Shown here in pieces: positions 1-50,937 of a stretch of DNA of 50,937 nt (position 1 is its first letter; each line of letters begins with the position of its first letter). Source of the DNA: an uncultured delta proteobacterium (GTDB lineage Bacteria > Desulfobacterota > Desulfobulbia > Desulfobulbales > Desulfocapsaceae); NCBI GenBank assembly GCA_903875445.1, contig CAIQWD010000040.1, positions 1-50,937 of the forward strand. Reading direction: 5' to 3'. The notes beneath the pieces are model-generated. The model was not told the DNA's origin. It saw only the letters and a program-made list of their open reading frames with translations, and made no database searches. The translations under genes were made by a program, and so were the position numbers.

Positions 1-67
1 ACAAATTAATTGTATTGAGCAGATCAGCAGTCAGATGGGAAAATAAAAAGGAGGGGAATGCAGGATT

Positions 68-457
68 TTAGAAAAAAAGAGATGGAGCCGGTGGCTCAGT
101 TTTCGTTAGCAGAGGTGGTTCAGTTTTGATTAGCGTTGAAGCCTTTACTGATATTCCGGTTTTTTTAATTTGTTCCACGAAGGGGTCAGCGGCGAAGTAT
201 TGATGTGAGGGGAAAGGAATGGGTTCGAGGCTGCTGGAGATTTTCAATTTAATTCTGCGGATTTTATGTCTATCCTTAAAACGGTCTCCTTCAAACGCTG
301 GAGAAAAGAGGGCAAGATCGATATCGCTCCAAACTGTGTTTGTCCCTTGCGCATAACTTCCAAATAAAATGGCCCGTTCGATGGTGATGTTTTCTTTTTC
401 CAGTTTTTTCAAAAAGATATGAATTATTGATGAGATGTCAGCCGGGATTTGAACCAT
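68..457 (-). CDS. MNT-type nucleotidyltransferase (antitoxin of HEPN/MNT pair)
   Basis: A 129-residue protein with the minimal nucleotidyltransferase signature GSYAQGTNTVWSDIDLAL at about residues 33-50 (GSx(n)SDxD, two metal-binding Asp). Family knowledge: MNT proteins of this type act as antitoxins of HEPN RNases, in some systems by adenylylating the toxin. It lies 60 bases downstream of a HEPN frame on the same strand, the usual toxin-first order. The last 25 or so residues are low-complexity (repeated KTEPP) and unlike the family, so the 3' end may be altered by rearrangement. The family call is firm; activity is unknown. Confidence 0.78.
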   Translation of the reverse strand: MVQIPADISSIIHIFLKKLEKENITIERAILFGSYAQGTNTVWSDIDLALFSPAFEGDRFKDRHKIRRIKLKISSSLEPIPFPSHQYFAADPFVEQIKKTGISVKASTLIKTEPPLLTKTEPPAPSLFF

Positions 458-517
458 TTTGAGAGGTCCTCAATTTGTCTGAAAATAGTGTAGTGTAAAT
501 TCTCGCGTACATTTTTT

Positions 518-754
518 TTAGAGAGCATCTCTGAATTGAGGATAACGAACCTCGATATTGAAGTCATTTACTTCGTCAAGAAAAAATTTCTGTTCATCTG
601 TCAAAGGAATTTTACTGTGTTCTGCCAGCTTGACAAGATTATGTGTTTTTGGAGGAAGGAGATCGGCGCTGTTTTGCACAAAAAGAGCCTTGAGGATCTT
701 TTCTAGGACCAAATGTCCCAAGAATAGGCTCCAATCATATTTTTCAGAGTTCAA
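518..754 (-). CDS. HEPN-domain protein, N-terminally damaged
   Basis: The 78 residues read as the middle and end of a HEPN domain (LVLEKILKALFVQ, then a helical tail with PPKTHNLVKLAE). The only start is a TTG. The same frame stays open upstream to 817 and spells recognisable HEPN sequence (YWLDSATHDWETAESLL) with no ATG, and a stop lies at 818-820, so the natural N-terminus is lost. Another frame immediately upstream (about 838-960, minus) carries an unrelated start-less coding-like stretch (DLLEEHPGYLIGDPEKL). I infer a 5'-truncated toxin partner of the MNT gene downstream, possibly inactive. Confidence 0.5.
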   Translation of the reverse strand: MNSEKYDWSLFLGHLVLEKILKALFVQNSADLLPPKTHNLVKLAEHSKIPLTDEQKFFLDEVNDFNIEVRYPQFRDAL

Positions 755-1017
755 AAGGCTCTCTGCAGTCTCCCAGTCATGGGTTGCACTGTCAAGCCAA
801 TATTGGAAAATGGCTTTTCACAGATGTGGTTCCCAGCTGGTGACCAGTCAATATGAACCAGTTTTTCAGGGTCGCCGATAAGGTAACCGGGGTGCTCTTC
901 CAGGAGATCAAATTTTGATATTGTCTGGGTGGGAGATATAGCAAAACCTTGCCTTTTAGTATAACTTTACAGAAGTAAATAGGGGTTTATGCAAGTCCAT
1001 CAAAGTTTGACAATCTG

Positions 1018-1251
1018 CTATGGTTTGTCGTAAGCATCCACGTAAGTATCGATGAGCCTGCGGATCATGCGCTGATACTGAGTATGATGTTTTGCTGCCT
1101 CAGATTTGAAGAACTCAACGCTCTTTTTGCTAAGAGCAATAGTAACTTTCACCCCTTCCTCCCGGAAAGCAAGTTCTTCCGGGGGAGGGAGAAAGTCTTT
1201 AATGACTTTGGCCTCAACAGGCTCATTGGTGTATTTGATTTTCGCGCTCAT
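1018..1251 (-). CDS. brnA: BrnA-type antitoxin
   Basis: The start at the ATG encoding MSAKIKYTNEPVE is preferred. The frame runs further upstream only because it overlaps brnT. The protein has an acidic/proline N-terminal half (KVIKDFLPPPEEL) and a C-terminal ribbon-helix-helix-like part (KVTIALSKKSVEFFKSEA ... MIRRLIDTYV), as in BrnA antitoxins. BrnA binds and neutralises BrnT and represses the operon. It overlaps the end of brnT by 29 bases, typical of the toxin-first BrnTA order. Confidence 0.85.
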   Translation of the reverse strand: MSAKIKYTNEPVEAKVIKDFLPPPEELAFREEGVKVTIALSKKSVEFFKSEAAKHHTQYQRMIRRLIDTYVDAYDKP

Positions 1252-1513
1252 AAATTGCCTTGCCCTTTCGCCAGTAACCGGCGCCAATTATACGTATCAC
1301 ACCGCCGCGATAGGTAAAACGGACAGTGAGAACACCGCCCTCGACCTCGCCGAAACAAAAATAACGTTTTTCAGTTTCACTGTGAGCGAGATCTTCGGCT
1401 ATGACACGGCAGGGGTCAGCGAAAACATACTGTGCCAGAGCAAACGGTATTCCATGTTTCTTCTGGTTCTCAGTATCCTTATTTGCGTCCCACTCAAACC
1501 GTGGTTTTTTCAT
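1223..1513 (-). CDS. brnT: BrnT-type ribonuclease toxin
   Basis: This 96-residue protein has the BrnT signature: FEWDANKDTENQKKHGI near the N-terminus, FALAQYVFADP next, then a RelE-like beta core ending in IRIIGAGYWRKGKAIYE. BrnT is an mRNA-cleaving toxin with a RelE-like fold. It is the first gene of the pair and is followed by brnA with an overlap. A perfect 17-base palindrome lies 18 bases upstream of the ATG. Length and motifs look intact. Confidence 0.88.
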   Translation of the reverse strand: MKKPRFEWDANKDTENQKKHGIPFALAQYVFADPCRVIAEDLAHSETEKRYFCFGEVEGGVLTVRFTYRGGVIRIIGAGYWRKGKAIYERENQIHQ

Positions 1514-1531
1514 AAAATGATTTTAGCATAG

Positions 1532-1548
1532 TGGTATATAATATACCA
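1532..1548. promoter_or_regulatory. Palindromic operator upstream of brnTA
   Basis: TGGTATATAATATACCA is a perfect 8-1-8 palindrome 18 bases before the brnT ATG. Its A+T-rich core could also serve as a -10 element. The likely role, autoregulation by BrnA or the BrnTA complex, is inferred from position and from the family habit. Confidence 0.6.
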
Positions 1549-1672
1549 TATAAAAATATGGCTACTTATGCGTATTACTGCCAACATTCGTAAGAATTTT
1601 GGGGACGTCCCTAAGAGCACTTGATCCGCCGCTTGTGCAGGAATCGCCCAGAACATTCTTCTCTGTCAATTG

Positions 1673-1701
1673 TTGGCAAACTTTGCCATAAATGCTATAG
1701 T
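1673..1701 (+). promoter_or_regulatory. parDE promoter with palindromic operator
   Basis: A -35 TTGGCA (1673-1678) and a -10 TATAGT (1696-1701) are separated by 17 bases and lie 33 bases before parD. A perfect 7-1-7 palindrome (TGGCAAACTTTGCCA, 1674-1688) overlaps the -35, well placed for repression by ParD. Confidence 0.6.
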
Positions 1702-1734
1702 GTCAGTAAAACCAACCAACAAGGAGGTGAAAGT

Positions 1735-1971
1735 ATGGCAACCCTCAATATCTCGATGCCCGATGAAATGAGAGCCTTTATAGAGGCTCGTGTCAGCACG
1801 GGAGAATATCAAAGCGCAAGTGATTATCTGCGCGACCTTATCAGGCATGACCGCGAAGAAACGGAACGGCTTTTGGTTGAAGGACTGGAAAGCGGAACAG
1901 CACGGCCACTTGATATGGCCGCCTTGAGGAAAAGAGCGCAAGTCTCACTCAAACAAGAGAAAGCGCTTTAA
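1735..1971 (+). CDS. parD: ParD-family ribbon-helix-helix antitoxin
   Basis: The 78-residue protein begins MATLNISMPDEMRAFIE and contains VSTGEYQSASDYLRDLIR, the classic ParD/CopG ribbon-helix-helix region. The C-terminal half is charged and probably binds the toxin. The start is fixed by AAGGAGGTGAAAGT directly before the ATG; the longer upstream frame is not needed. The toxin gene follows one base after the stop. It is expected to neutralise ParE and repress its own promoter. Confidence 0.9.
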   Translation: MATLNISMPDEMRAFIEARVSTGEYQSASDYLRDLIRHDREETERLLVEGLESGTARPLDMAALRKRAQVSLKQEKAL

Positions 1972-1972
1972 G

Positions 1973-2305
1973 ATGGCCGCCATTGTCATAACGCCAGCGG
2001 CTGAGAGTGATCTCGTCAACATCTGGCTCTATATCGCACGGGATAATCCGGATTCAGCCGACCGCGTTTATCAAGCCGCCGAAAGCACCTTCGAAGCCCT
2101 TGCCGCCACACCGCGTATGGGCACGTTGTATCAATCCAAACGAGCACAACTTGAAGGAATGCGTTTCTTTCCCATCAGCAAGTTTCAAAACTATGTCATC
2201 TATTACAGAGAACAGCCGAAAGGCATTGAAATCGTCCGTGTTTTGCACGCCCACATGGATAAGAGAAAACGTTTGGAACCGGAATTATCGAAAACCAGAC
2301 GATGA
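1973..2305 (+). CDS. parE: ParE-family toxin
   Basis: A 110-residue RelE/ParE-superfamily toxin with a typical opening (ITPAAESDLVNIWLYIARDNP), the mid-region LAATPRMGTLYQS, and the conserved strand and end FPISKFQNYVIYYREQ ... IEIVRVLHAHMD. ParE toxins poison DNA gyrase. It is translationally coupled to parD (ATG one base after the TAA). The C-terminal tail after HMDKRKR is longer than usual and runs into the remnant of another toxin. Confidence 0.9.
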   Translation: MAAIVITPAAESDLVNIWLYIARDNPDSADRVYQAAESTFEALAATPRMGTLYQSKRAQLEGMRFFPISKFQNYVIYYREQPKGIEIVRVLHAHMDKRKRLEPELSKTRR

Positions 2306-2342
2306 ACTCCTTGATCTTGTGCGCCTCGGTTCTCATAGCTAA
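2298..2342 (+). pseudogene. Tail fragment of a YafQ/RelE-like toxin
   Basis: In the +3 frame directly overlapping the parE stop, the sequence reads DDELLDLVRLGSHS then a stop. This resembles the C-terminal strand of YafQ/RelE toxins (LxLxxxGSHSxLF). No body or start precedes it. I read it as scar tissue where one TA gene recombined into another. It is very short, so the call is tentative. Confidence 0.3.
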
Positions 2343-2529
2343 CTTGATTTATAGTGGTTTGCCGTAAAAGGAATGAACAATCTCCTTTACAAGGGTCGAG
2401 GGCATGGAGTCACATAACTGATTATAAATTGTGAATGATGATATCAGGTGTGCAGATAATGGCAGAAAGGCATGGCAAAGTGAAAAATCAGAAGGGCGGG
2501 TCGGTTATGCTCTTACCATACGGCATGTA

Positions 2530-2817
2530 TCACTTGATTCGCTTGGTTGCTGCTCTGTATATCTCTTTATCTCGACGTGGTCCAACCGCAAGAACATACA
2601 CCGTGACCGTTATTTCAACTACCTGATAAACTACCCGATAATCTCCGATTCTGAGCTTACGGAAATCGACCAGGTTCCCCAGGAGAGGCGCACCAAATTT
2701 TAATGGATCCGCGGTCAATTTTGTGTCTAGGGCACGCATGATGCGGCGGGCTCCTGCCTGACCGACACTTTTCAGATCATCCTCAAAATCCCGATGGTAA
2801 GTTACCGTCCAATTCAT
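2530..2817 (-). CDS. relE: RelE-family mRNA interferase toxin
   Basis: This 95-residue protein has a RelE layout: WTVTYHRDFEDDLKSVGQ at the start, LLGNLVDFRKLRIGDYRVVYQV in the middle (the conserved R-x-G-x-YRVxY stretch), and VYVLAVGPRRDKEIYRAA at the end. RelE toxins cut mRNA in the ribosomal A site. Its ATG overlaps the end of the upstream Phd/YefM-like gene by four bases, so the two are translationally coupled. Confidence 0.88.
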   Translation of the reverse strand: MNWTVTYHRDFEDDLKSVGQAGARRIMRALDTKLTADPLKFGAPLLGNLVDFRKLRIGDYRVVYQVVEITVTVYVLAVGPRRDKEIYRAATKRIK

Positions 2818-3083
2818 TTCCCAAATTTGCTCATCATTTGTCGATGTGAGAGGGCATCCTCCGGGTTGAAGCTCTTCAGACGGGCAAAAGCGAGGGCCGC
2901 AAGACGTAAATCTTCTATTTCTTCTTCCATGGTTTCATACGCATCAATAGACATAAGGACAGCTTTTGGCGCATTATTTTTGAGTATGATAAACTTTTCC
3001 GTGTCGCCCTTTTCTATCGAATCAAGCGTCGCGGACGTTTTCTTTGAAAGCATAGTGGCAGATAGGTAATCTTTTATATGCAT
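2814..3083 (-). CDS. Phd/YefM-family antitoxin
   Basis: Starting at MHIKDYLSATMLSKKTSATL, the 89-residue protein has the Phd/YefM pattern: an N-terminal DNA-binding part, then FIILKNNAPKAVLMSIDAYETMEEEI, then a flexible C-terminal toxin-binding segment. GAGGTGAAGATA before the ATG fixes the start; an upstream in-frame extension to 3149 would cross the promoter. It pairs with the RelE-type gene downstream. Confidence 0.88.
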   Translation of the reverse strand: MHIKDYLSATMLSKKTSATLDSIEKGDTEKFIILKNNAPKAVLMSIDAYETMEEEIEDLRLAALAFARLKSFNPEDALSHRQMMSKFGK

Positions 3084-3096
3084 TATCTTCACCTCT

Positions 3097-3145
3097 TTAT
3101 TTGACAAATAATGCATACTATAATCGGATATTGGAGTGCTGTCAA
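3097..3145 (-). promoter_or_regulatory. Promoter and operator of the phd-relE module
   Basis: On the minus strand, -35 TTGACA (3140-3145) and -10 TATAGT (3117-3122) are exactly 17 bases apart. Between the -10 and the ribosome site lies a perfect 7-1-7 palindrome TTATTTGACAAATAA (3097-3111). This is a strong sigma70-type promoter with an operator over the transcription start. Confidence 0.7.
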
Positions 3146-3198
3146 TCATGTGCTGTTTAATGCGAATGAGTGTCTTTGAAGCAGCTTCAGGTTGTAAA

Positions 3199-3263
3199 AT
3201 CTATACTATACCGCATGTGCTGGCTGCCATTTATGGTACGACTGGTTTGACTAAATACAGGGC
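3199..3263 (+). repeat. 65-bp remnant copy of the downstream jelly-roll/VanZ gene
   Basis: The segment matches 5048-5112 at 59 of 65 positions by hand alignment, with no gap. The downstream copy lies inside the coding sequence of the jelly-roll/VanZ protein; here it has no open context. It is a decayed duplicate, and the RHH/RelE and Phd/ParE modules lie between the two copies. Confidence 0.8.
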
Positions 3264-3337
3264 AGGGCTTTCATCCCAACCTGTACAAAGGGCGAATGAC
3301 TGGATATGAGAGAGTAAAAATAGATATTGCTAATGTG

Positions 3338-3362
3338 TGTGTTTAGAATTATTTTGAACACA
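3338..3362. promoter_or_regulatory. Inverted repeat upstream of an RHH/RelE module
   Basis: TGTGTT and AACACA form 6-base arms around a 13-base A+T-rich spacer, ending 27 bases before the antitoxin ATG at 3390. It could be an operator for the RHH antitoxin. The arms are short, so the call is weak. Confidence 0.35.
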
Positions 3363-3389
3363 AACGAATACACTACAGGAGGTAGCCCA

Positions 3390-3635
3390 ATGTCAAAAAC
3401 AGTAACCATAAGACTTTCTGAAGAAGAATATATCCTTTTTTCTAAAGCAGCAGAGGCCGTTAAACGACCTATATCTAATCTTATCAATTACCTGGCTCAA
3501 CAAAAACTAGAAGAGGATCTTTTTGTCGATCAAATAGAGATGGATGAAATTCTTGAAAATAAAGATTTGGTAGAATTCCTGAGAAAAGGTTCCAAAGATG
3601 TGAAGCTCAGAAAAGGTGTCTTCGTAGATGTTTAG
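3390..3635 (+). CDS. Ribbon-helix-helix antitoxin
   Basis: The 81-residue protein starts MSKTVTIRLSEEEYILFSKA, a beta strand plus helix of the MetJ/Arc/RelB type, followed by KRPISNLINYLAQQ and an acidic C-terminus. CAGGAGGTAGCCCA precedes the ATG. It overlaps the toxin gene by eight bases. The A+T-rich codon use differs from the G+C-rich core genes to the right, consistent with acquired DNA. Confidence 0.82.
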   Translation: MSKTVTIRLSEEEYILFSKAAEAVKRPISNLINYLAQQKLEEDLFVDQIEMDEILENKDLVEFLRKGSKDVKLRKGVFVDV

Positions 3636-3909
3636 AATATTTGAAACTGAGACATTTTGGGCTTCGCTTGAACAAGATTTTGAGGGACAAAAAGACAAGA
3701 TCAAGGTGAAACTCCGAATTCAAGTTTATCAGCAACTTAAAGACTCACCATCATTTGGCCAAAATATTAAGATGTTACGAAACTGGACTCCACCAACATG
3801 GAGGTACAGAATTGGTTCTTATCGTTTCTTTTATGAGCTCGATAGCGAAAATAAAATTGTGTTTATGATTTTAGCTGAACACAGAAGCAGGGCTTACAAG
3901 AAAAAGTGA
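3628..3909 (+). CDS. RelE/ParE-superfamily toxin
   Basis: A 93-residue protein with the RelE fold pattern: LRIQVYQQLKDSPSFGQNIK, then LRNWTPPTWRYRIGSYRFFY with the conserved RYRIGxYRxxY strand, then VFMILAEHRSRAYKKK. The basic C-terminus fits an mRNA interferase. It is coupled to the RHH antitoxin by an overlap. It appears full length. Confidence 0.85.
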   Translation: MFRIFETETFWASLEQDFEGQKDKIKVKLRIQVYQQLKDSPSFGQNIKMLRNWTPPTWRYRIGSYRFFYELDSENKIVFMILAEHRSRAYKKK

Positions 3910-3962
3910 CCCAGTGCAGAACCACAACGGGTCTTACGTTCCATTGCTCCCTAAGTATCTGG

Positions 3963-4166
3963 CTACGGCAAAATAATCACTTCCCGGAAGGGAAGCTCTG
4001 GGAATTCCGGTAAGATTCTTCCAGATTCGGGAGAATTTTCAAGCCTTCGCAAAATATTTTCAGTTCGATTCCGAAAATTGACTGCTGCAGAGGGTTTATC
4101 CTTTCGGATATATGATAGCGCAGAAAGGAATTGGGTTCGGGCAGAAGGGGTAAATTGAACCTTCAC
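3963..4166 (-). pseudogene. ParE-family toxin, C-terminally truncated
   Basis: The 67 residues match the first two thirds of ParE (VQFTPSARTQFLSALSYIRK ... RRLENSPESGRILPEF ... FREVII), then stop at LP-TAG where family members continue with the PYRFFYR strand and about 25 more residues. The last core strands are missing, so activity is unlikely. It overlaps the upstream Phd gene by four bases, so the pair was once a normal module. Confidence 0.72.
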
Positions 4167-4444
4167 GAGGGTTCTTTGGCCAAGAGGGCGTCGGCTTCGG
4201 CAAGGACGGTATTTAGGTCATATCCTACGCCTAATTCAATCTCCCTATTTCCATTAGCTAATAGATGCAGGAGCTCTCTTTCGTGTTCGGATTTCTCATA
4301 GGCATCGACACCAATCATCACTGCTGTTGCCCGTCCTCTTTGGGTAATGATCAATGGTTCTTTATTGTTTCGCAATTTCTTCAAAATCTTGGCAGTATCC
4401 TGCCGCAAATCGCTGACCGGAATGATATTTGATAGCTTGCTCAT
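4163..4444 (-). CDS. Phd/YefM-family antitoxin
   Basis: This 93-residue protein opens MSKLSNIIPVSDLRQDTAKI and continues LRNNKEPLIITQRGRATAVM, the usual Phd/YefM core, with IGVDAYEKSEHERELL next and a flexible tail. GGAGGTACGCC precedes the ATG. Its partner ParE is truncated, so this antitoxin may now act alone, possibly in trans on related toxins (inference). Confidence 0.86.
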   Translation of the reverse strand: MSKLSNIIPVSDLRQDTAKILKKLRNNKEPLIITQRGRATAVMIGVDAYEKSEHERELLHLLANGNREIELGVGYDLNTVLAEADALLAKEPS

Positions 4445-4554
4445 GGCGTACCTCCTATTGACCTAAAGGCATGGGGGATAGAGTGTGTCTGAGACATACG
4501 TTTCTCCTTTGTGTCGTCAACTTATTGATAACGATGTATATCAAATGGATGAAT

Positions 4555-4941
4555 ATGTCAAAAATCCAAGAGGGGTTAGTCACAGCCCCGACAAAGCAAA
4601 TAACCAGTGAGAGCGATCTTCGTAGCGCGCGTGCATGGGGACGCCTTTTTCATGGGGACATTCATGCGGACAGGCGGTTGATTTTTCGCAAATATGTCAC
4701 CTTTCTTGTTCTTTCAATCGGTACTCTTATAACATATTACACGGTCGGTCACTATAACGACATAGGCAATCAACTTCTGGTAAATCAAGATTTTTTTAAT
4801 GGTTTTCAGGGATGGTCGATCGGTGGGACGAAGACGGTCGCCGCTGTGTCGGTCGGTCCTGGATTCGTCCGATTGCATTCGTATGAACAGAATACATCGG
4901 TAGGGTTATTCGCAAAGCCTGGACGCAACTATGCTCGGTGA
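4555..4941 (+). CDS. N-terminal part of jelly-roll/VanZ membrane protein (frameshifted)
   Basis: This frame encodes a hydrophilic N-terminus, one membrane segment (YVTFLVLSIGTLITYYTV) and the first strands of a carbohydrate-binding-module-like beta sandwich (NQDFFNGFQGWSIGG). It stops at 4939-4941 in the middle of that domain. The next frame starts 11 bases earlier and carries on the same domain, so this is one gene split by a +1 frameshift. No clear ribosome site supports any start; MSKIQ at 4555 is one choice, an earlier ATG at 4534 another. It could be a sequencing error, a true pseudogene, or two coupled pieces. Confidence 0.55.
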   Translation: MSKIQEGLVTAPTKQITSESDLRSARAWGRLFHGDIHADRRLIFRKYVTFLVLSIGTLITYYTVGHYNDIGNQLLVNQDFFNGFQGWSIGGTKTVAAVSVGPGFVRLHSYEQNTSVGLFAKPGRNYAR

Positions 4942-5797
4942 AAAAATCGCTTTGCGAGCAGAAGTAAAAACAGTTGGGATCGAGGGAGGTAAGAAAGGCT
5001 GGGAAAAAGGTCGTGTTGTCCTTATCCAGTCCGTTGAAGGTAAGCCAATCTATACTACACCGCATGTGCTGGCAACCATTGATGGTACGACTGGTTGGAC
5101 TAAATATAGGGCTACGTTTTCTATTCTTGCGCGGGTTTCCGGCGTCCGGGCGGAGTTACAGCTGAATAATTGCACAGGGGAATTGCAGGTAAAAGACCTG
5201 GCGCTCTATCAGGTGCAGGTAAACCCGGTATACAGGCTTTTCAGATTGATGGTGTTTGGAGGCTGGGCGTTTTATGCGGTCTGTATGTTTGGGCCGGGAC
5301 TGATCGGAACCGGCGCGGGAAGGAAGCGAACCATTCTTGTTCTCCTTGTGTGTATTGCCATTGTCATCGGCACAACCATTCCGGGGGCAGTAAAGAATGA
5401 GGCAAAATACGAACTTCTCAGCCATGCGCATTGCTATGCACACCAGGTGCTTGAGCATGGTGGGGTGGCGGTGCACACCTTGGCGAGCGAACTGAAGGCG
5501 GAAAAATGGCTCTGGATCGACATTACCAAGGTTGCGCATTTTCTCCTCTTTGCCTTACTTGGGGGGCTGTTATATGCCGGACAAGGTAAGGGCGCTGTAT
5601 GGAGAACCTTTGTCGATACCGGGATGCTTGCCTGTGGCACGGAATTGCTGCAATTATTTATTGATGATCGGAGTGCTCTGGTGAGTGACGTTTTTATCGA
5701 TCTTGCCGGGGTTGGTTGTGCTGTGTTGCTGGTGAGCATTTTTGCTAGGCGGGGAAGAGGTGGGGGAGATAAGGGTGTCCATGTCAGACTTGACTAA
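4931..5797 (+). CDS. C-terminal part: jelly-roll end plus VanZ-like membrane domain
   Basis: The 288-residue frame begins mid-domain (GEKIALRAEVKTVGIEGG), completes the beta-sandwich at about residue 95, crosses the membrane (FGGWAFYAVCMFG, TILVLLVCIAIVIGTTI) and ends in a VanZ-like domain with WLWIDITKVAHFLLFALLGG, GTELLQLFIDDRSALVSDVF and a last helix. VanZ-like domains occur in envelope proteins of unclear biochemistry. ATG 4931 overlaps the stop of the preceding frame, which could allow re-initiation, but the shared domain argues for a single ancestral protein. Confidence 0.65.
   Translation: MLGEKIALRAEVKTVGIEGGKKGWEKGRVVLIQSVEGKPIYTTPHVLATIDGTTGWTKYRATFSILARVSGVRAELQLNNCTGELQVKDLALYQVQVNPVYRLFRLMVFGGWAFYAVCMFGPGLIGTGAGRKRTILVLLVCIAIVIGTTIPGAVKNEAKYELLSHAHCYAHQVLEHGGVAVHTLASELKAEKWLWIDITKVAHFLLFALLGGLLYAGQGKGAVWRTFVDTGMLACGTELLQLFIDDRSALVSDVFIDLAGVGCAVLLVSIFARRGRGGGDKGVHVRLD
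5048..5112 (+). repeat. Parent copy of the 65-bp duplicated segment
   Basis: In-gene copy of the segment also found at 3199-3263 (59 of 65 bases identical). It encodes part of the jelly-roll domain (TTPHVLATIDGTTGWTKY). Confidence 0.8.
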
Positions 5798-5817
5798 AGC
5801 AGGCTAACGCCCGCAAA

Positions 5818-6087
5818 CTAAGGGTTATGATCTCCTCTCACAACAGAGGGGTTAAGTACCTTCACGAAATTCATTTTGTTCTCTCTCCGGATTTTCCATA
5901 ACAGAGGACGGGTGATGTAATAGTCCAATTTGAATTCATCGACTATTACAGCCACATCCATGTCGCTATCCACATGGGCAGTGCCTTTCGTATAGGAGCC
6001 AAATAAAATAAGCTGATCAAATTTGATCTGCTTGCTGAGGAGTTTCTTGTATCTTTTGAGTTTTTCTATAACTACAGCAGTATCCAC
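5818..6087 (-). CDS. MNT-type nucleotidyltransferase, short
   Basis: The 89-residue protein carries LILFGSYTKGTAHVDSDMDV, the GSx(n)SDxD signature of minimal nucleotidyltransferases. The GTG start has AAGGAG ten bases upstream. It ends soon after the third beta strand (SVVRGDHNP), shorter than most relatives, so the C-terminus may be cut. It follows a Phd/RelE module with a 23-base gap on the same strand. No HEPN partner remains next to it. Confidence 0.72.
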   Translation of the reverse strand: MDTAVVIEKLKRYKKLLSKQIKFDQLILFGSYTKGTAHVDSDMDVAVIVDEFKLDYYITRPLLWKIRRENKMNFVKVLNPSVVRGDHNP

Positions 6088-6110
6088 TCTCGTAACTCCT
6101 TTGCTTCGTT

Positions 6111-6392
6111 TTACAAATAAACCTCGTCATGTGTTCCGATGTGGATTGGAACAATCTCCTTTCCATTGATCAGAAGTTCAATCGTGAGACGGTAATGGAG
6201 AGTTATTGAGAGAGAAAAGACCCCCTTTAACTTTCCATGCAACGGATGAAGGCGAAGGGAGGGATGAAACGGATTTAACTCCATCAATTGTAGACACTTT
6301 TCATACTGGGGGAGGATGTCGGGATGCTTTCTGAAAAATTTCCGGGCTCGCCGGACGTAACTTTCGGTAAAGATGATTTTGTAATTATCCAT
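6111..6392 (-). CDS. RelE/YafQ-like toxin
   Basis: From MDNYKIIFTESYVRRARKFF the 93 residues follow the RelE/StbE pattern: RKHPDILPQYEKCLQLMELN, LHPLHGKLKGVFSLSITLHY, and the typical end IVPIHIGTHDEVYL. The start is the ATG overlapping the antitoxin end by eight bases. The predicted role is ribosome-linked mRNA cleavage. It looks complete. Confidence 0.85.
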   Translation of the reverse strand: MDNYKIIFTESYVRRARKFFRKHPDILPQYEKCLQLMELNPFHPSLRLHPLHGKLKGVFSLSITLHYRLTIELLINGKEIVPIHIGTHDEVYL

Positions 6393-6642
6393 CGTTTTTG
6401 AGGTCGGCAATATGCTCGGCAATTGTTTTGTCGATGATTCTGCCTGCCTGTCGGTCTTCCTTAGCCTCAAGCAACGCGGCTTCCAATTCGCATGCACGTA
6501 AATGCTGATAGTGCTGAATGCTCATAACAACATATGTACTTTTGCCGCGCACGGAAATAGTTGCATCCTCGGCATCTTCCAGAACACTGGCTATAGAGGA
6601 GATTCCTCGCCGTTTAATATCGTTTGCTGTGATTGTTGGCAT
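6385..6642 (-). CDS. Phd-type antitoxin
   Basis: The 85-residue protein starts MPTITANDIKRRGISSIASV and contains ATISVRGKSTYVVMSIQHYQ, the prevent-host-death/YefM core, then a charged helical tail rich in Glu and Lys. The start is fixed by AAGGAGGGAAAAGCT before the ATG; the upstream extension to 6741 crosses the operator. It is paired with the RelE-like gene. Confidence 0.85.
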   Translation of the reverse strand: MPTITANDIKRRGISSIASVLEDAEDATISVRGKSTYVVMSIQHYQHLRACELEAALLEAKEDRQAGRIIDKTIAEHIADLKNDG

Positions 6643-6672
6643 AGCTTTTCCCTCCTTATTGGCGCTATTGTA

Positions 6673-6690
6673 AGCACTATAATAAGTGCT
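6673..6690. promoter_or_regulatory. Palindromic operator upstream of the phd/relE pair
   Basis: AGCACT and AGTGCT form perfect 6-base arms around ATAATA, 30 bases upstream of the antitoxin ATG. The central TATTAT on the minus strand resembles a -10 element. Autoregulation by the antitoxin is inferred. Confidence 0.5.
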
Positions 6691-6796
6691 ATTAAAAATG
6701 CCGTCAAGGGTGTAGTGAATAACGGGTTGGGGTCGGGTCAAGCTGGAAGAGGGCCTGATTATCTATGTCTGGGCGCTGATATTCAGACTTCCAATT

Positions 6797-7120
6797 TTAG
6801 ACGCGTTGCACCGGACCAGGATATTTGGCCACCTGGATGTTGACCGTCAGCAGCGTTATGATTTCGACCATGGCCTGTGCGACGAGCAGGCGGGTGAAGA
6901 GATCTTTATGGATTGGCGGCAGGGTGCCGATGGCTACCGCATGCTCACTGAGGACCGGCAGTTCATGGTAGCCGTTGTCCAACAGGCTTCGTCGCAGTAC
7001 ACATGGATCGACTTTGAAATCCTCACGGTCCAGGCCGCATTTGATAACGATTTCCCACAGACTGGCAGCGCTGAAGAACAGGTCGTTTTCAGGTTCGCCC
7101 ATCAGTGTCCGAGCATCCAA
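6797..7120 (-). pseudogene. PIN-domain toxin (VapC-like), 5' truncated
   Basis: The frame reads as a PIN protein from its second helix on (FFSAASLWEIVIKCGL, LPPIHKDLFTRLLVAQAMVE, ITLLTVNIQVAKYPGP). The N-terminal strand with the first catalytic Asp (LLLDTHxLLW in relatives) is absent, and the only start is a TTG. Its 5' end abuts the end of the SH3-repeat gene at 7132, so that gene's arrival or a deletion probably removed the start. At a minimum one catalytic acid is missing, so it should be inactive. Confidence 0.7.
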
Positions 7121-7131
7121 AATATCTGAAA

Positions 7132-8625
7132 CTACTTTTTGTCGGATATTTCAAGAGAATACATGTTGTCAGTTTTATAGAATGCCTGATTTATGAAATA
7201 ATCGTATTCCGGTGCCATGTCGAGGACAATGCGTGCCGTACGGGTTTTTGTGTCCAGTCTACTGCGTATCTTCCGAATGAAATTGCCGCCCGTATTGATC
7301 GCCGACCAATCCTTTTTTAATGCGGATGCATTCTTGATTTCCAGAACGATCCTGGGCTTTTCACCCTCGATTCTGGAAATCGTGGGCTTATAAAAACGAT
7401 CGAATTCGATGAACAGCAATTCTTTACCGTCCACGGTAGCCTTGAAGGCAATGTCCTTCACATCAACTGCCAGACTTTCTGTCTCTATTTTCTTTCGAGG
7501 GGCATCCTGTGCCGATTTTTCCTCAGAGGCCGTTGATCCAAAAGAGTTGTGTTCCTGCTTATCGACAAGAAGGGGTGCATAAACATATCCCAGCGCCTGT
7601 TTCTCAATGCGCTCAGCCTGGGTCACGGGAAAAACGGCGTACCAATCATCTTGAAGAAAATCTACTTTGACAGGTTCGTCCGTTTTTAATTGACCTTCAA
7701 GCTTGGAGGCCGATGATCTGTTGGCCCTGATATTTGTGTTGGGTTTGGGATACATGATCGTTCCCCACTCTGATGTAGGGATGGTAGCATTCAGTTTATC
7801 AACAAGGAGGGATGCATATACATATCCCAGCGCCTTTTTCTCGTTTCGCTCAGTCTGGGTCATGGGAAAAACGGCGTACCAGTCGTCTTGAAGAAAATCT
7901 ACTTTTACAGGTTGGTCGGTTTTCAATTGACCTTCCAGCTTGGATTCTGCTGATCTATTGGCCCTGATGTTTGTGTTGGCTTTGGGATACATGATCGTTC
8001 CCCACTCTGATGTAGGGATGGTAGTATTCAGTTTATCAACAAGCAGTGGCGCATAAATATATCCCAGCGCCTTTTTCTCATTTCGCTCAGTCTGGGTCAT
8101 GGGAAAAACGGCGTACCAGTCGTCTTGAAGAAAATCTACTTTTATAGGTTGGTCGGTTTTCAATTGACCTTCCAGCTTGGAAGCCGCCGATCTATTGGCC
8201 CTGATGTTTGCGTTGGGTTTGGGATACATGATCCTGCCCCAGTCTGAGGCAGGAATGGTAGCATTCAGTTTATCAACAAGCAGTGGCGCATAAATATATC
8301 CCAGCGCCTTTTTCTCATTTCGCTCTGCCTGGGTCATGGGAAAAACGGCGTACCAGTCGTCTTTCAGAAAATCTACTTTGACAGGTTGGTCGGTTTTCAA
8401 TTGACCTTCTAGCTTGGAAGCAGCCGATCTATTGGCCCTGATGTTTGTGTTGGCTTTGGGATACATGATCGTTCCCCATTCGGATGCAGTGCTGTCTGTT
8501 ACATGTTCGAGTGTTGTCGAAGCCTCAGCATAATTTGCTTTTTGTCCAACGGTCAAAATAGTGCCTAAAACGGTTCCAGTTAGAAGTTCTAACACCATCA
8601 CTGCAATTGTTATAATTATTCGCAT
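7132..8625 (-). CDS. Secreted protein with four SH3-like repeats and a C-terminal AMIN-like domain
   Basis: The 497-residue protein starts MRIIITIAVMVLELLTG, an N-terminal signal peptide or anchor. After about residue 48 come four nearly identical 79-residue repeats, each with WGTIMYPKxNTNIRANRS, KLEGQLKTDQPVKVDFL, DDWYAVFPMTQ and KALGYIYAPLLVDK, a bacterial SH3-like layout. A linker follows, then about 105 residues resembling an AMIN domain (FKATVDGKELLFIEFDRF ... PRIVLEIKNA ... RIVLDMAPEYDYFINQ). Both domain types are linked to cell-wall or periplasmic binding, so an envelope role is likely; no catalytic domain is visible. An in-frame earlier start at 8646 also exists. Confidence 0.75.
   Translation of the reverse strand: MRIIITIAVMVLELLTGTVLGTILTVGQKANYAEASTTLEHVTDSTASEWGTIMYPKANTNIRANRSAASKLEGQLKTDQPVKVDFLKDDWYAVFPMTQAERNEKKALGYIYAPLLVDKLNATIPASDWGRIMYPKPNANIRANRSAASKLEGQLKTDQPIKVDFLQDDWYAVFPMTQTERNEKKALGYIYAPLLVDKLNTTIPTSEWGTIMYPKANTNIRANRSAESKLEGQLKTDQPVKVDFLQDDWYAVFPMTQTERNEKKALGYVYASLLVDKLNATIPTSEWGTIMYPKPNTNIRANRSSASKLEGQLKTDEPVKVDFLQDDWYAVFPVTQAERIEKQALGYVYAPLLVDKQEHNSFGSTASEEKSAQDAPRKKIETESLAVDVKDIAFKATVDGKELLFIEFDRFYKPTISRIEGEKPRIVLEIKNASALKKDWSAINTGGNFIRKIRSRLDTKTRTARIVLDMAPEYDYFINQAFYKTDNMYSLEISDKK
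7537..8484 (-). repeat. Four tandem 237-bp in-frame repeats
   Basis: The sequence GGCGTACCA(A/G)TC recurs at exact 237-base spacing (near 7636, 7873, 8110 and 8347). The units are almost identical even at silent positions, pointing to recent duplication or gene conversion. Copy number may vary between strains. Confidence 0.92.
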
Positions 8626-8646
8626 ATCAATATAATCCTGTGTCAA

Positions 8647-9029
8647 CTCTTATAAAAAAACCTGCAAATTCAGAAAAACGAAATGTCGCTTTAGGTTTTT
8701 TGAGTGTTAACAACATAACCTTATAACGACCCTCATTTCTAGCGTAATTACTGGAGTGTTGCATTAATGCTTTCCCAAAGCCAGCGATTCAGGATCAAAT
8801 TTCGTCCTCGAAGGCAACGACCGTTATACCAAAAACTTAAGAAAGAATTGGTCGATTGCATTACCGCAAGTGAAAAGAAAAGATAGACAAGATTCTGTTG
8901 TTTGGTTTGGAAGCCAGGGGAAATGCCGGGGCGGAAAGGGATATGCGTGGTATCCTCAGAGAAGCCATCCAACTCGCCTGAAGACCAACACCGCCGATTG
9001 GCTGAGATCAGCGCAGGCAGATCTTGATA
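8647..9029. other. Gene-free stretch with decayed TA sequence
   Basis: No intact gene is supported. Start-less coding-like pieces on the plus strand resemble an MNT and a HEPN opening (separate entry). A short plus-strand frame at about 8768-8885 (MLSQSQRFRIKFRPRRQRPL...) is not recognised. Confidence 0.5.
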
Positions 9030-9049
9030 TCAACTTCTCAACTTCGTGA
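8874..9049 (+). pseudogene. Remnant of an MNT-HEPN pair
   Basis: The plus frame 8874-8981 reads DKILLFGLEARGNAGAERDM, which aligns with the MNT signature (ILLFGSRARGxxxxxSDID) with key residues changed, and stops at 8979-8981. Two bases later another frame (8984-9049) reads TADWLRSAQADLD, a typical HEPN opening, and stops. The order and spacing match a normal MNT-HEPN operon. There is no start and the metal-binding motif is lost. Confidence 0.45.
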
Positions 9050-9401
9050 CCTGACCCCACTTTTCTCTCCTGTTGGAATCACGCAATGTTTCCTCGGCAT
9101 TCCCTTGAATTGGCTGAACACGATCTATCCTTGCTTTGCGTTTAGGAGTGTGCATTGCGACCCATATATCGTTTCTCTTTTGCAGGTTCAGCCAAAAATC
9201 GGCAGTATTTCCGAAAACTCTTGCCAGAATCAAAGCGGTATCAACGGTAAGCGTCCGTTTATTGTTGCAAAGTTCGTTGACCGTCTTTCGACTTACCATC
9301 ATAGCTCTTGCCAGTCCATCTTGGGTAAGACTTAAAGGTTCCATAAACTCTGTGATTATCATTTCTCCAACCGTTACAGGTTGCTGCTTTGTTGTGATCA
9401 T
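9030..9401 (-). CDS. higA: HigA-family XRE antitoxin
   Basis: The protein of about 123 residues begins MITTKQQPVTVGEMIITEFM and has a Cro/XRE helix-turn-helix (LTQDGLARAMMVSRKTVNEL) followed by RTLTVDTALILARVFG and FWLNLQKRND, the standard HigA pattern. The start has GAGG nine bases upstream and lies ten bases after the higB stop. The tail beyond ARIDRVQPI is about 25 residues longer than most relatives and may be read-through into foreign sequence. Confidence 0.88.
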   Translation of the reverse strand: MITTKQQPVTVGEMIITEFMEPLSLTQDGLARAMMVSRKTVNELCNNKRTLTVDTALILARVFGNTADFWLNLQKRNDIWVAMHTPKRKARIDRVQPIQGNAEETLRDSNRREKWGQVTKLRS

Positions 9402-9411
9402 ACATGATTCC

Positions 9412-9708
9412 TCATTTGTAGCTGTGGTTGTCAAGATACACGCTTTCAGCTTCTCCTCTGTCTTTGTCCCAATGGAAAATCAGTCTCCATTGGCCGTTGA
9501 TTCTGATTGTGTGTCTGTTGTGAAGGTTTCCGGTCAATTTTTCAAAATGGTTGCTCGGCGGAGATCGTAGATCCGCATCGCAGGTGGAGTCGTCAAGAAT
9601 TTGCAATTTCCCGAAAAGCCTTTCACTGATTGTTGGAGGAATTTTCTTGCTTTTTACCCCCTCAACAAAAAAGTTTTCCAGCCATTTATCCCGAAAGTTC
9701 TTTATCAT
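9412..9708 (-). CDS. higB: HigB-family mRNA interferase toxin
   Basis: A 98-residue protein with the HigB signature: MIKNFRDKWLENFFVEG, ISERLFGKLQILDDS, RSPPSNHFEKLTGN, and the hallmark HTIRINGQWRLIFHWD. HigB is a ribosome-dependent mRNA endonuclease. It is the first gene of the operon, the usual HigBA order, with a palindrome just upstream. Length and motifs are complete. Confidence 0.9.
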   Translation of the reverse strand: MIKNFRDKWLENFFVEGVKSKKIPPTISERLFGKLQILDDSTCDADLRSPPSNHFEKLTGNLHNRHTIRINGQWRLIFHWDKDRGEAESVYLDNHSYK

Positions 9709-9712
9709 GAAC

Positions 9713-9731
9713 ACAGTGTAACGCACACTGT
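9713..9731. promoter_or_regulatory. Palindromic operator upstream of higBA
   Basis: ACAGTGT and ACACTGT form perfect 7-base arms around AACGC, four bases before the higB ATG. Position and symmetry suit a HigA binding site. Confidence 0.6.
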
Positions 9732-9918
9732 TACAAATGACAAGTCGTTTACATCGAAACCTCTTGTTGGCCCTCAGGTCGACCCCTAAGTCAAGACATA
9801 AACCCTCGGAGAATAATCTGCAATCTCAGGTGGTAGAGCCTGACTGATACAGGCAGAGCAAGGATACAATGTCCTCTGGGCTTAACTCAATGCCGGCCCC
9901 TCTGGGGTCGGATTTTCA

Positions 9919-10338
9919 CTAATCTGTCGAATCCGGTGCAATCAAAAGCAATTTTGGAAAATATGTACGATATCTAGCGGCATCACGAGTCAAAAGAGAC
10001 ATTCCCTGAACTGAGGCATGAGCGCCAATAAAGAAATCAGGAAGAGGAGAACGACGAATACCACCTGCCCGACGATACGCAAGAAAACATTTTCCGGCCA
10101 AGAATGCCGCTTCCCAAGGCAGCTGATGCCGTTCGAACATGTCTGGAGGCAATGCTTCCTCAAGCTCTTCCACCCGTTTGAAACCGATGGAAATCTCCGC
10201 ATAGATAACGGGATTGATGGCAAGAATTGATGTGTCGGCACATTTAGTCAAGTGCTCGGACGACCAGGCAAACCATACAGGATCTTCTTCCATAATGTCT
10301 AAAATGACATTGCTGTCCACTAAAACCTTGTGAACCAT
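9919..10338 (-). CDS. vapC: VapC-family PIN ribonuclease toxin
   Basis: The 139-residue PIN protein has LVDSNVILDIMEEDP (first catalytic Asp), INPVIYAEISIGF (conserved Glu) and SPLPDFFIGAHASVQG (the D-x-x-I-A-A motif), then LLTRDAARYRTYFPKL with the last Asp. VapC toxins cut tRNA or rRNA. Its ATG overlaps the vapB stop by one base (TGATG), so it is coupled to the antitoxin. Confidence 0.9.
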   Translation of the reverse strand: MVHKVLVDSNVILDIMEEDPVWFAWSSEHLTKCADTSILAINPVIYAEISIGFKRVEELEEALPPDMFERHQLPWEAAFLAGKCFLAYRRAGGIRRSPLPDFFIGAHASVQGMSLLTRDAARYRTYFPKLLLIAPDSTD

Positions 10339-10568
10339 CAGACCTTATCTCTTGTCAACGCCATTATTTCATCGGTAGACATGCGAACCGTTGCTCGACC
10401 TCGCATTTTTTCGACGATTTTCCCCCCCCGGCTTATCTTTTCACTAGATTTCCGCAAAATGATCACATTGCCTTCAATTAAAAATTCAACCTCAGAATGG
10501 GGAAAAAGCCCGGCTTTCTCTCGTATTTCCTGCGGGATGGTAACTTGTCCCTTGCTTGTAATTCGCAT
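10338..10568 (-). CDS. vapB: AbrB-type VapB antitoxin
   Basis: The 76-residue protein starts MRITSKGQVTIPQEIREKAG, the swapped-hairpin AbrB/MazE DNA-binding domain, followed by a C-terminal segment that would wrap the toxin. CAAGGAGGGTGCATTT precedes the ATG. Upstream, 10585-10608 holds two near-copies of AGTAATA(A)CT in direct orientation that may form the operator. Confidence 0.9.
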   Translation of the reverse strand: MRITSKGQVTIPQEIREKAGLFPHSEVEFLIEGNVIILRKSSEKISRGGKIVEKMRGRATVRMSTDEIMALTRDKV

Positions 10569-10797
10569 AAATGCACCCTCCTTGAGTATTACTTTTATAG
10601 TTATTACTGCTCAAAGGGGATGTCAAGGAAAAGATGCAAGACAAGGGCCTGAGGCTTCTGCCGGTTCAGGATCGTCCTCTGTGCCGGAGTGAAAAGTCTG
10701 GTTTTCGGCGATGGTGCGCTGCCTACGATTTTTGAAGTGAAAGAGGGATCTGGGCTTATAAGGTTTCGAGTCAACTTGAAAGCTCATTGGAAATATA

Positions 10798-11073
10798 ATG
10801 TCGAAAACCGATGAGGGGAGCTTGATGTTGGCTGTATCTCAGGTTCATTTTGCTGAGATCAAGGCAACCCCTAACAATATAGAACGTATGGAGTTACTCA
10901 GCATTATCGAGCTGTGCGGGGTAATTCTGGATATTGATTTGGTCAGGGAGTTGGGGCCGGTTGAGGCGATGCGGTTCGTAAATTTTCCTTGCAAGCGGCG
11001 ACAGGAAAGTGTGAAACGACATCGGGAATGGCAGAAGCTGCTGGATAAGGATCAGTTTTTCTCCTCTTTGTGA
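10798..11073 (+). pseudogene. Fragment of a PIN-domain protein
   Basis: The frame includes LMLAVSQVHFAEIKATPNNI and ERMELLSIIELCGVILDI, which resemble the middle of PIN proteins (S-x-x-x-x-E-I helix and after). The N-terminal catalytic strand and the C-terminal D-x-x-I-A-A motif are missing; the end (RQESVKRHREWQKLLDK) is unlike the family. It is probably broken, and the assignment is tentative. Confidence 0.4.
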
Positions 11074-11404
11074 CCAGATGGAGATAAATGAGCGCATACT
11101 TTCTGGCCACATTTCTGTCGATATCGATAATGCTTATCTGCAATCTGGTGATAATCTCCTGGAGCTTTCTTTCGTTATGTATTCTTGCTGGATGAGTTTG
11201 TCAATAGGAATTGTATGTTGGCCAGGTGTAGGGACAAGGCCCCGCTCTTTTTTGCAATATCTTGGATCATGTTATCAGTCGTCACTTGAATCATTTTTAC
11301 ATCTTTGGAGCCGCTTCTCAGGGATTCCAACAAAATTAAAATTTGAAATCACCCTTCATGGGTCTGGGCTCTCTTGTGGGGTGGTCGGCCATTTTGTGAA
11401 GGAA

Positions 11405-11542
11405 CTAAATAAAGTCGGTAAATTCATTTGTTGCCTGGATTGTTCCGGGATTCTCCGCAAAAATCTTTTTCGCCAATGATTTGAATTCGTCAGCCTGGGA
11501 GAACTCTAGCAATTTTTTCTTGGTTTGATCGGAAAGTTTCAT
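11405..11542 (-). CDS. Small hypothetical protein, 45 residues
   Basis: A short frame with an ATG start encodes MKLSDQTKKKLLEFSQADEF followed by a second helix (KSLAKKIFAENPGTIQATNE). It looks like the N-terminal helices of a larger protein cut short. A weak GAAAAAGGACT lies before the ATG. I do not recognise the family. It may be a truncated TA-associated gene. Confidence 0.35.
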   Translation of the reverse strand: MKLSDQTKKKLLEFSQADEFKSLAKKIFAENPGTIQATNEFTDFI

Positions 11543-11732
11543 TAGAAGTCCTTTTTCAGGGTGGTTAGCAAGGCTTGTTTATTAAAGAGTGAGAAATACT
11601 CATCCAGAATTCCCAGTCATTAAGCCTTTTCCTTTGCAGCTGTTATTCAAGCAACAGCCGCATATCGCTATATATCGGTAGCCTCACTTTGCGCTGTTGG
11701 TTGCCGGATTTTTGGGGAGGGGAGAAGTGATT

Positions 11733-12158
11733 TTATGCCTGCCCCTCGGGTGTCAGCCAGTTTTCAACTATGAGCTCAGGAACACGAGAAAATTCTTTAA
11801 CATTGCCGGTGACGACAATAAGGCCAAGGGCGGATGCTTGGGCAGCAATGAGTAAATCGTTGCTGCCGATAGGGGTGCCGGCACGTTCCAAAGCAACTCT
11901 CAGCATGGCATAATGCTCCTCAACATTTTGTTTGAGCGGAAGCACGGCTATTGTCTCAAGAAGTTTCTTTACCTTGGCCGTCAGGGTAGGAGATGCTTTT
12001 TTCTGAGCACCGTAGCGCAATTCGCAAGCGACTATTATGCTTGTGCAATACACGTCGTCATTTTCAAGAGCGGCTATTTTTCGAGCTGCATTGCCATCCG
12101 GTTGTTTGATGAGTTCCGAAAGAATATTTGTATCTAGAAGGTACTTGAGTTGAGCCAT
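11733..12158 (-). CDS. vapC: VapC-family PIN ribonuclease toxin
   Basis: The 141-residue protein has all PIN elements: YLLDTNILSELIKQPDG (first Asp), CTSIIVACELRYGAQKK (Glu), TPIGSNDLLIAAQASALG (Asp in D-x-L-I-A-A) and LIVVTGNVKEFSRVPEL (final acid region as TGN). It resembles the VapC/FitB group that cleaves initiator tRNA. The ATG follows the vapB stop by one base. Confidence 0.92.
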   Translation of the reverse strand: MAQLKYLLDTNILSELIKQPDGNAARKIAALENDDVYCTSIIVACELRYGAQKKASPTLTAKVKKLLETIAVLPLKQNVEEHYAMLRVALERAGTPIGSNDLLIAAQASALGLIVVTGNVKEFSRVPELIVENWLTPEGQA

Positions 12159-12159
12159 A

Positions 12160-12396
12160 TTAAAAAATCTCCTCTATCTCGATTGGCGGATCGTCGATAT
12201 CCGGCAAGCTGTCGGCAAGAGGTTCCCAGCCGGCCAGTAGTGAACGGAGGCTTTTTTTCTTTACAGGTTCGATAATTAACCGGCTGCCATCTTTGCGAAT
12301 AATTGCTTCATTCCCTTCTAATTCAAACTCTTTTGGGATACGTATTGCCTGGCAGCGACCATTGCGGAATAAACGGACATGTCGTTCTATTTGCAT
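12160..12396 (-). CDS. vapB: VapB-family antitoxin (MazE/AbrB fold)
   Basis: Starting MQIERHVRLFRNGRCQAIRI, the 78-residue protein has the R-L-F-x-N-G-R-x-Q-A-I-R-I-P motif of VapB antitoxins, then IIRKDGSRLIIEPVKKKSLR and an acidic tail (DIDDPPIEIEEIF) that would bind VapC. CCGGAGGTAACAATT before the ATG fixes the start. Confidence 0.92.
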   Translation of the reverse strand: MQIERHVRLFRNGRCQAIRIPKEFELEGNEAIIRKDGSRLIIEPVKKKSLRSLLAGWEPLADSLPDIDDPPIEIEEIF

Positions 12397-12419
12397 AATT
12401 GTTACCTCCGGGAGTTTTT

Positions 12420-12445
12420 TTGGCATATGTTCTAGGATATGCCAA
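12420..12445. promoter_or_regulatory. 9-8-9 palindromic operator of vapBC
   Basis: TTGGCATAT and ATATGCCAA form perfect 9-base arms around GTTCTAGG, 24 bases upstream of vapB. Such long spaced palindromes are known targets of VapBC complexes. Confidence 0.7.
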
Positions 12446-12539
12446 CAAGGTTGCCTTGTCAAGTGGTGGGCTTCGAAGTTCGAGTGCGGTCTGCTTGATA
12501 AGATTGTACTAAAAAATAAGGAGATGGTTAAAAAAAACG

Positions 12540-12571
12540 AAAGGGGAGAAAGCTTGCGCTTTCTCCCCTTT
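12540..12571 (-). terminator. Rho-independent terminator after ahpC
   Basis: A 14-base perfect stem (AAAGGGGAGAAAGC / GCTTTCTCCCCTTT) has a TTGC loop. An A-run at 12531-12537 becomes the U tract for minus-strand transcripts. It ends the rubredoxin-ahpC operon. Confidence 0.88.
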
Positions 12572-12599
12572 AGAAAATCATCCTATTTGGCGGATGCGG

Positions 12600-13196
12600 C
12601 TATTTTCCGGCATGAGCACTCAGGTATGCAGCCACGCCCTCGGCCGTAGGTTTCATTGCATCATCACCCTTTTTCCAGTTGGCGGGACAGACATCTCCAT
12701 ACTTTTCGGTAAATTGCAAGGCATCGAGGACGCGCAAGGCCTCGTCGACACTTCTCCCGAGGGGTAGGTCGTTTACCACCTGATGGCGGATAATGCCCGC
12801 ACGGTCAATAAGAAAGAGCCCACGCAGGGCGATGCCGGCATCCAGCAAGACTTCATAAGCTTTGGAAATCGATTTATCGAGATCGGCAACCAAAGGATAT
12901 CGGATATCGCCGATTCCACCGTCATTGATCTTGGTTTTTTTCCAGGCCAGATGCGAAAAGGCGGAATCGATGGACACCCCGATCAACTGGCAATTGTTCT
13001 CCTTAAATTCGTTAACCGCCTTATCGAAGGCAAGGATCTCCGATGGGCAGACAAAGGTGAAGTTGAGGGGATAAAAGAACAGAAGAACATATTTGCCGCG
13101 ATAATCGGCAAGGCGGAAATCTTCTTTGAAGGAGTTGTCGGGCATAACTGCCGTGGCTGTGAAATCAGGGGCCGGTTGGGTAACCAAGAGGCTCAT
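12600..13196 (-). CDS. ahpC: Typical 2-Cys peroxiredoxin (AhpC)
   Basis: The 198-residue protein reduces hydrogen peroxide and organic peroxides. It shows FYPLNFTFVCPSEILAF with the peroxidatic Cys at about residue 50, VSIDSAFSHLAWKKT, GLFLIDRAGIIRH, and the resolving Cys in DVCPANWKKGDDAM near the C-terminus. Length is normal for AhpC/Prx1. It lies 27 bases after rubredoxin on the same strand, suggesting that rubredoxin supplies electrons, as in other anaerobes. The shared promoter carries a PerR/Fur-like palindrome, so peroxide or iron control is likely. Confidence 0.95.
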   Translation of the reverse strand: MSLLVTQPAPDFTATAVMPDNSFKEDFRLADYRGKYVLLFFYPLNFTFVCPSEILAFDKAVNEFKENNCQLIGVSIDSAFSHLAWKKTKINDGGIGDIRYPLVADLDKSISKAYEVLLDAGIALRGLFLIDRAGIIRHQVVNDLPLGRSVDEALRVLDALQFTEKYGDVCPANWKKGDDAMKPTAEGVAAYLSAHAGK

Positions 13197-13223
13197 AGGA
13201 TATCTCCAAGATGGTATGTTGAA

Positions 13224-13382
13224 TTAATCGGCCTTCCAGAAAGATTCCTTTTCCGCGCCGCAGAGCGGGCAGACCCAGTCTTCCGGAACATTTTCCCACG
13301 TTGTGCCGGCGGCTACTCCGTGATCGTCATCACCAACTGCCGGGTCATAGATATAGCCGCATGGACATTCCCACTTTTGCAT
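13224..13382 (-). CDS. Rubredoxin
   Basis: This 52-residue protein has two iron-binding C-P-x-C-G units: [17 protein letters not shown] and [14 protein letters not shown]. The first is C-P-C-G, two residues between cysteines shortened to one (C-x-C), unlike the usual C-x-x-C, so the Fe(S-Cys)4 loop is atypical. AAGGAGA precedes the ATG. It is the first gene of an operon with ahpC and probably donates electrons to it in the cytoplasm. The fold assignment is secure; the altered loop deserves a check. Confidence 0.93.
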
Positions 13383-13410
13383 TTTTTTCTCCTTTGTAAT
13401 GTTTTAGACA

Positions 13411-13464
13411 ATAATAATTATTATCACTTCGTCCTCAATATAGCAGTTCTTCAACAAGAGTCAA
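13411..13464 (-). promoter_or_regulatory. Rubredoxin-ahpC promoter with PerR/Fur-like operator
   Basis: Minus-strand -35 TTGACT (13459-13464) and -10 TATATT (13437-13442) are 16 bases apart. A perfect palindrome ATAATAATTATTAT (13411-13424) lies over the expected transcription start. It resembles the PerR box (TTATAATnATTATAA) and the Fur box. Confidence 0.72.
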
Positions 13465-13502
13465 CAGTAAATCAAAAAAAATGGCAAGCAAGGGGGAAAA
13501 TT

Positions 13503-14921
13503 TTATGCATTCCGTTTGATGATTGTTTTTGCCGGTATCAAGGCGGTGGCCGTCGCCGACACAATATTACCGGCAACTCCGGGGCCATCGCCGGCAACAA
13601 ACAGTCCGCGGACGGCAGTTTCCAAATTGTTGTCGGTGGTCACCTGGGTGGCAAAAAATTTGATCTCCGGGGCGTAGAGCAAGGTCTCGTCGTTGGCGAC
13701 ACCGGGAATGACCTGGTTAAGCTGATCGAGGCCGTCGATGAGATTGGTGAGAATCCGTTCCGGCAGGGCCATGGCGATGTCGCCGCAGGTGACGCTTTTC
13801 AAGGTCGGCTCGATATAGCTGTTTTTCACCCGGTTCCAGGTTGATCTGCGGCCGCGTTTCAGGTCTCCGTAGCGCTGCAGTATCGGTTTTCCACCGCCGA
13901 TGAGGGTCGCCAGTTTGCCGATCGCTTCACCGTAGGCCTGATTGTCTTCAACCGGGTCGGTGAGCACGACCTTGGAGAGGAAGGCAAAATTGGCGTTATC
14001 GGATTTCTTGTCCATGTAAGCATGGCCGTTGACGCAGACGAAGTTCTGATAGTTTTCCAGGGCGACATAGCCGCCGAGGTTGGTACAGAAGGTTCTCGTC
14101 TGATCATCGTATTTTGTGGTGCGTACGAAAAAAGTGGGGTCGTAGATAATAGAGCAGAGATCCTGCATAATTTCATTGTGCACCTCCACCCGAACACCTA
14201 CCTCGATTCCGCGCTGGGAGACCTCAATGCCATGATCCCTGGCAACACCTGCGATCCATTCGGCTCCCACCCGACCGGGGGCGAGGATGACGTTTTCCGC
14301 CCGGTAGGTGCCCCGGTTGGTTTTAACTCCTTCGACCACGCCATTGTTGACGATCAGTTCTTTAGCCTCCTCCGAATGATGGAAGGATACGCCTTTGTCG
14401 GCGATATAGTCGGCCATCTTGGTGATATGACCCGGAAGATTGTCGCTGCCGAGATGTTTCTGCTTGATGATGAGCAGATCAATACCCTGCTTTCGCGCTT
14501 CTTTGCGAATTGTCAGGGCCTTTTCCATGTCGGTCGGGAAGACCTTGCCATCCATGTTGAAGAGATTGAAAATAGCTTCCGTCTCGTCGATCAGGGCCAT
14601 GGCCGCCGAGGTATCGAGGAACTGGGTGAGATCGGTTTTCCCAAGTTTATGGATGAAATTGAGTTTGCCGTCGGAAAACAGTCCGGCGCCGCCGATGCCG
14701 CAGAGGATGTTGCAGGGCCGACACTTTTGGCAACCACCGTCTTTAATCGGACATTTCCGCTTGAGCGAGGCCTTACCTTTTTCAATCACCAGAACCGTAA
14801 GCTTCGAGTGTTCACACAGGTAGTAGGCGGCAAAAAGACCGGCAGGTCCGCCCCCGACAATTATTACATCGTAGGTTGTTTCAGCTTTTTTTGTAATCAC
14901 GGCAGTTGCGTGCGGAAGCAA
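13503..14921 (-). CDS. FAD-dependent dehydrogenase (COG2509-like)
   Basis: The 472-residue protein has an FAD-binding Rossmann motif DVIIVGGGPAGLFAAYYL at residues 18-35. A cysteine-rich insertion follows (CPIKDGGCQKCRPCNILCG), then GIGGAGLFSDGKLN, a second nucleotide-contact region (VILAPGRVGAEWI) and the C-terminal GLFVAGDGPGVAGNI. This matches a widespread family of uncharacterised FAD dehydrogenases. The cysteines could hold a metal centre (inference). The listed start is a TTG; a GTG at 14900 is also possible and no ribosome site decides. It follows recA by 52 bases. Confidence 0.85.
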   Translation of the reverse strand: MLPHATAVITKKAETTYDVIIVGGGPAGLFAAYYLCEHSKLTVLVIEKGKASLKRKCPIKDGGCQKCRPCNILCGIGGAGLFSDGKLNFIHKLGKTDLTQFLDTSAAMALIDETEAIFNLFNMDGKVFPTDMEKALTIRKEARKQGIDLLIIKQKHLGSDNLPGHITKMADYIADKGVSFHHSEEAKELIVNNGVVEGVKTNRGTYRAENVILAPGRVGAEWIAGVARDHGIEVSQRGIEVGVRVEVHNEIMQDLCSIIYDPTFFVRTTKYDDQTRTFCTNLGGYVALENYQNFVCVNGHAYMDKKSDNANFAFLSKVVLTDPVEDNQAYGEAIGKLATLIGGGKPILQRYGDLKRGRRSTWNRVKNSYIEPTLKSVTCGDIAMALPERILTNLIDGLDQLNQVIPGVANDETLLYAPEIKFFATQVTTDNNLETAVRGLFVAGDGPGVAGNIVSATATALIPAKTIIKRNA

Positions 14922-14928
14922 GGCTTGC

Positions 14929-14958
14929 GGAGATCATGGTCGATAGGCCATGATCTCC
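14929..14958 (-). promoter_or_regulatory. Perfect 11-bp hairpin between recA and the FAD dehydrogenase
   Basis: GGAGATCATGG and CCATGATCTCC flank an 8-base loop. No U tract follows on the minus strand, so it is not a classic terminator. It sits 7 bases upstream of the possible TTG start and could shape translation or act as an mRNA processing or stability element. Confidence 0.5.
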
Positions 14959-14973
14959 GGGGAATGTGGATTT

Positions 14974-16056
14974 TTATTCAGCCGGAGGTACAAGCGTCGC
15001 GGCAGGCGGCACGGAAGCATCCGAAGGCACCGCAAGGTACGGTGTGGCCGGGGCGAGACCGTAGGCGAGTCGTACCTTGGTATCGATCTCAGTACACATC
15101 GCCGGATTGTCGGTAAGGAACTTTTTAGCGTTTTCCCGGCCTTGACCGATTCTTTCTTCCTTGTAGGAGTACCAGGAGCCGCTCTTCTCGACGATTTCCA
15201 GGGTGGCTGCCAGATCGAGCATATCGCCAACCTTGGAAATACCCTCGCCGTAGATAATATCGAATTCAGCCTCCTTGAAAGGCGGGGCCACCTTGTTTTT
15301 AACAACCTTGATTTTTGTTCTGTTGCCGATGATATCGTTGCCCTCTTTAATCTGGCCGATCTTCCTGATATCCAGGCGCAGCGAGGAATAGAACTTGAGG
15401 GCGTTGCCGCCGGTGGTGGTTTCGGGGTTGCCGAACATAACGCCGATCTTCATGCGTATCTGGTTGATGAAAATGAGGACGGTATTGCTGCGGTTGAGAA
15501 CGCCGGTAAATTTTCGCATGGCCTGTGACATCAGACGGGCCTGGAGTCCGACATGGTGATCGCCGACGTTGCCGTCGATTTCCGCCTTGGGTACCAGGGC
15601 GGCGACGGAGTCGATGACGATAACATCAACCCCGTTTGAGCGGATGAGGATTTCGGCGATCTCCAGGGCCTGCTCACCGAAGTCCGGCTGGGAGATGAGG
15701 AGGTTGTCGATATCGACGCCGAGCCGCTTGGCATAACTGACGTCAAGGGCGTGTTCTGCGTCGATAAAGGCGGCGGAGCCTCCGATCTTTTGGGCCTCGG
15801 CGACAACCTGCAGGGCCAGGGTGGTTTTCCCGGAGGATTCTGGGCCATAGATCTCGGTGATTCGTCCTTTAGGCAAACCGCCCACACCAAGAGCAATATC
15901 AAGGCTTAAGGCACCGGTGGAAATTACCGGGATGTTCTCGATCTCTTTCGAGCCGAGGCGCATGATGGAGCCTTTACCGAATTGTCTCTGGATTTGGCTG
16001 ATTGCGTTGTCGACACTGCTGATTCTATCCTTGCTAGGGTTAGGGCTTACGGCCAT
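14974..16056 (-). CDS. recA: RecA recombinase
   Basis: RecA forms ATP-driven filaments on single-stranded DNA for repair, recombination and LexA cleavage. The 360-residue protein has the Walker [17 protein letters not shown], Walker B region [18 protein letters not shown], the L1/L2 loop sequences ([20 protein letters not shown]) and [13 protein letters not shown] near the end. The ATG at 16056 is chosen because TTGGAG lies six to eleven bases upstream; the frame extends four codons to a TTG. The upstream 116-base gap from cinA holds a repeated AAAGAGTGA (16072 and 16090). Confidence 0.97.
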
Positions 16057-16172
16057 AATGTTCTCCAATTGAAAGAGTGAAAGTACTGTAAAGAGTGATT
16101 TCTGAGTTTTGTAACCGACTGTTCTTTACCATACACTGGAAAAGTTACAAAAATCTTAACGTAATACTCTTT

Positions 16173-17435
16173 TTAAAGAGTTTGTTGCTGTCGGTCGACT
16201 CTTTGTAATAAATATTTTCTGATTAGGTCGAGACCGCTCTCGGCAGTGATCTCCCGTATCTGTTCCCGGTCGCCGCGAAAGTGAAACTTGGTAACCCAAT
16301 TTTCCTCGGCCGTGGCAATGGCAATATACACCGTGCCGATCGGTTTGTCTTCCGTGCCGCCGGCCGGCCCGGCAATGCCGGTCACCGCCAGGGCAATATC
16401 GGCACCGCTGCCAGTCCGCACCCCGACCGCCATCGCTTCGGCGGTTTCTCTACTCACCGCCCCGTGTTTCTCAAGGAGCTGCGGCGAAACCCCGAGGTAA
16501 TGGGCTTTCATGCTGTTGGCATAGGAGACAATTCCTCCGAGAAAATAAGCAGAGCTGCCGGGGGTGTCGGTAATTTTCCGGCAGATTAGACCGCCGGTGC
16601 AGGATTCGGCAACGGCCAGTTGCAGATGGCGATCAACCAGCAATCTACCGACCACCGTTTCCATGCTGTCCCGGTCGTAGCCGTAAATCGAATCGCCGAG
16701 GACGGTTCCTATGGCTTGGCAGGAGGATTTGAACAACCGTCTGGCGTTATTATTTTTTTTGTCGCGAACGATAAGGCTCAGATGGACTTCGGGAAAGACC
16801 GGGTAATAGCCGATGTGCACGTCGGGGCTGAGATCAAGGGTGGTTATCCGGCGATTGACCTCCATCTCCGGCAGATCGAAGATGCGGAAGATGCGCTGGT
16901 AGGTGGTCAGGCGGTGGTCTTTTTGCCAGGTAGCAAGCTTCGGTAAGACCTGGTCAACGAGGAGGTGCTTCATCTGGCTGGGAATACCGGGCAGGAAGAA
17001 AATCGGTTTATCGTCATGGATGAGCTGGTAGCCGGCCATCTGCGATTTTGGGCTGAGCGCTTCGGCACCGGATGGCAGCCAGGCGAGTTTTTCCAGTTGA
17101 CTTACCGGCGTGCTGGTTATTTCGTCGAGGTGGGAACGGATGTTGGAGAGGATCTCAAAATTGGGCATAGTTGGCCGATTGAGGGCCTTGGACACCGCTT
17201 CATTGGTGAGATCGTCGTCGGTTGAGCCGAGGCCGCCGGTGACGAGAACCGCATCCGCCCGGCCGAGAGCCTGTTTCAGCGCTTCGCCTATGAGATTGGG
17301 TGCATCGCCAATGGTGTTCATGCCATAAATCTCGTATCCGGCCTCAAACAGGTTCCTGGCGGCAAAACCGCTGGTGGTATTGAGGATTCTCCCGGAGGTC
17401 AGTTCGTCGCCGATGGCAATGATTTCTATCTTCAT
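16173..17435 (-). CDS. cinA: CinA: MoCF-like domain plus nicotinamide-nucleotide amidase
   Basis: The 420-residue protein has an N-terminal molybdopterin-binding-like domain (AIGDELTSGRILNTT, VLVTGGLGSTDDDLT) linked to ADP-ribose pyrophosphatase activity. The C-terminal PncC-type amidase domain has VAESCTGGLICRKITDTPG, GGIVSYANSMKAHYLGV and AVTGIAGPAGGTEDKPIGTV. It recycles deamidated or damaged pyridine nucleotides. It overlaps mtaB by four bases (ATGA). Its position ahead of recA matches many bacteria. Confidence 0.95.
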   Translation of the reverse strand: MKIEIIAIGDELTSGRILNTTSGFAARNLFEAGYEIYGMNTIGDAPNLIGEALKQALGRADAVLVTGGLGSTDDDLTNEAVSKALNRPTMPNFEILSNIRSHLDEITSTPVSQLEKLAWLPSGAEALSPKSQMAGYQLIHDDKPIFFLPGIPSQMKHLLVDQVLPKLATWQKDHRLTTYQRIFRIFDLPEMEVNRRITTLDLSPDVHIGYYPVFPEVHLSLIVRDKKNNNARRLFKSSCQAIGTVLGDSIYGYDRDSMETVVGRLLVDRHLQLAVAESCTGGLICRKITDTPGSSAYFLGGIVSYANSMKAHYLGVSPQLLEKHGAVSRETAEAMAVGVRTGSGADIALAVTGIAGPAGGTEDKPIGTVYIAIATAEENWVTKFHFRGDREQIREITAESGLDLIRKYLLQRVDRQQQTL

Positions 17436-18745
17436 GCTCCTCTCTCTCCCCGTACGGAGGTTTCTTTTAGCTCAAGAAGTCTGACCGGGACAACCTGGTG
17501 CAGCAGATCGTCCGGCCCGGAAAAGGTGACGGCAATATAGTTGGCGGTGAACCCTTTCAACATGCCGTCTTCGTCCCGCCTGCCTTCTACCACTACCGGC
17601 CAGGTACGGCCGAGCTGACTGCGCCAGAAGGCGGTTTTTTTTTCTTCGCTTAATTGCCTGAGGTTTGCAACTCGTTCGTCTTTGACCCTTTTTGCCACCT
17701 GCTTGTCGAATCCGGCGGCCTTGGTGCCGGGACGGATGGAGTAGGGGAAGACATGCAGGTAGGTGAAGTCAAGCGACTGTAAAAAAGCCTTACTTGCCGC
17801 AAAATGGGCGTCGGTTTCACCGGGAAAGCCGACGAGGATGTCGATGCCGATGGCCGCATCCGGCAAATATTCTTTGCAGAGAGTGATAACCTCGCGGAAC
17901 TGTTCGGTGTTGTAACGCCGGTTCATGCGGGTGAGGATTTCGTCATGGCCGCTTTGCAGCGGAATATGCAGATGCGGTTGGATGTTGCTCCGCCTCTGCA
18001 TCAGGGTAAGGAGTGCCTCGCCGATCTCCAGCGGTTCCAGGGAACTTATCCGGTAGGCGACCTCCGGGGTGGTAAGCGTCAGCTGGTCAAGGAGGGCGAC
18101 CAGGGTCGGCTTTTGCGGCAGATCTTTGCCGTAATTGCCGAGATGAATGCCGGTGAGGACAATTTCCTTATGGCCGACGTCTGCGAAGATTTTTGCCTGG
18201 TCGATGACTTCGGCAAGCGGCAGGCTGCGGCTCGGACCCCTGGTAAAGGGCACTATGCAGTAGGTGCAAAAACTCTCGCAACCGTCCTGGATACGCAGAT
18301 AGGCGCGAACCCGGTCGCCGAACCGGCGAACCGGCAGGCGGCAGATTTCTTTGGCGTGGGCGATATCTCCGAGAATGATTTTCGGGCTGTCGGAGGGGCC
18401 GGCCAGGGCTCTGCTGACGAGCTGATCTTTTTCGCTGTTGCCGATCAGGGTATAGGCCCTGTCCTGCAACTCTTCGTCTGCCGCCAGTTCGCCGGCGGCG
18501 ATTTCGGCATAGCAGCCGCAAATGATAATCTCGGCGCCGGGATTTTTCCGCAGGGCTTGATGGACTGCCTGACGGGACTGGGCGCCGGCGCTCCCGGTTA
18601 CGGCGCAGGTGTTGATAACGACGATATCAGCCTTGCCGTTGCGGGCAACTACGGTCAAACCGGCATCTTCGAAGCCGGCCTTGAAGGCCGCTGATTCGTA
18701 CTGGTTGACCTTGCAGCCAAGGGTGGTAATAAGCACCTTCTTCAT
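17432..18745 (-). CDS. mtaB: tRNA t6A37 methylthiotransferase MtaB
   Basis: This radical-SAM enzyme adds a methylthio group to t6A37 of tRNA. The 437-residue protein opens VLITTLGCKVNQYESAAF (first Fe-S Cys), then INTCAVTGSAGAQSRQ and GCYAEIA, then the radical-SAM motif GCESFCTYCIVPFTRG (C-x3-C-x2-C), and ends in a TRAM-like domain. The opening GCKVNQYES distinguishes MtaB from MiaB. It overlaps mnmA and cinA by four bases each, so the three genes form one coupled operon. Confidence 0.94.
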   Translation of the reverse strand: MKKVLITTLGCKVNQYESAAFKAGFEDAGLTVVARNGKADIVVINTCAVTGSAGAQSRQAVHQALRKNPGAEIIICGCYAEIAAGELAADEELQDRAYTLIGNSEKDQLVSRALAGPSDSPKIILGDIAHAKEICRLPVRRFGDRVRAYLRIQDGCESFCTYCIVPFTRGPSRSLPLAEVIDQAKIFADVGHKEIVLTGIHLGNYGKDLPQKPTLVALLDQLTLTTPEVAYRISSLEPLEIGEALLTLMQRRSNIQPHLHIPLQSGHDEILTRMNRRYNTEQFREVITLCKEYLPDAAIGIDILVGFPGETDAHFAASKAFLQSLDFTYLHVFPYSIRPGTKAAGFDKQVAKRVKDERVANLRQLSEEKKTAFWRSQLGRTWPVVVEGRRDEDGMLKGFTANYIAVTFSGPDDLLHQVVPVRLLELKETSVRGERGA

Positions 18746-19794
18746 CGTGGCGATTTGTCCCCAACTATGATGCCTGAACCAAGGAGTTCGGTGTCGTCAT
18801 ACACTACTGCAAACTGGCCGGGGGTAATGGCCCGCTGCGGTTCGGCAAAGAAGATTTCCCCGGCGCCGTCGTCCTGCAGGGCAAGTTGTGCCATTGAGCC
18901 GGAGTGACTGTAGCGGATGCGGACGGTGTACCTTTTATCGGTATCTGGCGCCGTCCCGGCAAGCCAGTGAAATTTTTCCGCGAGGATGCGGTCCTTCAGC
19001 AGATCCTGGTTGCTGCCGACGATTACCGCATTAGTCAGGGCATCGAGGCCTACGACATACAATGGTGCTTCCGAGGAGATTCCCAGGCCCCGCCTTTGGC
19101 CGATGGTATACCGAAAAAGTCCTCGGTGCCTGCCCAGGTGTTTGCCGGTGGTCGAGAGGATCGGTCCTCCAGCAATGCCTGCAGGTGCCCGGTCTTCGAG
19201 AAAATTGCCGATCTCATTATTGCTTAAGAAACAGACGTCTTGACTTTCCAGTCCGTGAAAATCATCAAAGCCGTGTTCTTCGACAAAGCGATAGGTGCTC
19301 TCCTTGGTACGTTCGCCCAAGGGCATGATAATCCTTGCCAACTGTTCCTGGGTGAGGCGAGAGAGAAAGTAGGATTGATCTTTTTTCGGATCGAGTCCCA
19401 TATAAAGGCGATGGATATTGCCGGTTTTCAGGATTTTGGCATAGTGGCCGGTGGCCATTGCGGTCATGCCGAAAGAGAGCATGGCGTCCATGAAGAGGCC
19501 GAATTTGATCTCCCGGTTGCAGATCACGCAGGGATTGGGAGTCAGTCCTTTGAAATAGCTGTCGGAAAAATAATCGAGGACCTTTTCTGCAAAGGGCAGG
19601 CGTAGATCGATAACGTGGAGAGGAATGCCAAGGCGTACGGCAATTGATTGAACCCTTTCCTCTTGGGCGGCAAAACCAGGTTGGGCGAGGTGCATAAAAA
19701 AGCCCTCGACCTGGTAGTGGTCCCGGAGGAGTAGGGCGCAGGCCGTTGAATCAACGCCGCCGCTCATGGCTATGCCGATACGTGTCTTTTTCAC
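18742..19794 (-). CDS. mnmA: tRNA 2-thiouridylase MnmA
   Basis: MnmA makes s2U34 in tRNAs for Lys, Glu and Gln. The 350-residue protein has the PP-loop RIGIAMSGGVDSTACALLL at the N-terminus, GLTPNPCVICNREIKFG with the nucleophilic Cys, ESQDVCFLSN with the second Cys, and YTIGQRRGLGI. I start at the GTG, four codons before the PP-loop strand, as family proteins do; an ATG at 19857 would add 21 unusual residues. The first gene of mnmA-mtaB-cinA, it runs divergently from a U32-family gene. Confidence 0.93.
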   Translation of the reverse strand: MKKTRIGIAMSGGVDSTACALLLRDHYQVEGFFMHLAQPGFAAQEERVQSIAVRLGIPLHVIDLRLPFAEKVLDYFSDSYFKGLTPNPCVICNREIKFGLFMDAMLSFGMTAMATGHYAKILKTGNIHRLYMGLDPKKDQSYFLSRLTQEQLARIIMPLGERTKESTYRFVEEHGFDDFHGLESQDVCFLSNNEIGNFLEDRAPAGIAGGPILSTTGKHLGRHRGLFRYTIGQRRGLGISSEAPLYVVGLDALTNAVIVGSNQDLLKDRILAEKFHWLAGTAPDTDKRYTVRIRYSHSGSMAQLALQDDGAGEIFFAEPQRAITPGQFAVVYDDTELLGSGIIVGDKSPR

Positions 19795-19937
19795 TTGTCT
19801 TCTTGCAATCCCGAGCCCTGCTCTATGAGAGGGGTTGAAAAAAAATCCTTCGTACATACATGTCGGTGAACTGCCGCGATCCGGCAGTAGAATTCCAGAT
19901 TGAACAGCAAAAAAACAACGATTCACAATACTCGACC

Positions 19938-21209
19938 ATGAATAAAAATGAAAGCGGCAATGGCCTGCGTCCGGTGTTGCCGGAGCTGTTGGCACCGGCC
20001 GGGACCTATGAGAAACTGGTGACAGCCGTGCACTACGGTGCCGATGCGGTCTATCTTGGCGGCAAACAGTTCGGTCTTAGGGAAAAGGCCGGCAACTTCA
20101 CCGAGGAAGGGATGCGGGCGGGGCTGCAATACGCCCACGCGCACGGTGCCAAGGTGTATGTGACGGTCAATATCTTTGCCCACAACCGGGATCTCGAAGG
20201 TCTTGATCAGTATCTGCTCGGCCTCGGCAGCATGGGTGTCGATGGTCTGATTATCTCCGATCCGGGGATTCTCATGATGGCCCGCAAGATCGTTCCGGAC
20301 GTGCCGATCCATCTCTCTACCCAGGCCAACGTTACCAATTATGCGGCCGCCTCCTTCTGGCTTAGCCAGGGGGTTGTTCGGCTGAACCTGGCAAGGGAAC
20401 TGTCTCTTGTCGAAATCTGCCAGATCCGGGGGCAAACGGCCGGCGAGCTGGAAGTTTTCGTGCACGGCGCCCTGTGTATTTCCTATTCGGGGCGGTGCAT
20501 GCTCTCCAACTATATGACCGGCCGTGACGCCAATCGCGGCCACTGCGCCCATCCCTGCCGCTTCAGCTACGCCCTCGTCGAAGAAAAACGGCCCGGCGAA
20601 TATTTTCCTGTCGAGGAGGACGAACGCGGCACCTATATTTTTAATTCCAAGGATCTCTGTCTTCTGGAAATGTTGCCGCAGCTGGTTGCCATCGGAGTCG
20701 ACTCCCTGAAGATCGAAGGACGGATGAAATCGATATTCTATGTGGGTGGGGTGGTGCGGGTATACAGAGCCGCCCTTGATTATCTGTACAGCCTGCCGGT
20801 GGAAGTGTGGGAAAATCCGGCGGCAATTCGTCTGCCGGACTCGTTCATGGAAGAGATTCGCCGCACCGGCACACGCGGGGTAACCGAAAACTTCATTTCC
20901 GAGCGTCCGGGCAGCTCGGAAATGCTCTATCTGTCCTCCCGGGCGACGCAAAGCTATGAACCGGTGGCAGTCATTCTACAGCCTGGCAGCACCCCTTTAG
21001 TTGAATTGCGCAACCAGGTCATGGTCGGCGAACAGATAGAGTATATGCATCGTGGCATTGAGGTGCAGCCGCTGAAAATCACCGGCATGCAGGATGAGGA
21101 AGGCAACTCCCTGGAAAAGGCCAATCCGGGGAATCGGATACTCATCTTAACTGTGCCGGAACTGAAACCGGGTGAGGTAAACGGTATTCTCAGACGTAAG
21201 AAAGTTTGA
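19938..21209 (+). CDS. trhP: U32-family protein, TrhP/YegQ type (tRNA hydroxylation)
   Basis: The protein starts PELLAPAGTYEKLVTAVHYG, contains YADAVYLGG-like GADAVYLGGKQFGLRE and the U32 core HGALCISYSGRCMLSNYMTG, then NRGHCAHPCRF, giving the four conserved Cys that bind an Fe-S cluster. DSLKIEGRMKS follows. TrhP uses prephenate to hydroxylate U34 of tRNA; U32 members were long labelled peptidases. Start choice is uncertain: 19938 keeps the usual short N-terminus, while 19860 adds 26 residues. Its neighbours MnmA and MtaB also modify tRNA anticodon loops. Confidence 0.88.
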   Translation: MNKNESGNGLRPVLPELLAPAGTYEKLVTAVHYGADAVYLGGKQFGLREKAGNFTEEGMRAGLQYAHAHGAKVYVTVNIFAHNRDLEGLDQYLLGLGSMGVDGLIISDPGILMMARKIVPDVPIHLSTQANVTNYAAASFWLSQGVVRLNLARELSLVEICQIRGQTAGELEVFVHGALCISYSGRCMLSNYMTGRDANRGHCAHPCRFSYALVEEKRPGEYFPVEEDERGTYIFNSKDLCLLEMLPQLVAIGVDSLKIEGRMKSIFYVGGVVRVYRAALDYLYSLPVEVWENPAAIRLPDSFMEEIRRTGTRGVTENFISERPGSSEMLYLSSRATQSYEPVAVILQPGSTPLVELRNQVMVGEQIEYMHRGIEVQPLKITGMQDEEGNSLEKANPGNRILILTVPELKPGEVNGILRRKKV

Positions 21210-21259
21210 TCGGGTGTTGCAAAACAACGAACCGGGAAGAATGACAATACCTGGTTTCG

Positions 21260-21493
21260 TTAAGATCGATAACAACCCAAAGAAATGCCTAGGGATTTGG
21301 GGAAACTCTGGGAGATTACAACCTGTTCTGATGTTTTCAAGAGCTTTTTCTCAAGAAAATTGAGAAGATCTTTTGCGGTGTAGCAACCTCTATGTTGCAA
21401 CCTGAATTCATTGAAGATTACCTGTTTCAGGTCTTCATCTGTGGAATTCCAACGAGAAAAAATGCAATCTCTTCTTGTAAGTGTTGTGCACAT
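21260..21493 (-). CDS. Small hypothetical protein, 77 residues
   Basis: A very good ribosome site (TTTTGAGGAGAAAGCC) sits right before the ATG. The protein starts MCTTLTRRDCIFSRWNS and has a charged helical middle (YTAKDLLNFLEKKLLKTSEQ). I do not recognise it. The last 20 residues read less naturally, so a late frameshift is possible. It lies between trhP and the Cache gene. Confidence 0.42.
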   Translation of the reverse strand: MCTTLTRRDCIFSRWNSTDEDLKQVIFNEFRLQHRGCYTAKDLLNFLEKKLLKTSEQVVISQSFPKSLGISLGCYRS

Positions 21494-21609
21494 GGCTTTC
21501 TCCTCAAAAGTATTTTGGAAAGGCTTCTGCTTATACTTATAGGATACTGGCCAGTTCTTAAAAAAATCTTACAAAGGCTTAAGGAAGGAAAAAAATATCG
21601 TGTAATAAG

Positions 21610-21661
21610 AAAAAACCTCCTCTCCGGCAGCGGGCCATATTCGATTCCTGACCCGCTGCCG
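21610..21661 (-). terminator. Inverted repeat with U tract after the Cache/MCP genes
   Basis: CGGCAGCGGG (21625-21634) pairs with CCCGCTGCCG (21652-21661) across a 17-base loop. On the minus strand a T-run follows nine bases after the stem. It is a plausible but non-ideal terminator for the cache gene ending at 21739. Confidence 0.5.
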
Positions 21662-21738
21662 ATTCGTCTCTACCCCTCACAAGGAGATAAGCACCTTAGC
21701 AATTCTTTTTAAAAAACAAGAAAAAAATTTCTAAGATA

Positions 21739-22269
21739 CTAATTTTCTTTGTAGATCGCATCACTAGGGAATTTTTTGATAATATCCGGCCCGGTGACAT
21801 CATACATACCGCTACCGACAACAAAATTTTTGCCGCCGTTTTTCACCAAAACCACATAAGAAACCTTGGGCGAACTCTCTTTCTGACCCGGTTTTGGCCA
21901 GGCATAAGCTACCCATCCTTCACCTTTTGCCTCAACAAGTTCGTTCATCGCGGCAAAGAGATAGACGCCGTTAATATCCCGCGAGTCGAGAACGCCCGTT
22001 CCATCAAGGGCCGGTTTAATAGGGTGCATAAGCATTTTCCCTTCAAGGTTATGAATCCAGATATAACCCTCTCCATCGGCAAATCGAAATTCTCCTTTCG
22101 GGTCTTTAATCTTGTCAAAGGCTGCTTCTCCTTCCGCTTTTACCAGTTCTGCTGCGGTTTTTGCCTTTGCCTTGCAGAGTTCAGGTGTAAGTGCTTCCGC
22201 ATATCCCTTGGAGTGAAGAACAAGAAGCATAACGGCTGCAATAAGGAACGCATAGATTTTTCTGGTCAT
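21739..22269 (-). CDS. Secreted single-Cache-domain protein
   Basis: The 176-residue protein has a signal peptide (MTRKIYAFLIAAVMLLVLHS ... YAEA) and one Cache-type domain: FRFADGEGYIWIHNLEGKML, HPIKPALDGTGVLDSRDING, GWVAYAWPKPGQKESSPKVS and FVVGSGMYDV. Such domains bind small ligands in the periplasm. GGAGAAAACAC precedes the ATG. It is 36 bases after an MCP gene on the same strand, so it probably presents a ligand to, or works with, that chemoreceptor (inference). Confidence 0.85.
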   Translation of the reverse strand: MTRKIYAFLIAAVMLLVLHSKGYAEALTPELCKAKAKTAAELVKAEGEAAFDKIKDPKGEFRFADGEGYIWIHNLEGKMLMHPIKPALDGTGVLDSRDINGVYLFAAMNELVEAKGEGWVAYAWPKPGQKESSPKVSYVVLVKNGGKNFVVGSGMYDVTGPDIIKKFPSDAIYKEN

Positions 22270-22305
22270 GTGTTTTCTCCTTTTTCTGGTGAGTTTCATT
22301 GTTGG

Positions 22306-24417
22306 TTACAGACTGAACTTGCCGACCAGGGTTTTCAACTCCCCAGCCAGCTTTTTAAGGTCATCGGCGCTCTTTCTAATTTGTGTACTGCCACTTTGTA
22401 CCTGGTTGCTGGTCGCCTTGACGATTTTGACATCTTCCGACGTCGATTCTACATTTTCTGTGGCCGAGCTGACATCTTTGTTCATATCTTCAAGTCCTAC
22501 AGCCACTAAAGCAACTATCTGGGAAATTTCGTTGGTGGTGACCGCCTGTTCTTCAACGGCACCGGCAATAACGACGACAATGGAATTAATGCTATCGATC
22601 ACCTGCGATATCTCTTCAATAGCGGTAATAGTCATATCGCTTGATTTTTGGATTGCGGCGATTTTCTCCCGGATATCACCGGTTGCTTGATTGGTCTGTT
22701 TTGCCAGCTCCTTCACCTCATTGGCAACGACAGCAAAGCCTTTCCCCGCCTCACCCGCTCTGGCTGCTTCAATGGTTGCATTGAGAGAGAGAAGGTTGGT
22801 CTGATCGGCGATATTGACGATTACCTCAACCACCTTACCGATTTCCGTGGCCGCATGCGACAGCTCCGTCATCTTCATGGTCGTGCTGCCAACGGTGATA
22901 ACTGCTTTGCTCGTCACCGTCCTCGCCTGTTCGGCATTAACAGCAATCTCTTTGATCGTGGCCGACATCTCCTCAGTGGCCATGGCGACATTCTGGACCT
23001 TTGCAGTTGAGTCATTGGCGATGGTGGCAATACCGGTCATTGAGGCAGCCATCCTTTCTGTGGAATCAGCTGTCTCGGTCGATTTTGCCGCAAGGGCTGC
23101 GGCATGATTATCGAGATTTTGCGAAATACCACCCAAATCGGTTGAGGCATCCGACAGATTGCCTGAGAAATTGCTGATCTGGCCAATGATTTCCTGGAGA
23201 TTGTCGATCATTTTGTTTGTGTCGTCAGCGAGTTCTCCCAGTTCATCGCTTGAGGTCACCTGTATTTTTTTTCTGAGATCACCATGGGCGATGTCTTTTG
23301 TTGCATCGGCAAGAGCATGAATTCTGCGTGCCATGTAACGGCTCATGAAGATCCCCAAAAGAGAGGCAATTATTACCGCTGCGATGGTTAAAGATACCAG
23401 GATGGTTGTCCCGTTTTTCTTTACTGCCGCCGATACCTGCAAGGCATCTTTCATTTCCTGGGCGGCGCTGGTTATCAGGTCATTTAATTGCTTGTTGATT
23501 TTTGCGGCCGATTCCGTCATTGCCGCCAGTTTGGCTCGTTCGGTTGTCTCAAGATTGTGGTAGATAGTATCGCTTAAGGCGTGTAAGCCTTTGAAAGACT
23601 TTTCAATCTTCGAGGTGGTGATGACCGTTCGGTTAAAGCCGGTTACCTTATCCGTGGCGTTGCTTGCTTTATTTATTTCCGATGCTTGATTTCTAACTTT
23701 TTCTATATTGACGGAGAGTTGTTGGAAAAGCTTCATCAGTTCCGGATTTTCCACCTTATAGGTTGTCAGCCACTCTCCTATCAATCCGGCCTTCAAATCG
23801 GTTTCTCCTTGGAAAACCTGTTCCATATTGGCGGCATCCTTTAAGAGCTGAGTCCATTCCGATTGCAGTCTTTGGCTGAGATTGAGAAAGGACGGCAAGG
23901 GATAGATAATTTTATCCTTGGTGATCACCGCATAGGAAACGTATTCTTTATGGGCCTTGATAAGATCGGCAGTGTTCGATCTGAGATTGGTACTTTCCTG
24001 AAGGATATTTTCGATCACCTGAAGAACCTTTTCAGATCCTTTCGGTGTGGTGATGCCCAGCCCATTTTTGCTGTAAAGATCGCCGGATTTGCTGCTCTTG
24101 AAGTCCTTCGATTCGGTACCCTGCTGGAGCATGGCAACCCACATATCGAAATCGTCGAGGGCGGAGGAGAGCTTGTCTTCGAATCCCTGCAGATCGCTTG
24201 TCGCACTGCTGAATTTGGCTGTACTCTCCTGGAGTTTTTCAACAGCCAGGGCGGCATTCATCACAGCGTACTGAACGGGAGCTTTGTCGTTGCCGACGGT
24301 ATCAGCGGAGTTTGATACCTGATACAGAATGATGATGCCTACGCTTCCGGAAAGAAGAACGAGAATTGCCAATCCCAAAAAACAAAAAATCAATTTTTTG
24401 CCAATAGTCATTTTCAT
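22306..24417 (-). CDS. Methyl-accepting chemotaxis protein
   Basis: The 703-residue receptor begins with a membrane helix ([18 protein letters not shown]), has a long helical periplasmic sensor of about 300 residues, a second membrane helix near residue 340 ([20 protein letters not shown]), a HAMP domain ([20 protein letters not shown]), and a cytoplasmic coiled coil with the tip [20 protein letters not shown]. No C-terminal CheR-tether pentapeptide is visible. ATG 24417 has GAGG just upstream. It signals to CheA/CheW, which are not in this window. Confidence 0.93.
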
Positions 24418-24747
24418 GTGCGTCCTCGGAGGCTGCATGGTTGAATAAACATCTTTTTTCCTTGTTTTCGAAGAAGACTATCTTGTCATATGTTCGATCA
24501 ATTATGGAATGTCTGGTAATGACTATCAAAACTGATAGTAAATCGAGCTATTATGAAAAATCATATAGCATTCCCGAAGGCTTTGTCAAATTGCCGAGAC
24601 AATCTCCACGGAGGGAAGAATCTTGTCGTATCCGTGAGGGACAGGTGATCGTTTTCAATTTTTCATGCGTTTCTCAAAAAATCGGTGTATTCTGAAAGTT
24701 TTCCTGTGATTTTTCGAGATGGTCAAGGAAACCTGGGTGGTCAGCCG
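24418..24747. other. Divergent intergenic region with a 7-bp inverted repeat
   Basis: No gene is supported. It separates the MCP gene from the S4/purH operon. A perfect inverted repeat ACTATCA-AAAC-TGATAGT lies at 24522-24539 and could be an operator. No confident promoter was read. Confidence 0.45.
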
Positions 24748-25140
24748 ATGGAAAACAGTACGGAAGCTGTCAGATTGGACAAATGGTTGTGGGCCGCACG
24801 CTTCTTTAAAACGCGCTCTCTCGCCACCCAGGCGGTGAACGGCGGCAAGGTGCATGTCAATGGCAATCGAGGTAAGGCGGCGCACAGTGTTCTGGTTGGC
24901 GACAAACTGGTCATTACTATTGGTACCATGGAGTTTCAAATAGCGGTTCTGGCTACCAGTAAATTCCGGAGACCTGCCCCGGAAGCCCGGCTTCTCTATG
25001 CCGAATCGACAGAAAGTATCTCCGCCCGGGAAGAACAGCGGGAAATGAAGAAAATGCTCAGCGCCGGGTTTACTGCCCCTGCCGGGAAACCAGGGAAACG
25101 TGATCGAAGAAAGATCAGATCCTTTACGAGAAATGATTAA
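24748..25140 (+). CDS. hslR: S4-domain RNA-binding protein, Hsp15-like
   Basis: The 130-residue protein begins [20 protein letters not shown], followed by [20 protein letters not shown] and [18 protein letters not shown], the S4 fold of HslR/Hsp15. Family members bind 50S subunits carrying stalled nascent chains. The C-terminus is basic ([14 protein letters not shown]), as in Hsp15. It is first in a run of five plus-strand genes with gaps of 14 bases or overlaps. Confidence 0.85.
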
Positions 25141-25154
25141 AAAGAGAGAAAACG

Positions 25155-25784
25155 ATGCAGAAGATAGAGCGAGCACTGATAAGCCTCACCGATAAATCGG
25201 GAATCGAAGGTTTTGCCGGGGAGTTGGCAAAACTGGGCATTAACCTGCTTTCAACGGGCGGGACAGCCAAAAAACTGCGGGATGCCGGGCTTACGGTCAT
25301 GGATGTCTCGGAGTTCACCGGTTTCCCCGAGATGCTTGACGGGCGGGTAAAAACCCTGCATCCCAAGGTGCATGGCGGCATCCTCAATCAGAGAGCCAAC
25401 AGCGATCATCAGCAGCAATGCGCCGCCCACGGGTTGCGCAATATCGATCTTATTGCCGTCAATCTCTATGCCTTTGAAAAAACGGTTGCCGATCCGAACT
25501 GCAGTTTGGCCGATGCCATTGAAAATATCGATATCGGCGGACCCACCATGTTGCGGGCAGCTGCCAAGAATTTTCACGATGTGACGGTTATTGTCGATCC
25601 GGCAGACTATCCGCTGGTTCTTGCGGAAATCAAGGCAAGCGGTAATACCACCTTAAAGACCCGCTTCATGCTGATGAAGAAGGTCTTTGCCCTCACCGCC
25701 GTCTATGACACGACGATCTCCAGGTGGTTGGAAAAGGTCGAGGTGCAGGCAAACGACTATTTTTCGGAGAACAAACGATGCTGA
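25155..25784 (+). CDS. purH: Stand-alone IMP cyclohydrolase (PurH N-terminal domain)
   Basis: The 209-residue protein matches only the MGS-like IMP cyclohydrolase half of Pur[57 protein letters not shown], and [20 protein letters not shown]. It closes the purine ring, turning FAICAR into IMP. The AICAR transformylase half, about 300 residues in bifunctional PurH, is absent; the frame stops cleanly and the next gene is a different enzyme. The organism must carry the transformylase elsewhere. Confidence 0.92.
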
Positions 25785-26365
25785 AAATGGCCGTGTTACT
25801 GTCGGGCAGCGGGCGAACGCTTGACAACTTCCATGAGCGCATCGAAAAAGGCACTCTTGCCGCCCGGATCCAGGTGGTTGTTGCCAACGTCGAAGGTGTT
25901 CTCGGTCTCACCAAGGCAAAGAAATACGGCTACCCTGCCTTTTATAGCCGCGACAATGCCGGAATCAACACCATTCTGCAGGACTACGATGTCGATATCG
26001 TCTGCCTTGCCGGCTATCTGAAACTCTATACTCCGCCGCAAAAACTTGCCCGGGCGGTGATCAATATCCATCCTTCGCTTATTCCCAGCTTCTGCGGGGA
26101 TGGCTTCTATGGTCATCATGTGCACAGTGCGGTCAAGGCGCGTGGCTGCACGGTGAGCGGTTGCACGGTACATTTCGCCGATGGACAATATGACGAGGGC
26201 CCCATCATCCTGCAAAAGTGCGTCGAACTCGCCTATGAAGATGATATCGATACCATTGCCACCAAGGTGTTTGCCATCGAGTGCGAGGCCTTCCCCGAGG
26301 CGATCAACAGGGTCGATGAACGGGGAATCGATTTCTTTTGGCAAAGGGTGAGAGGTTCCGTATGA
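25778..26365 (+). CDS. purN: PurN-like formyltransferase
   Basis: A 195-residue formyltransferase-fold protein: [20 protein letters not shown] (SGxGT-like loop), [35 protein letters not shown] (the NIHPSLLPxFxG motif with catalytic Asn and His) and [12 protein letters not shown] (catalytic Asp). It most resembles GAR transformylase but has GSGRT in place of the common GSGSN, and SFCGDGFYG is atypical. It overlaps purH by seven bases. Other formyl acceptors cannot be excluded. Confidence 0.82.
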
Positions 26366-26892
26366 GCAAAAGAGTTGTCATGTCGGCCGAGGATATCGAT
26401 CTGGCCATTCAACGGATTGCCTTGCAGATTCTCGAAAAGAACCATGGCCGCGGCTCCCTGGCCATAGTCGGCATTCATACCTGCGGGGTGTATGTGGCCA
26501 GGAGGATTCATGCCTCTATCGAAAGCCAGCTTGCGGTGACCATCCCGTTTGGGTCGCTTGATATCAACCTGTATCGTGACGACTGGAGTCTCATCAGCCA
26601 GAACCCGGTGGTCAAGACCACGGAAATCACCTTTGATGTCGACAATACCAATCTCATCCTCGTCGACGACGTGATTTTTACCGGTCGCACCATCCGTGCG
26701 GCCATGGATGCGATCATGGATTATGGCCGTCCCAATACCATCCAACTGGCGGCACTTGTCGACCGGGGCGGCAGGGAGCTGCCTATTCAGCCCGATTTTA
26801 CCGGGATGACCACCGGTATTCTGCAAAATGAACGGATTAAGGTTATGCTCAGTGCCGAGGGCGAGGATGGCGAGGTCATCATAGAAAGCTGA
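26362..26892 (+). CDS. pyrR: PyrR: pyrimidine regulator / uracil phosphoribosyltransferase
   Basis: The 176-residue protein shows MSAEDIDLAIQRIALQILEK, IVGIHTCGVYVARRI, DINLYRDDWS, the PRPP motif LILVDDVIFTGRTIRAAMDA and LAALVDRGGRELPIQPDF. PyrR binds pyr mRNA in some bacteria and makes UMP from uracil. ATG 26362 overlaps the purN stop (ATGA). No pyr genes adjoin, so here the enzyme activity may dominate. Confidence 0.93.
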   Translation: MSKRVVMSAEDIDLAIQRIALQILEKNHGRGSLAIVGIHTCGVYVARRIHASIESQLAVTIPFGSLDINLYRDDWSLISQNPVVKTTEITFDVDNTNLILVDDVIFTGRTIRAAMDAIMDYGRPNTIQLAALVDRGGRELPIQPDFTGMTTGILQNERIKVMLSAEGEDGEVIIES

Positions 26893-29123
26893 TGGCGGCC
26901 GTCGAACTTCTTGCCCCGGTCGGCAGTGTGGAAACCTTCCGGGCGGCTCTCGATAGCGGGGCCGATGCCGTCTATGTCGGCGCCCCGGGCTTTAACGCCC
27001 GCAATCTGGCAAGGGATCTGCGCCTTGAAGAAATCGGCGCGATGATCCGTTCCTGCCATAAACTCGGCAAGAAACTCTTTGTTGCCGCCAATAGCCTTAT
27101 CCTCGAAAAAGAGCTGCCGCTCGTCATTGAAAATCTGGCGTTACTCCAGGAACTGCAGCCGGACGGCCTGATTGTTCAGGATCTAGGCATAATCCGGCTG
27201 GTAAAGAACCATTTCCCCGCGCTGAAATTGCATGCCTCGACCCTGATGCTGGCCCACAACTCGGAGGCCGTCGAATTCCTGGCAAATCTCGGTTGTGGGC
27301 GGGTGGTTCTCGCCCGCGAACTCACCCTCAAAGAGATTGCGGCAATAACCGCCCGGCGTGGCGATACCGAGATTGAAGTATTCATCCATGGGGCCATGTG
27401 TTTTTCCTACTCCGGGCTTTGCCTCTTTTCTTCCTATCTCGGCGGCAAAAGCGGCTTGCGTGGACGCTGTGTGCAGCCGTGTCGGCGGGCGTATAGTGAG
27501 TCCGGCCAGGGCAGGGGGCATGGAAAAAAGGTCGATCCGGCCAGATATCTTTTTTCCATGAACGATTTGAGTGGTCTGGATGTCCTGCCGGATTTATTGC
27601 AAACCGGCATCACCTCGCTAAAAATTGAAGGGCGCTTACGATCGGCGCAGTATGTGCAGTGCATCGTCGGCGCCTATCGGCAGGTGCTCGATGCCGCTCC
27701 AGATGAGCAGCAGAGTGCCGTTGCATCGGCAAAAGCAATGGCCGAACGGGCGATGAGCCGCAAGACTTCTCCCGGCTATTTTCTCTCACCGCAGCCGCCC
27801 GAGGCTATTTCTCCATTTCATTCCGGCAATATGGGCATCCATCTGGGCCGCTTTACCACCATCAAGATGGCCGGAGAACAGCGGATCTGCAAGTTTGTCT
27901 TGAAGGGCGATTTAACGGTCGGCGACCGACTGCGGCTGCACCGGGAACCCTCCGGCGAGCGCATGCCCTATCGGTTGAAGGCCCTCTTTGTCTCCGGCGT
28001 CCAGCAGGATCAGGCCGGCAGCGGCCAAAAGGTGTCGATTGCCCTACCGGAAAACTTTGAGATGGCACCCGGTGGCCACGTCGAGGTGTATAAGATCGAT
28101 AGCGCCTCCGGCGGGCCGGTCAACCCCAACTTTCTTGCCACGGGTGAAGTGGCCAGGGAACTTGCCGGGATACGCAAAAAGCTGTCTCGAACAATAGAGC
28201 GGATTACGGTAAAGATATGCGGCAGCGATGAACCTGACGCTACGCCCGAGGCCGACAGCAAAGGCGAAAAAGGGGGAAAACTCGGCGGGCGAAGCCTGCC
28301 GAAAAAAGGCCTGCCGCTTGAATGGTGGCTGAAAACCGATTCGGTCAAAACCTTATTGGGCGATATGCCTCTGGCACCCGACCGGTTTTTACTTACTTTT
28401 GACAAGCAGATCCTCAGCCAGGCCGGAAAAATAAAGAATACCCTCGGCCGAAAAACACGGATGGTGATCTGGGCCCTGCCGCCGATCATCATGGAAAGTG
28501 AGTTGAGCCGGTATCATAAGCAGATTGCTGTACTGATGCGTACCGGTTTCAGGAGTTTTCAGCTTGGACATATCAGCCAGGTGGCACTTTTTGGCAAGGA
28601 GAAAGTCCAGCTATTTGCCGATTATACCTTTAACCTGCTGAATAGCCAAGCGATGGCCTTGGTTGGCGATCTGCGACTTTCCAGGGCGCAGGCAGCAATT
28701 GAGATGGACCGGGAGGCGCTCCACCATCTTCTCGCCGCCAAAGGAGGGAAAATTCCCCTCGGCGAAGAGGACCGGGGAGATCGCAGCATTCCCATCGGCC
28801 TGACTGTTTATGGCGCCCCGGCCCTCTATACCTCGCGCCTTGCAGCAAGCCATTTTCATTATGATCGGCAGATCCTCAGTCCGAAAAACGAGGCCTATGT
28901 CATCAAAAAAATGGACGGTTGCACCCAGATCTTTCCGGAACGGCCTTTTTCGCTTCTTCCTTATCTCCAGGAACTGCGGGATCTGGGGGTCAAGTATGTG
29001 GTCGTCGATATCTCAGGCGGCAAGGTTTCCGGTCGCAATCTCCAGGAATTGCAAGATCGCCTAGCCAATACCGGGCGGTACGGCAAGCTCTCCACCTTCA
29101 ACTACCTGGGAAGGCTTGAATAG
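26892..29123 (+). CDS. rlhA: U32-family protein, RlhA-like (23S rRNA C2501 hydroxylation)
   Basis: The 743-residue protein has VELLAPVGSVETFRAALDSG, GADAVYVGAPGFNARNLARD, the U32 core HGAMCFSYSGLCLFSSYLGG and GLRGRCVQPCRRAY with four Cys, then SLKIEGRLRSAQYVQ. A long C-terminal extension, as in RlhA (DUF3656 region), follows, with PLEWWLKTD and a final (beta/alpha) part VKYVVVDISGGKVSGRN. It overlaps pyrR by one base. A related U32 protein, TrhP-like, is encoded 6 kb to the left. Confidence 0.87.
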   Translation: MAAVELLAPVGSVETFRAALDSGADAVYVGAPGFNARNLARDLRLEEIGAMIRSCHKLGKKLFVAANSLILEKELPLVIENLALLQELQPDGLIVQDLGIIRLVKNHFPALKLHASTLMLAHNSEAVEFLANLGCGRVVLARELTLKEIAAITARRGDTEIEVFIHGAMCFSYSGLCLFSSYLGGKSGLRGRCVQPCRRAYSESGQGRGHGKKVDPARYLFSMNDLSGLDVLPDLLQTGITSLKIEGRLRSAQYVQCIVGAYRQVLDAAPDEQQSAVASAKAMAERAMSRKTSPGYFLSPQPPEAISPFHSGNMGIHLGRFTTIKMAGEQRICKFVLKGDLTVGDRLRLHREPSGERMPYRLKALFVSGVQQDQAGSGQKVSIALPENFEMAPGGHVEVYKIDSASGGPVNPNFLATGEVARELAGIRKKLSRTIERITVKICGSDEPDATPEADSKGEKGGKLGGRSLPKKGLPLEWWLKTDSVKTLLGDMPLAPDRFLLTFDKQILSQAGKIKNTLGRKTRMVIWALPPIIMESELSRYHKQIAVLMRTGFRSFQLGHISQVALFGKEKVQLFADYTFNLLNSQAMALVGDLRLSRAQAAIEMDREALHHLLAAKGGKIPLGEEDRGDRSIPIGLTVYGAPALYTSRLAASHFHYDRQILSPKNEAYVIKKMDGCTQIFPERPFSLLPYLQELRDLGVKYVVVDISGGKVSGRNLQELQDRLANTGRYGKLSTFNYLGRLE

Positions 29124-29163
29124 GGCCGACCCCGTGAGCACCTGTTGCCTGTCTTCCGGCGAA

Positions 29164-30261
29164 TCAGTTGGTTTTCTGGGGCTTGCCTTCGTCCAGACGG
29201 CGCATACCTTCCATGAGCAATTTCATGAAGAAGCCGATTTCCGGGGTGCTGAAATCCTCCGGGGCGATCCCCGGAGTAAAGCGGAAGCGCCCGGATTTTT
29301 CCTTGAGAATCTGATAAAAAGCCAGGTCTCCGGCATGGTCCGCGTATTTTGCCTTGATGAGCGAGCCCTGGCGAAAGGAGAAGCGGGCGGTACCCTTGCT
29401 GAGGTCGGTGATGGTCAGGATTCCGGTCTTGCTGTTCATGTTCAGGGTTTGGAAGAGCGCCTCGGCCGGGATCTCCGCAAGGTTGCCGTTTATGCCGGAG
29501 GAGAGGTCTTCGGCTCTGATTTTGTTGGATCTGTTCAGTCTTTCCGCCATGAGGCGGGAGAAATACAGCTGGATTGCCGGGTAAATATCTAATATTTTAT
29601 GAAAATTCGGTTGATTTATGTAGAGTATGGAGCTTGCTTCCTTGACCTGAATAGTGGCGTTGACACTATCATTGCAGATGAGACTCATTTCCCCGAACAC
29701 CTCGCCCTTGTCGAGGGTTGAAATGATGATGCCGGCATCGTTCAAAACATTGACACTGCCGGCAACGATGATAAAGAATCTGCCGCCCGGATCACCTTTA
29801 CGAATGACAATGTCGCCGGTTTTGTATTTGTTCAGTTTGAAATAACTGATCACCGTGTCGAGGTGTTTTTCGTCAATATTCTTGAAAAAGGAGAAGCTGC
29901 TGAGCAGATGTACCATCGAGCCGAGTTCGTCGGACAAACTGCCTTCGTTGTTTTTTACCAGGTGTTCATCCTTGCTGTGTTCAAGCTTGATGGAGCCGGT
30001 GCAGCCGCTGCAGCTGATCATGCAGACCGGAATCTTGTCGGCACGCTCATATTGAATGACTATTTTGCCAAGATCGCCATTGAGGATTTTGCAGATTTTT
30101 CGGTCGGCGGGGTATTTTACTATTGTGGTGGTGATAAAGCTGTTCTCGGTTTCACTGGTGAGCGGGATGGCGATCCCGGAAAGCTCAAAGATATCGCTGT
30201 ATTGGTAAAGCGGGCAACTGCGATTTTCAACAATTCGAAAGAGTATTTTGGGAAAACCCAT
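29164..30261 (-). CDS. Cyclic-nucleotide-binding-like protein with DUF4388/PATAN domain
   Basis: The 365-residue protein has an unassigned N-terminal region with a CSGC motif near residue 84. A CAP-type cyclic-nucleotide-binding domain spans about residues 120-245 (FFKNIDEKHLDTVISYFKLN, DIVIRKGDPGGRFFIIVAGS, KGEVFGEMSLICNDSVNATI). A C-terminal DUF4388/PATAN domain runs over about 255-365 (PAEALFQTLNMNSKTGILTI, FRQGSLIKAKYADHAGDLAF). No HTH is visible, so it is probably a signalling adaptor rather than a transcription factor. It converges on rlhA. Confidence 0.8.
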   Translation of the reverse strand: MGFPKILFRIVENRSCPLYQYSDIFELSGIAIPLTSETENSFITTTIVKYPADRKICKILNGDLGKIVIQYERADKIPVCMISCSGCTGSIKLEHSKDEHLVKNNEGSLSDELGSMVHLLSSFSFFKNIDEKHLDTVISYFKLNKYKTGDIVIRKGDPGGRFFIIVAGSVNVLNDAGIIISTLDKGEVFGEMSLICNDSVNATIQVKEASSILYINQPNFHKILDIYPAIQLYFSRLMAERLNRSNKIRAEDLSSGINGNLAEIPAEALFQTLNMNSKTGILTITDLSKGTARFSFRQGSLIKAKYADHAGDLAFYQILKEKSGRFRFTPGIAPEDFSTPEIGFFMKLLMEGMRRLDEGKPQKTN

Positions 30262-30571
30262 ACATTATGCCTTGCAAGTGAATAAGGTGATCAGGTTAAT
30301 GAAAAAATATCGATCCGTTGCTTTCCTTAAGGTCTAAGCATAGCCTTCTTGGTTCCCGGTGTCAAATTGTCACGTCAATTGCCGGATGGCAATCGCAGGG
30401 AACTCCTGACGATATCTGTTGACATATCGTTTTTGTTGCATTATAAATTACGCTCTTTCCATGTGAAATGTTGCGGGTCGGTAGCGAAGTCGACATATGA
30501 CCTGACCGGCACCTTGACAATACAAAAAACCAACAATTTGCAGAACTGATCGTTACAGGAGGAGTATCTAC
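30262..30571. other. Intergenic region with the rpsT promoter
   Basis: No gene is supported. The right half holds the rpsT promoter (separate entry). The left half should hold the promoter of the minus-strand cNMP-like gene, though none was confidently read. Confidence 0.5.
30419..30447 (+). promoter_or_regulatory. Strong sigma70-type promoter of rpsT
   Basis: A consensus -35 TTGACA (30419-30424), a 17-base spacer and a -10 TATAAA (30442-30447) lie about 125 bases upstream of rpsT. The long leader leaves room for autoregulation by S20 (inference). Confidence 0.82.
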
Positions 30572-30844
30572 GTGGCTAATCATAAATCCGCTGAAAAAAG
30601 AAGTCGCCAGGCCCAGGCTCAACGTTTGCGTAATAGAATGAACAAAAGCAAAATTAAAACCGTGGTCACCAAGCTTGATGAAGCCGTTGCCTCCGGTTCG
30701 GCAGACGCAGCACAGGAAGCTCTGAAAAAGGCTATTTCAGTGGTTGCCAAAACAGCGAGCAAAGGCACTATTCACAAGAAAACCGCCTCCCGGAAGATTT
30801 CTCGGCTGACCAAGCGCGTCAATGCCATGAACACCGCCGCCTAG
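30572..30844 (+). CDS. rpsT: 30S ribosomal protein S20
   Basis: The 90-residue basic protein starts MANHKSAEKRSRQAQAQRLR (MANxKSAxKRxR is the S20 signature) and continues RNRMNKSKIKTVVTKLDEA, KGTIHKKTASRKISRLTKRV. It binds 16S rRNA early in 30S assembly. The start is GTG, with GGAGGAG eight bases upstream. It is transcribed alone, with its own promoter and terminator. Confidence 0.97.
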   Translation: MANHKSAEKRSRQAQAQRLRNRMNKSKIKTVVTKLDEAVASGSADAAQEALKKAISVVAKTASKGTIHKKTASRKISRLTKRVNAMNTAA

Positions 30845-30890
30845 TTCGTCTGACACCTTGCCCGGGAACAGGGGCGCACACAGATCGATC

Positions 30891-30929
30891 AAGAGCCATG
30901 AAATCCTAAGATTTCATGGCTCTTTTTTT
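30891..30929 (+). terminator. Rho-independent terminator of rpsT
   Basis: A 15-base stem (AAGAGCCATGAAATC / GATTTCATGGCTCTT) with a CTAA loop is followed by a run of T. It separates rpsT from trpE. Confidence 0.95.
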
Positions 30930-31034
30930 ATTTCTGCCGCCGCTTGCGACTGGACAAGACCGGGAGACAGCTGGTATGTTGCCATATCGCAGGTTTTAGC
31001 GAAAAAAGAGAGAAATTTGACCTTCACAGGAACC

Positions 31035-32531
31035 ATGGCAAAGAGAATTTTCCGTCCGGATAAAACGCAGTTCGAAAGTGACATGAAGGCCCACCGGCTG
31101 GTGCCGGTTTCCACCCAGATAGTGGCGGACCTCGACACCCCTTTGACCTTGTTTTCCAAAGTGGCCGACGGGCGAAGTCATGCATTTCTCTTTGAGAGTA
31201 TGGAAGGTGGCGAAAAATGGGGTCGTTTTTCCTTTATCGGCTACGATCCCTTGGTGACCTTCACCTCGACAGGCGATTCGGTGACGATCAAGCACATGCA
31301 CGACGGTGGCAGCTCGCGGACCTTCACCGCTAATCCGCTTACCTCCTTAAAATCGCTTATAGATGAAATCGGCGCCGCCGACTATGCGCATCTGCCGAGG
31401 TTTTGCGGCGGGGCGGTCGGCTTTCTCGGCTACGACATGGTCAGGTTCATGGAAGATCTCCCCGATGACCGACCGGCCACCGAGCTGCCCGACTCGTCGT
31501 TTATGCTGCCGAAGATTGTCCTCGTCCACGACAGTTTCAAACAAACGGTGACTGTCGTCACTTGGGTGCAGACCGATGGCGGGGATGGAGATACCCTGTA
31601 TGCAGGGGCGCTGGTGCTGATAAACGAGGTAATTGACAAGATCAAGCGACCGGTGGCGCCAGCCCTCTTTCAGGAAAGCAGCGAGGGTTGTGAGCCGCAT
31701 ATTTTCACCTCGAACATGGAGAGAGATCAATTTACGGCGATGGTCGAACGGGCAAAGGAATATATCCTGGCCGGCGACATCATCCAGGTCGTCCTTTCCC
31801 AGAGGTTTCATACCCTTACCCGTTTGCCCCCCCTGGTGCTTTACCGGGCCTTACGACACATCAATCCCAGCCCGTATCTTTTTTATCTGCGTCTAGGAGA
31901 TGTCATTCAGATCGGATCGTCACCGGAGATACTGGTGCGCAAAGACGGCAGCAATATTGAACTGCGGCCCATTGCCGGAACGAGAAGGCGGGGTATGACG
32001 CCGGAGGAAGATGCGGCCCTTGAAAAAGAACTGCTGGCCGACCCGAAAGAGACGGCGGAGCATCTGATGCTCGTCGATCTCGGCCGCAACGATGTCGGGC
32101 GCGTCGCCAAGGGCGGCCATGTTCATGTCGAGGATCTATTAGTAATTGAACGTTACAGTCATGTCATGCACATCGTCTCCGGAGTGCATGGCGAGATTGC
32201 CGACGGTAAAGACCAATTCGATGTCATGGCCGCCTGCTTTCCGGCCGGAACCGTTAGCGGGGCACCGAAGATCCGGGCCATGCAGATTATCGACGAGTTG
32301 GAACCCGACAAGCGTGGCGCCTATGCCGGTTCCGTCGGTTATTTCGGCTTTTCCGGCAATATGGATTTCTGTATAACCATCAGGACATTCATTATGCACG
32401 GTCAGCATCTGTGGATTCAGGCCGGGGCGGGGATTGTTGCCGATTCCCAGCCGGATAAGGAGTTTGAGGAAACGATCAACAAATCCTTGGCCTTGCGCCG
32501 GGCGGTTGAACTGGCTGAAAAGGGATTTTAA
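31035..32531 (+). CDS. trpE: Anthranilate synthase component I
   Basis: TrpE converts chorismate and ammonia to anthranilate. The 498-residue protein has the feedback-site motif AFLFESMEGGEKWGRFSFIG near residue 50. The chorismate-binding domain has HIFTSNMERDQFTAMVERAK, IIQVVLSQRF, PSPYLFYLRLGDVIQIGSSPE, RPIAGTRRRGMTPEED, LVDLGRNDVGRVAK, and FPAGTVSGAPKIRAMQIIDE. ATG 31035 has CACAGGA upstream; the open frame extends back to 30858 through the rpsT terminator, which rules out the longer start. First gene of trpEGDC. Confidence 0.96.
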   Translation: MAKRIFRPDKTQFESDMKAHRLVPVSTQIVADLDTPLTLFSKVADGRSHAFLFESMEGGEKWGRFSFIGYDPLVTFTSTGDSVTIKHMHDGGSSRTFTANPLTSLKSLIDEIGAADYAHLPRFCGGAVGFLGYDMVRFMEDLPDDRPATELPDSSFMLPKIVLVHDSFKQTVTVVTWVQTDGGDGDTLYAGALVLINEVIDKIKRPVAPALFQESSEGCEPHIFTSNMERDQFTAMVERAKEYILAGDIIQVVLSQRFHTLTRLPPLVLYRALRHINPSPYLFYLRLGDVIQIGSSPEILVRKDGSNIELRPIAGTRRRGMTPEEDAALEKELLADPKETAEHLMLVDLGRNDVGRVAKGGHVHVEDLLVIERYSHVMHIVSGVHGEIADGKDQFDVMAACFPAGTVSGAPKIRAMQIIDELEPDKRGAYAGSVGYFGFSGNMDFCITIRTFIMHGQHLWIQAGAGIVADSQPDKEFEETINKSLALRRAVELAEKGF

Positions 32532-32533
32532 AA

Positions 32534-33139
32534 ATGCTTGTTATTATAGACAATTACGATTCTTTCACCTACAATATCGTACAGACTGTTGCCGCCAATG
32601 CCCTAGCCGAAGGACGCATTGAGGATATTAGGGTCTTTCGCAACGATAAGATCAGCGTACAGGAGATTGGCGCAATGCAGCCTGATCGGCTGCTGATTTC
32701 CCCAGGACCCTGCACCCCGAGAGAGGCCGGTATTTCCATTGAGGCCATCAAATATTTTGGCGGCAAACTCCCCATTCTCGGGGTCTGTCTCGGTCATCAG
32801 GCCCTTGGTGAGGCCTTTGGCGGCACGGTACTCCGGGCGCGGCGAATCATGCACGGCAAGACCAGTCCGATGTTCCATGACGGAATCGGCGTGTTTACCG
32901 GTCTTCCCAGTCCCTTTGACGGCATGCGCTATCATTCCCTGGTGGTTGAAGATAGTGATCTTCCATCCTGCCTGGAGGTGACCTGTCGAACCGATGAAGG
33001 GGAGTTGATGGGCCTCAGGCATCGGGAGTTGGCTATCGAAGGGGTGCAGTTTCATCCCGAGTCGATCATGACCCCGGCCGGCATACAGCTGCTTAAAAAC
33101 TTTATGAGCTCCGAATACTTAAAGATGCTTCGGCCGTGA
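32534..33139 (+). CDS. trpG: Anthranilate synthase glutaminase component
   Basis: The 201-residue class I amidotransferase begins MLVIIDNYDSFTYNIVQTVA and has LISPGPCTPREAGIS, the nucleophile loop LGVCLGHQALGEAFGG, and the His-x-Glu site in EGVQFHPESIMTPAG. It supplies ammonia to TrpE. The ATG lies two bases after the trpE stop. A PabA role in folate synthesis may be shared, as in other bacteria. Confidence 0.96.
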   Translation: MLVIIDNYDSFTYNIVQTVAANALAEGRIEDIRVFRNDKISVQEIGAMQPDRLLISPGPCTPREAGISIEAIKYFGGKLPILGVCLGHQALGEAFGGTVLRARRIMHGKTSPMFHDGIGVFTGLPSPFDGMRYHSLVVEDSDLPSCLEVTCRTDEGELMGLRHRELAIEGVQFHPESIMTPAGIQLLKNFMSSEYLKMLRP

Positions 33140-33175
33140 GAAACCTGCCATGAAAAGAGAATGGGGGAAGGGATC

Positions 33176-34219
33176 ATGAATATCAAACAAGCGATAAGTA
33201 AAGTCGTCACCGGCGATAATCTGACCGAGTCGGAGATGATTGCCGTTATGAATGAGATTATGGGCGGGCTTGCCACCGACGCTCAGATAGGCTCCTTTAT
33301 CACTGCTCTTCGCATGAAAGGGGAAACGATCGACGAAATCGTCGGAGCGGTTCGGGTTATGCGGGAAAAGGCCACCTTTGTCGATGCCGGGATTGATACC
33401 ACAGCCGGACAAGTGCTCATGGATATCGTCGGTACCGGTGGCGATGGCTCCGGAACCTTTAACGTCTCGACGACCACCGCCTTTGTTGTCGCCGCCGCCG
33501 GTATTCCCGTCGCCAAACACGGCAACCGGGCGGTTTCCTCGCATTGCGGCAGTGCCGATGTCCTTGAGGCCCTCGGCGTCAATTTAAGTATGCCCCCGGA
33601 GACCGTTGCCACCTGTGTTAGGTCGGTGGGTATTGGCTTTCTCTTTGCCCCTATGCTGCATGGGGCGATGAAGTACGCCATCGGCCCGCGTCGGGAGATC
33701 GGCATCCGCTCCATCTTTAATATCCTCGGGCCGATGACCAATCCGGCCAGAGCAAACGTCCAACTCACCGGGGTGTTTGCGAGAGAGCTGACGACGGTCC
33801 TGGCCGAGGTGCTGGTTCGACTGGGGATGAAACGGACCTTGGTTGTCTGGGGCGAAGGCAATCTCGACGAGTTGACCATTACCGGGACCTCACATGTCGC
33901 CGACGGCCATGATGGCAAGGTGACCAGCTACACCCTCGTGCCGGAAGATGTCGGTCTTGCCAGAGCGACACTTGCCGAGATACGTGGCGGTGCGACTGCC
34001 GCCGAAGCGGCGCAGCAGGTGCGACAAGTGCTCGGCGGGGCGCCGGGGCCGAAACTCAATATGGTCCTGCTGAATGCCGGAGCAGCTTTCCATGCTGCCG
34101 GCAAGTGCAACGATATCAAGTCGGGCGTTGTCTTTGCCCGTGAGATTATACACTCTGGGGCCGCCCTTGGAAAGCTCGAACAATTGCTAGGCTTTTGCCG
34201 TTCTGTCGGACCCTCATAA
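33176..34219 (+). CDS. trpD: Anthranilate phosphoribosyltransferase
   Basis: TrpD joins anthranilate to PRPP. The 347-residue protein has the PRPP loop VGTGGDGSGTFNVSTTTAFV, VAKHGNRAVSSHCGSADVLE, MHGAMKYAIGPRREIGIRSI and NILGPMTNPA, followed by the late MKRTLVVWGEGNLDEL. ATG 33176 is preferred because GGGGAAGGG lies just upstream; an ATG at 33161 would overlap that site. Confidence 0.96.
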   Translation: MNIKQAISKVVTGDNLTESEMIAVMNEIMGGLATDAQIGSFITALRMKGETIDEIVGAVRVMREKATFVDAGIDTTAGQVLMDIVGTGGDGSGTFNVSTTTAFVVAAAGIPVAKHGNRAVSSHCGSADVLEALGVNLSMPPETVATCVRSVGIGFLFAPMLHGAMKYAIGPRREIGIRSIFNILGPMTNPARANVQLTGVFARELTTVLAEVLVRLGMKRTLVVWGEGNLDELTITGTSHVADGHDGKVTSYTLVPEDVGLARATLAEIRGGATAAEAAQQVRQVLGGAPGPKLNMVLLNAGAAFHAAGKCNDIKSGVVFAREIIHSGAALGKLEQLLGFCRSVGPS

Positions 34220-34241
34220 ACGCTCTGTCACCCTTTTTATT

Positions 34242-35015
34242 ATGATCCTCGACTCTATAGTTGCAAAAAAAAGGCTGGAAGTTGCTGCGCTGCGGTCTCA
34301 AGGCATTTCCCTGCCGGTTCAGTTTCGGGACAAAAAAATCGATTCCCCGCGTGGGTTTCGCAGCACTTTGATCACCTATCCCGGAGTGGCGGTGATTGCC
34401 GAGGTGAAAAAGGCCTCTCCCTCAAAGGGTGTTATCTGTACCGATTTTCAACCGGTAGATATTGCCCGTAATTACCATCTGCATGGGGCCCAGGCCATTT
34501 CCGTTCTCACCGATGCGGACTTCTTCCAAGGTTCGCTGCTCTATCTCATGCAGGTGCGGGAAGCCGTACCGTTGCCGATTCTGAGAAAGGATTTCATCAT
34601 CGATGAATTGCAGATCAAGGAGGCAAGCCTGCACGGAGCCGATGCCATCCTCCTCATTGCGGCAATCCTCGACTGTCGGCAAATGAAGGATTATCAAGCC
34701 TATGCCCGCGAATGCGGGATGGATGTTCTGGTAGAGGTCCATGATGAAGGGGAGACCGAACAGGCTCTTGAAGCGGGCAGTGAACTCATCGGCATAAACA
34801 ACCGTAACCTGAAGACCTTTGCTGTCGATCTGGAGACGACCTTTCGCTTAAAAAGGCTCATCCCCCCTGAAATTCCGGTGGTCAGCGAGTCGGGACTGAA
34901 GACGGTGGAGGATTTTCGTCGTCTTAAAGAGGAAGGTATTCAAGCGGCACTCATCGGCGAAACGCTGATGCGGGCCGGTGCCGACAGTGACCTGCTACGA
35001 TGTTTGCGGCAGTAG
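34242..35015 (+). CDS. trpC: Indole-3-glycerol-phosphate synthase
   Basis: The 257-residue (beta/alpha)8 enzyme converts CdRP to indoleglycerol phosphate. Motifs in order: VIAEVKKASPSKGVIC, AQAISVLTDADFFQGSLLYL, PILRKDFIIDELQIKEAS, DVLVEVHDEGETEQAL, IGINNRNLKTFAVDLETT, VVSESGLKTVEDFRRL and ALIGETLMRAG. It follows trpD by 22 bases with a weak ribosome site. trpF, trpB and trpA do not follow in this window; rlpA converges instead, so the trp genes are split. Confidence 0.96.
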   Translation: MILDSIVAKKRLEVAALRSQGISLPVQFRDKKIDSPRGFRSTLITYPGVAVIAEVKKASPSKGVICTDFQPVDIARNYHLHGAQAISVLTDADFFQGSLLYLMQVREAVPLPILRKDFIIDELQIKEASLHGADAILLIAAILDCRQMKDYQAYARECGMDVLVEVHDEGETEQALEAGSELIGINNRNLKTFAVDLETTFRLKRLIPPEIPVVSESGLKTVEDFRRLKEEGIQAALIGETLMRAGADSDLLRCLRQ

Positions 35016-35094
35016 CGGCAATGGCGACTACGACTCTCGGCCCCGAATGAACCCGGGTGAAAATGTGCGGCACTACCAGGGTTGATCTCAGCTG

Positions 35095-35841
35095 TCATCT
35101 GGCAATGACAAAGGCCCCTTTATAACCACTTTCCAGCAGGGCTTTTTCGGCAATTTTGGCACTTTGCAAAGTCTTGCCGACGTAGACGTGGACGCGGTAG
35201 AGAATTTCCCCCGGATCAAAAGATTGATGGATAACCGTCATTTGGCCGGCATCGGCAAAACGCTGCTGCAACCTCATTGCATTGTTTTTCTTGGCGAAGG
35301 ATCCTATTTGTACATAAAACTCTCCTAATGCTAAATCCTTGTAGTTCAAAGTTGGCGCTTCACCTGTGTTTTTCACCTCCCCCTCGGCGAGGGCAACAAT
35401 CTGTACCTTGGCCATGCCATTATCGATAACCCCAAGCGCTCTCGCTGCCTTATAACTTAAATCTATAATTCTTCCGCCGGCGAACGGACCCCGATCATTC
35501 ACCCGGACAAGGGTGTCTTTGCCGTTATCGAGGTTTTTCACCAGGAGTACAGTGCCCATCGGCAGAGTCTTGTGGGCTGCAGTCAGCGTATGCATATTGT
35601 ACGGTTCGCCGTTTGAGGTCTTACAGCCATGGAAGGTTGGGCCATACCAGGAAGCCATACCTTTCTGGATGAAACCGTTGGGAGAAGGAATTTGGTAGTA
35701 GGTCTTTTTGTCAATGATATAAGGTTCCTGGGTTATCGACCATGAATCCGTTGCGTAAATGTTGGAGGCGAGAGAAAGAGATGGGCTGGTCAGGAGGAGA
35801 AAAATGGCCAGCAATCTGAATGCCTCGCGAGACAAGGCCAT
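35095..35841 (-). CDS. rlpA: RlpA-like septal-ring lytic transglycosylase with SPOR domain
   Basis: The protein of about 248 residues has a signal peptide (FRLLAIFLLLTSPSLSLA), a double-psi beta-barrel domain (GMASWYGPTFHGCKTSNGEP, TAAHKTLPMGTVLLVKNLDN, VRVNDRGPFAGGRIIDLSYK) with the catalytic Asp/His pattern, and a C-terminal SPOR domain (FYVQIGSFAKKNNAMRLQQR ... YRVHVYVGKTL). RlpA cleaves denuded glycan at the division septum. The 35841 start places the signal peptide at the N-terminus; the frame extends to 36021 but that part is unlike the family. Confidence 0.9.
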   Translation of the reverse strand: MALSREAFRLLAIFLLLTSPSLSLASNIYATDSWSITQEPYIIDKKTYYQIPSPNGFIQKGMASWYGPTFHGCKTSNGEPYNMHTLTAAHKTLPMGTVLLVKNLDNGKDTLVRVNDRGPFAGGRIIDLSYKAARALGVIDNGMAKVQIVALAEGEVKNTGEAPTLNYKDLALGEFYVQIGSFAKKNNAMRLQQRFADAGQMTVIHQSFDPGEILYRVHVYVGKTLQSAKIAEKALLESGYKGAFVIAR

Positions 35842-36146
35842 CTGCAAAATTCTTCTCTTGCGGGAGTATCCGGATCGTTGGTAAAGAGATTGCAGAAAAC
35901 GGGATATGCAGGTCATCAGGTCATAGAAGAACGTTTTGAATAAGAGGAAATCGATTATTTTCAGATAGAACTTTACTTTTATCAGACCAGACAAATATTT
36001 CAACCCCGGATTACAGTTCAACTGCTTGACGAAATAACCTTCTTTTTCATAATGGTTGAATTTTCAAGAATTACCTGATATATACCCCTACTGAAAACTG
36101 CAAACGACTTGATATACAAGCACTTGTCAACTCCCCTCCCATTTCA

Positions 36147-36222
36147 GCCAGCATAGCTCAGTTGGTAGAGCGGCGCTCTCGTAAAGCGCAGGCCAGCGGT
36201 TCGATTCCGCTTGCTGGCTCCA
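36147..36222 (+). tRNA. tRNA-Thr (anticodon CGT)
   Basis: A full cloverleaf can be read: acceptor GCCAGCA pairs with TGCTGGC; D arm GCTCAGTTGGTAGAGC; anticodon stem GCGCT/AGCGC with loop CTCGTAA; T arm AGCGG-TTCGATT-CCGCT; encoded CCA end. Anticodon CGT reads ACG (Thr). Confidence 0.97.
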
Positions 36223-36224
36223 TG

Positions 36225-36256
36225 AATTCAAGGACTTATGGCTTTTTTGCTGTAAG
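36225..36256 (+). repeat. Left copy of the 31-base direct repeat
   Basis: Starting three bases after the tRNA CCA end, this sequence recurs at 50675-50705 in the same orientation with one T fewer. It includes the left arm of the tRNA terminator. Confidence 0.75.
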
Positions 36257-36265
36257 TCCTTTTTT
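36230..36265 (+). terminator. Terminator of tRNA-Thr
   Basis: AAGGACTTA pairs with TAAGTCCTT across a 14-base loop, followed by six T. It begins eight bases after the tRNA. Confidence 0.85.
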
Positions 36266-36867
36266 GTTGCAGGACAGTTATGGGGGAGTTGGCGTGGATG
36301 TTCTCAGGAGTTTCTTCAGTATCGATTTTATGGTCATTACCGCATTGCCTACATTATCACAGACGATTACATTGACATCTTGGGTGTCTTTCATGGAGCG
36401 CTGGATATAGAGAGGTGTTTGCCTTAGTTCGATGAAGTTGCACAGCCTGGAAGAGACTGTGCGGGAAAGCGGTTGCGTTCCAGCCCTGCCGGACGTTGCT
36501 TCATCTGTCGCAAAGCCTGGTAAGACCTTCACTCCACCGCTTATAAACTCCCGCCCGCCCGTACGCGTAAAGGCCGGTGATATTCTGGAGGGTGCAATGG
36601 AAGCTCCCTGCCTGTCCACTGTTTGCCGGGGGAAAAGAACTCTTCAACAGTCTGCCAATCAGTCCGCTCGCATAACGTAACTTTGATGTCGCGTGGAATT
36701 CCAAGGTGGTTGCCAAGAATGCGTGCGGCTCCATGTCTGATGACTTGTTTCATCTTAACATCTTGGAAGCCTGACACTGTTTCTCTGTTTTTTTCCGGCA
36801 ACGGCTGAGATGAAACTCGACTGCTTTTGTCAACAATGAAGACCCTAGTTTCTACTTTTGATGATTC
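36266..36867. other. 600-bp stretch without a supported gene
   Basis: Open frames exist on both strands (for example minus 36541-36801) but none shows a family motif, and no frame dominates. Short pieces such as KDTQDVNVIVCDNVGNAVM (minus, near 36300-36390) look like degraded coding sequence. Lying directly after a tRNA, it may be island-edge debris. Confidence 0.4.
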
Positions 36868-38445
36868 TCAGGCTTTTGTATTGATGAGGGAATCTGTATC
36901 TGCTCGGCTTCTTTTGAGCACTGCGGTCAAGGGGTCTTCGCCATTTTCGGTAAAACTCACCCCATGGACAATTGTGTCGGTAAGGGCATTGTCGAGTTGA
37001 TCTTTGAAGGTGGCGAGAAAATTGGCCACCTCTTTTGACTCACAGTTGAAGCGGATATAAACGCCATCGCCACTGGCGAGAAAATCTATCTTCAGATTGC
37101 CGAGAGGTGCGAGTTTCAGGAACAGAGAAAAGTGTTTTGGCATTTCCCCTTCCTTCCAGTCCTTGCCCGATTGATCCTTGTAGTCCTCGATAACGAGGTA
37201 GCCCTGTTCAAGAAAAGGCAAAGGGAGCGGCACAACTAGGGCACCCTGGCGAGCTGCCTGCAGTTGCGTCAACTGGAAAAACTCCAGGGCGTTCAGGGCA
37301 TGTTTGCCGTTTTCGGCCAGATGGCTCTGCTCGGCAAGGTTTTGCACCAGCTCCATCAGGGCGAATTTAACCGTTTTAACCGCTTCTTCCTTGTTCCCCA
37401 CAGCCAGCATGCTTTCCAGATTCAAACCAATCTTGTTGACAAGCTGCTGTAGCAATTTCCCGCCCTTGTTTTCGGTACTACCCGCCCCGCCCTGCGAGCT
37501 GGTTATGGCCTCTGTCTGCGATTGGGTCAACAGACCGCTTTGCAGACTGCCGGTTGAAAAAAGCTGGAGGAGGCCTTCCGGTTCCTTCAAAAAGAAAGCG
37601 AGTTCGGCCAAACCGGACTTGAGCGTATTCAGGGCATTCGCTGCAGTCAATGGGGTATCCGTTTGCAGTTGTACTTGTTGAAATAACTGATTGAAAATTG
37701 CCTCCTTTGCTCCTTGGCCCGCATTGCTGTTTTGTTGCAGCGAAGAGATACTATCGAACAACTGCTTGTTCGCTGCAGTGAGTTGGCCAATTTGCGATAA
37801 GGCAGTTTGGGAGAGTTGATCCTTACCTTGAAAAAGAAGGGCAATATCCTCAACGGCGGATTTTACCGAGGCAAGAACAGCCTGATCTTTGCCTTCGGCG
37901 AAAAGATTTTCAATCTGTGCCCCTAATTGTGCGAAAATCTGTTGCAAAAGCTTCGGGCCATAATCACTCGCCGACATGTGGCCGGTCGCGCTCTGTTGCA
38001 GAAGAGCGAACTGCTGGAGAGTCTGGAAGCTTGAGTCGCTTAGATTCGGCACCTGGGGTGGCGTAACCTCCTGCAAGAGTGTGAAAAATGAAGTAAAATC
38101 CTGGCTGTTTCCCGTTGACGCCAGGGAACGATTAAAGAATCGGCTGAGCGTATCCTCGGTTATCTGCAGCTCAATTTTCGGGTTTGTCGACAGCACCTGC
38201 AGGTTCAGGGATTGGCCGAGGGAAAGGGGAACTCTCGATTGCACCACAAAGCGGCTGCCGCCAGTCTCCAAAGTAAACTGATTTCCAGCGTTTGCTGCCA
38301 CGACAACCGCCCGAAGCGTTTGTCCCTGTGAAATGGCAGGAAAATCGGGCTCTGTTATTACCGGTTTTGGCCCGGCTCCGGTTTGTATCCCAGTTGAGAT
38401 GGGACGGTTAATAGCGGATAACGGAGGAAGTGTCTTCATGGCCAT
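36868..38445 (-). CDS. FliK-like flagellar hook-length control protein
   Basis: The 525-residue protein has a Gln/Ser-rich, low-complexity N-terminal two thirds (LLQQSATGHMSASDYGPKLL, repeated LQQ/NKEEAVKTV helices). The C-terminal region resembles the Flg_hook domain of FliK (FSLFLKLAPLGNLKIDFLAS, VYIRFNCESKEVANFLATF, LDNALTDTIVHGVSFTENG). FliK measures hook length and switches the export gate. No other flagellar gene adjoins, so the assignment rests on the C-terminal pattern. ATG 38445 or 38439 are the possible starts. Confidence 0.65.
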   Translation of the reverse strand: MAMKTLPPLSAINRPISTGIQTGAGPKPVITEPDFPAISQGQTLRAVVVAANAGNQFTLETGGSRFVVQSRVPLSLGQSLNLQVLSTNPKIELQITEDTLSRFFNRSLASTGNSQDFTSFFTLLQEVTPPQVPNLSDSSFQTLQQFALLQQSATGHMSASDYGPKLLQQIFAQLGAQIENLFAEGKDQAVLASVKSAVEDIALLFQGKDQLSQTALSQIGQLTAANKQLFDSISSLQQNSNAGQGAKEAIFNQLFQQVQLQTDTPLTAANALNTLKSGLAELAFFLKEPEGLLQLFSTGSLQSGLLTQSQTEAITSSQGGAGSTENKGGKLLQQLVNKIGLNLESMLAVGNKEEAVKTVKFALMELVQNLAEQSHLAENGKHALNALEFFQLTQLQAARQGALVVPLPLPFLEQGYLVIEDYKDQSGKDWKEGEMPKHFSLFLKLAPLGNLKIDFLASGDGVYIRFNCESKEVANFLATFKDQLDNALTDTIVHGVSFTENGEDPLTAVLKRSRADTDSLINTKA

Positions 38446-38896
38446 AATCCCCAACAGCAAAAGAGCGGGTGCCGTATCAAGATTTGCAAAATGCTGGATC
38501 CGAGATACGAGACGGTTGTTCTCTCATATTTTTAAATATATGCTCATAGTAGGGGTTTACCGAAACAATGTAAAGTTTCCCATTATGCCCAAACGCCAAC
38601 AACCTTCCCCCGGAGGGAAAAGATGAATCAGATACGCCGTTTTGTTGCATTCGAGAAGTAACAGCGGATATAGCGCATGCGTCTCTCGCCATCGTCGACG
38701 ATAACCTCCTGGGCATACAGGTTATCCTTGAATTTTGGTGTCGCGACCACGCTTACTGAGAACCTCCGGTTGAAATCAGTTTGCGTCAACGATTGGGAGA
38801 AACACCTTGAAGTCAGGCGGTGGAAAGGATATCTTTTTCCCTGTTCTTACAATATGATGACAGAACATACTCATGCCAGTCTTATAAGGATTATTA
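38446..38896. other. Intergenic region with a start-less coding fragment
   Basis: No full gene is seen. A minus-strand open stretch (about 38628-38795) reads FNRRFSVSVVATPKFKDNLY then QEVIVDDGERRMRYIRCYFS and stops. It may be the end of a transposase or another mobile gene; I cannot name it. It lies just upstream of hsdM. Confidence 0.35.
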
Positions 38897-40520
<1,624 letters not shown>

Positions 40521-40531
<11 letters not shown>

Positions 40532-41897
40532 GGTATCCCCAGCATACTTGCCCCTTTTTGAATGTTCGTCCGATGGGAATATTTCATATGGCATCGTTCA
40601 GCCTGGGCCGCACTTTGAACAAGGGGTGCCAATTATCCGCGTTAACAATGTCAATAATGGAAACCTAGACATCTCGTCTCCAATTAAAGTTCACCCTGAC
40701 ATTGAAGAAAAACATCGTAGAACACGATTAGCAGGAGGTGAAATCTTACTGACCTTAGTCGGTTCTACCGGACAGACAGTAATAGCAGGTCCAGAACTCG
40801 CAGGTTGGAATGTGGCACGAGCTATTGCTGTGATAAGGCCGTCCTCAGAAATCAGTGCAACTTGGATTAAAATCTGCCTGCAATCAGACGAAGTCCAGCA
40901 CTTCCTAGACACTAGGGCGAATACTACCGTCCAAAAAACTCTAAACCTAAAAGATGTTCGAAACATTCCAATCCTCAACTCTCCGAAAGAAGATAGACGA
41001 TTCATTGAGGGCTGCTGGAATTCAATAAATGATAAGATTGAATTGAATCGGCGGATGAATGCGACGCTGGAAGGGATGGCGCAGGCGCTCTTCAAAAGCT
41101 GGTTTGTGGATTTTGACCCGGTGATCGACAATGCCCTCGCCGCTGGCAATCCGATCCCCGAGGAACTCACCGACCGCGCCGAAATCCGCCGCCAAGCCCT
41201 CGCCGATGGCACCTCCAATCGCGAAGCCGCCAAGCAATTTCCCGCTGCCTTTCAATTCACCGAATCCATGGGCTGGATTCCTGAGGGATGGGCGGCGGCC
41301 ACGTTAGGAGACTACCTGGAAATTAAACGCGGAGGCTCCCCAAGGCCTATCCACGACTTTATTAGTCCAGCAGGTTTCCCTTGGGTTAAAATTGCGGATG
41401 CGACTGCTTCTACCTCTCGCTTCTTATTTGCGACCAAAGAGTTTATCAAACCAGAGGGTTTAAAGAAAACCGTTCTAATGAAGAAAGGATCACTGATACT
41501 CTCTAATAGCGCAACACCAGGCTTGCCGATTTTTCTAGAACTAGAAGCATGCATTCATGACGGTTGGTTACATTTTCCGGCAAAGAGACATTTCGGTGAT
41601 TTGTATCTTTACCAACTTTTCTTGGTTATACGAGAAGAGTTGGTGGCGCAAGGAAACGGTAGCGTTTTCACAAATTTAAAAACTGACATTTTACGCGCCC
41701 AGCGAATTGCTGCCCCGCCATCGTCCGTGCTCGATTTTTTCGAAGGTTGGATGGAGCCAAACTTCGAAAAAATTCTAACTCTGAATGTTCAAACCAGATC
41801 GCTGTCTAATCTCCGCGACACCCTTCTCCCCAAACTCATCTCCGGAGAACTCCACATCCTCGAGGCCGAAAAACTCGCAGAGGAAGCGCTGGTATGA
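40521..41897 (+). CDS. hsdS: Type I restriction-modification specificity subunit HsdS
   Basis: The 458-residue protein has two target-recognition domains: TRD1 at about residues 20-160 (IIRVNNVNNGNLDI, EILLTLVGSTGQTVIAG, NLKDVRNIPILNSP) and TRD2 at about 255-420 (WAAATLGDYLEIKRGGSPRP, FPWVKIADATASTSRF, TNLKTDILRAQRIAAP). They are joined by conserved helices with MAQALFKSWFVDFDPV and closed by LRDTLLPKLISGELHI. Two TRDs predict a bipartite DNA target. It overlaps hsdM by 11 bases. The A+T-rich TRDs against a G+C-rich frame suggest TRD exchange. Confidence 0.93.
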
Positions 41898-42565
41898 AAG
41901 AGAGCGCGGCAATGCTTGCGGCAACGAAGCGGGCGGGGACGCCCGCGCTCCTAGGGTGGCGTTCGCGAGGGTATTTGCCGCATTTCGATGTGAGTGGACT
42001 CTATCAAGCCATCACCTATCGTTTGGGTGATTCCTTACCCGGGAGCGCGGGCGTCCCGCCCGCTTCACCATCCCAAAGCGTTGCCGAAAAAGCAGAGCGG
42101 CGCAACCACATAGAACGGGAGCTCAATAAGGGATACGGTTCGTGCATTTTGCGCGATAAGGAAATAGCCAAAATCATTGTGGATGCATGGAAGTATTTTG
42201 ATGGCAAGCGTTATGGTCTGGTGGCCTATGTGGTGATGCCCAATCATGTGCATGTGTTGATCAAAACGTACGAGGGTTTTCCTTTATCGCAGGTGATTCA
42301 TTCGTGGAAGTCTTTTACTGCGCATGAGATTAACAAGTTTTTGAAAATATGCGGGCGGGACGCCCGCGCTCCCAATCGTCCAATTGGTGGAGAGGACGGG
42401 TGCGCTTCGGTGTGGCAAAATGAATACTTTGATCGTTTTATCCGTGATGAGAACCATTTCGCTCAAGCCATTGCTTACATTCATGAAAACCCTGTCAAAG
42501 CCGGCTTATGCGGTCACGCAAGTGAGTGGCCATGGTCCAGTGTAAATGAGGAGTGTCATGTCTAA
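41894..42565 (+). CDS. REP-associated tyrosine transposase (RAYT, Y1 HUH family)
   Basis: The 223-residue protein has the RAYT order: LPHFDVSGLYQAITYRLGDS, GYGSCILRDKEIAKIIVDAW, the HUH motif VVMPNHVHVLIKT, LSQVIHSWKSFTAHEIN, and VWQNEYFDRFIRDENHFAQA with the catalytic Tyr, then YIHENPVKAGLCG. It nicks REP hairpins as single-stranded DNA. The frame overlaps hsdS by four bases and hsdR by eight, so it is embedded in the R-M operon. Three REP units lie inside the gene and are translated (GTPALLGWRS, GSAGVPPA, CGRDARAPN). Confidence 0.93.
   Translation: MKESAAMLAATKRAGTPALLGWRSRGYLPHFDVSGLYQAITYRLGDSLPGSAGVPPASPSQSVAEKAERRNHIERELNKGYGSCILRDKEIAKIIVDAWKYFDGKRYGLVAYVVMPNHVHVLIKTYEGFPLSQVIHSWKSFTAHEINKFLKICGRDARAPNRPIGGEDGCASVWQNEYFDRFIRDENHFAQAIAYIHENPVKAGLCGHASEWPWSSVNEECHV
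41929..41952 (-). repeat. REP unit in the 5' part of the RAYT gene
   Basis: Reverse-orientation REP (GCGGGCGGGGACGCCCGCGC plus TCCT), read in frame as AGTPAL. Confidence 0.88.
42040..42063 (+). repeat. REP unit within the RAYT gene
   Basis: Forward-orientation REP identical to the hsdM unit at 40231-40254; encodes GSAGVPPA. With the unit at 41929 it forms an inverted pair 87 bases apart. Confidence 0.9.
42351..42373 (-). repeat. REP unit in the 3' part of the RAYT gene
   Basis: Reverse-orientation REP (GCGGGCGGGACGCCCGCGCT plus CCC) between the HUH motif and the catalytic Tyr; encodes CGRDARAPN. Confidence 0.9.
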
Positions 42566-45500
42566 GACCTTCACCGAAGCCCAACTCGAAGCAGCAATAC
42601 TAGAACTCCTCGGCGAGGCGGGTTACCCCCATGTTCTCGGTGAAACCATTGACCGTCAGCCGCAGGAGGTGTTGATCAAGGCCGACCTGCGGGCATTCTT
42701 GGCCAAGCAGTATGCGATAGACGGGATCACTCCAGCAGAAATCGAGTCGATAATCCGCCAGCTGGAAGCCTATTCGGCGGCGGATCTCTACGAGAGCAAT
42801 AAGGCAATCATGAAGCTGGTCTCGGACGGCTTTCTGCTGAAGCGGGAAGACCGCGACCGGAAAGACCTCTATGTACAGCTGATCGATTATTCGGACCTGG
42901 CCGCGTATCGACTACCGCAGGCGGGCGAGGTGCCGTGGATTGTAGCAGAGAAAGCGGCGGTTTACCGAACCGACGGCAATATCTTTAAACTGGTGAACCA
43001 GCTGGAGGTCATCGGCTACGAGAAGCGGATACCGGATGGGATTCTCTATATCAACGGCCTGCCTCTGGTGGTCTTTGAATTTAAGAGCGCGATCCGTGAG
43101 GAGGCGACGATCCACGACGCCTTTGTCCAACTGACCCTGCGCTACAAGCGCGACATCCCCGAGCTCTTTAAATACAATGGGTTTTGCGTGATCAGCGACG
43201 GGGTGAATAATAAGGCGGGTTCGTTCTTCGCGCCCTATGAATTCTTCTACGCCTGGCGCAAGACCGACGGCGGCGACCTGATCGAAAAGGACGGGATCGA
43301 CTCGCTCTATTCGATGATCAAGGGGCTGTTTCAGCCGACCCGCCTCTGCGATGTGCTCCGCAATTTCGTCTATCTGCCGGACACCTCGCGGCGGGAGGAG
43401 AAAATCCTCTGCCGCTATCCGCAATACTACGCGGCAACCAAGCTGTATCGCAACATCTTGCTGCATATGCGACCCGCAGGCGACGGCAGGGGCGGCACCT
43501 ACTTTGGTGCGACCGGTTGCGGCAAGAGCTTTACCATGCTGTTCCTGGCGCGGCTGTTGATGAAGAGCGTGGCGCTGTCGAGCCCGACCATAATCTTGAT
43601 TACCGACCGCACCGATCTGGATGATCAGCTGTCGGGCCTCTTTACCGGTGGCAAGGGCTTTATCGGCGATGAGTCGGTGATCAGTGTGGAGAGCCGCACG
43701 CAGCTACGCGATCTGCTGAAGGGGCGTAACAGCGGCGGGGTTTTTCTCACCACGATTCATAAGTTTACCGAGGACACGGAGCTGCTGACCGAGCGCAACA
43801 ATGTGATCTGCATCTCGGATGAGGCGCACCGCAGCCAGGTGAACCTGGACCAGAAGGTGAAAATCACGGCAGAGGGGGTAACGCGAACCTACGGCTTTGC
43901 CAAGTATCTGCATGACTCGCTGCCGAACGCGACCTATGTAGGCTTTACCGGCACGCCGATCGATGCGACGCTGGATGTCTTCGGCCCGGTGGTTGATGCC
44001 TACACCATGACCGAATCGGTGGCCGACGAGATCACGGTGCGCATCGTCTACGAAGGGCGGGCGGCCAAGGTGCTGCTCGACAACAGCAAGCTTGCCGAGA
44101 TTGAAAACTACTACGCTGAGTGTGCCGATGACGGGGCCACTGACTACGCCATTGATGCGAGCAAACGCGCTAACCTGCAGATGAACGCCATTCTCGGCGA
44201 CCCTGACCGGTTGAAGGCCTTGGCTTCGGACTTCGTCGCCCATTATGAGGCACGCGTCGCAGAAGGCGCCACGGTTGCCGGCAAGGCGATGTTCGTCAGC
44301 AGCAACCGGACCATCGCCTACAATTTCTACAGGGAAGCGATTGCTCTGCGTCCCGAATGGGCGGAAATAAAGGTCTGTGCCGACGGGGAGGAGCTGACGG
44401 AACAGGAAAAGAAACAGATCATGCCCATGGAACGCATCAAACTGGTGATGACCCGTGGCCAGGATGATGAAAAAGCTTTGTACGATATGCTGGGGAGCAA
44501 AGAATACCGAAAAGAATTGGATCGGCAGTTCAAAACCGCCAAATCGAATTTTAAAATCGCCATCGTGGTGGATATGTGGCTCACCGGCTTTGACGTGCCC
44601 TTTCTCGACAGCATGTATATCGACAAACCGGTCAAACGGCATAACCTGATCCAGACCATTTCCCGGGTGAACCGCAAGTATCAGCAGAAAGAAAAAGGCT
44701 TGATCATCGATTATATCGGCATCAAGAAGCAGATGAACCTGGCTCTGGCCCATTACTCCAAGGCCGACACCGCCAACTTTGAGGAAATCAGCCAATCCAT
44801 TGTGGTGGTCAAGGACCATCTGGACCTGATGCGGGCGATCTTCCACAGGTTTGATGCCACCCCGTATTTCTCCGGGCAGTCCATCCAGCAACTGCACTGC
44901 CTCAACATGGCCGCGGAGTATGTGCAGATTACCGAGGAGTTCGAGAAGCGCTTCATGTTTCTGGCCAAACGCATAAAAGCCGCCTATGACATCTGCGTCG
45001 GCTGCGATGAATTTACCCAGGACGAGCGGGACCATGTCCATTTTTATCTGGCGGTCCGCTCCATAGTCTTCAAGCTCACCAGGGGTGATGCCCCGGATCT
45101 TGCGCAAATGAACGCCAAGGTGCAAAAGATGATTGCCGAGGCCCTGCAGAGTGATGGAGTGGAGGAAATCTTCAAGATGGGGCAAGGGGATACCTCTGAG
45201 GTGGATATCTTCGATCCGAACTACATGGCGAAGATCGAAAAGATCAAGCTGCCGAACACCAGAATCAAGCTGCTGCAGCAGCTACTGGCCAAAGTGATTG
45301 AGACGTTCAAGAAGGTCAATAAAATGAAGGGCGTTGACTTCTCCAAACAGTTCAAGGCCCTGGTGGATAAATACAATGACCGGAGTGAGCAGGACGTCCT
45401 CAGGAGCGAGGTGCTGGAAGAATTCACCGATGAGATTATCGACCTGTACCACGCCATAAAAAAGGAGAGGGAATCCTTTGCCGAGTTGGGCATCGATTTT

Positions 45501-45791
45501 GAAGAAAAGGCTTTCTACGACATCCTCAAAGCCCTCACCATCAAGTACGATTTTGTCTACCCCGAGGAGAAGCTCCTCGATCTTGCAAAAAAAGTGAAAG
45601 TCATCGTCGACGACAAGGCCAGATACACCGACTGGAGCCAGCGCAGCGACATCAAGGCCGAGCTGAAGGTGGACCTTATTATTTTACTGGCCGAGAATGA
45701 CTATCCGCCGGTAGACAGGGATGAGGTGTACAAGGAGATTTTTGAACAGGCGGAGAACTTTAAGAAACACCGAAGTGTAATGAAGGGGTAA
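42558..45791 (+). CDS. hsdR: Type I restriction endonuclease subunit HsdR
   Basis: The 1077-residue protein has an N-terminal nuclease domain (GILYINGLPLVVFEFKSAIR, with the E-x-K site) and a superfamily 2 helicase/translocase: Walker A GATGCGKSFTMLFLARLL, DEAH box ISDEAHRSQ, VGFTGTPIDATLDVFG, and motif VI TISRVNRKYQQKEKGLIIDY. The C-terminal region (KKVKVIVDDKARYTDWSQRS) binds the methylase core. ATG 42558 has GAGGAGTGTC upstream. It cuts unmethylated DNA after ATP-driven translocation. Confidence 0.96.
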   Translation: MSKTFTEAQLEAAILELLGEAGYPHVLGETIDRQPQEVLIKADLRAFLAKQYAIDGITPAEIESIIRQLEAYSAADLYESNKAIMKLVSDGFLLKREDRDRKDLYVQLIDYSDLAAYRLPQAGEVPWIVAEKAAVYRTDGNIFKLVNQLEVIGYEKRIPDGILYINGLPLVVFEFKSAIREEATIHDAFVQLTLRYKRDIPELFKYNGFCVISDGVNNKAGSFFAPYEFFYAWRKTDGGDLIEKDGIDSLYSMIKGLFQPTRLCDVLRNFVYLPDTSRREEKILCRYPQYYAATKLYRNILLHMRPAGDGRGGTYFGATGCGKSFTMLFLARLLMKSVALSSPTIILITDRTDLDDQLSGLFTGGKGFIGDESVISVESRTQLRDLLKGRNSGGVFLTTIHKFTEDTELLTERNNVICISDEAHRSQVNLDQKVKITAEGVTRTYGFAKYLHDSLPNATYVGFTGTPIDATLDVFGPVVDAYTMTESVADEITVRIVYEGRAAKVLLDNSKLAEIENYYAECADDGATDYAIDASKRANLQMNAILGDPDRLKALASDFVAHYEARVAEGATVAGKAMFVSSNRTIAYNFYREAIALRPEWAEIKVCADGEELTEQEKKQIMPMERIKLVMTRGQDDEKALYDMLGSKEYRKELDRQFKTAKSNFKIAIVVDMWLTGFDVPFLDSMYIDKPVKRHNLIQTISRVNRKYQQKEKGLIIDYIGIKKQMNLALAHYSKADTANFEEISQSIVVVKDHLDLMRAIFHRFDATPYFSGQSIQQLHCLNMAAEYVQITEEFEKRFMFLAKRIKAAYDICVGCDEFTQDERDHVHFYLAVRSIVFKLTRGDAPDLAQMNAKVQKMIAEALQSDGVEEIFKMGQGDTSEVDIFDPNYMAKIEKIKLPNTRIKLLQQLLAKVIETFKKVNKMKGVDFSKQFKALVDKYNDRSEQDVLRSEVLEEFTDEIIDLYHAIKKERESFAELGIDFEEKAFYDILKALTIKYDFVYPEEKLLDLAKKVKVIVDDKARYTDWSQRSDIKAELKVDLIILLAENDYPPVDRDEVYKEIFEQAENFKKHRSVMKG

Positions 45792-45958
45792 CATATCAGT
45801 GCACCAGGAGCCTTGGCCACTGGAATTATTTACCTACCCAGCCTGTGAACTGTCTCGATTTCTCGTGATTGATAACTCGGTACGATTCCTGGATGAATTG
45901 GTGGTATACAAAAATAAATGTTGTGATTCAGTCTCAAACTCGATGAATGGAGGAAAGA

Positions 45959-46456
45959 ATGCTGTCGGATGAGATGCAGGAAAAGGCAATGGATCTCTTC
46001 AAACAAGGGATGCACTGCAGTCAGGTAATAGCCATGGTTGGCCTGGAAAAACTGGGCATCAATGATCCCTCGGTAATCAAGGCTCTCGGCGCATTTGGCG
46101 GCGGTATCGCTGGAACTGGCAACATTTGCGGTACTCTGGTGGGCGCCGTCAGTGTAATAGGTAGCCTTTACAGCCGGGGAAGCGTCGAGGAAAAAGAAAA
46201 CCCCCGAATGTGGGGCGCTACCAAGATAGTCCTGAAAAATTTTGAAGCATTGGCTATGCCGCACGGCGGCATCAACTGTTGCCAGATTGCCCGAGTTGAC
46301 TGGATGGATCGAGATCAGGTTAAGAATTTTTATAGAAATCCCGAGAGCCGCCGTCAGCATTGCATCACCATCGTCGGAGAAACCGCCAAAGCTTTGTGTG
46401 AATTGCTGGATCAGGAATTGAAAATCATGGCCGATAAAAGCGAAGGCAAGAATTAA
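45959..46456 (+). CDS. C_GCAxxG_C_C family putative redox protein
   Basis: The 165-residue protein has the family pattern: HCSQVIAMVGLEKLGI (first Cys), GAFGGGIAGTGNICGTLVGA (here GAFGGGIAGTG replaces the GCAxxG core, with a Cys following), HGGINCCQIA, and RRQHCITIVGETAKALCELL. Family knowledge: small cytoplasmic proteins with conserved Cys, thought to be redox active; exact function unknown. TGGAGGAAAGA precedes the ATG. It follows hsdR by 167 bases. Confidence 0.82.
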   Translation: MLSDEMQEKAMDLFKQGMHCSQVIAMVGLEKLGINDPSVIKALGAFGGGIAGTGNICGTLVGAVSVIGSLYSRGSVEEKENPRMWGATKIVLKNFEALAMPHGGINCCQIARVDWMDRDQVKNFYRNPESRRQHCITIVGETAKALCELLDQELKIMADKSEGKN

Positions 46457-46645
46457 GCAAAAATTGAATGTGATACCTCTGGGATATAGGCAGTCAAGGA
46501 AGTCTGCCTATGGCTGTCTTCTTGTGTGAATTCAGAGAGTTTGCATGCTTTCAACATGTACTGTGTAGAACAGCGGATGATCGCGGACGGCAAACCGCTT
46601 TTCACCTGAAGCGATCAGTCCGTTTAAAAGAAAATCGGAGTTAAA

Positions 46646-47044
46646 ATGGAACAACCAATATTGCAAATCATCGGTATGTTGCATGGCGATATCATCAGTC
46701 GTGAGGACGCTCCAAAAAATTATGATGAGTCACATCGAATTGGAACCCTGGAGATCTATCCTGAATTTCAGGATGGGCTTGACGGGATAGTTGTCGGACA
46801 GACCATTGTCGTGCTTTTTTGGCTGCACAAGTCAACACGGGATGTTCTCAAGGTTTATCCGAGAGGAGATAAATCAAAGGGATTGCGAGGTGTTTTTGCC
46901 ACTCGCAGCCCGGTAAGGCCAAACCCCATTGCGATTTCCGAACTGCAAGTTTTGGCAATCAACGGCAATCAGCTGGAGGTGTCGGGGTTGGACATTCTGG
47001 ATGGTACGCCTATCATTGATATCAAGAAAAAGATTGGCCGTTGA
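46646..47044 (+). CDS. trmO: TrmO-like tRNA m6t6A37 methyltransferase
   Basis: The 132-residue single-domain protein has IGTLEIYPEFQDGLDGI, VVLFWLHKSTRDVLKVYPRG and the hallmark GVFATRSPVRPNPIAISELQ, then SGLDILDGTPIIDIKK. TrmO N6-methylates t6A37 of tRNA-Thr using SAM. The family name in older databases is TsaA/YaeB. Only the core domain is present; the longer C-terminal extension of E. coli TrmO is absent. With mtaB in the same window, two enzymes act on t6A37. Confidence 0.9.
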   Translation: MEQPILQIIGMLHGDIISREDAPKNYDESHRIGTLEIYPEFQDGLDGIVVGQTIVVLFWLHKSTRDVLKVYPRGDKSKGLRGVFATRSPVRPNPIAISELQVLAINGNQLEVSGLDILDGTPIIDIKKKIGR

Positions 47045-47776
47045 GCAACAGATCCCGTTATGGCAGCTCAGTAGCGTTTCGGAAATAAAAGGCATCATGT
47101 CTAACTAATAATGACAGTCAATATTCAGTTTTTCCCCTGAGGCTGATTATTCTCCACGTTTTTTCGGCACATCTCCTTGTGGAAAGGTAGTGTTAGTCAA
47201 TTTTTGGATAGAGTAGTCCATCCACCCTGTATAGAAGGGGCTGTTTTTTCCTCGATATTCTTCTCGCCAAGCACCCATCCGGCCAGCCATCGCTCGGATA
47301 TCATCCTCTTTTCTGTTGCTCCCCCTGGACCGGTACCCTGACCGTATGGGCGGACCGCAGCATGCCCAGGAAAGTGCCGTTTCTCCTCCGAAGAAATGGA
47401 GCTGATCATTGATGAGTGTTGCGACCGGCTTGCAAGGGTCAATGATGAGGTGAGTCGGCTTCTTCCGCCGGGGTTTCCTGAGGAAACGGCGGTATCGGTA
47501 TTTTCTGGGATGCAGGGAGTGCGGGAACGCCTTGGGTGATTGGGGAAGAAGGAAAGAGATATGTCCCCAGCAGGTTTCCTGGAATGGAACAAGAAAAAGT
47601 GTACGTCTTTGCTATCTGTTAGCGACTCGCGACACTATTGAGTGACACTCATATGGCACGCTTTAGTGTCGCGTCTCAGGATGAGGATTTGCCCATGCGC
47701 ATTGGCGATCAGCGCCCGGACAGCCGGGATGGGGTGGAGTTGCGGCATTTCAGTGGTCGGTTGCATGACTTTCTCC
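47045..47776. other. 730-bp stretch without an intact gene
   Basis: The only recognisable item is a fragment resembling the end of HipA (separate entry). Other open frames here are short or shadows. It separates trmO from the NrtR-like gene. Confidence 0.5.
47378..47539 (+). pseudogene. C-terminal remnant of a HipA-like kinase toxin
   Basis: In one plus frame: FSSEEMELIIDECCDRLARV, NDEVSRLLPPGFPEETAV, FSGMQGVRERLG, then TGA. This matches the end of HipA proteins (helix, L-P-x-x-F-P, I/VFxGM, xRL). No kinase core or start remains upstream. Confidence 0.5.
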
Positions 47777-48442
47777 TCAGATCTTGCTTATCGTCCGGTC
47801 GAAGAGGACGAGATTTTTGGCCGGGCGAATGCGGTAGAGCTGCGCCGGGCGGTGCACCCCCGTCCGCGCCTTGGACGTGGCATCGAGGAAATCGAGCTCG
47901 CCGATTTTTCGCCGAAAGGCGCTTTTGTCCAGCTTGCAGCCCAGGACCTTTTCGTAGGTTTGCTGCAGGTCGGAAAGGGTGAATAGCTCGGGCAGGAGAT
48001 AACACGGCACCGCCGAATAGGTCGATTTATTGCGAAGCCGCTGTACGGCGCTGTCGATAATACGGTTGTGATCAAAGGGCAGCTGCGGCAGATCGTCGAC
48101 CGGATGCAGCAGAAAACGGTCGGACCCCTGGGACATCAGGGTCTCAATATCGAGTAGGGCATAGTAGCTAATGCTCACCGACCAGCCTCGCGGATCGCGG
48201 GTTGCGCTGGCGAAGGTATAGAGCTGTTCAAGATATGGCGAAACGAGGGCAGTTTTATCTTTCAGCACCCTTTTGGCGGCGGCGAGGCTGTCGAGATCCT
48301 CTTCGGTGTGGACATAGCCGCCGGGCAGGGCCGGAAAACCTTTGTAGGGATCCCATGTCCTTTTCTGTAAAACTACCTGTAAAGCATTGTCCTTCAAGGT
48401 CAGAAGAACAACATCGACGGTCAGGATAATGTTTTGTTCCAT
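47777..48442 (-). CDS. NrtR-like transcription regulator (Nudix plus winged helix)
   Basis: The 221-residue protein has an N-terminal Nudix-fold domain (ILTVDVVLLTLKDNALQVVL, GFPALPGGYVHTEEDLDSLA). The Nudix box lacks the catalytic R-E-x-x-E-E: AAAKRVLKDKTAL stands where it should be. A C-terminal winged-helix part follows (LFTLSDLQQTYEKVLGCKLD, AFRRKIGELDFLDAT, LYRIRPAKN). This is the layout of NrtR, which senses ADP-ribose and represses NAD-metabolism genes. It faces the SPFH/NAD-kinase-like pair across a palindrome-bearing intergenic region. Start: ATG 48442, with GAGG upstream. Confidence 0.85.
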   Translation of the reverse strand: MEQNIILTVDVVLLTLKDNALQVVLQKRTWDPYKGFPALPGGYVHTEEDLDSLAAAKRVLKDKTALVSPYLEQLYTFASATRDPRGWSVSISYYALLDIETLMSQGSDRFLLHPVDDLPQLPFDHNRIIDSAVQRLRNKSTYSAVPCYLLPELFTLSDLQQTYEKVLGCKLDKSAFRRKIGELDFLDATSKARTGVHRPAQLYRIRPAKNLVLFDRTISKI

Positions 48443-48503
48443 CTCTTTTTGCCTCACATATATACTTTGTACAAATTAACGTGGAAATCTAAAAATAGAG
48501 ATA

Positions 48504-48522
48504 ACACGTTAATAAAACGTGT
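48504..48522. promoter_or_regulatory. Palindromic operator between the NrtR-like and SPFH genes
   Basis: ACACGTT and AACGTGT form perfect 7-base arms around AATAA. The site lies 61 bases from the regulator's ATG and 157 bases from the SPFH ATG, in the divergent promoter region. A second small palindrome (TTTGTACAAA) is near 48467. Binding by the NrtR-like protein is inferred. Confidence 0.6.
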
Positions 48523-48678
48523 CAACTGAATATTTGTAATTCACATAGTTGCATAATGAATATAAGTGTTGTATCCTTTGTTATAAGAAGGGAAGAGCGA
48601 ACGGCAAGGAGTCGTAGGGAAGGTGTGACGCCGGGCCGGCCCGCTTGAGAAAAGCACATTCAACACAAGGAGGACACT

Positions 48679-49695
48679 ATGCTCGGATTCAAATTCGCCA
48701 AATTTCAACCAACCGATTATGTGCTGCAGTACAAAGGCGGGAAGCTGGTCCGCGAAGGCATCGGCCAGTCCTTTTTCTATTTTGCCCCGACCTCGTCCCT
48801 TGTGCGGGTGCCGGTGGCCAGCGTCGATGTTCCTTTCATCTTCCTGGAAGTGACCGCCGACTTCCAGGAGGTGACGGTGCAGGGACAGTTGACCTACCGC
48901 ATTGCCGATCCGGGAAAGGTGGCGCAGTTGATGGATTTCAGTATTGCCGAGGACGGCAAGAAATACGCCACCGACGACCCGAAGAGCCTGCCGCAGCGGT
49001 TGATCAACCATGCCCAGGTCCTGACCCGCGCTTCCCTGCAGGCCATGCCGCTGCGTCAGGCTTTGGGCAGTTCAAGCGATCTTGTCACCGGCATTCGGGA
49101 AGGGATGCGCCAGGCCGAGGCGATCACCTCCCTTGGTGTGGAGATTTTGGGCTTTTCCATCCTCGCTATCAAGCCGACACCGGAAACCTCGCGGGCCCTG
49201 GAGGCAGAGGCGCGGGAGCAGATCCTGAAAGAATCCGACGAGGCCATCTACGCCCGGCGCAATGCCGCAGTGGAGCAGGAGCGGGCGATAAAGGAAAATG
49301 AGCTGAACACCGAGATCGCCATCGAAAACAAAAAACGGCAGATCAAGGAAGCCCAGATGGAGGCGGAGAAGTCGGTGCAGCAAAAGAAAAGGGAGATTAA
49401 AGAAGCGGAGATGGCGACGCGCATCGCCCTGGAAGAAAAGAATAAGGAATTGGTCGAGTTGTCGGTACAAAACGAACGGCATCAGGCCGACAGCAAGGCC
49501 TACGGCATCTCGGCGACGCTTAAGGCCCTTGCCGCCACCGACCCGAAGGTGCTACAGTCGCTGACCAATGTCGGCATGGATCCGGGCCGCCTGCTGGCCC
49601 TGGCATTTAAGGAAATGGCTGAAAGTACCGGCAAGATCGGGCAGTTGAATATCTCCCCGGATCTCCTTCGGGAAATGATGGCTGAACGTAAATAG
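48679..49695 (+). CDS. SPFH/Band 7-domain protein without a membrane anchor
   Basis: The 338-residue protein starts FKFAKFQPTDYVLQYKGGKL with no signal or membrane helix. An SPFH domain covers about residues 10-190 (FFYFAPTSSLVRVPVASVDV, VQGQLTYRIADPGKVAQLMD, GVEILGFSILAIKPTPETSR). A charged coiled coil follows, about 190-275 (repeated QIKEAQMEAEKSVQQKKREI), and a C-terminal oligomerisation-like end (LGRLLALAFKEMAES-like DPGRLLALAFKEMAESTGKI). SPFH proteins form rings or scaffolds at membranes. ACAAGGAGGACACT precedes the ATG. The NAD-kinase-like gene follows by seven bases. Confidence 0.9.
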   Translation: MLGFKFAKFQPTDYVLQYKGGKLVREGIGQSFFYFAPTSSLVRVPVASVDVPFIFLEVTADFQEVTVQGQLTYRIADPGKVAQLMDFSIAEDGKKYATDDPKSLPQRLINHAQVLTRASLQAMPLRQALGSSSDLVTGIREGMRQAEAITSLGVEILGFSILAIKPTPETSRALEAEAREQILKESDEAIYARRNAAVEQERAIKENELNTEIAIENKKRQIKEAQMEAEKSVQQKKREIKEAEMATRIALEEKNKELVELSVQNERHQADSKAYGISATLKALAATDPKVLQSLTNVGMDPGRLLALAFKEMAESTGKIGQLNISPDLLREMMAERK

Positions 49696-49702
49696 GTGGC
49701 CT

Positions 49703-50638
49703 ATGTCTCCGCAAAGCGAAAACAAGATCATCCTCATTGTCCGCAAAACCCGTCTGGACGAACTGATTTTTCGGTACAATACCGAGGCCCAGGCGAAATT
49801 TTACATCGAGCATCTCGGCGCCGATTTTTCCGACTACAAACGGGAAGACGAACAGTATAAGGCGGCAGTGACAGAGACGCGGCAGCATCTCGAGGAGTTG
49901 GGGCGGGTCCAGACCGTCGACCGGACCTTTGTTCCCAACTTCATTTTCGGCGCAAGGGATACGGTGGTCGTGCTCGGCCAGGACGGACTGGTGGCCAATA
50001 CCCTGAAATACCTTAGCGAGCAACCGGTGGTTGGCGTCAATCCCGATCCGGCCCGCTGGGAGGGGGTGCTGTTACCCTTTGTGGTGCGGGATATCCCGAA
50101 GATTCTGCCCCAGGTCTTTAAGGAAAAACGGGCGATCTCCGAGGTGACTATGGCACGGGTCGAGTTGAATAATGGCCTCAGTCTGCATGCGGTGAATGAC
50201 CTCTTCATCGGTGCCCGTTCGCATATCTCGGCTCGGTATTTGATCAGGTCGGGGGCAAGGGAGGAGGAGCATTCCTCAAGCGGCATTATTGTCTCGACTG
50301 GTTTGGGTGCCACCGGCTGGTATAAAAGCCTGATGGCTGGGGCTCTGGCTATTGCCTCGGCTGTTGCCGGACGGGAGATTAAGGCAGCTCCCGCTGCCTT
50401 TCCGCGGGATGCCGAGTATCTGCAGTTTACCGTGCGCGAGCCCTTTCCCAGCACAACCTCCCAGGCAACGCTGGTAGTGGGGAGGGTAACGGCTAAAAAG
50501 CCGTTAAGCCTAGTGTCACACATGGCCGGTGCCGGAGTCATTTTTAGCGACGGAATCGAAAGCGACTATCTTGAGTTCAATTCCGGGGCACGGGCAACAA
50601 TTACTCCTGCGGCAAAGAAGGGGCGGTTGGTGGTTTGA
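49703..50638 (+). CDS. Divergent NAD-kinase-like protein
   Basis: The 311-residue protein fits the ATP-NAD kinase fold: DTVVVLGQDGLVANTLKYLS stands where NADK has GGDGT (here GQDGL), VVGVNPDPARWEGVLLPF follows, then SLHAVNDLFIGARSHISARY (the NE/D motif) and SSGIIVSTGLGATGWYKSLM (the GSTAYS-like glycine loop). It belongs to a subgroup apart from housekeeping NADK; the changed GGDG motif leaves substrate and activity open. It shares an operon with the SPFH gene, and an NrtR-like regulator stands opposite, which supports a link to pyridine nucleotides. Confidence 0.82.
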   Translation: MSPQSENKIILIVRKTRLDELIFRYNTEAQAKFYIEHLGADFSDYKREDEQYKAAVTETRQHLEELGRVQTVDRTFVPNFIFGARDTVVVLGQDGLVANTLKYLSEQPVVGVNPDPARWEGVLLPFVVRDIPKILPQVFKEKRAISEVTMARVELNNGLSLHAVNDLFIGARSHISARYLIRSGAREEEHSSSGIIVSTGLGATGWYKSLMAGALAIASAVAGREIKAAPAAFPRDAEYLQFTVREPFPSTTSQATLVVGRVTAKKPLSLVSHMAGAGVIFSDGIESDYLEFNSGARATITPAAKKGRLVV

Positions 50639-50674
50639 GGTGGCGGTTTCAAACCATCCAGTCGATTGAGATCA

Positions 50675-50705
50675 AATTCAAGGACTTATGGCTTTTTGCT
50701 GTAAG
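50675..50705 (+). repeat. Right copy of the 31-base direct repeat
   Basis: Identical to 36225-36256 except for one T fewer. The right terminator arm (TAAGTCCTT) is not preserved here, so this copy is not a terminator by itself. Confidence 0.75.
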
Positions 50706-50750
50706 GAGCTCAGAAACCATCACAATGATGGTTTTGCGGTAAAACGCAAG

Positions 50751-50785
50751 AAACCCCCGAAGAGCAACGCTCAACGGGGGTTTTT
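50751..50785. terminator. Bidirectional terminator between the NADK-like gene and the rRNA operon
   Basis: AAACCCCCG pairs with CGGGGGTTT; the loop holds a further GAGC-AAC-GCTC stem. T-runs follow on the plus strand (TTTTTGTTTTT), with a weaker one on the minus strand, so it can end both converging transcripts. A smaller hairpin (AACCATCA-CAA-TGATGGTT) lies at 50716-50734. Confidence 0.85.
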
Positions 50786-50803
50786 GTTTTTAAAGAAAGG
50801 AAA

Positions 50804-50917
<114 letters not shown>

Positions 50918-50937
50918 TAAAGCGGTTTGGTGAGGGG

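Follow-up and report, generated by a model that had tools for sequence, protein, structure and literature searches.

A conserved gene pair for an SPFH protein and an NADK2-like kinase-fold protein, divergent from an NrtR-type regulator gene: a candidate NAD-responsive module

The window analyzed here, the whole stretch of 50,937 nucleotides, carries three genes that were confirmed to be real: a gene for an NrtR-type regulator and, divergent from it, a pair of genes encoding an SPFH protein and a kinase-like protein (Table 1). Type I restriction-modification genes for HsdM, a specificity subunit and HsdR are located at 38897-45791 of the window, as a preliminary description of this DNA had stated. 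The hipA remnant proposed in the same description was not confirmed, the single stretch tried (47342-47536, 65 aa) giving no Pfam match at E 0.01. Overall, the earlier observation of the module was partly confirmed, and its interpretation as a pyridine-nucleotide-responsive scaffold/kinase system, perhaps for stress or defence, was partly supported.

Table 1. Genes and predicted promoter elements of the module, in window coordinates.
Feature	Position	Strand	Remarks
NrtR-like transcription regulator	47777..48457	-	degenerate Nudix domain and NrtR winged helix; likely start ATG 48442
Three AACGTG-type half-sites: 48475-48483, 48505-48513, 48516-48522	48475..48522		half-site picked post hoc
Interrupted inverted repeat ACACGTT-N5-AACGTGT	48504..48522		possible lineage-specific operator
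Predicted NrtR-type operator ATAGTTGCATAATGAATATAA	48545..48565		PWM from 16 other loci
SPFH/Band-7 scaffold protein, C-terminal conserved KIGQLNISPDLL motif	48679..49695	+	without clear transmembrane segment
NADK2-like kinase-fold protein, GQDGLVAN signature	49703..50638	+	fold, motifs, profile, tree

Regulators of the NrtR family control NAD genes, and their Nudix-like sensor domain is often degenerate. The regulator of the window matches NrtR_WHD at 3.3e-23 (PF21906, 82 bits against a Pfam cut-off of 27) and NUDIX with 24.1 bits (cut-off 21.1), and its top PDB match is 3gz5 (1.6e-39), which carries the PDB label MutT/nudix protein and which we take to be SoNrtR. The Nudix box, retained in some relatives, is gone, with KRVLKDKT in place of the expected REUXEE, so that the previously noted combination of a degenerate Nudix domain with a winged helix was borne out. 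The protein is the sole NrtR_WHD match in the whole genome; since it scores 187.7 bits against the NCBIfam equivalog NF050029 (cut-off 400), it is, judged by these profiles, a member of the NrtR family and not an NF050029 equivalog. The N-termini of homologues make ATG 48442 more likely to be the true start than GTG 48457. With 3gz5 and with MsNrtR, as presented in the accessible part of PMC6800001, the regulator shares the Nudix-like domain, the NrtR winged helix, a palindromic operator (predicted here) and an NAD-gene context; unlike the known NrtR regulators, however, it would have the SPFH/kinase pair as its target.

The SPFH gene of the two-gene unit gave a Band_7 match of 1.8e-14 (Pfam), in agreement with its earlier assignment. 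In its product the SPFH domain leads into a long helix, as in stomatin, QmcA, HflK/C, prohibitin and flotillin, but a clear N-terminal membrane helix is not seen, a possible difference from these proteins. Hydropathy over 19 residues peaks at 1.67 at residue 146, within the SPFH domain, and a value of 1.6 was reached in 16 of 59 relatives. While the known SPFH partner named in the accessible part of PMC13086221 is NfeD, the partner in the window is the NADK-like gene.

Although the kinase-like protein scores only 14.7 bits against PF01513, under the Pfam cut-off of 25.5, its structural model (pLDDT 91.3) matches NAD kinases, and the NADK fold ascribed to it in the preliminary description, with GQDG for GGDG, was thus upheld. 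It has the superfamily motifs and fold in common with the canonical bacterial NAD kinase (PF01513), from which it is separated by the score below the cut-off and by a 41-row tree that places canonical bacterial NADKs apart (100/99) from the module kinase and NADK2. NADK2 is the top PDB match by profile (74.9 bits, the next being 29.1) and holds Foldseek ranks 1-7 for the model. Profile, fold and tree all make human mitochondrial NADK2 look like a nearer relative of the protein than the canonical NADKs are. Fold, N-terminal region, the TRxE and DPxRxxGxL motifs and a Trp in region II are shared with NADK2 (7r4j, 7n29); the differences are the bacterial origin, the pairing with an SPFH protein, GQDG instead of GGDGT, and an identity of 19-20% (Foldseek).

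Elsewhere, the genome encodes an ordinary NADK with GGDGT (L024:1281-2162), and for this reason a housekeeping NADK identity, which, with no other NADK gene in the genome, the preliminary description had named as a refutation, was rejected for the kinase-like gene. The second other PF01513 match in the genome (C88) is presumably a phosphofructokinase, and PF01513 was over the cut-off in all 59 sampled genomes.

In the accessible part of PMC8553519, GGDG is reported for all NAD kinases and its Asp is assigned a catalytic role. The second Gly is replaced throughout the kinase-like family, by Q in 54, R in 6 and P in 1 of 61 members, and therefore the protein may use a different donor or acceptor or may have become inactive. 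This conserved change, together with the near-constant scaffold pairing described below, would suit a pseudokinase that, without catalysis, relays the binding of NAD(P)(H) or ADP-ribose through the SPFH ring as a sensor-scaffold. However, the catalytic Asp, the N-D motif and the distal DG are invariant in all 61 proteins, which would be unusual for a dead enzyme; we consider loss of catalysis quite improbable. By position, D94, N165, D166 and W206 occur in 61 of 61.

Among the best 80 related loci, which come from about ten phyla as given by their record titles, an SPFH gene is found at most 400 bp upstream of the kinase-like gene in 78, with a median gap of 4 bp, and the two genes adjoin in all six other strong carriers of the phylum sample. 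Conserved linkage, the lack of which would have refuted the earlier interpretation, was thus supported. An NrtR-like gene occurs in 35 of the 80 loci, in three arrangements. It is missing within reach from the other 45 and from five of the six other strong carriers in the phylum. Of these 35 genes, 30 encode proteins of ordinary size (200-300 aa), and five (L035, L069, L072, L073, L080) are weak, long or split.

NAD-salvage or ADP-ribose genes were identified nearby in 15 of the 80 best loci (in one of them by cluster only), eight of which belong to Verrucomicrobia or Lentisphaerae; none of these clusters was seen in Paenibacillus loci. The Pfam tally of 112 operon partners contains ADP_ribosyl_GH (10), isochorismatase (7), Macro (3), and NAPRTase, KptA, PARG and NUDIX (2 each), while none of these is among the top 25 of 115 families in 112 other neighbors used as a control. 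The suggested connection to pyridine nucleotides therefore has neighbors to match it in these 15 loci, but the remaining loci are without identified ones. The ADP-ribose-releasing or -handling neighbors of some loci (glycohydrolase, macro, PARG, KptA, Nudix) are also consistent with a kinase-fold protein that, rather than being an NAD kinase, has ADP-ribose or some other product of NAD breakdown or damage as its substrate and works as a recycling or detoxifying kinase scaffolded by SPFH. The Q or R in the altered motif, the ordinary NADK in the genome and the occurrence of PF01513 in every sampled genome fit this function as well. Nevertheless, the closest solved relative, NADK2, is an NAD(H) kinase and the NAD-side motifs (N-D, T/S-x-W) are retained, so that we regard such an activity as rather unlikely.

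Several partners of the module loci, namely the Nudix transcription factor, ADP-ribosylglycohydrolase, a rhodanese-type phosphatase and macro, are shared with the ADP-ribosylglycohydrolase-centered host systems that section 3.8 of PMC9503650 predicts, and restriction-modification genes are found near the module. A branch of these systems acting in anti-phage defence or counter-ADP-ribosylation is nonetheless very unlikely. In contrast to the module, the published systems have no SPFH protein or NAD kinase; the text of PMC9503650 contains NrtR but not NAD kinase, NADK, prohibitin, stomatin, band-7 or SPFH. A glycohydrolase was identified in a minority of loci, most of the 80 best being without an identified one, and there is none beside the window module, the two matches of the genome being on other contigs. 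PADLOC returned nothing for the regulator, the SPFH protein or the kinase-like protein. Its matches to the 112 operon partners were mad2 (4 members), Csa3 and two single candidates, and those to the 112 other neighbors were mad3 (5), mad8 (2), AriA (2), PDC-S70 (1) and TIR (1); they are scattered, with no recurring system recognized and no background rate for comparison. Phages and viral contigs, too, yielded no relative at the search sensitivity applied. The defence role raised in the preliminary description found no support.

A 21-bp operator, TTAGTnnn-N5-nnnACTAA, was derived as a PWM from 16 loci other than the window. The predicted site in the shared promoter outscores all the rest of the 50,917 window positions, and its score was reached by 12 of 2000 promoter shuffles; its right half is weaker than in typical sites, and the site as a whole is weaker than most. 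In 28 loci outside the training set, the top site was located upstream of nrtR or SPFH in 15 (1.5 expected) and not so in 13, and after removal of near-duplicates in 10 of 23. The motif also precedes a nicotinate phosphoribosyltransferase gene (L059) and a Nudix gene (L090) and lies between nrtR and a PnuC gene in L043. It is unlike the mycobacterial and streptococcal NrtR sites quoted in the accessible part of PMC6800001. The second element, formerly termed a perfect palindrome, is in fact an interrupted inverted repeat with 7-bp arms and a 5-bp gap. Shuffling the region 1000 times produced arms of at least 7 with gaps of 0-9 in 10.5% of cases and with gaps of 0-5 in 5.8%; the three AACGTG half-sites were matched in 0 of 1000 region shuffles, the half-site having been chosen after the repeat was seen. 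The exact repeat is present in none of the 151 loci not covering the window promoter (154 loci in all) and only once in the genome, where two other places match with two mismatches. Given its modest significance and the lack of an exact copy in any other locus, it was rejected as a conserved operator and is possibly a lineage-specific one. The predicted 21-bp site is the better-supported operator of the two.

We propose, with about even confidence for and against, that the module is an ADP-ribose/NAD-responsive, SPFH-scaffolded NADK2-like kinase, for which we infer ligand, substrate, activity and complex formation. The proposal builds on features read at the sequence level: the linkage, the regulator class, the operator motif in relatives, the partial NAD/ADP-ribose neighborhood, the kinase fold with its Asp and N-D motif, and the kinship to NADK2. 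The NrtR-type repressor would occupy the shared promoter and sense ADP-ribose or a related product of NAD turnover. Upon NAD consumption, the repressor would be released and the SPFH oligomer and the NADK2-like enzyme co-expressed. The near-universal pairing suggests that the SPFH ring, which probably lies on a membrane face, keeps the enzyme in place or regulates it; the enzyme would phosphorylate NAD(H) or a close ADP-ribosyl nucleotide. In this way NAD/NADP could be rebalanced or a breakdown product trapped, while salvage genes would refill the pool.

A literature search, which did not cover the 2008 NrtR comparative-genomics study, found no published description of an SPFH/NADK-like pair or of the NrtR module. 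The accessible part of a P. aeruginosa SPFH survey (PMC13086221) contains no word starting with NAD and no Nudix, and in PMC7159879 SPFH appears in the reference list only and NAD kinase and NrtR are absent. It is conceivable, if somewhat doubtful, that the module represents a bacterial system that is widespread but undescribed, with a repressor sensing ADP-ribose and, under its control, a stomatin-like ring. The ring would house the bacterial sister family of mitochondrial NADK2, an enzyme with an altered phosphate-site motif and with NAD or an ADP-ribosyl nucleotide as its substrate. The mitochondrial-clade NAD kinase, described as being of uncertain provenance, would then also have its source or sister among bacteria. 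With the module, an SPFH protein would acquire a metabolic context and a constant partner enzyme, and NAD homeostasis in many phyla an uncharacterized branch. Should the tree hold, the module bears on the origin of mitochondrial NADK2, a question left open by a published phylogeny in the accessible part of PMC6675116.

The type I restriction-modification (R-M) locus that the preliminary description had placed beside the module was confirmed, the module being located 3' of it. The intergenic region between the NrtR-like regulator gene and the SPFH gene comprises 221 bp and is AT-rich (39% G+C versus 51% in the window), and the NADK-fold ("kinase-like") gene starts 7 bp past the SPFH gene. Within the R-M locus, a RAYT-like gene of the Y1/IS200-like transposase family separates the specificity gene from the restriction gene, and genes for a redox protein and for TrmO lie between this locus and the module. 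Each module part belongs to a known superfamily; searches of open-access literature, which did not cover the 2008 NrtR survey, gave no description of the gene combination, of its operator or of the kinase subfamily. The reading we favour, and to which we give an even chance, is that a proposed ADP-ribose/NAD-responsive repressor controls an SPFH-scaffolded enzyme resembling NADK2, the human mitochondrial NAD kinase.

Features of the module and its surroundings in the window
Feature	Position	Strand	Remark
Y1/IS200-like transposase-family gene	41894-42565		
C_GCAxxG_C_C redox protein gene	45947-46456		
TrmO (tRNA t6A methyltransferase) gene	46646-47044		
NrtR-like regulator gene	47777-48457	minus	NrtR_WHD 3.3e-23
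Terminator-like hairpin	48502-48524	minus	
Inverted repeat	48504-48522		
Best operator motif match	48545-48565		score 9.1
SPFH gene	48679-49695	plus	Band_7 1.8e-14
NADK-fold gene	49703-50638	plus	NAD_kinase match sub-threshold only
5S rRNA gene	50802-50918	minus	close to module end

A profile built from 13 relatives and searched over genome contigs matched at least 593 pattern stretches, with a relative encoded in at least 588 of them; the 80 best were kept as loci, so that the locus counts describe the most similar relatives. The survey of the three-gene neighbourhood suggested earlier showed conservation of the SPFH-kinase pair, with the SPFH gene on the same strand and at most 400 bp upstream of the kinase-like gene in 78 of the 80 best loci (median gap 4 bp). 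The two exceptions to this pairing were L054, where the contig ends close to the kinase gene start, and L100, with a gap of 1232 bp. An NrtR-like gene was found in 35 of the 80 loci: in 18 it is upstream on the same strand, at distances that reach 3 kb in some, in 11 divergent and in 6 downstream. Thirty of the 35 NrtR-like genes are of normal length, those of L035, L069, L072, L073 and L080 being weak, long or split. Since the Nudix box is apparently intact in several relatives (L041, L043, L059 and others in an alignment of NrtR-like proteins), some may be active hydrolases besides regulators.

Going by record titles, the best 80 loci derive from Bacillota, Verrucomicrobia/Lentisphaerae, several proteobacterial classes, Acidobacteria, Planctomycetota, Anaerolineales, Calditrichia, Hydrogenedentota and Brevinematales, and plasmid records extend the spread to Treponema, Streptomyces and Kitasatospora. 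No match was obtained in phages and viral contigs. Among 97 related genomes the module is rare, with six matches including the window's own genome: two others were strong (G070, G080), two weak (G021, G093), and one of the same genus (G007) yielded pieces only. On its contig C149, two diverged fragments of the kinase-like gene (L004, L007) are present, perhaps decayed copies. In a phylum sample, 13 of 297 genomes matched, seven of them strongly (own genome counted); the six other strong carriers all have an adjacent SPFH gene, and one (L118) also an NrtR-like gene. This patchy spread points to acquisition by horizontal transfer.

In an alignment of 61 kinase-like proteins (the window's and 60 of 76 candidates), D94, N165, D166, W206, D283 and G284 are invariant. 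Position 93, where the GGDG motif of canonical NADKs reads GQDG, is Q in 54, R in six and P in one, a count biased because GQDGLVAN was among the search patterns; 13 sequences chosen without this pattern had 12 Q and one R. PMC8553519 assigns the role of catalytic base in canonical NADKs to the GGDG Asp and describes the NE/D motif and region II as necessary. As these residues are kept, catalysis is plausible from the sequence even though the motif is altered, and we consider it rather improbable that the protein is a pseudokinase sensor.

In a Foldseek search with the predicted structure of the kinase-like protein (pLDDT 91.3, pTM 0.87), NADK2 took ranks 1-7 (best E 3.3e-20, TMq 0.70-0.78), ahead of canonical NADKs. 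Against PDB chains, a 19-row module profile scored 74.9 bits for NADK2 versus 29.1 for the best canonical enzyme, and a 19-row canonical profile (four of six earlier rows plus 15 motif-picked from 29 further loci) scored 43.6 for NADK2 versus 209 for human cytosolic NADK. Earlier unequal profiles concur (61 module rows, 55.6 for NADK2; six canonical rows, 26.4). In an unrooted 41-row tree, NADK2 groups with the 19 module proteins apart from all canonical rows (100/99). The NADK2 and cytosolic sequences entered this tree as joined fragments and have long branches, and its canonical rows come from one phylum and one Pseudomonas. Forcing NADK2 and cytosolic NADK together lowers the log-likelihood by 31.9 units, with a borderline AU p of 0.05; PMC6675116 regards the mitochondrial clade as sister to the cytosolic one, both of uncertain provenance. 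Since PF01513 exceeded its cut-off in all 59 sampled genomes, the module looks like an addition to the ordinary NADK, not a replacement.

In the SPFH protein model (pLDDT 85.1, pTM 0.54), a long helix (168-286) follows the SPFH domain, and the C-terminal part carries a conserved motif. Its closest folds are stomatin, HflK/C, erlin, prohibitin and flotillin, with major vault protein lower. No clear membrane helix was found in the sequence, so that any membrane contact is inferred. In contrast to the often-seen SPFH-NfeD operon (PMC13086221), the SPFH partner here is the kinase-like gene.

EM training on 16 regions, either intergenic or upstream and with the near-duplicates L011, L020, L068, L070 and L074 excluded, yielded an operator motif. 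The predicted operator is a 21-bp palindromic motif, TTAGTnnn-N5-nnnACTAA, and many training regions hold two copies 22 bp apart. Its best match in the window falls in the shared promoter (runner-up 8.4 at 20997); under a uniform draw, the top-scoring one of the 50,917 positions would lie among the 201 promoter positions with a chance of 0.4%. Because the promoter is AT-rich, a shuffle test was added, and 12 of 2000 shuffled promoters reached this score. In held-out loci with both genes, the best site of the whole locus preceded nrtR or SPFH by at most 300 bp in 15 of 28 (1.5 expected) and was elsewhere in 13; the five near-duplicates all match, leaving 10 of 23 without them. The inverted repeat originally singled out as a palindrome is of modest significance, and its exact copy occurs in no other locus examined. 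Together with the T-rich sequence that follows it, the repeat, which lies ahead of the regulator gene, can also be read as a terminator-like hairpin.

Where no NrtR gene was in reach, the best site fell in the SPFH promoter in 11 of 44 loci, and since all 11 belong to Paenibacillus and its kin (Saccharibacillus, Cohnella), control in trans is suggested there, the regulator likely being encoded elsewhere in the genome. Good predicted operators precede SPFH in the Paenibacillus loci L038, L030, L044, L057, L060 and L066 (e.g., TTAATGTCATATTGACATTAT), in which no NrtR gene is in reach. The motif also occurs upstream of other genes, namely one for nicotinate phosphoribosyltransferase in L059 and a Nudix gene in L090, while in L043 it separates nrtR from a divergent NMN-transporter (PnuC) gene.

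Operon partners, defined as same-strand genes of at least 90 aa in a run with gaps of at most 130 bp from a module gene, comprised 112 proteins in 50 of 89 loci. The top 25 of their 80 Pfam families include ADP_ribosyl_GH (10), isochorismatase (7), response regulator (6) and Macro (3), with two each of NAPRTase, KptA/Tpt1, microbial PARG, NUDIX and PTP-NADK. NAD/ADP-ribose families were absent from the top 25 of 115 families in a control set, which comprised 112 of the 589 other neighbours in the 80 loci; its members do include one nicotinate phosphoribosyltransferase (L056) and, in L043, a gene that falls into a cluster with a NadR-like AAA_28 protein. NAD/ADP-ribose neighbours occur in 14 of the 80 loci, or 15 with L054 (BLAST cluster), single scans having covered part of the loci. 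Eight of the 15 are Verrucomicrobia or Lentisphaerae, and the others Collimonas, Undibacterium, Clostridium, further proteobacteria and one other bacterium; some of the neighbour genes are on the opposite strand or at distances of up to a few kb. A kinase for an ADP-ribosyl product is an unlikely though not negligible alternative, and a counter-ADP-ribosylation or defence system is highly doubtful.

NAD/ADP-ribose neighbours identified by single-protein scans
Neighbour	Loci
PncB + nicotinamidase	L101
NAD synthase	L049
Macrodomains	L062, L041, L048, L089
Glycohydrolases	L031, L034, L041, L043, L059, L062, L085, L089
PnuC	L041, L043
KptA	L062, L085
PARG	L085
Isochorismatase family	L050, L059
Nudix	L043, L090
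Nicotinate phosphoribosyltransferase	L056, L059

At L015, L019, L020 and L154 the module, or a piece of it, stands beside tetracycline genes. In records of Moraxella osloensis, Proteus mirabilis and Acinetobacter lwoffii it directly adjoins tet(H) or tet(J). In the A. lwoffii locus beside tet(H) (L020:4952-5998), the SPFH gene is split into two open pieces and the kinase-like gene is whole. Further partial matches were found on plasmids (H71, H72, H74-H80). On pKLH80, a plasmid of Psychrobacter, the kinase-like gene survives as a 3' piece beside tetR(H)-tet(H); this piece may be a footprint of mobilisation of the tet segment.
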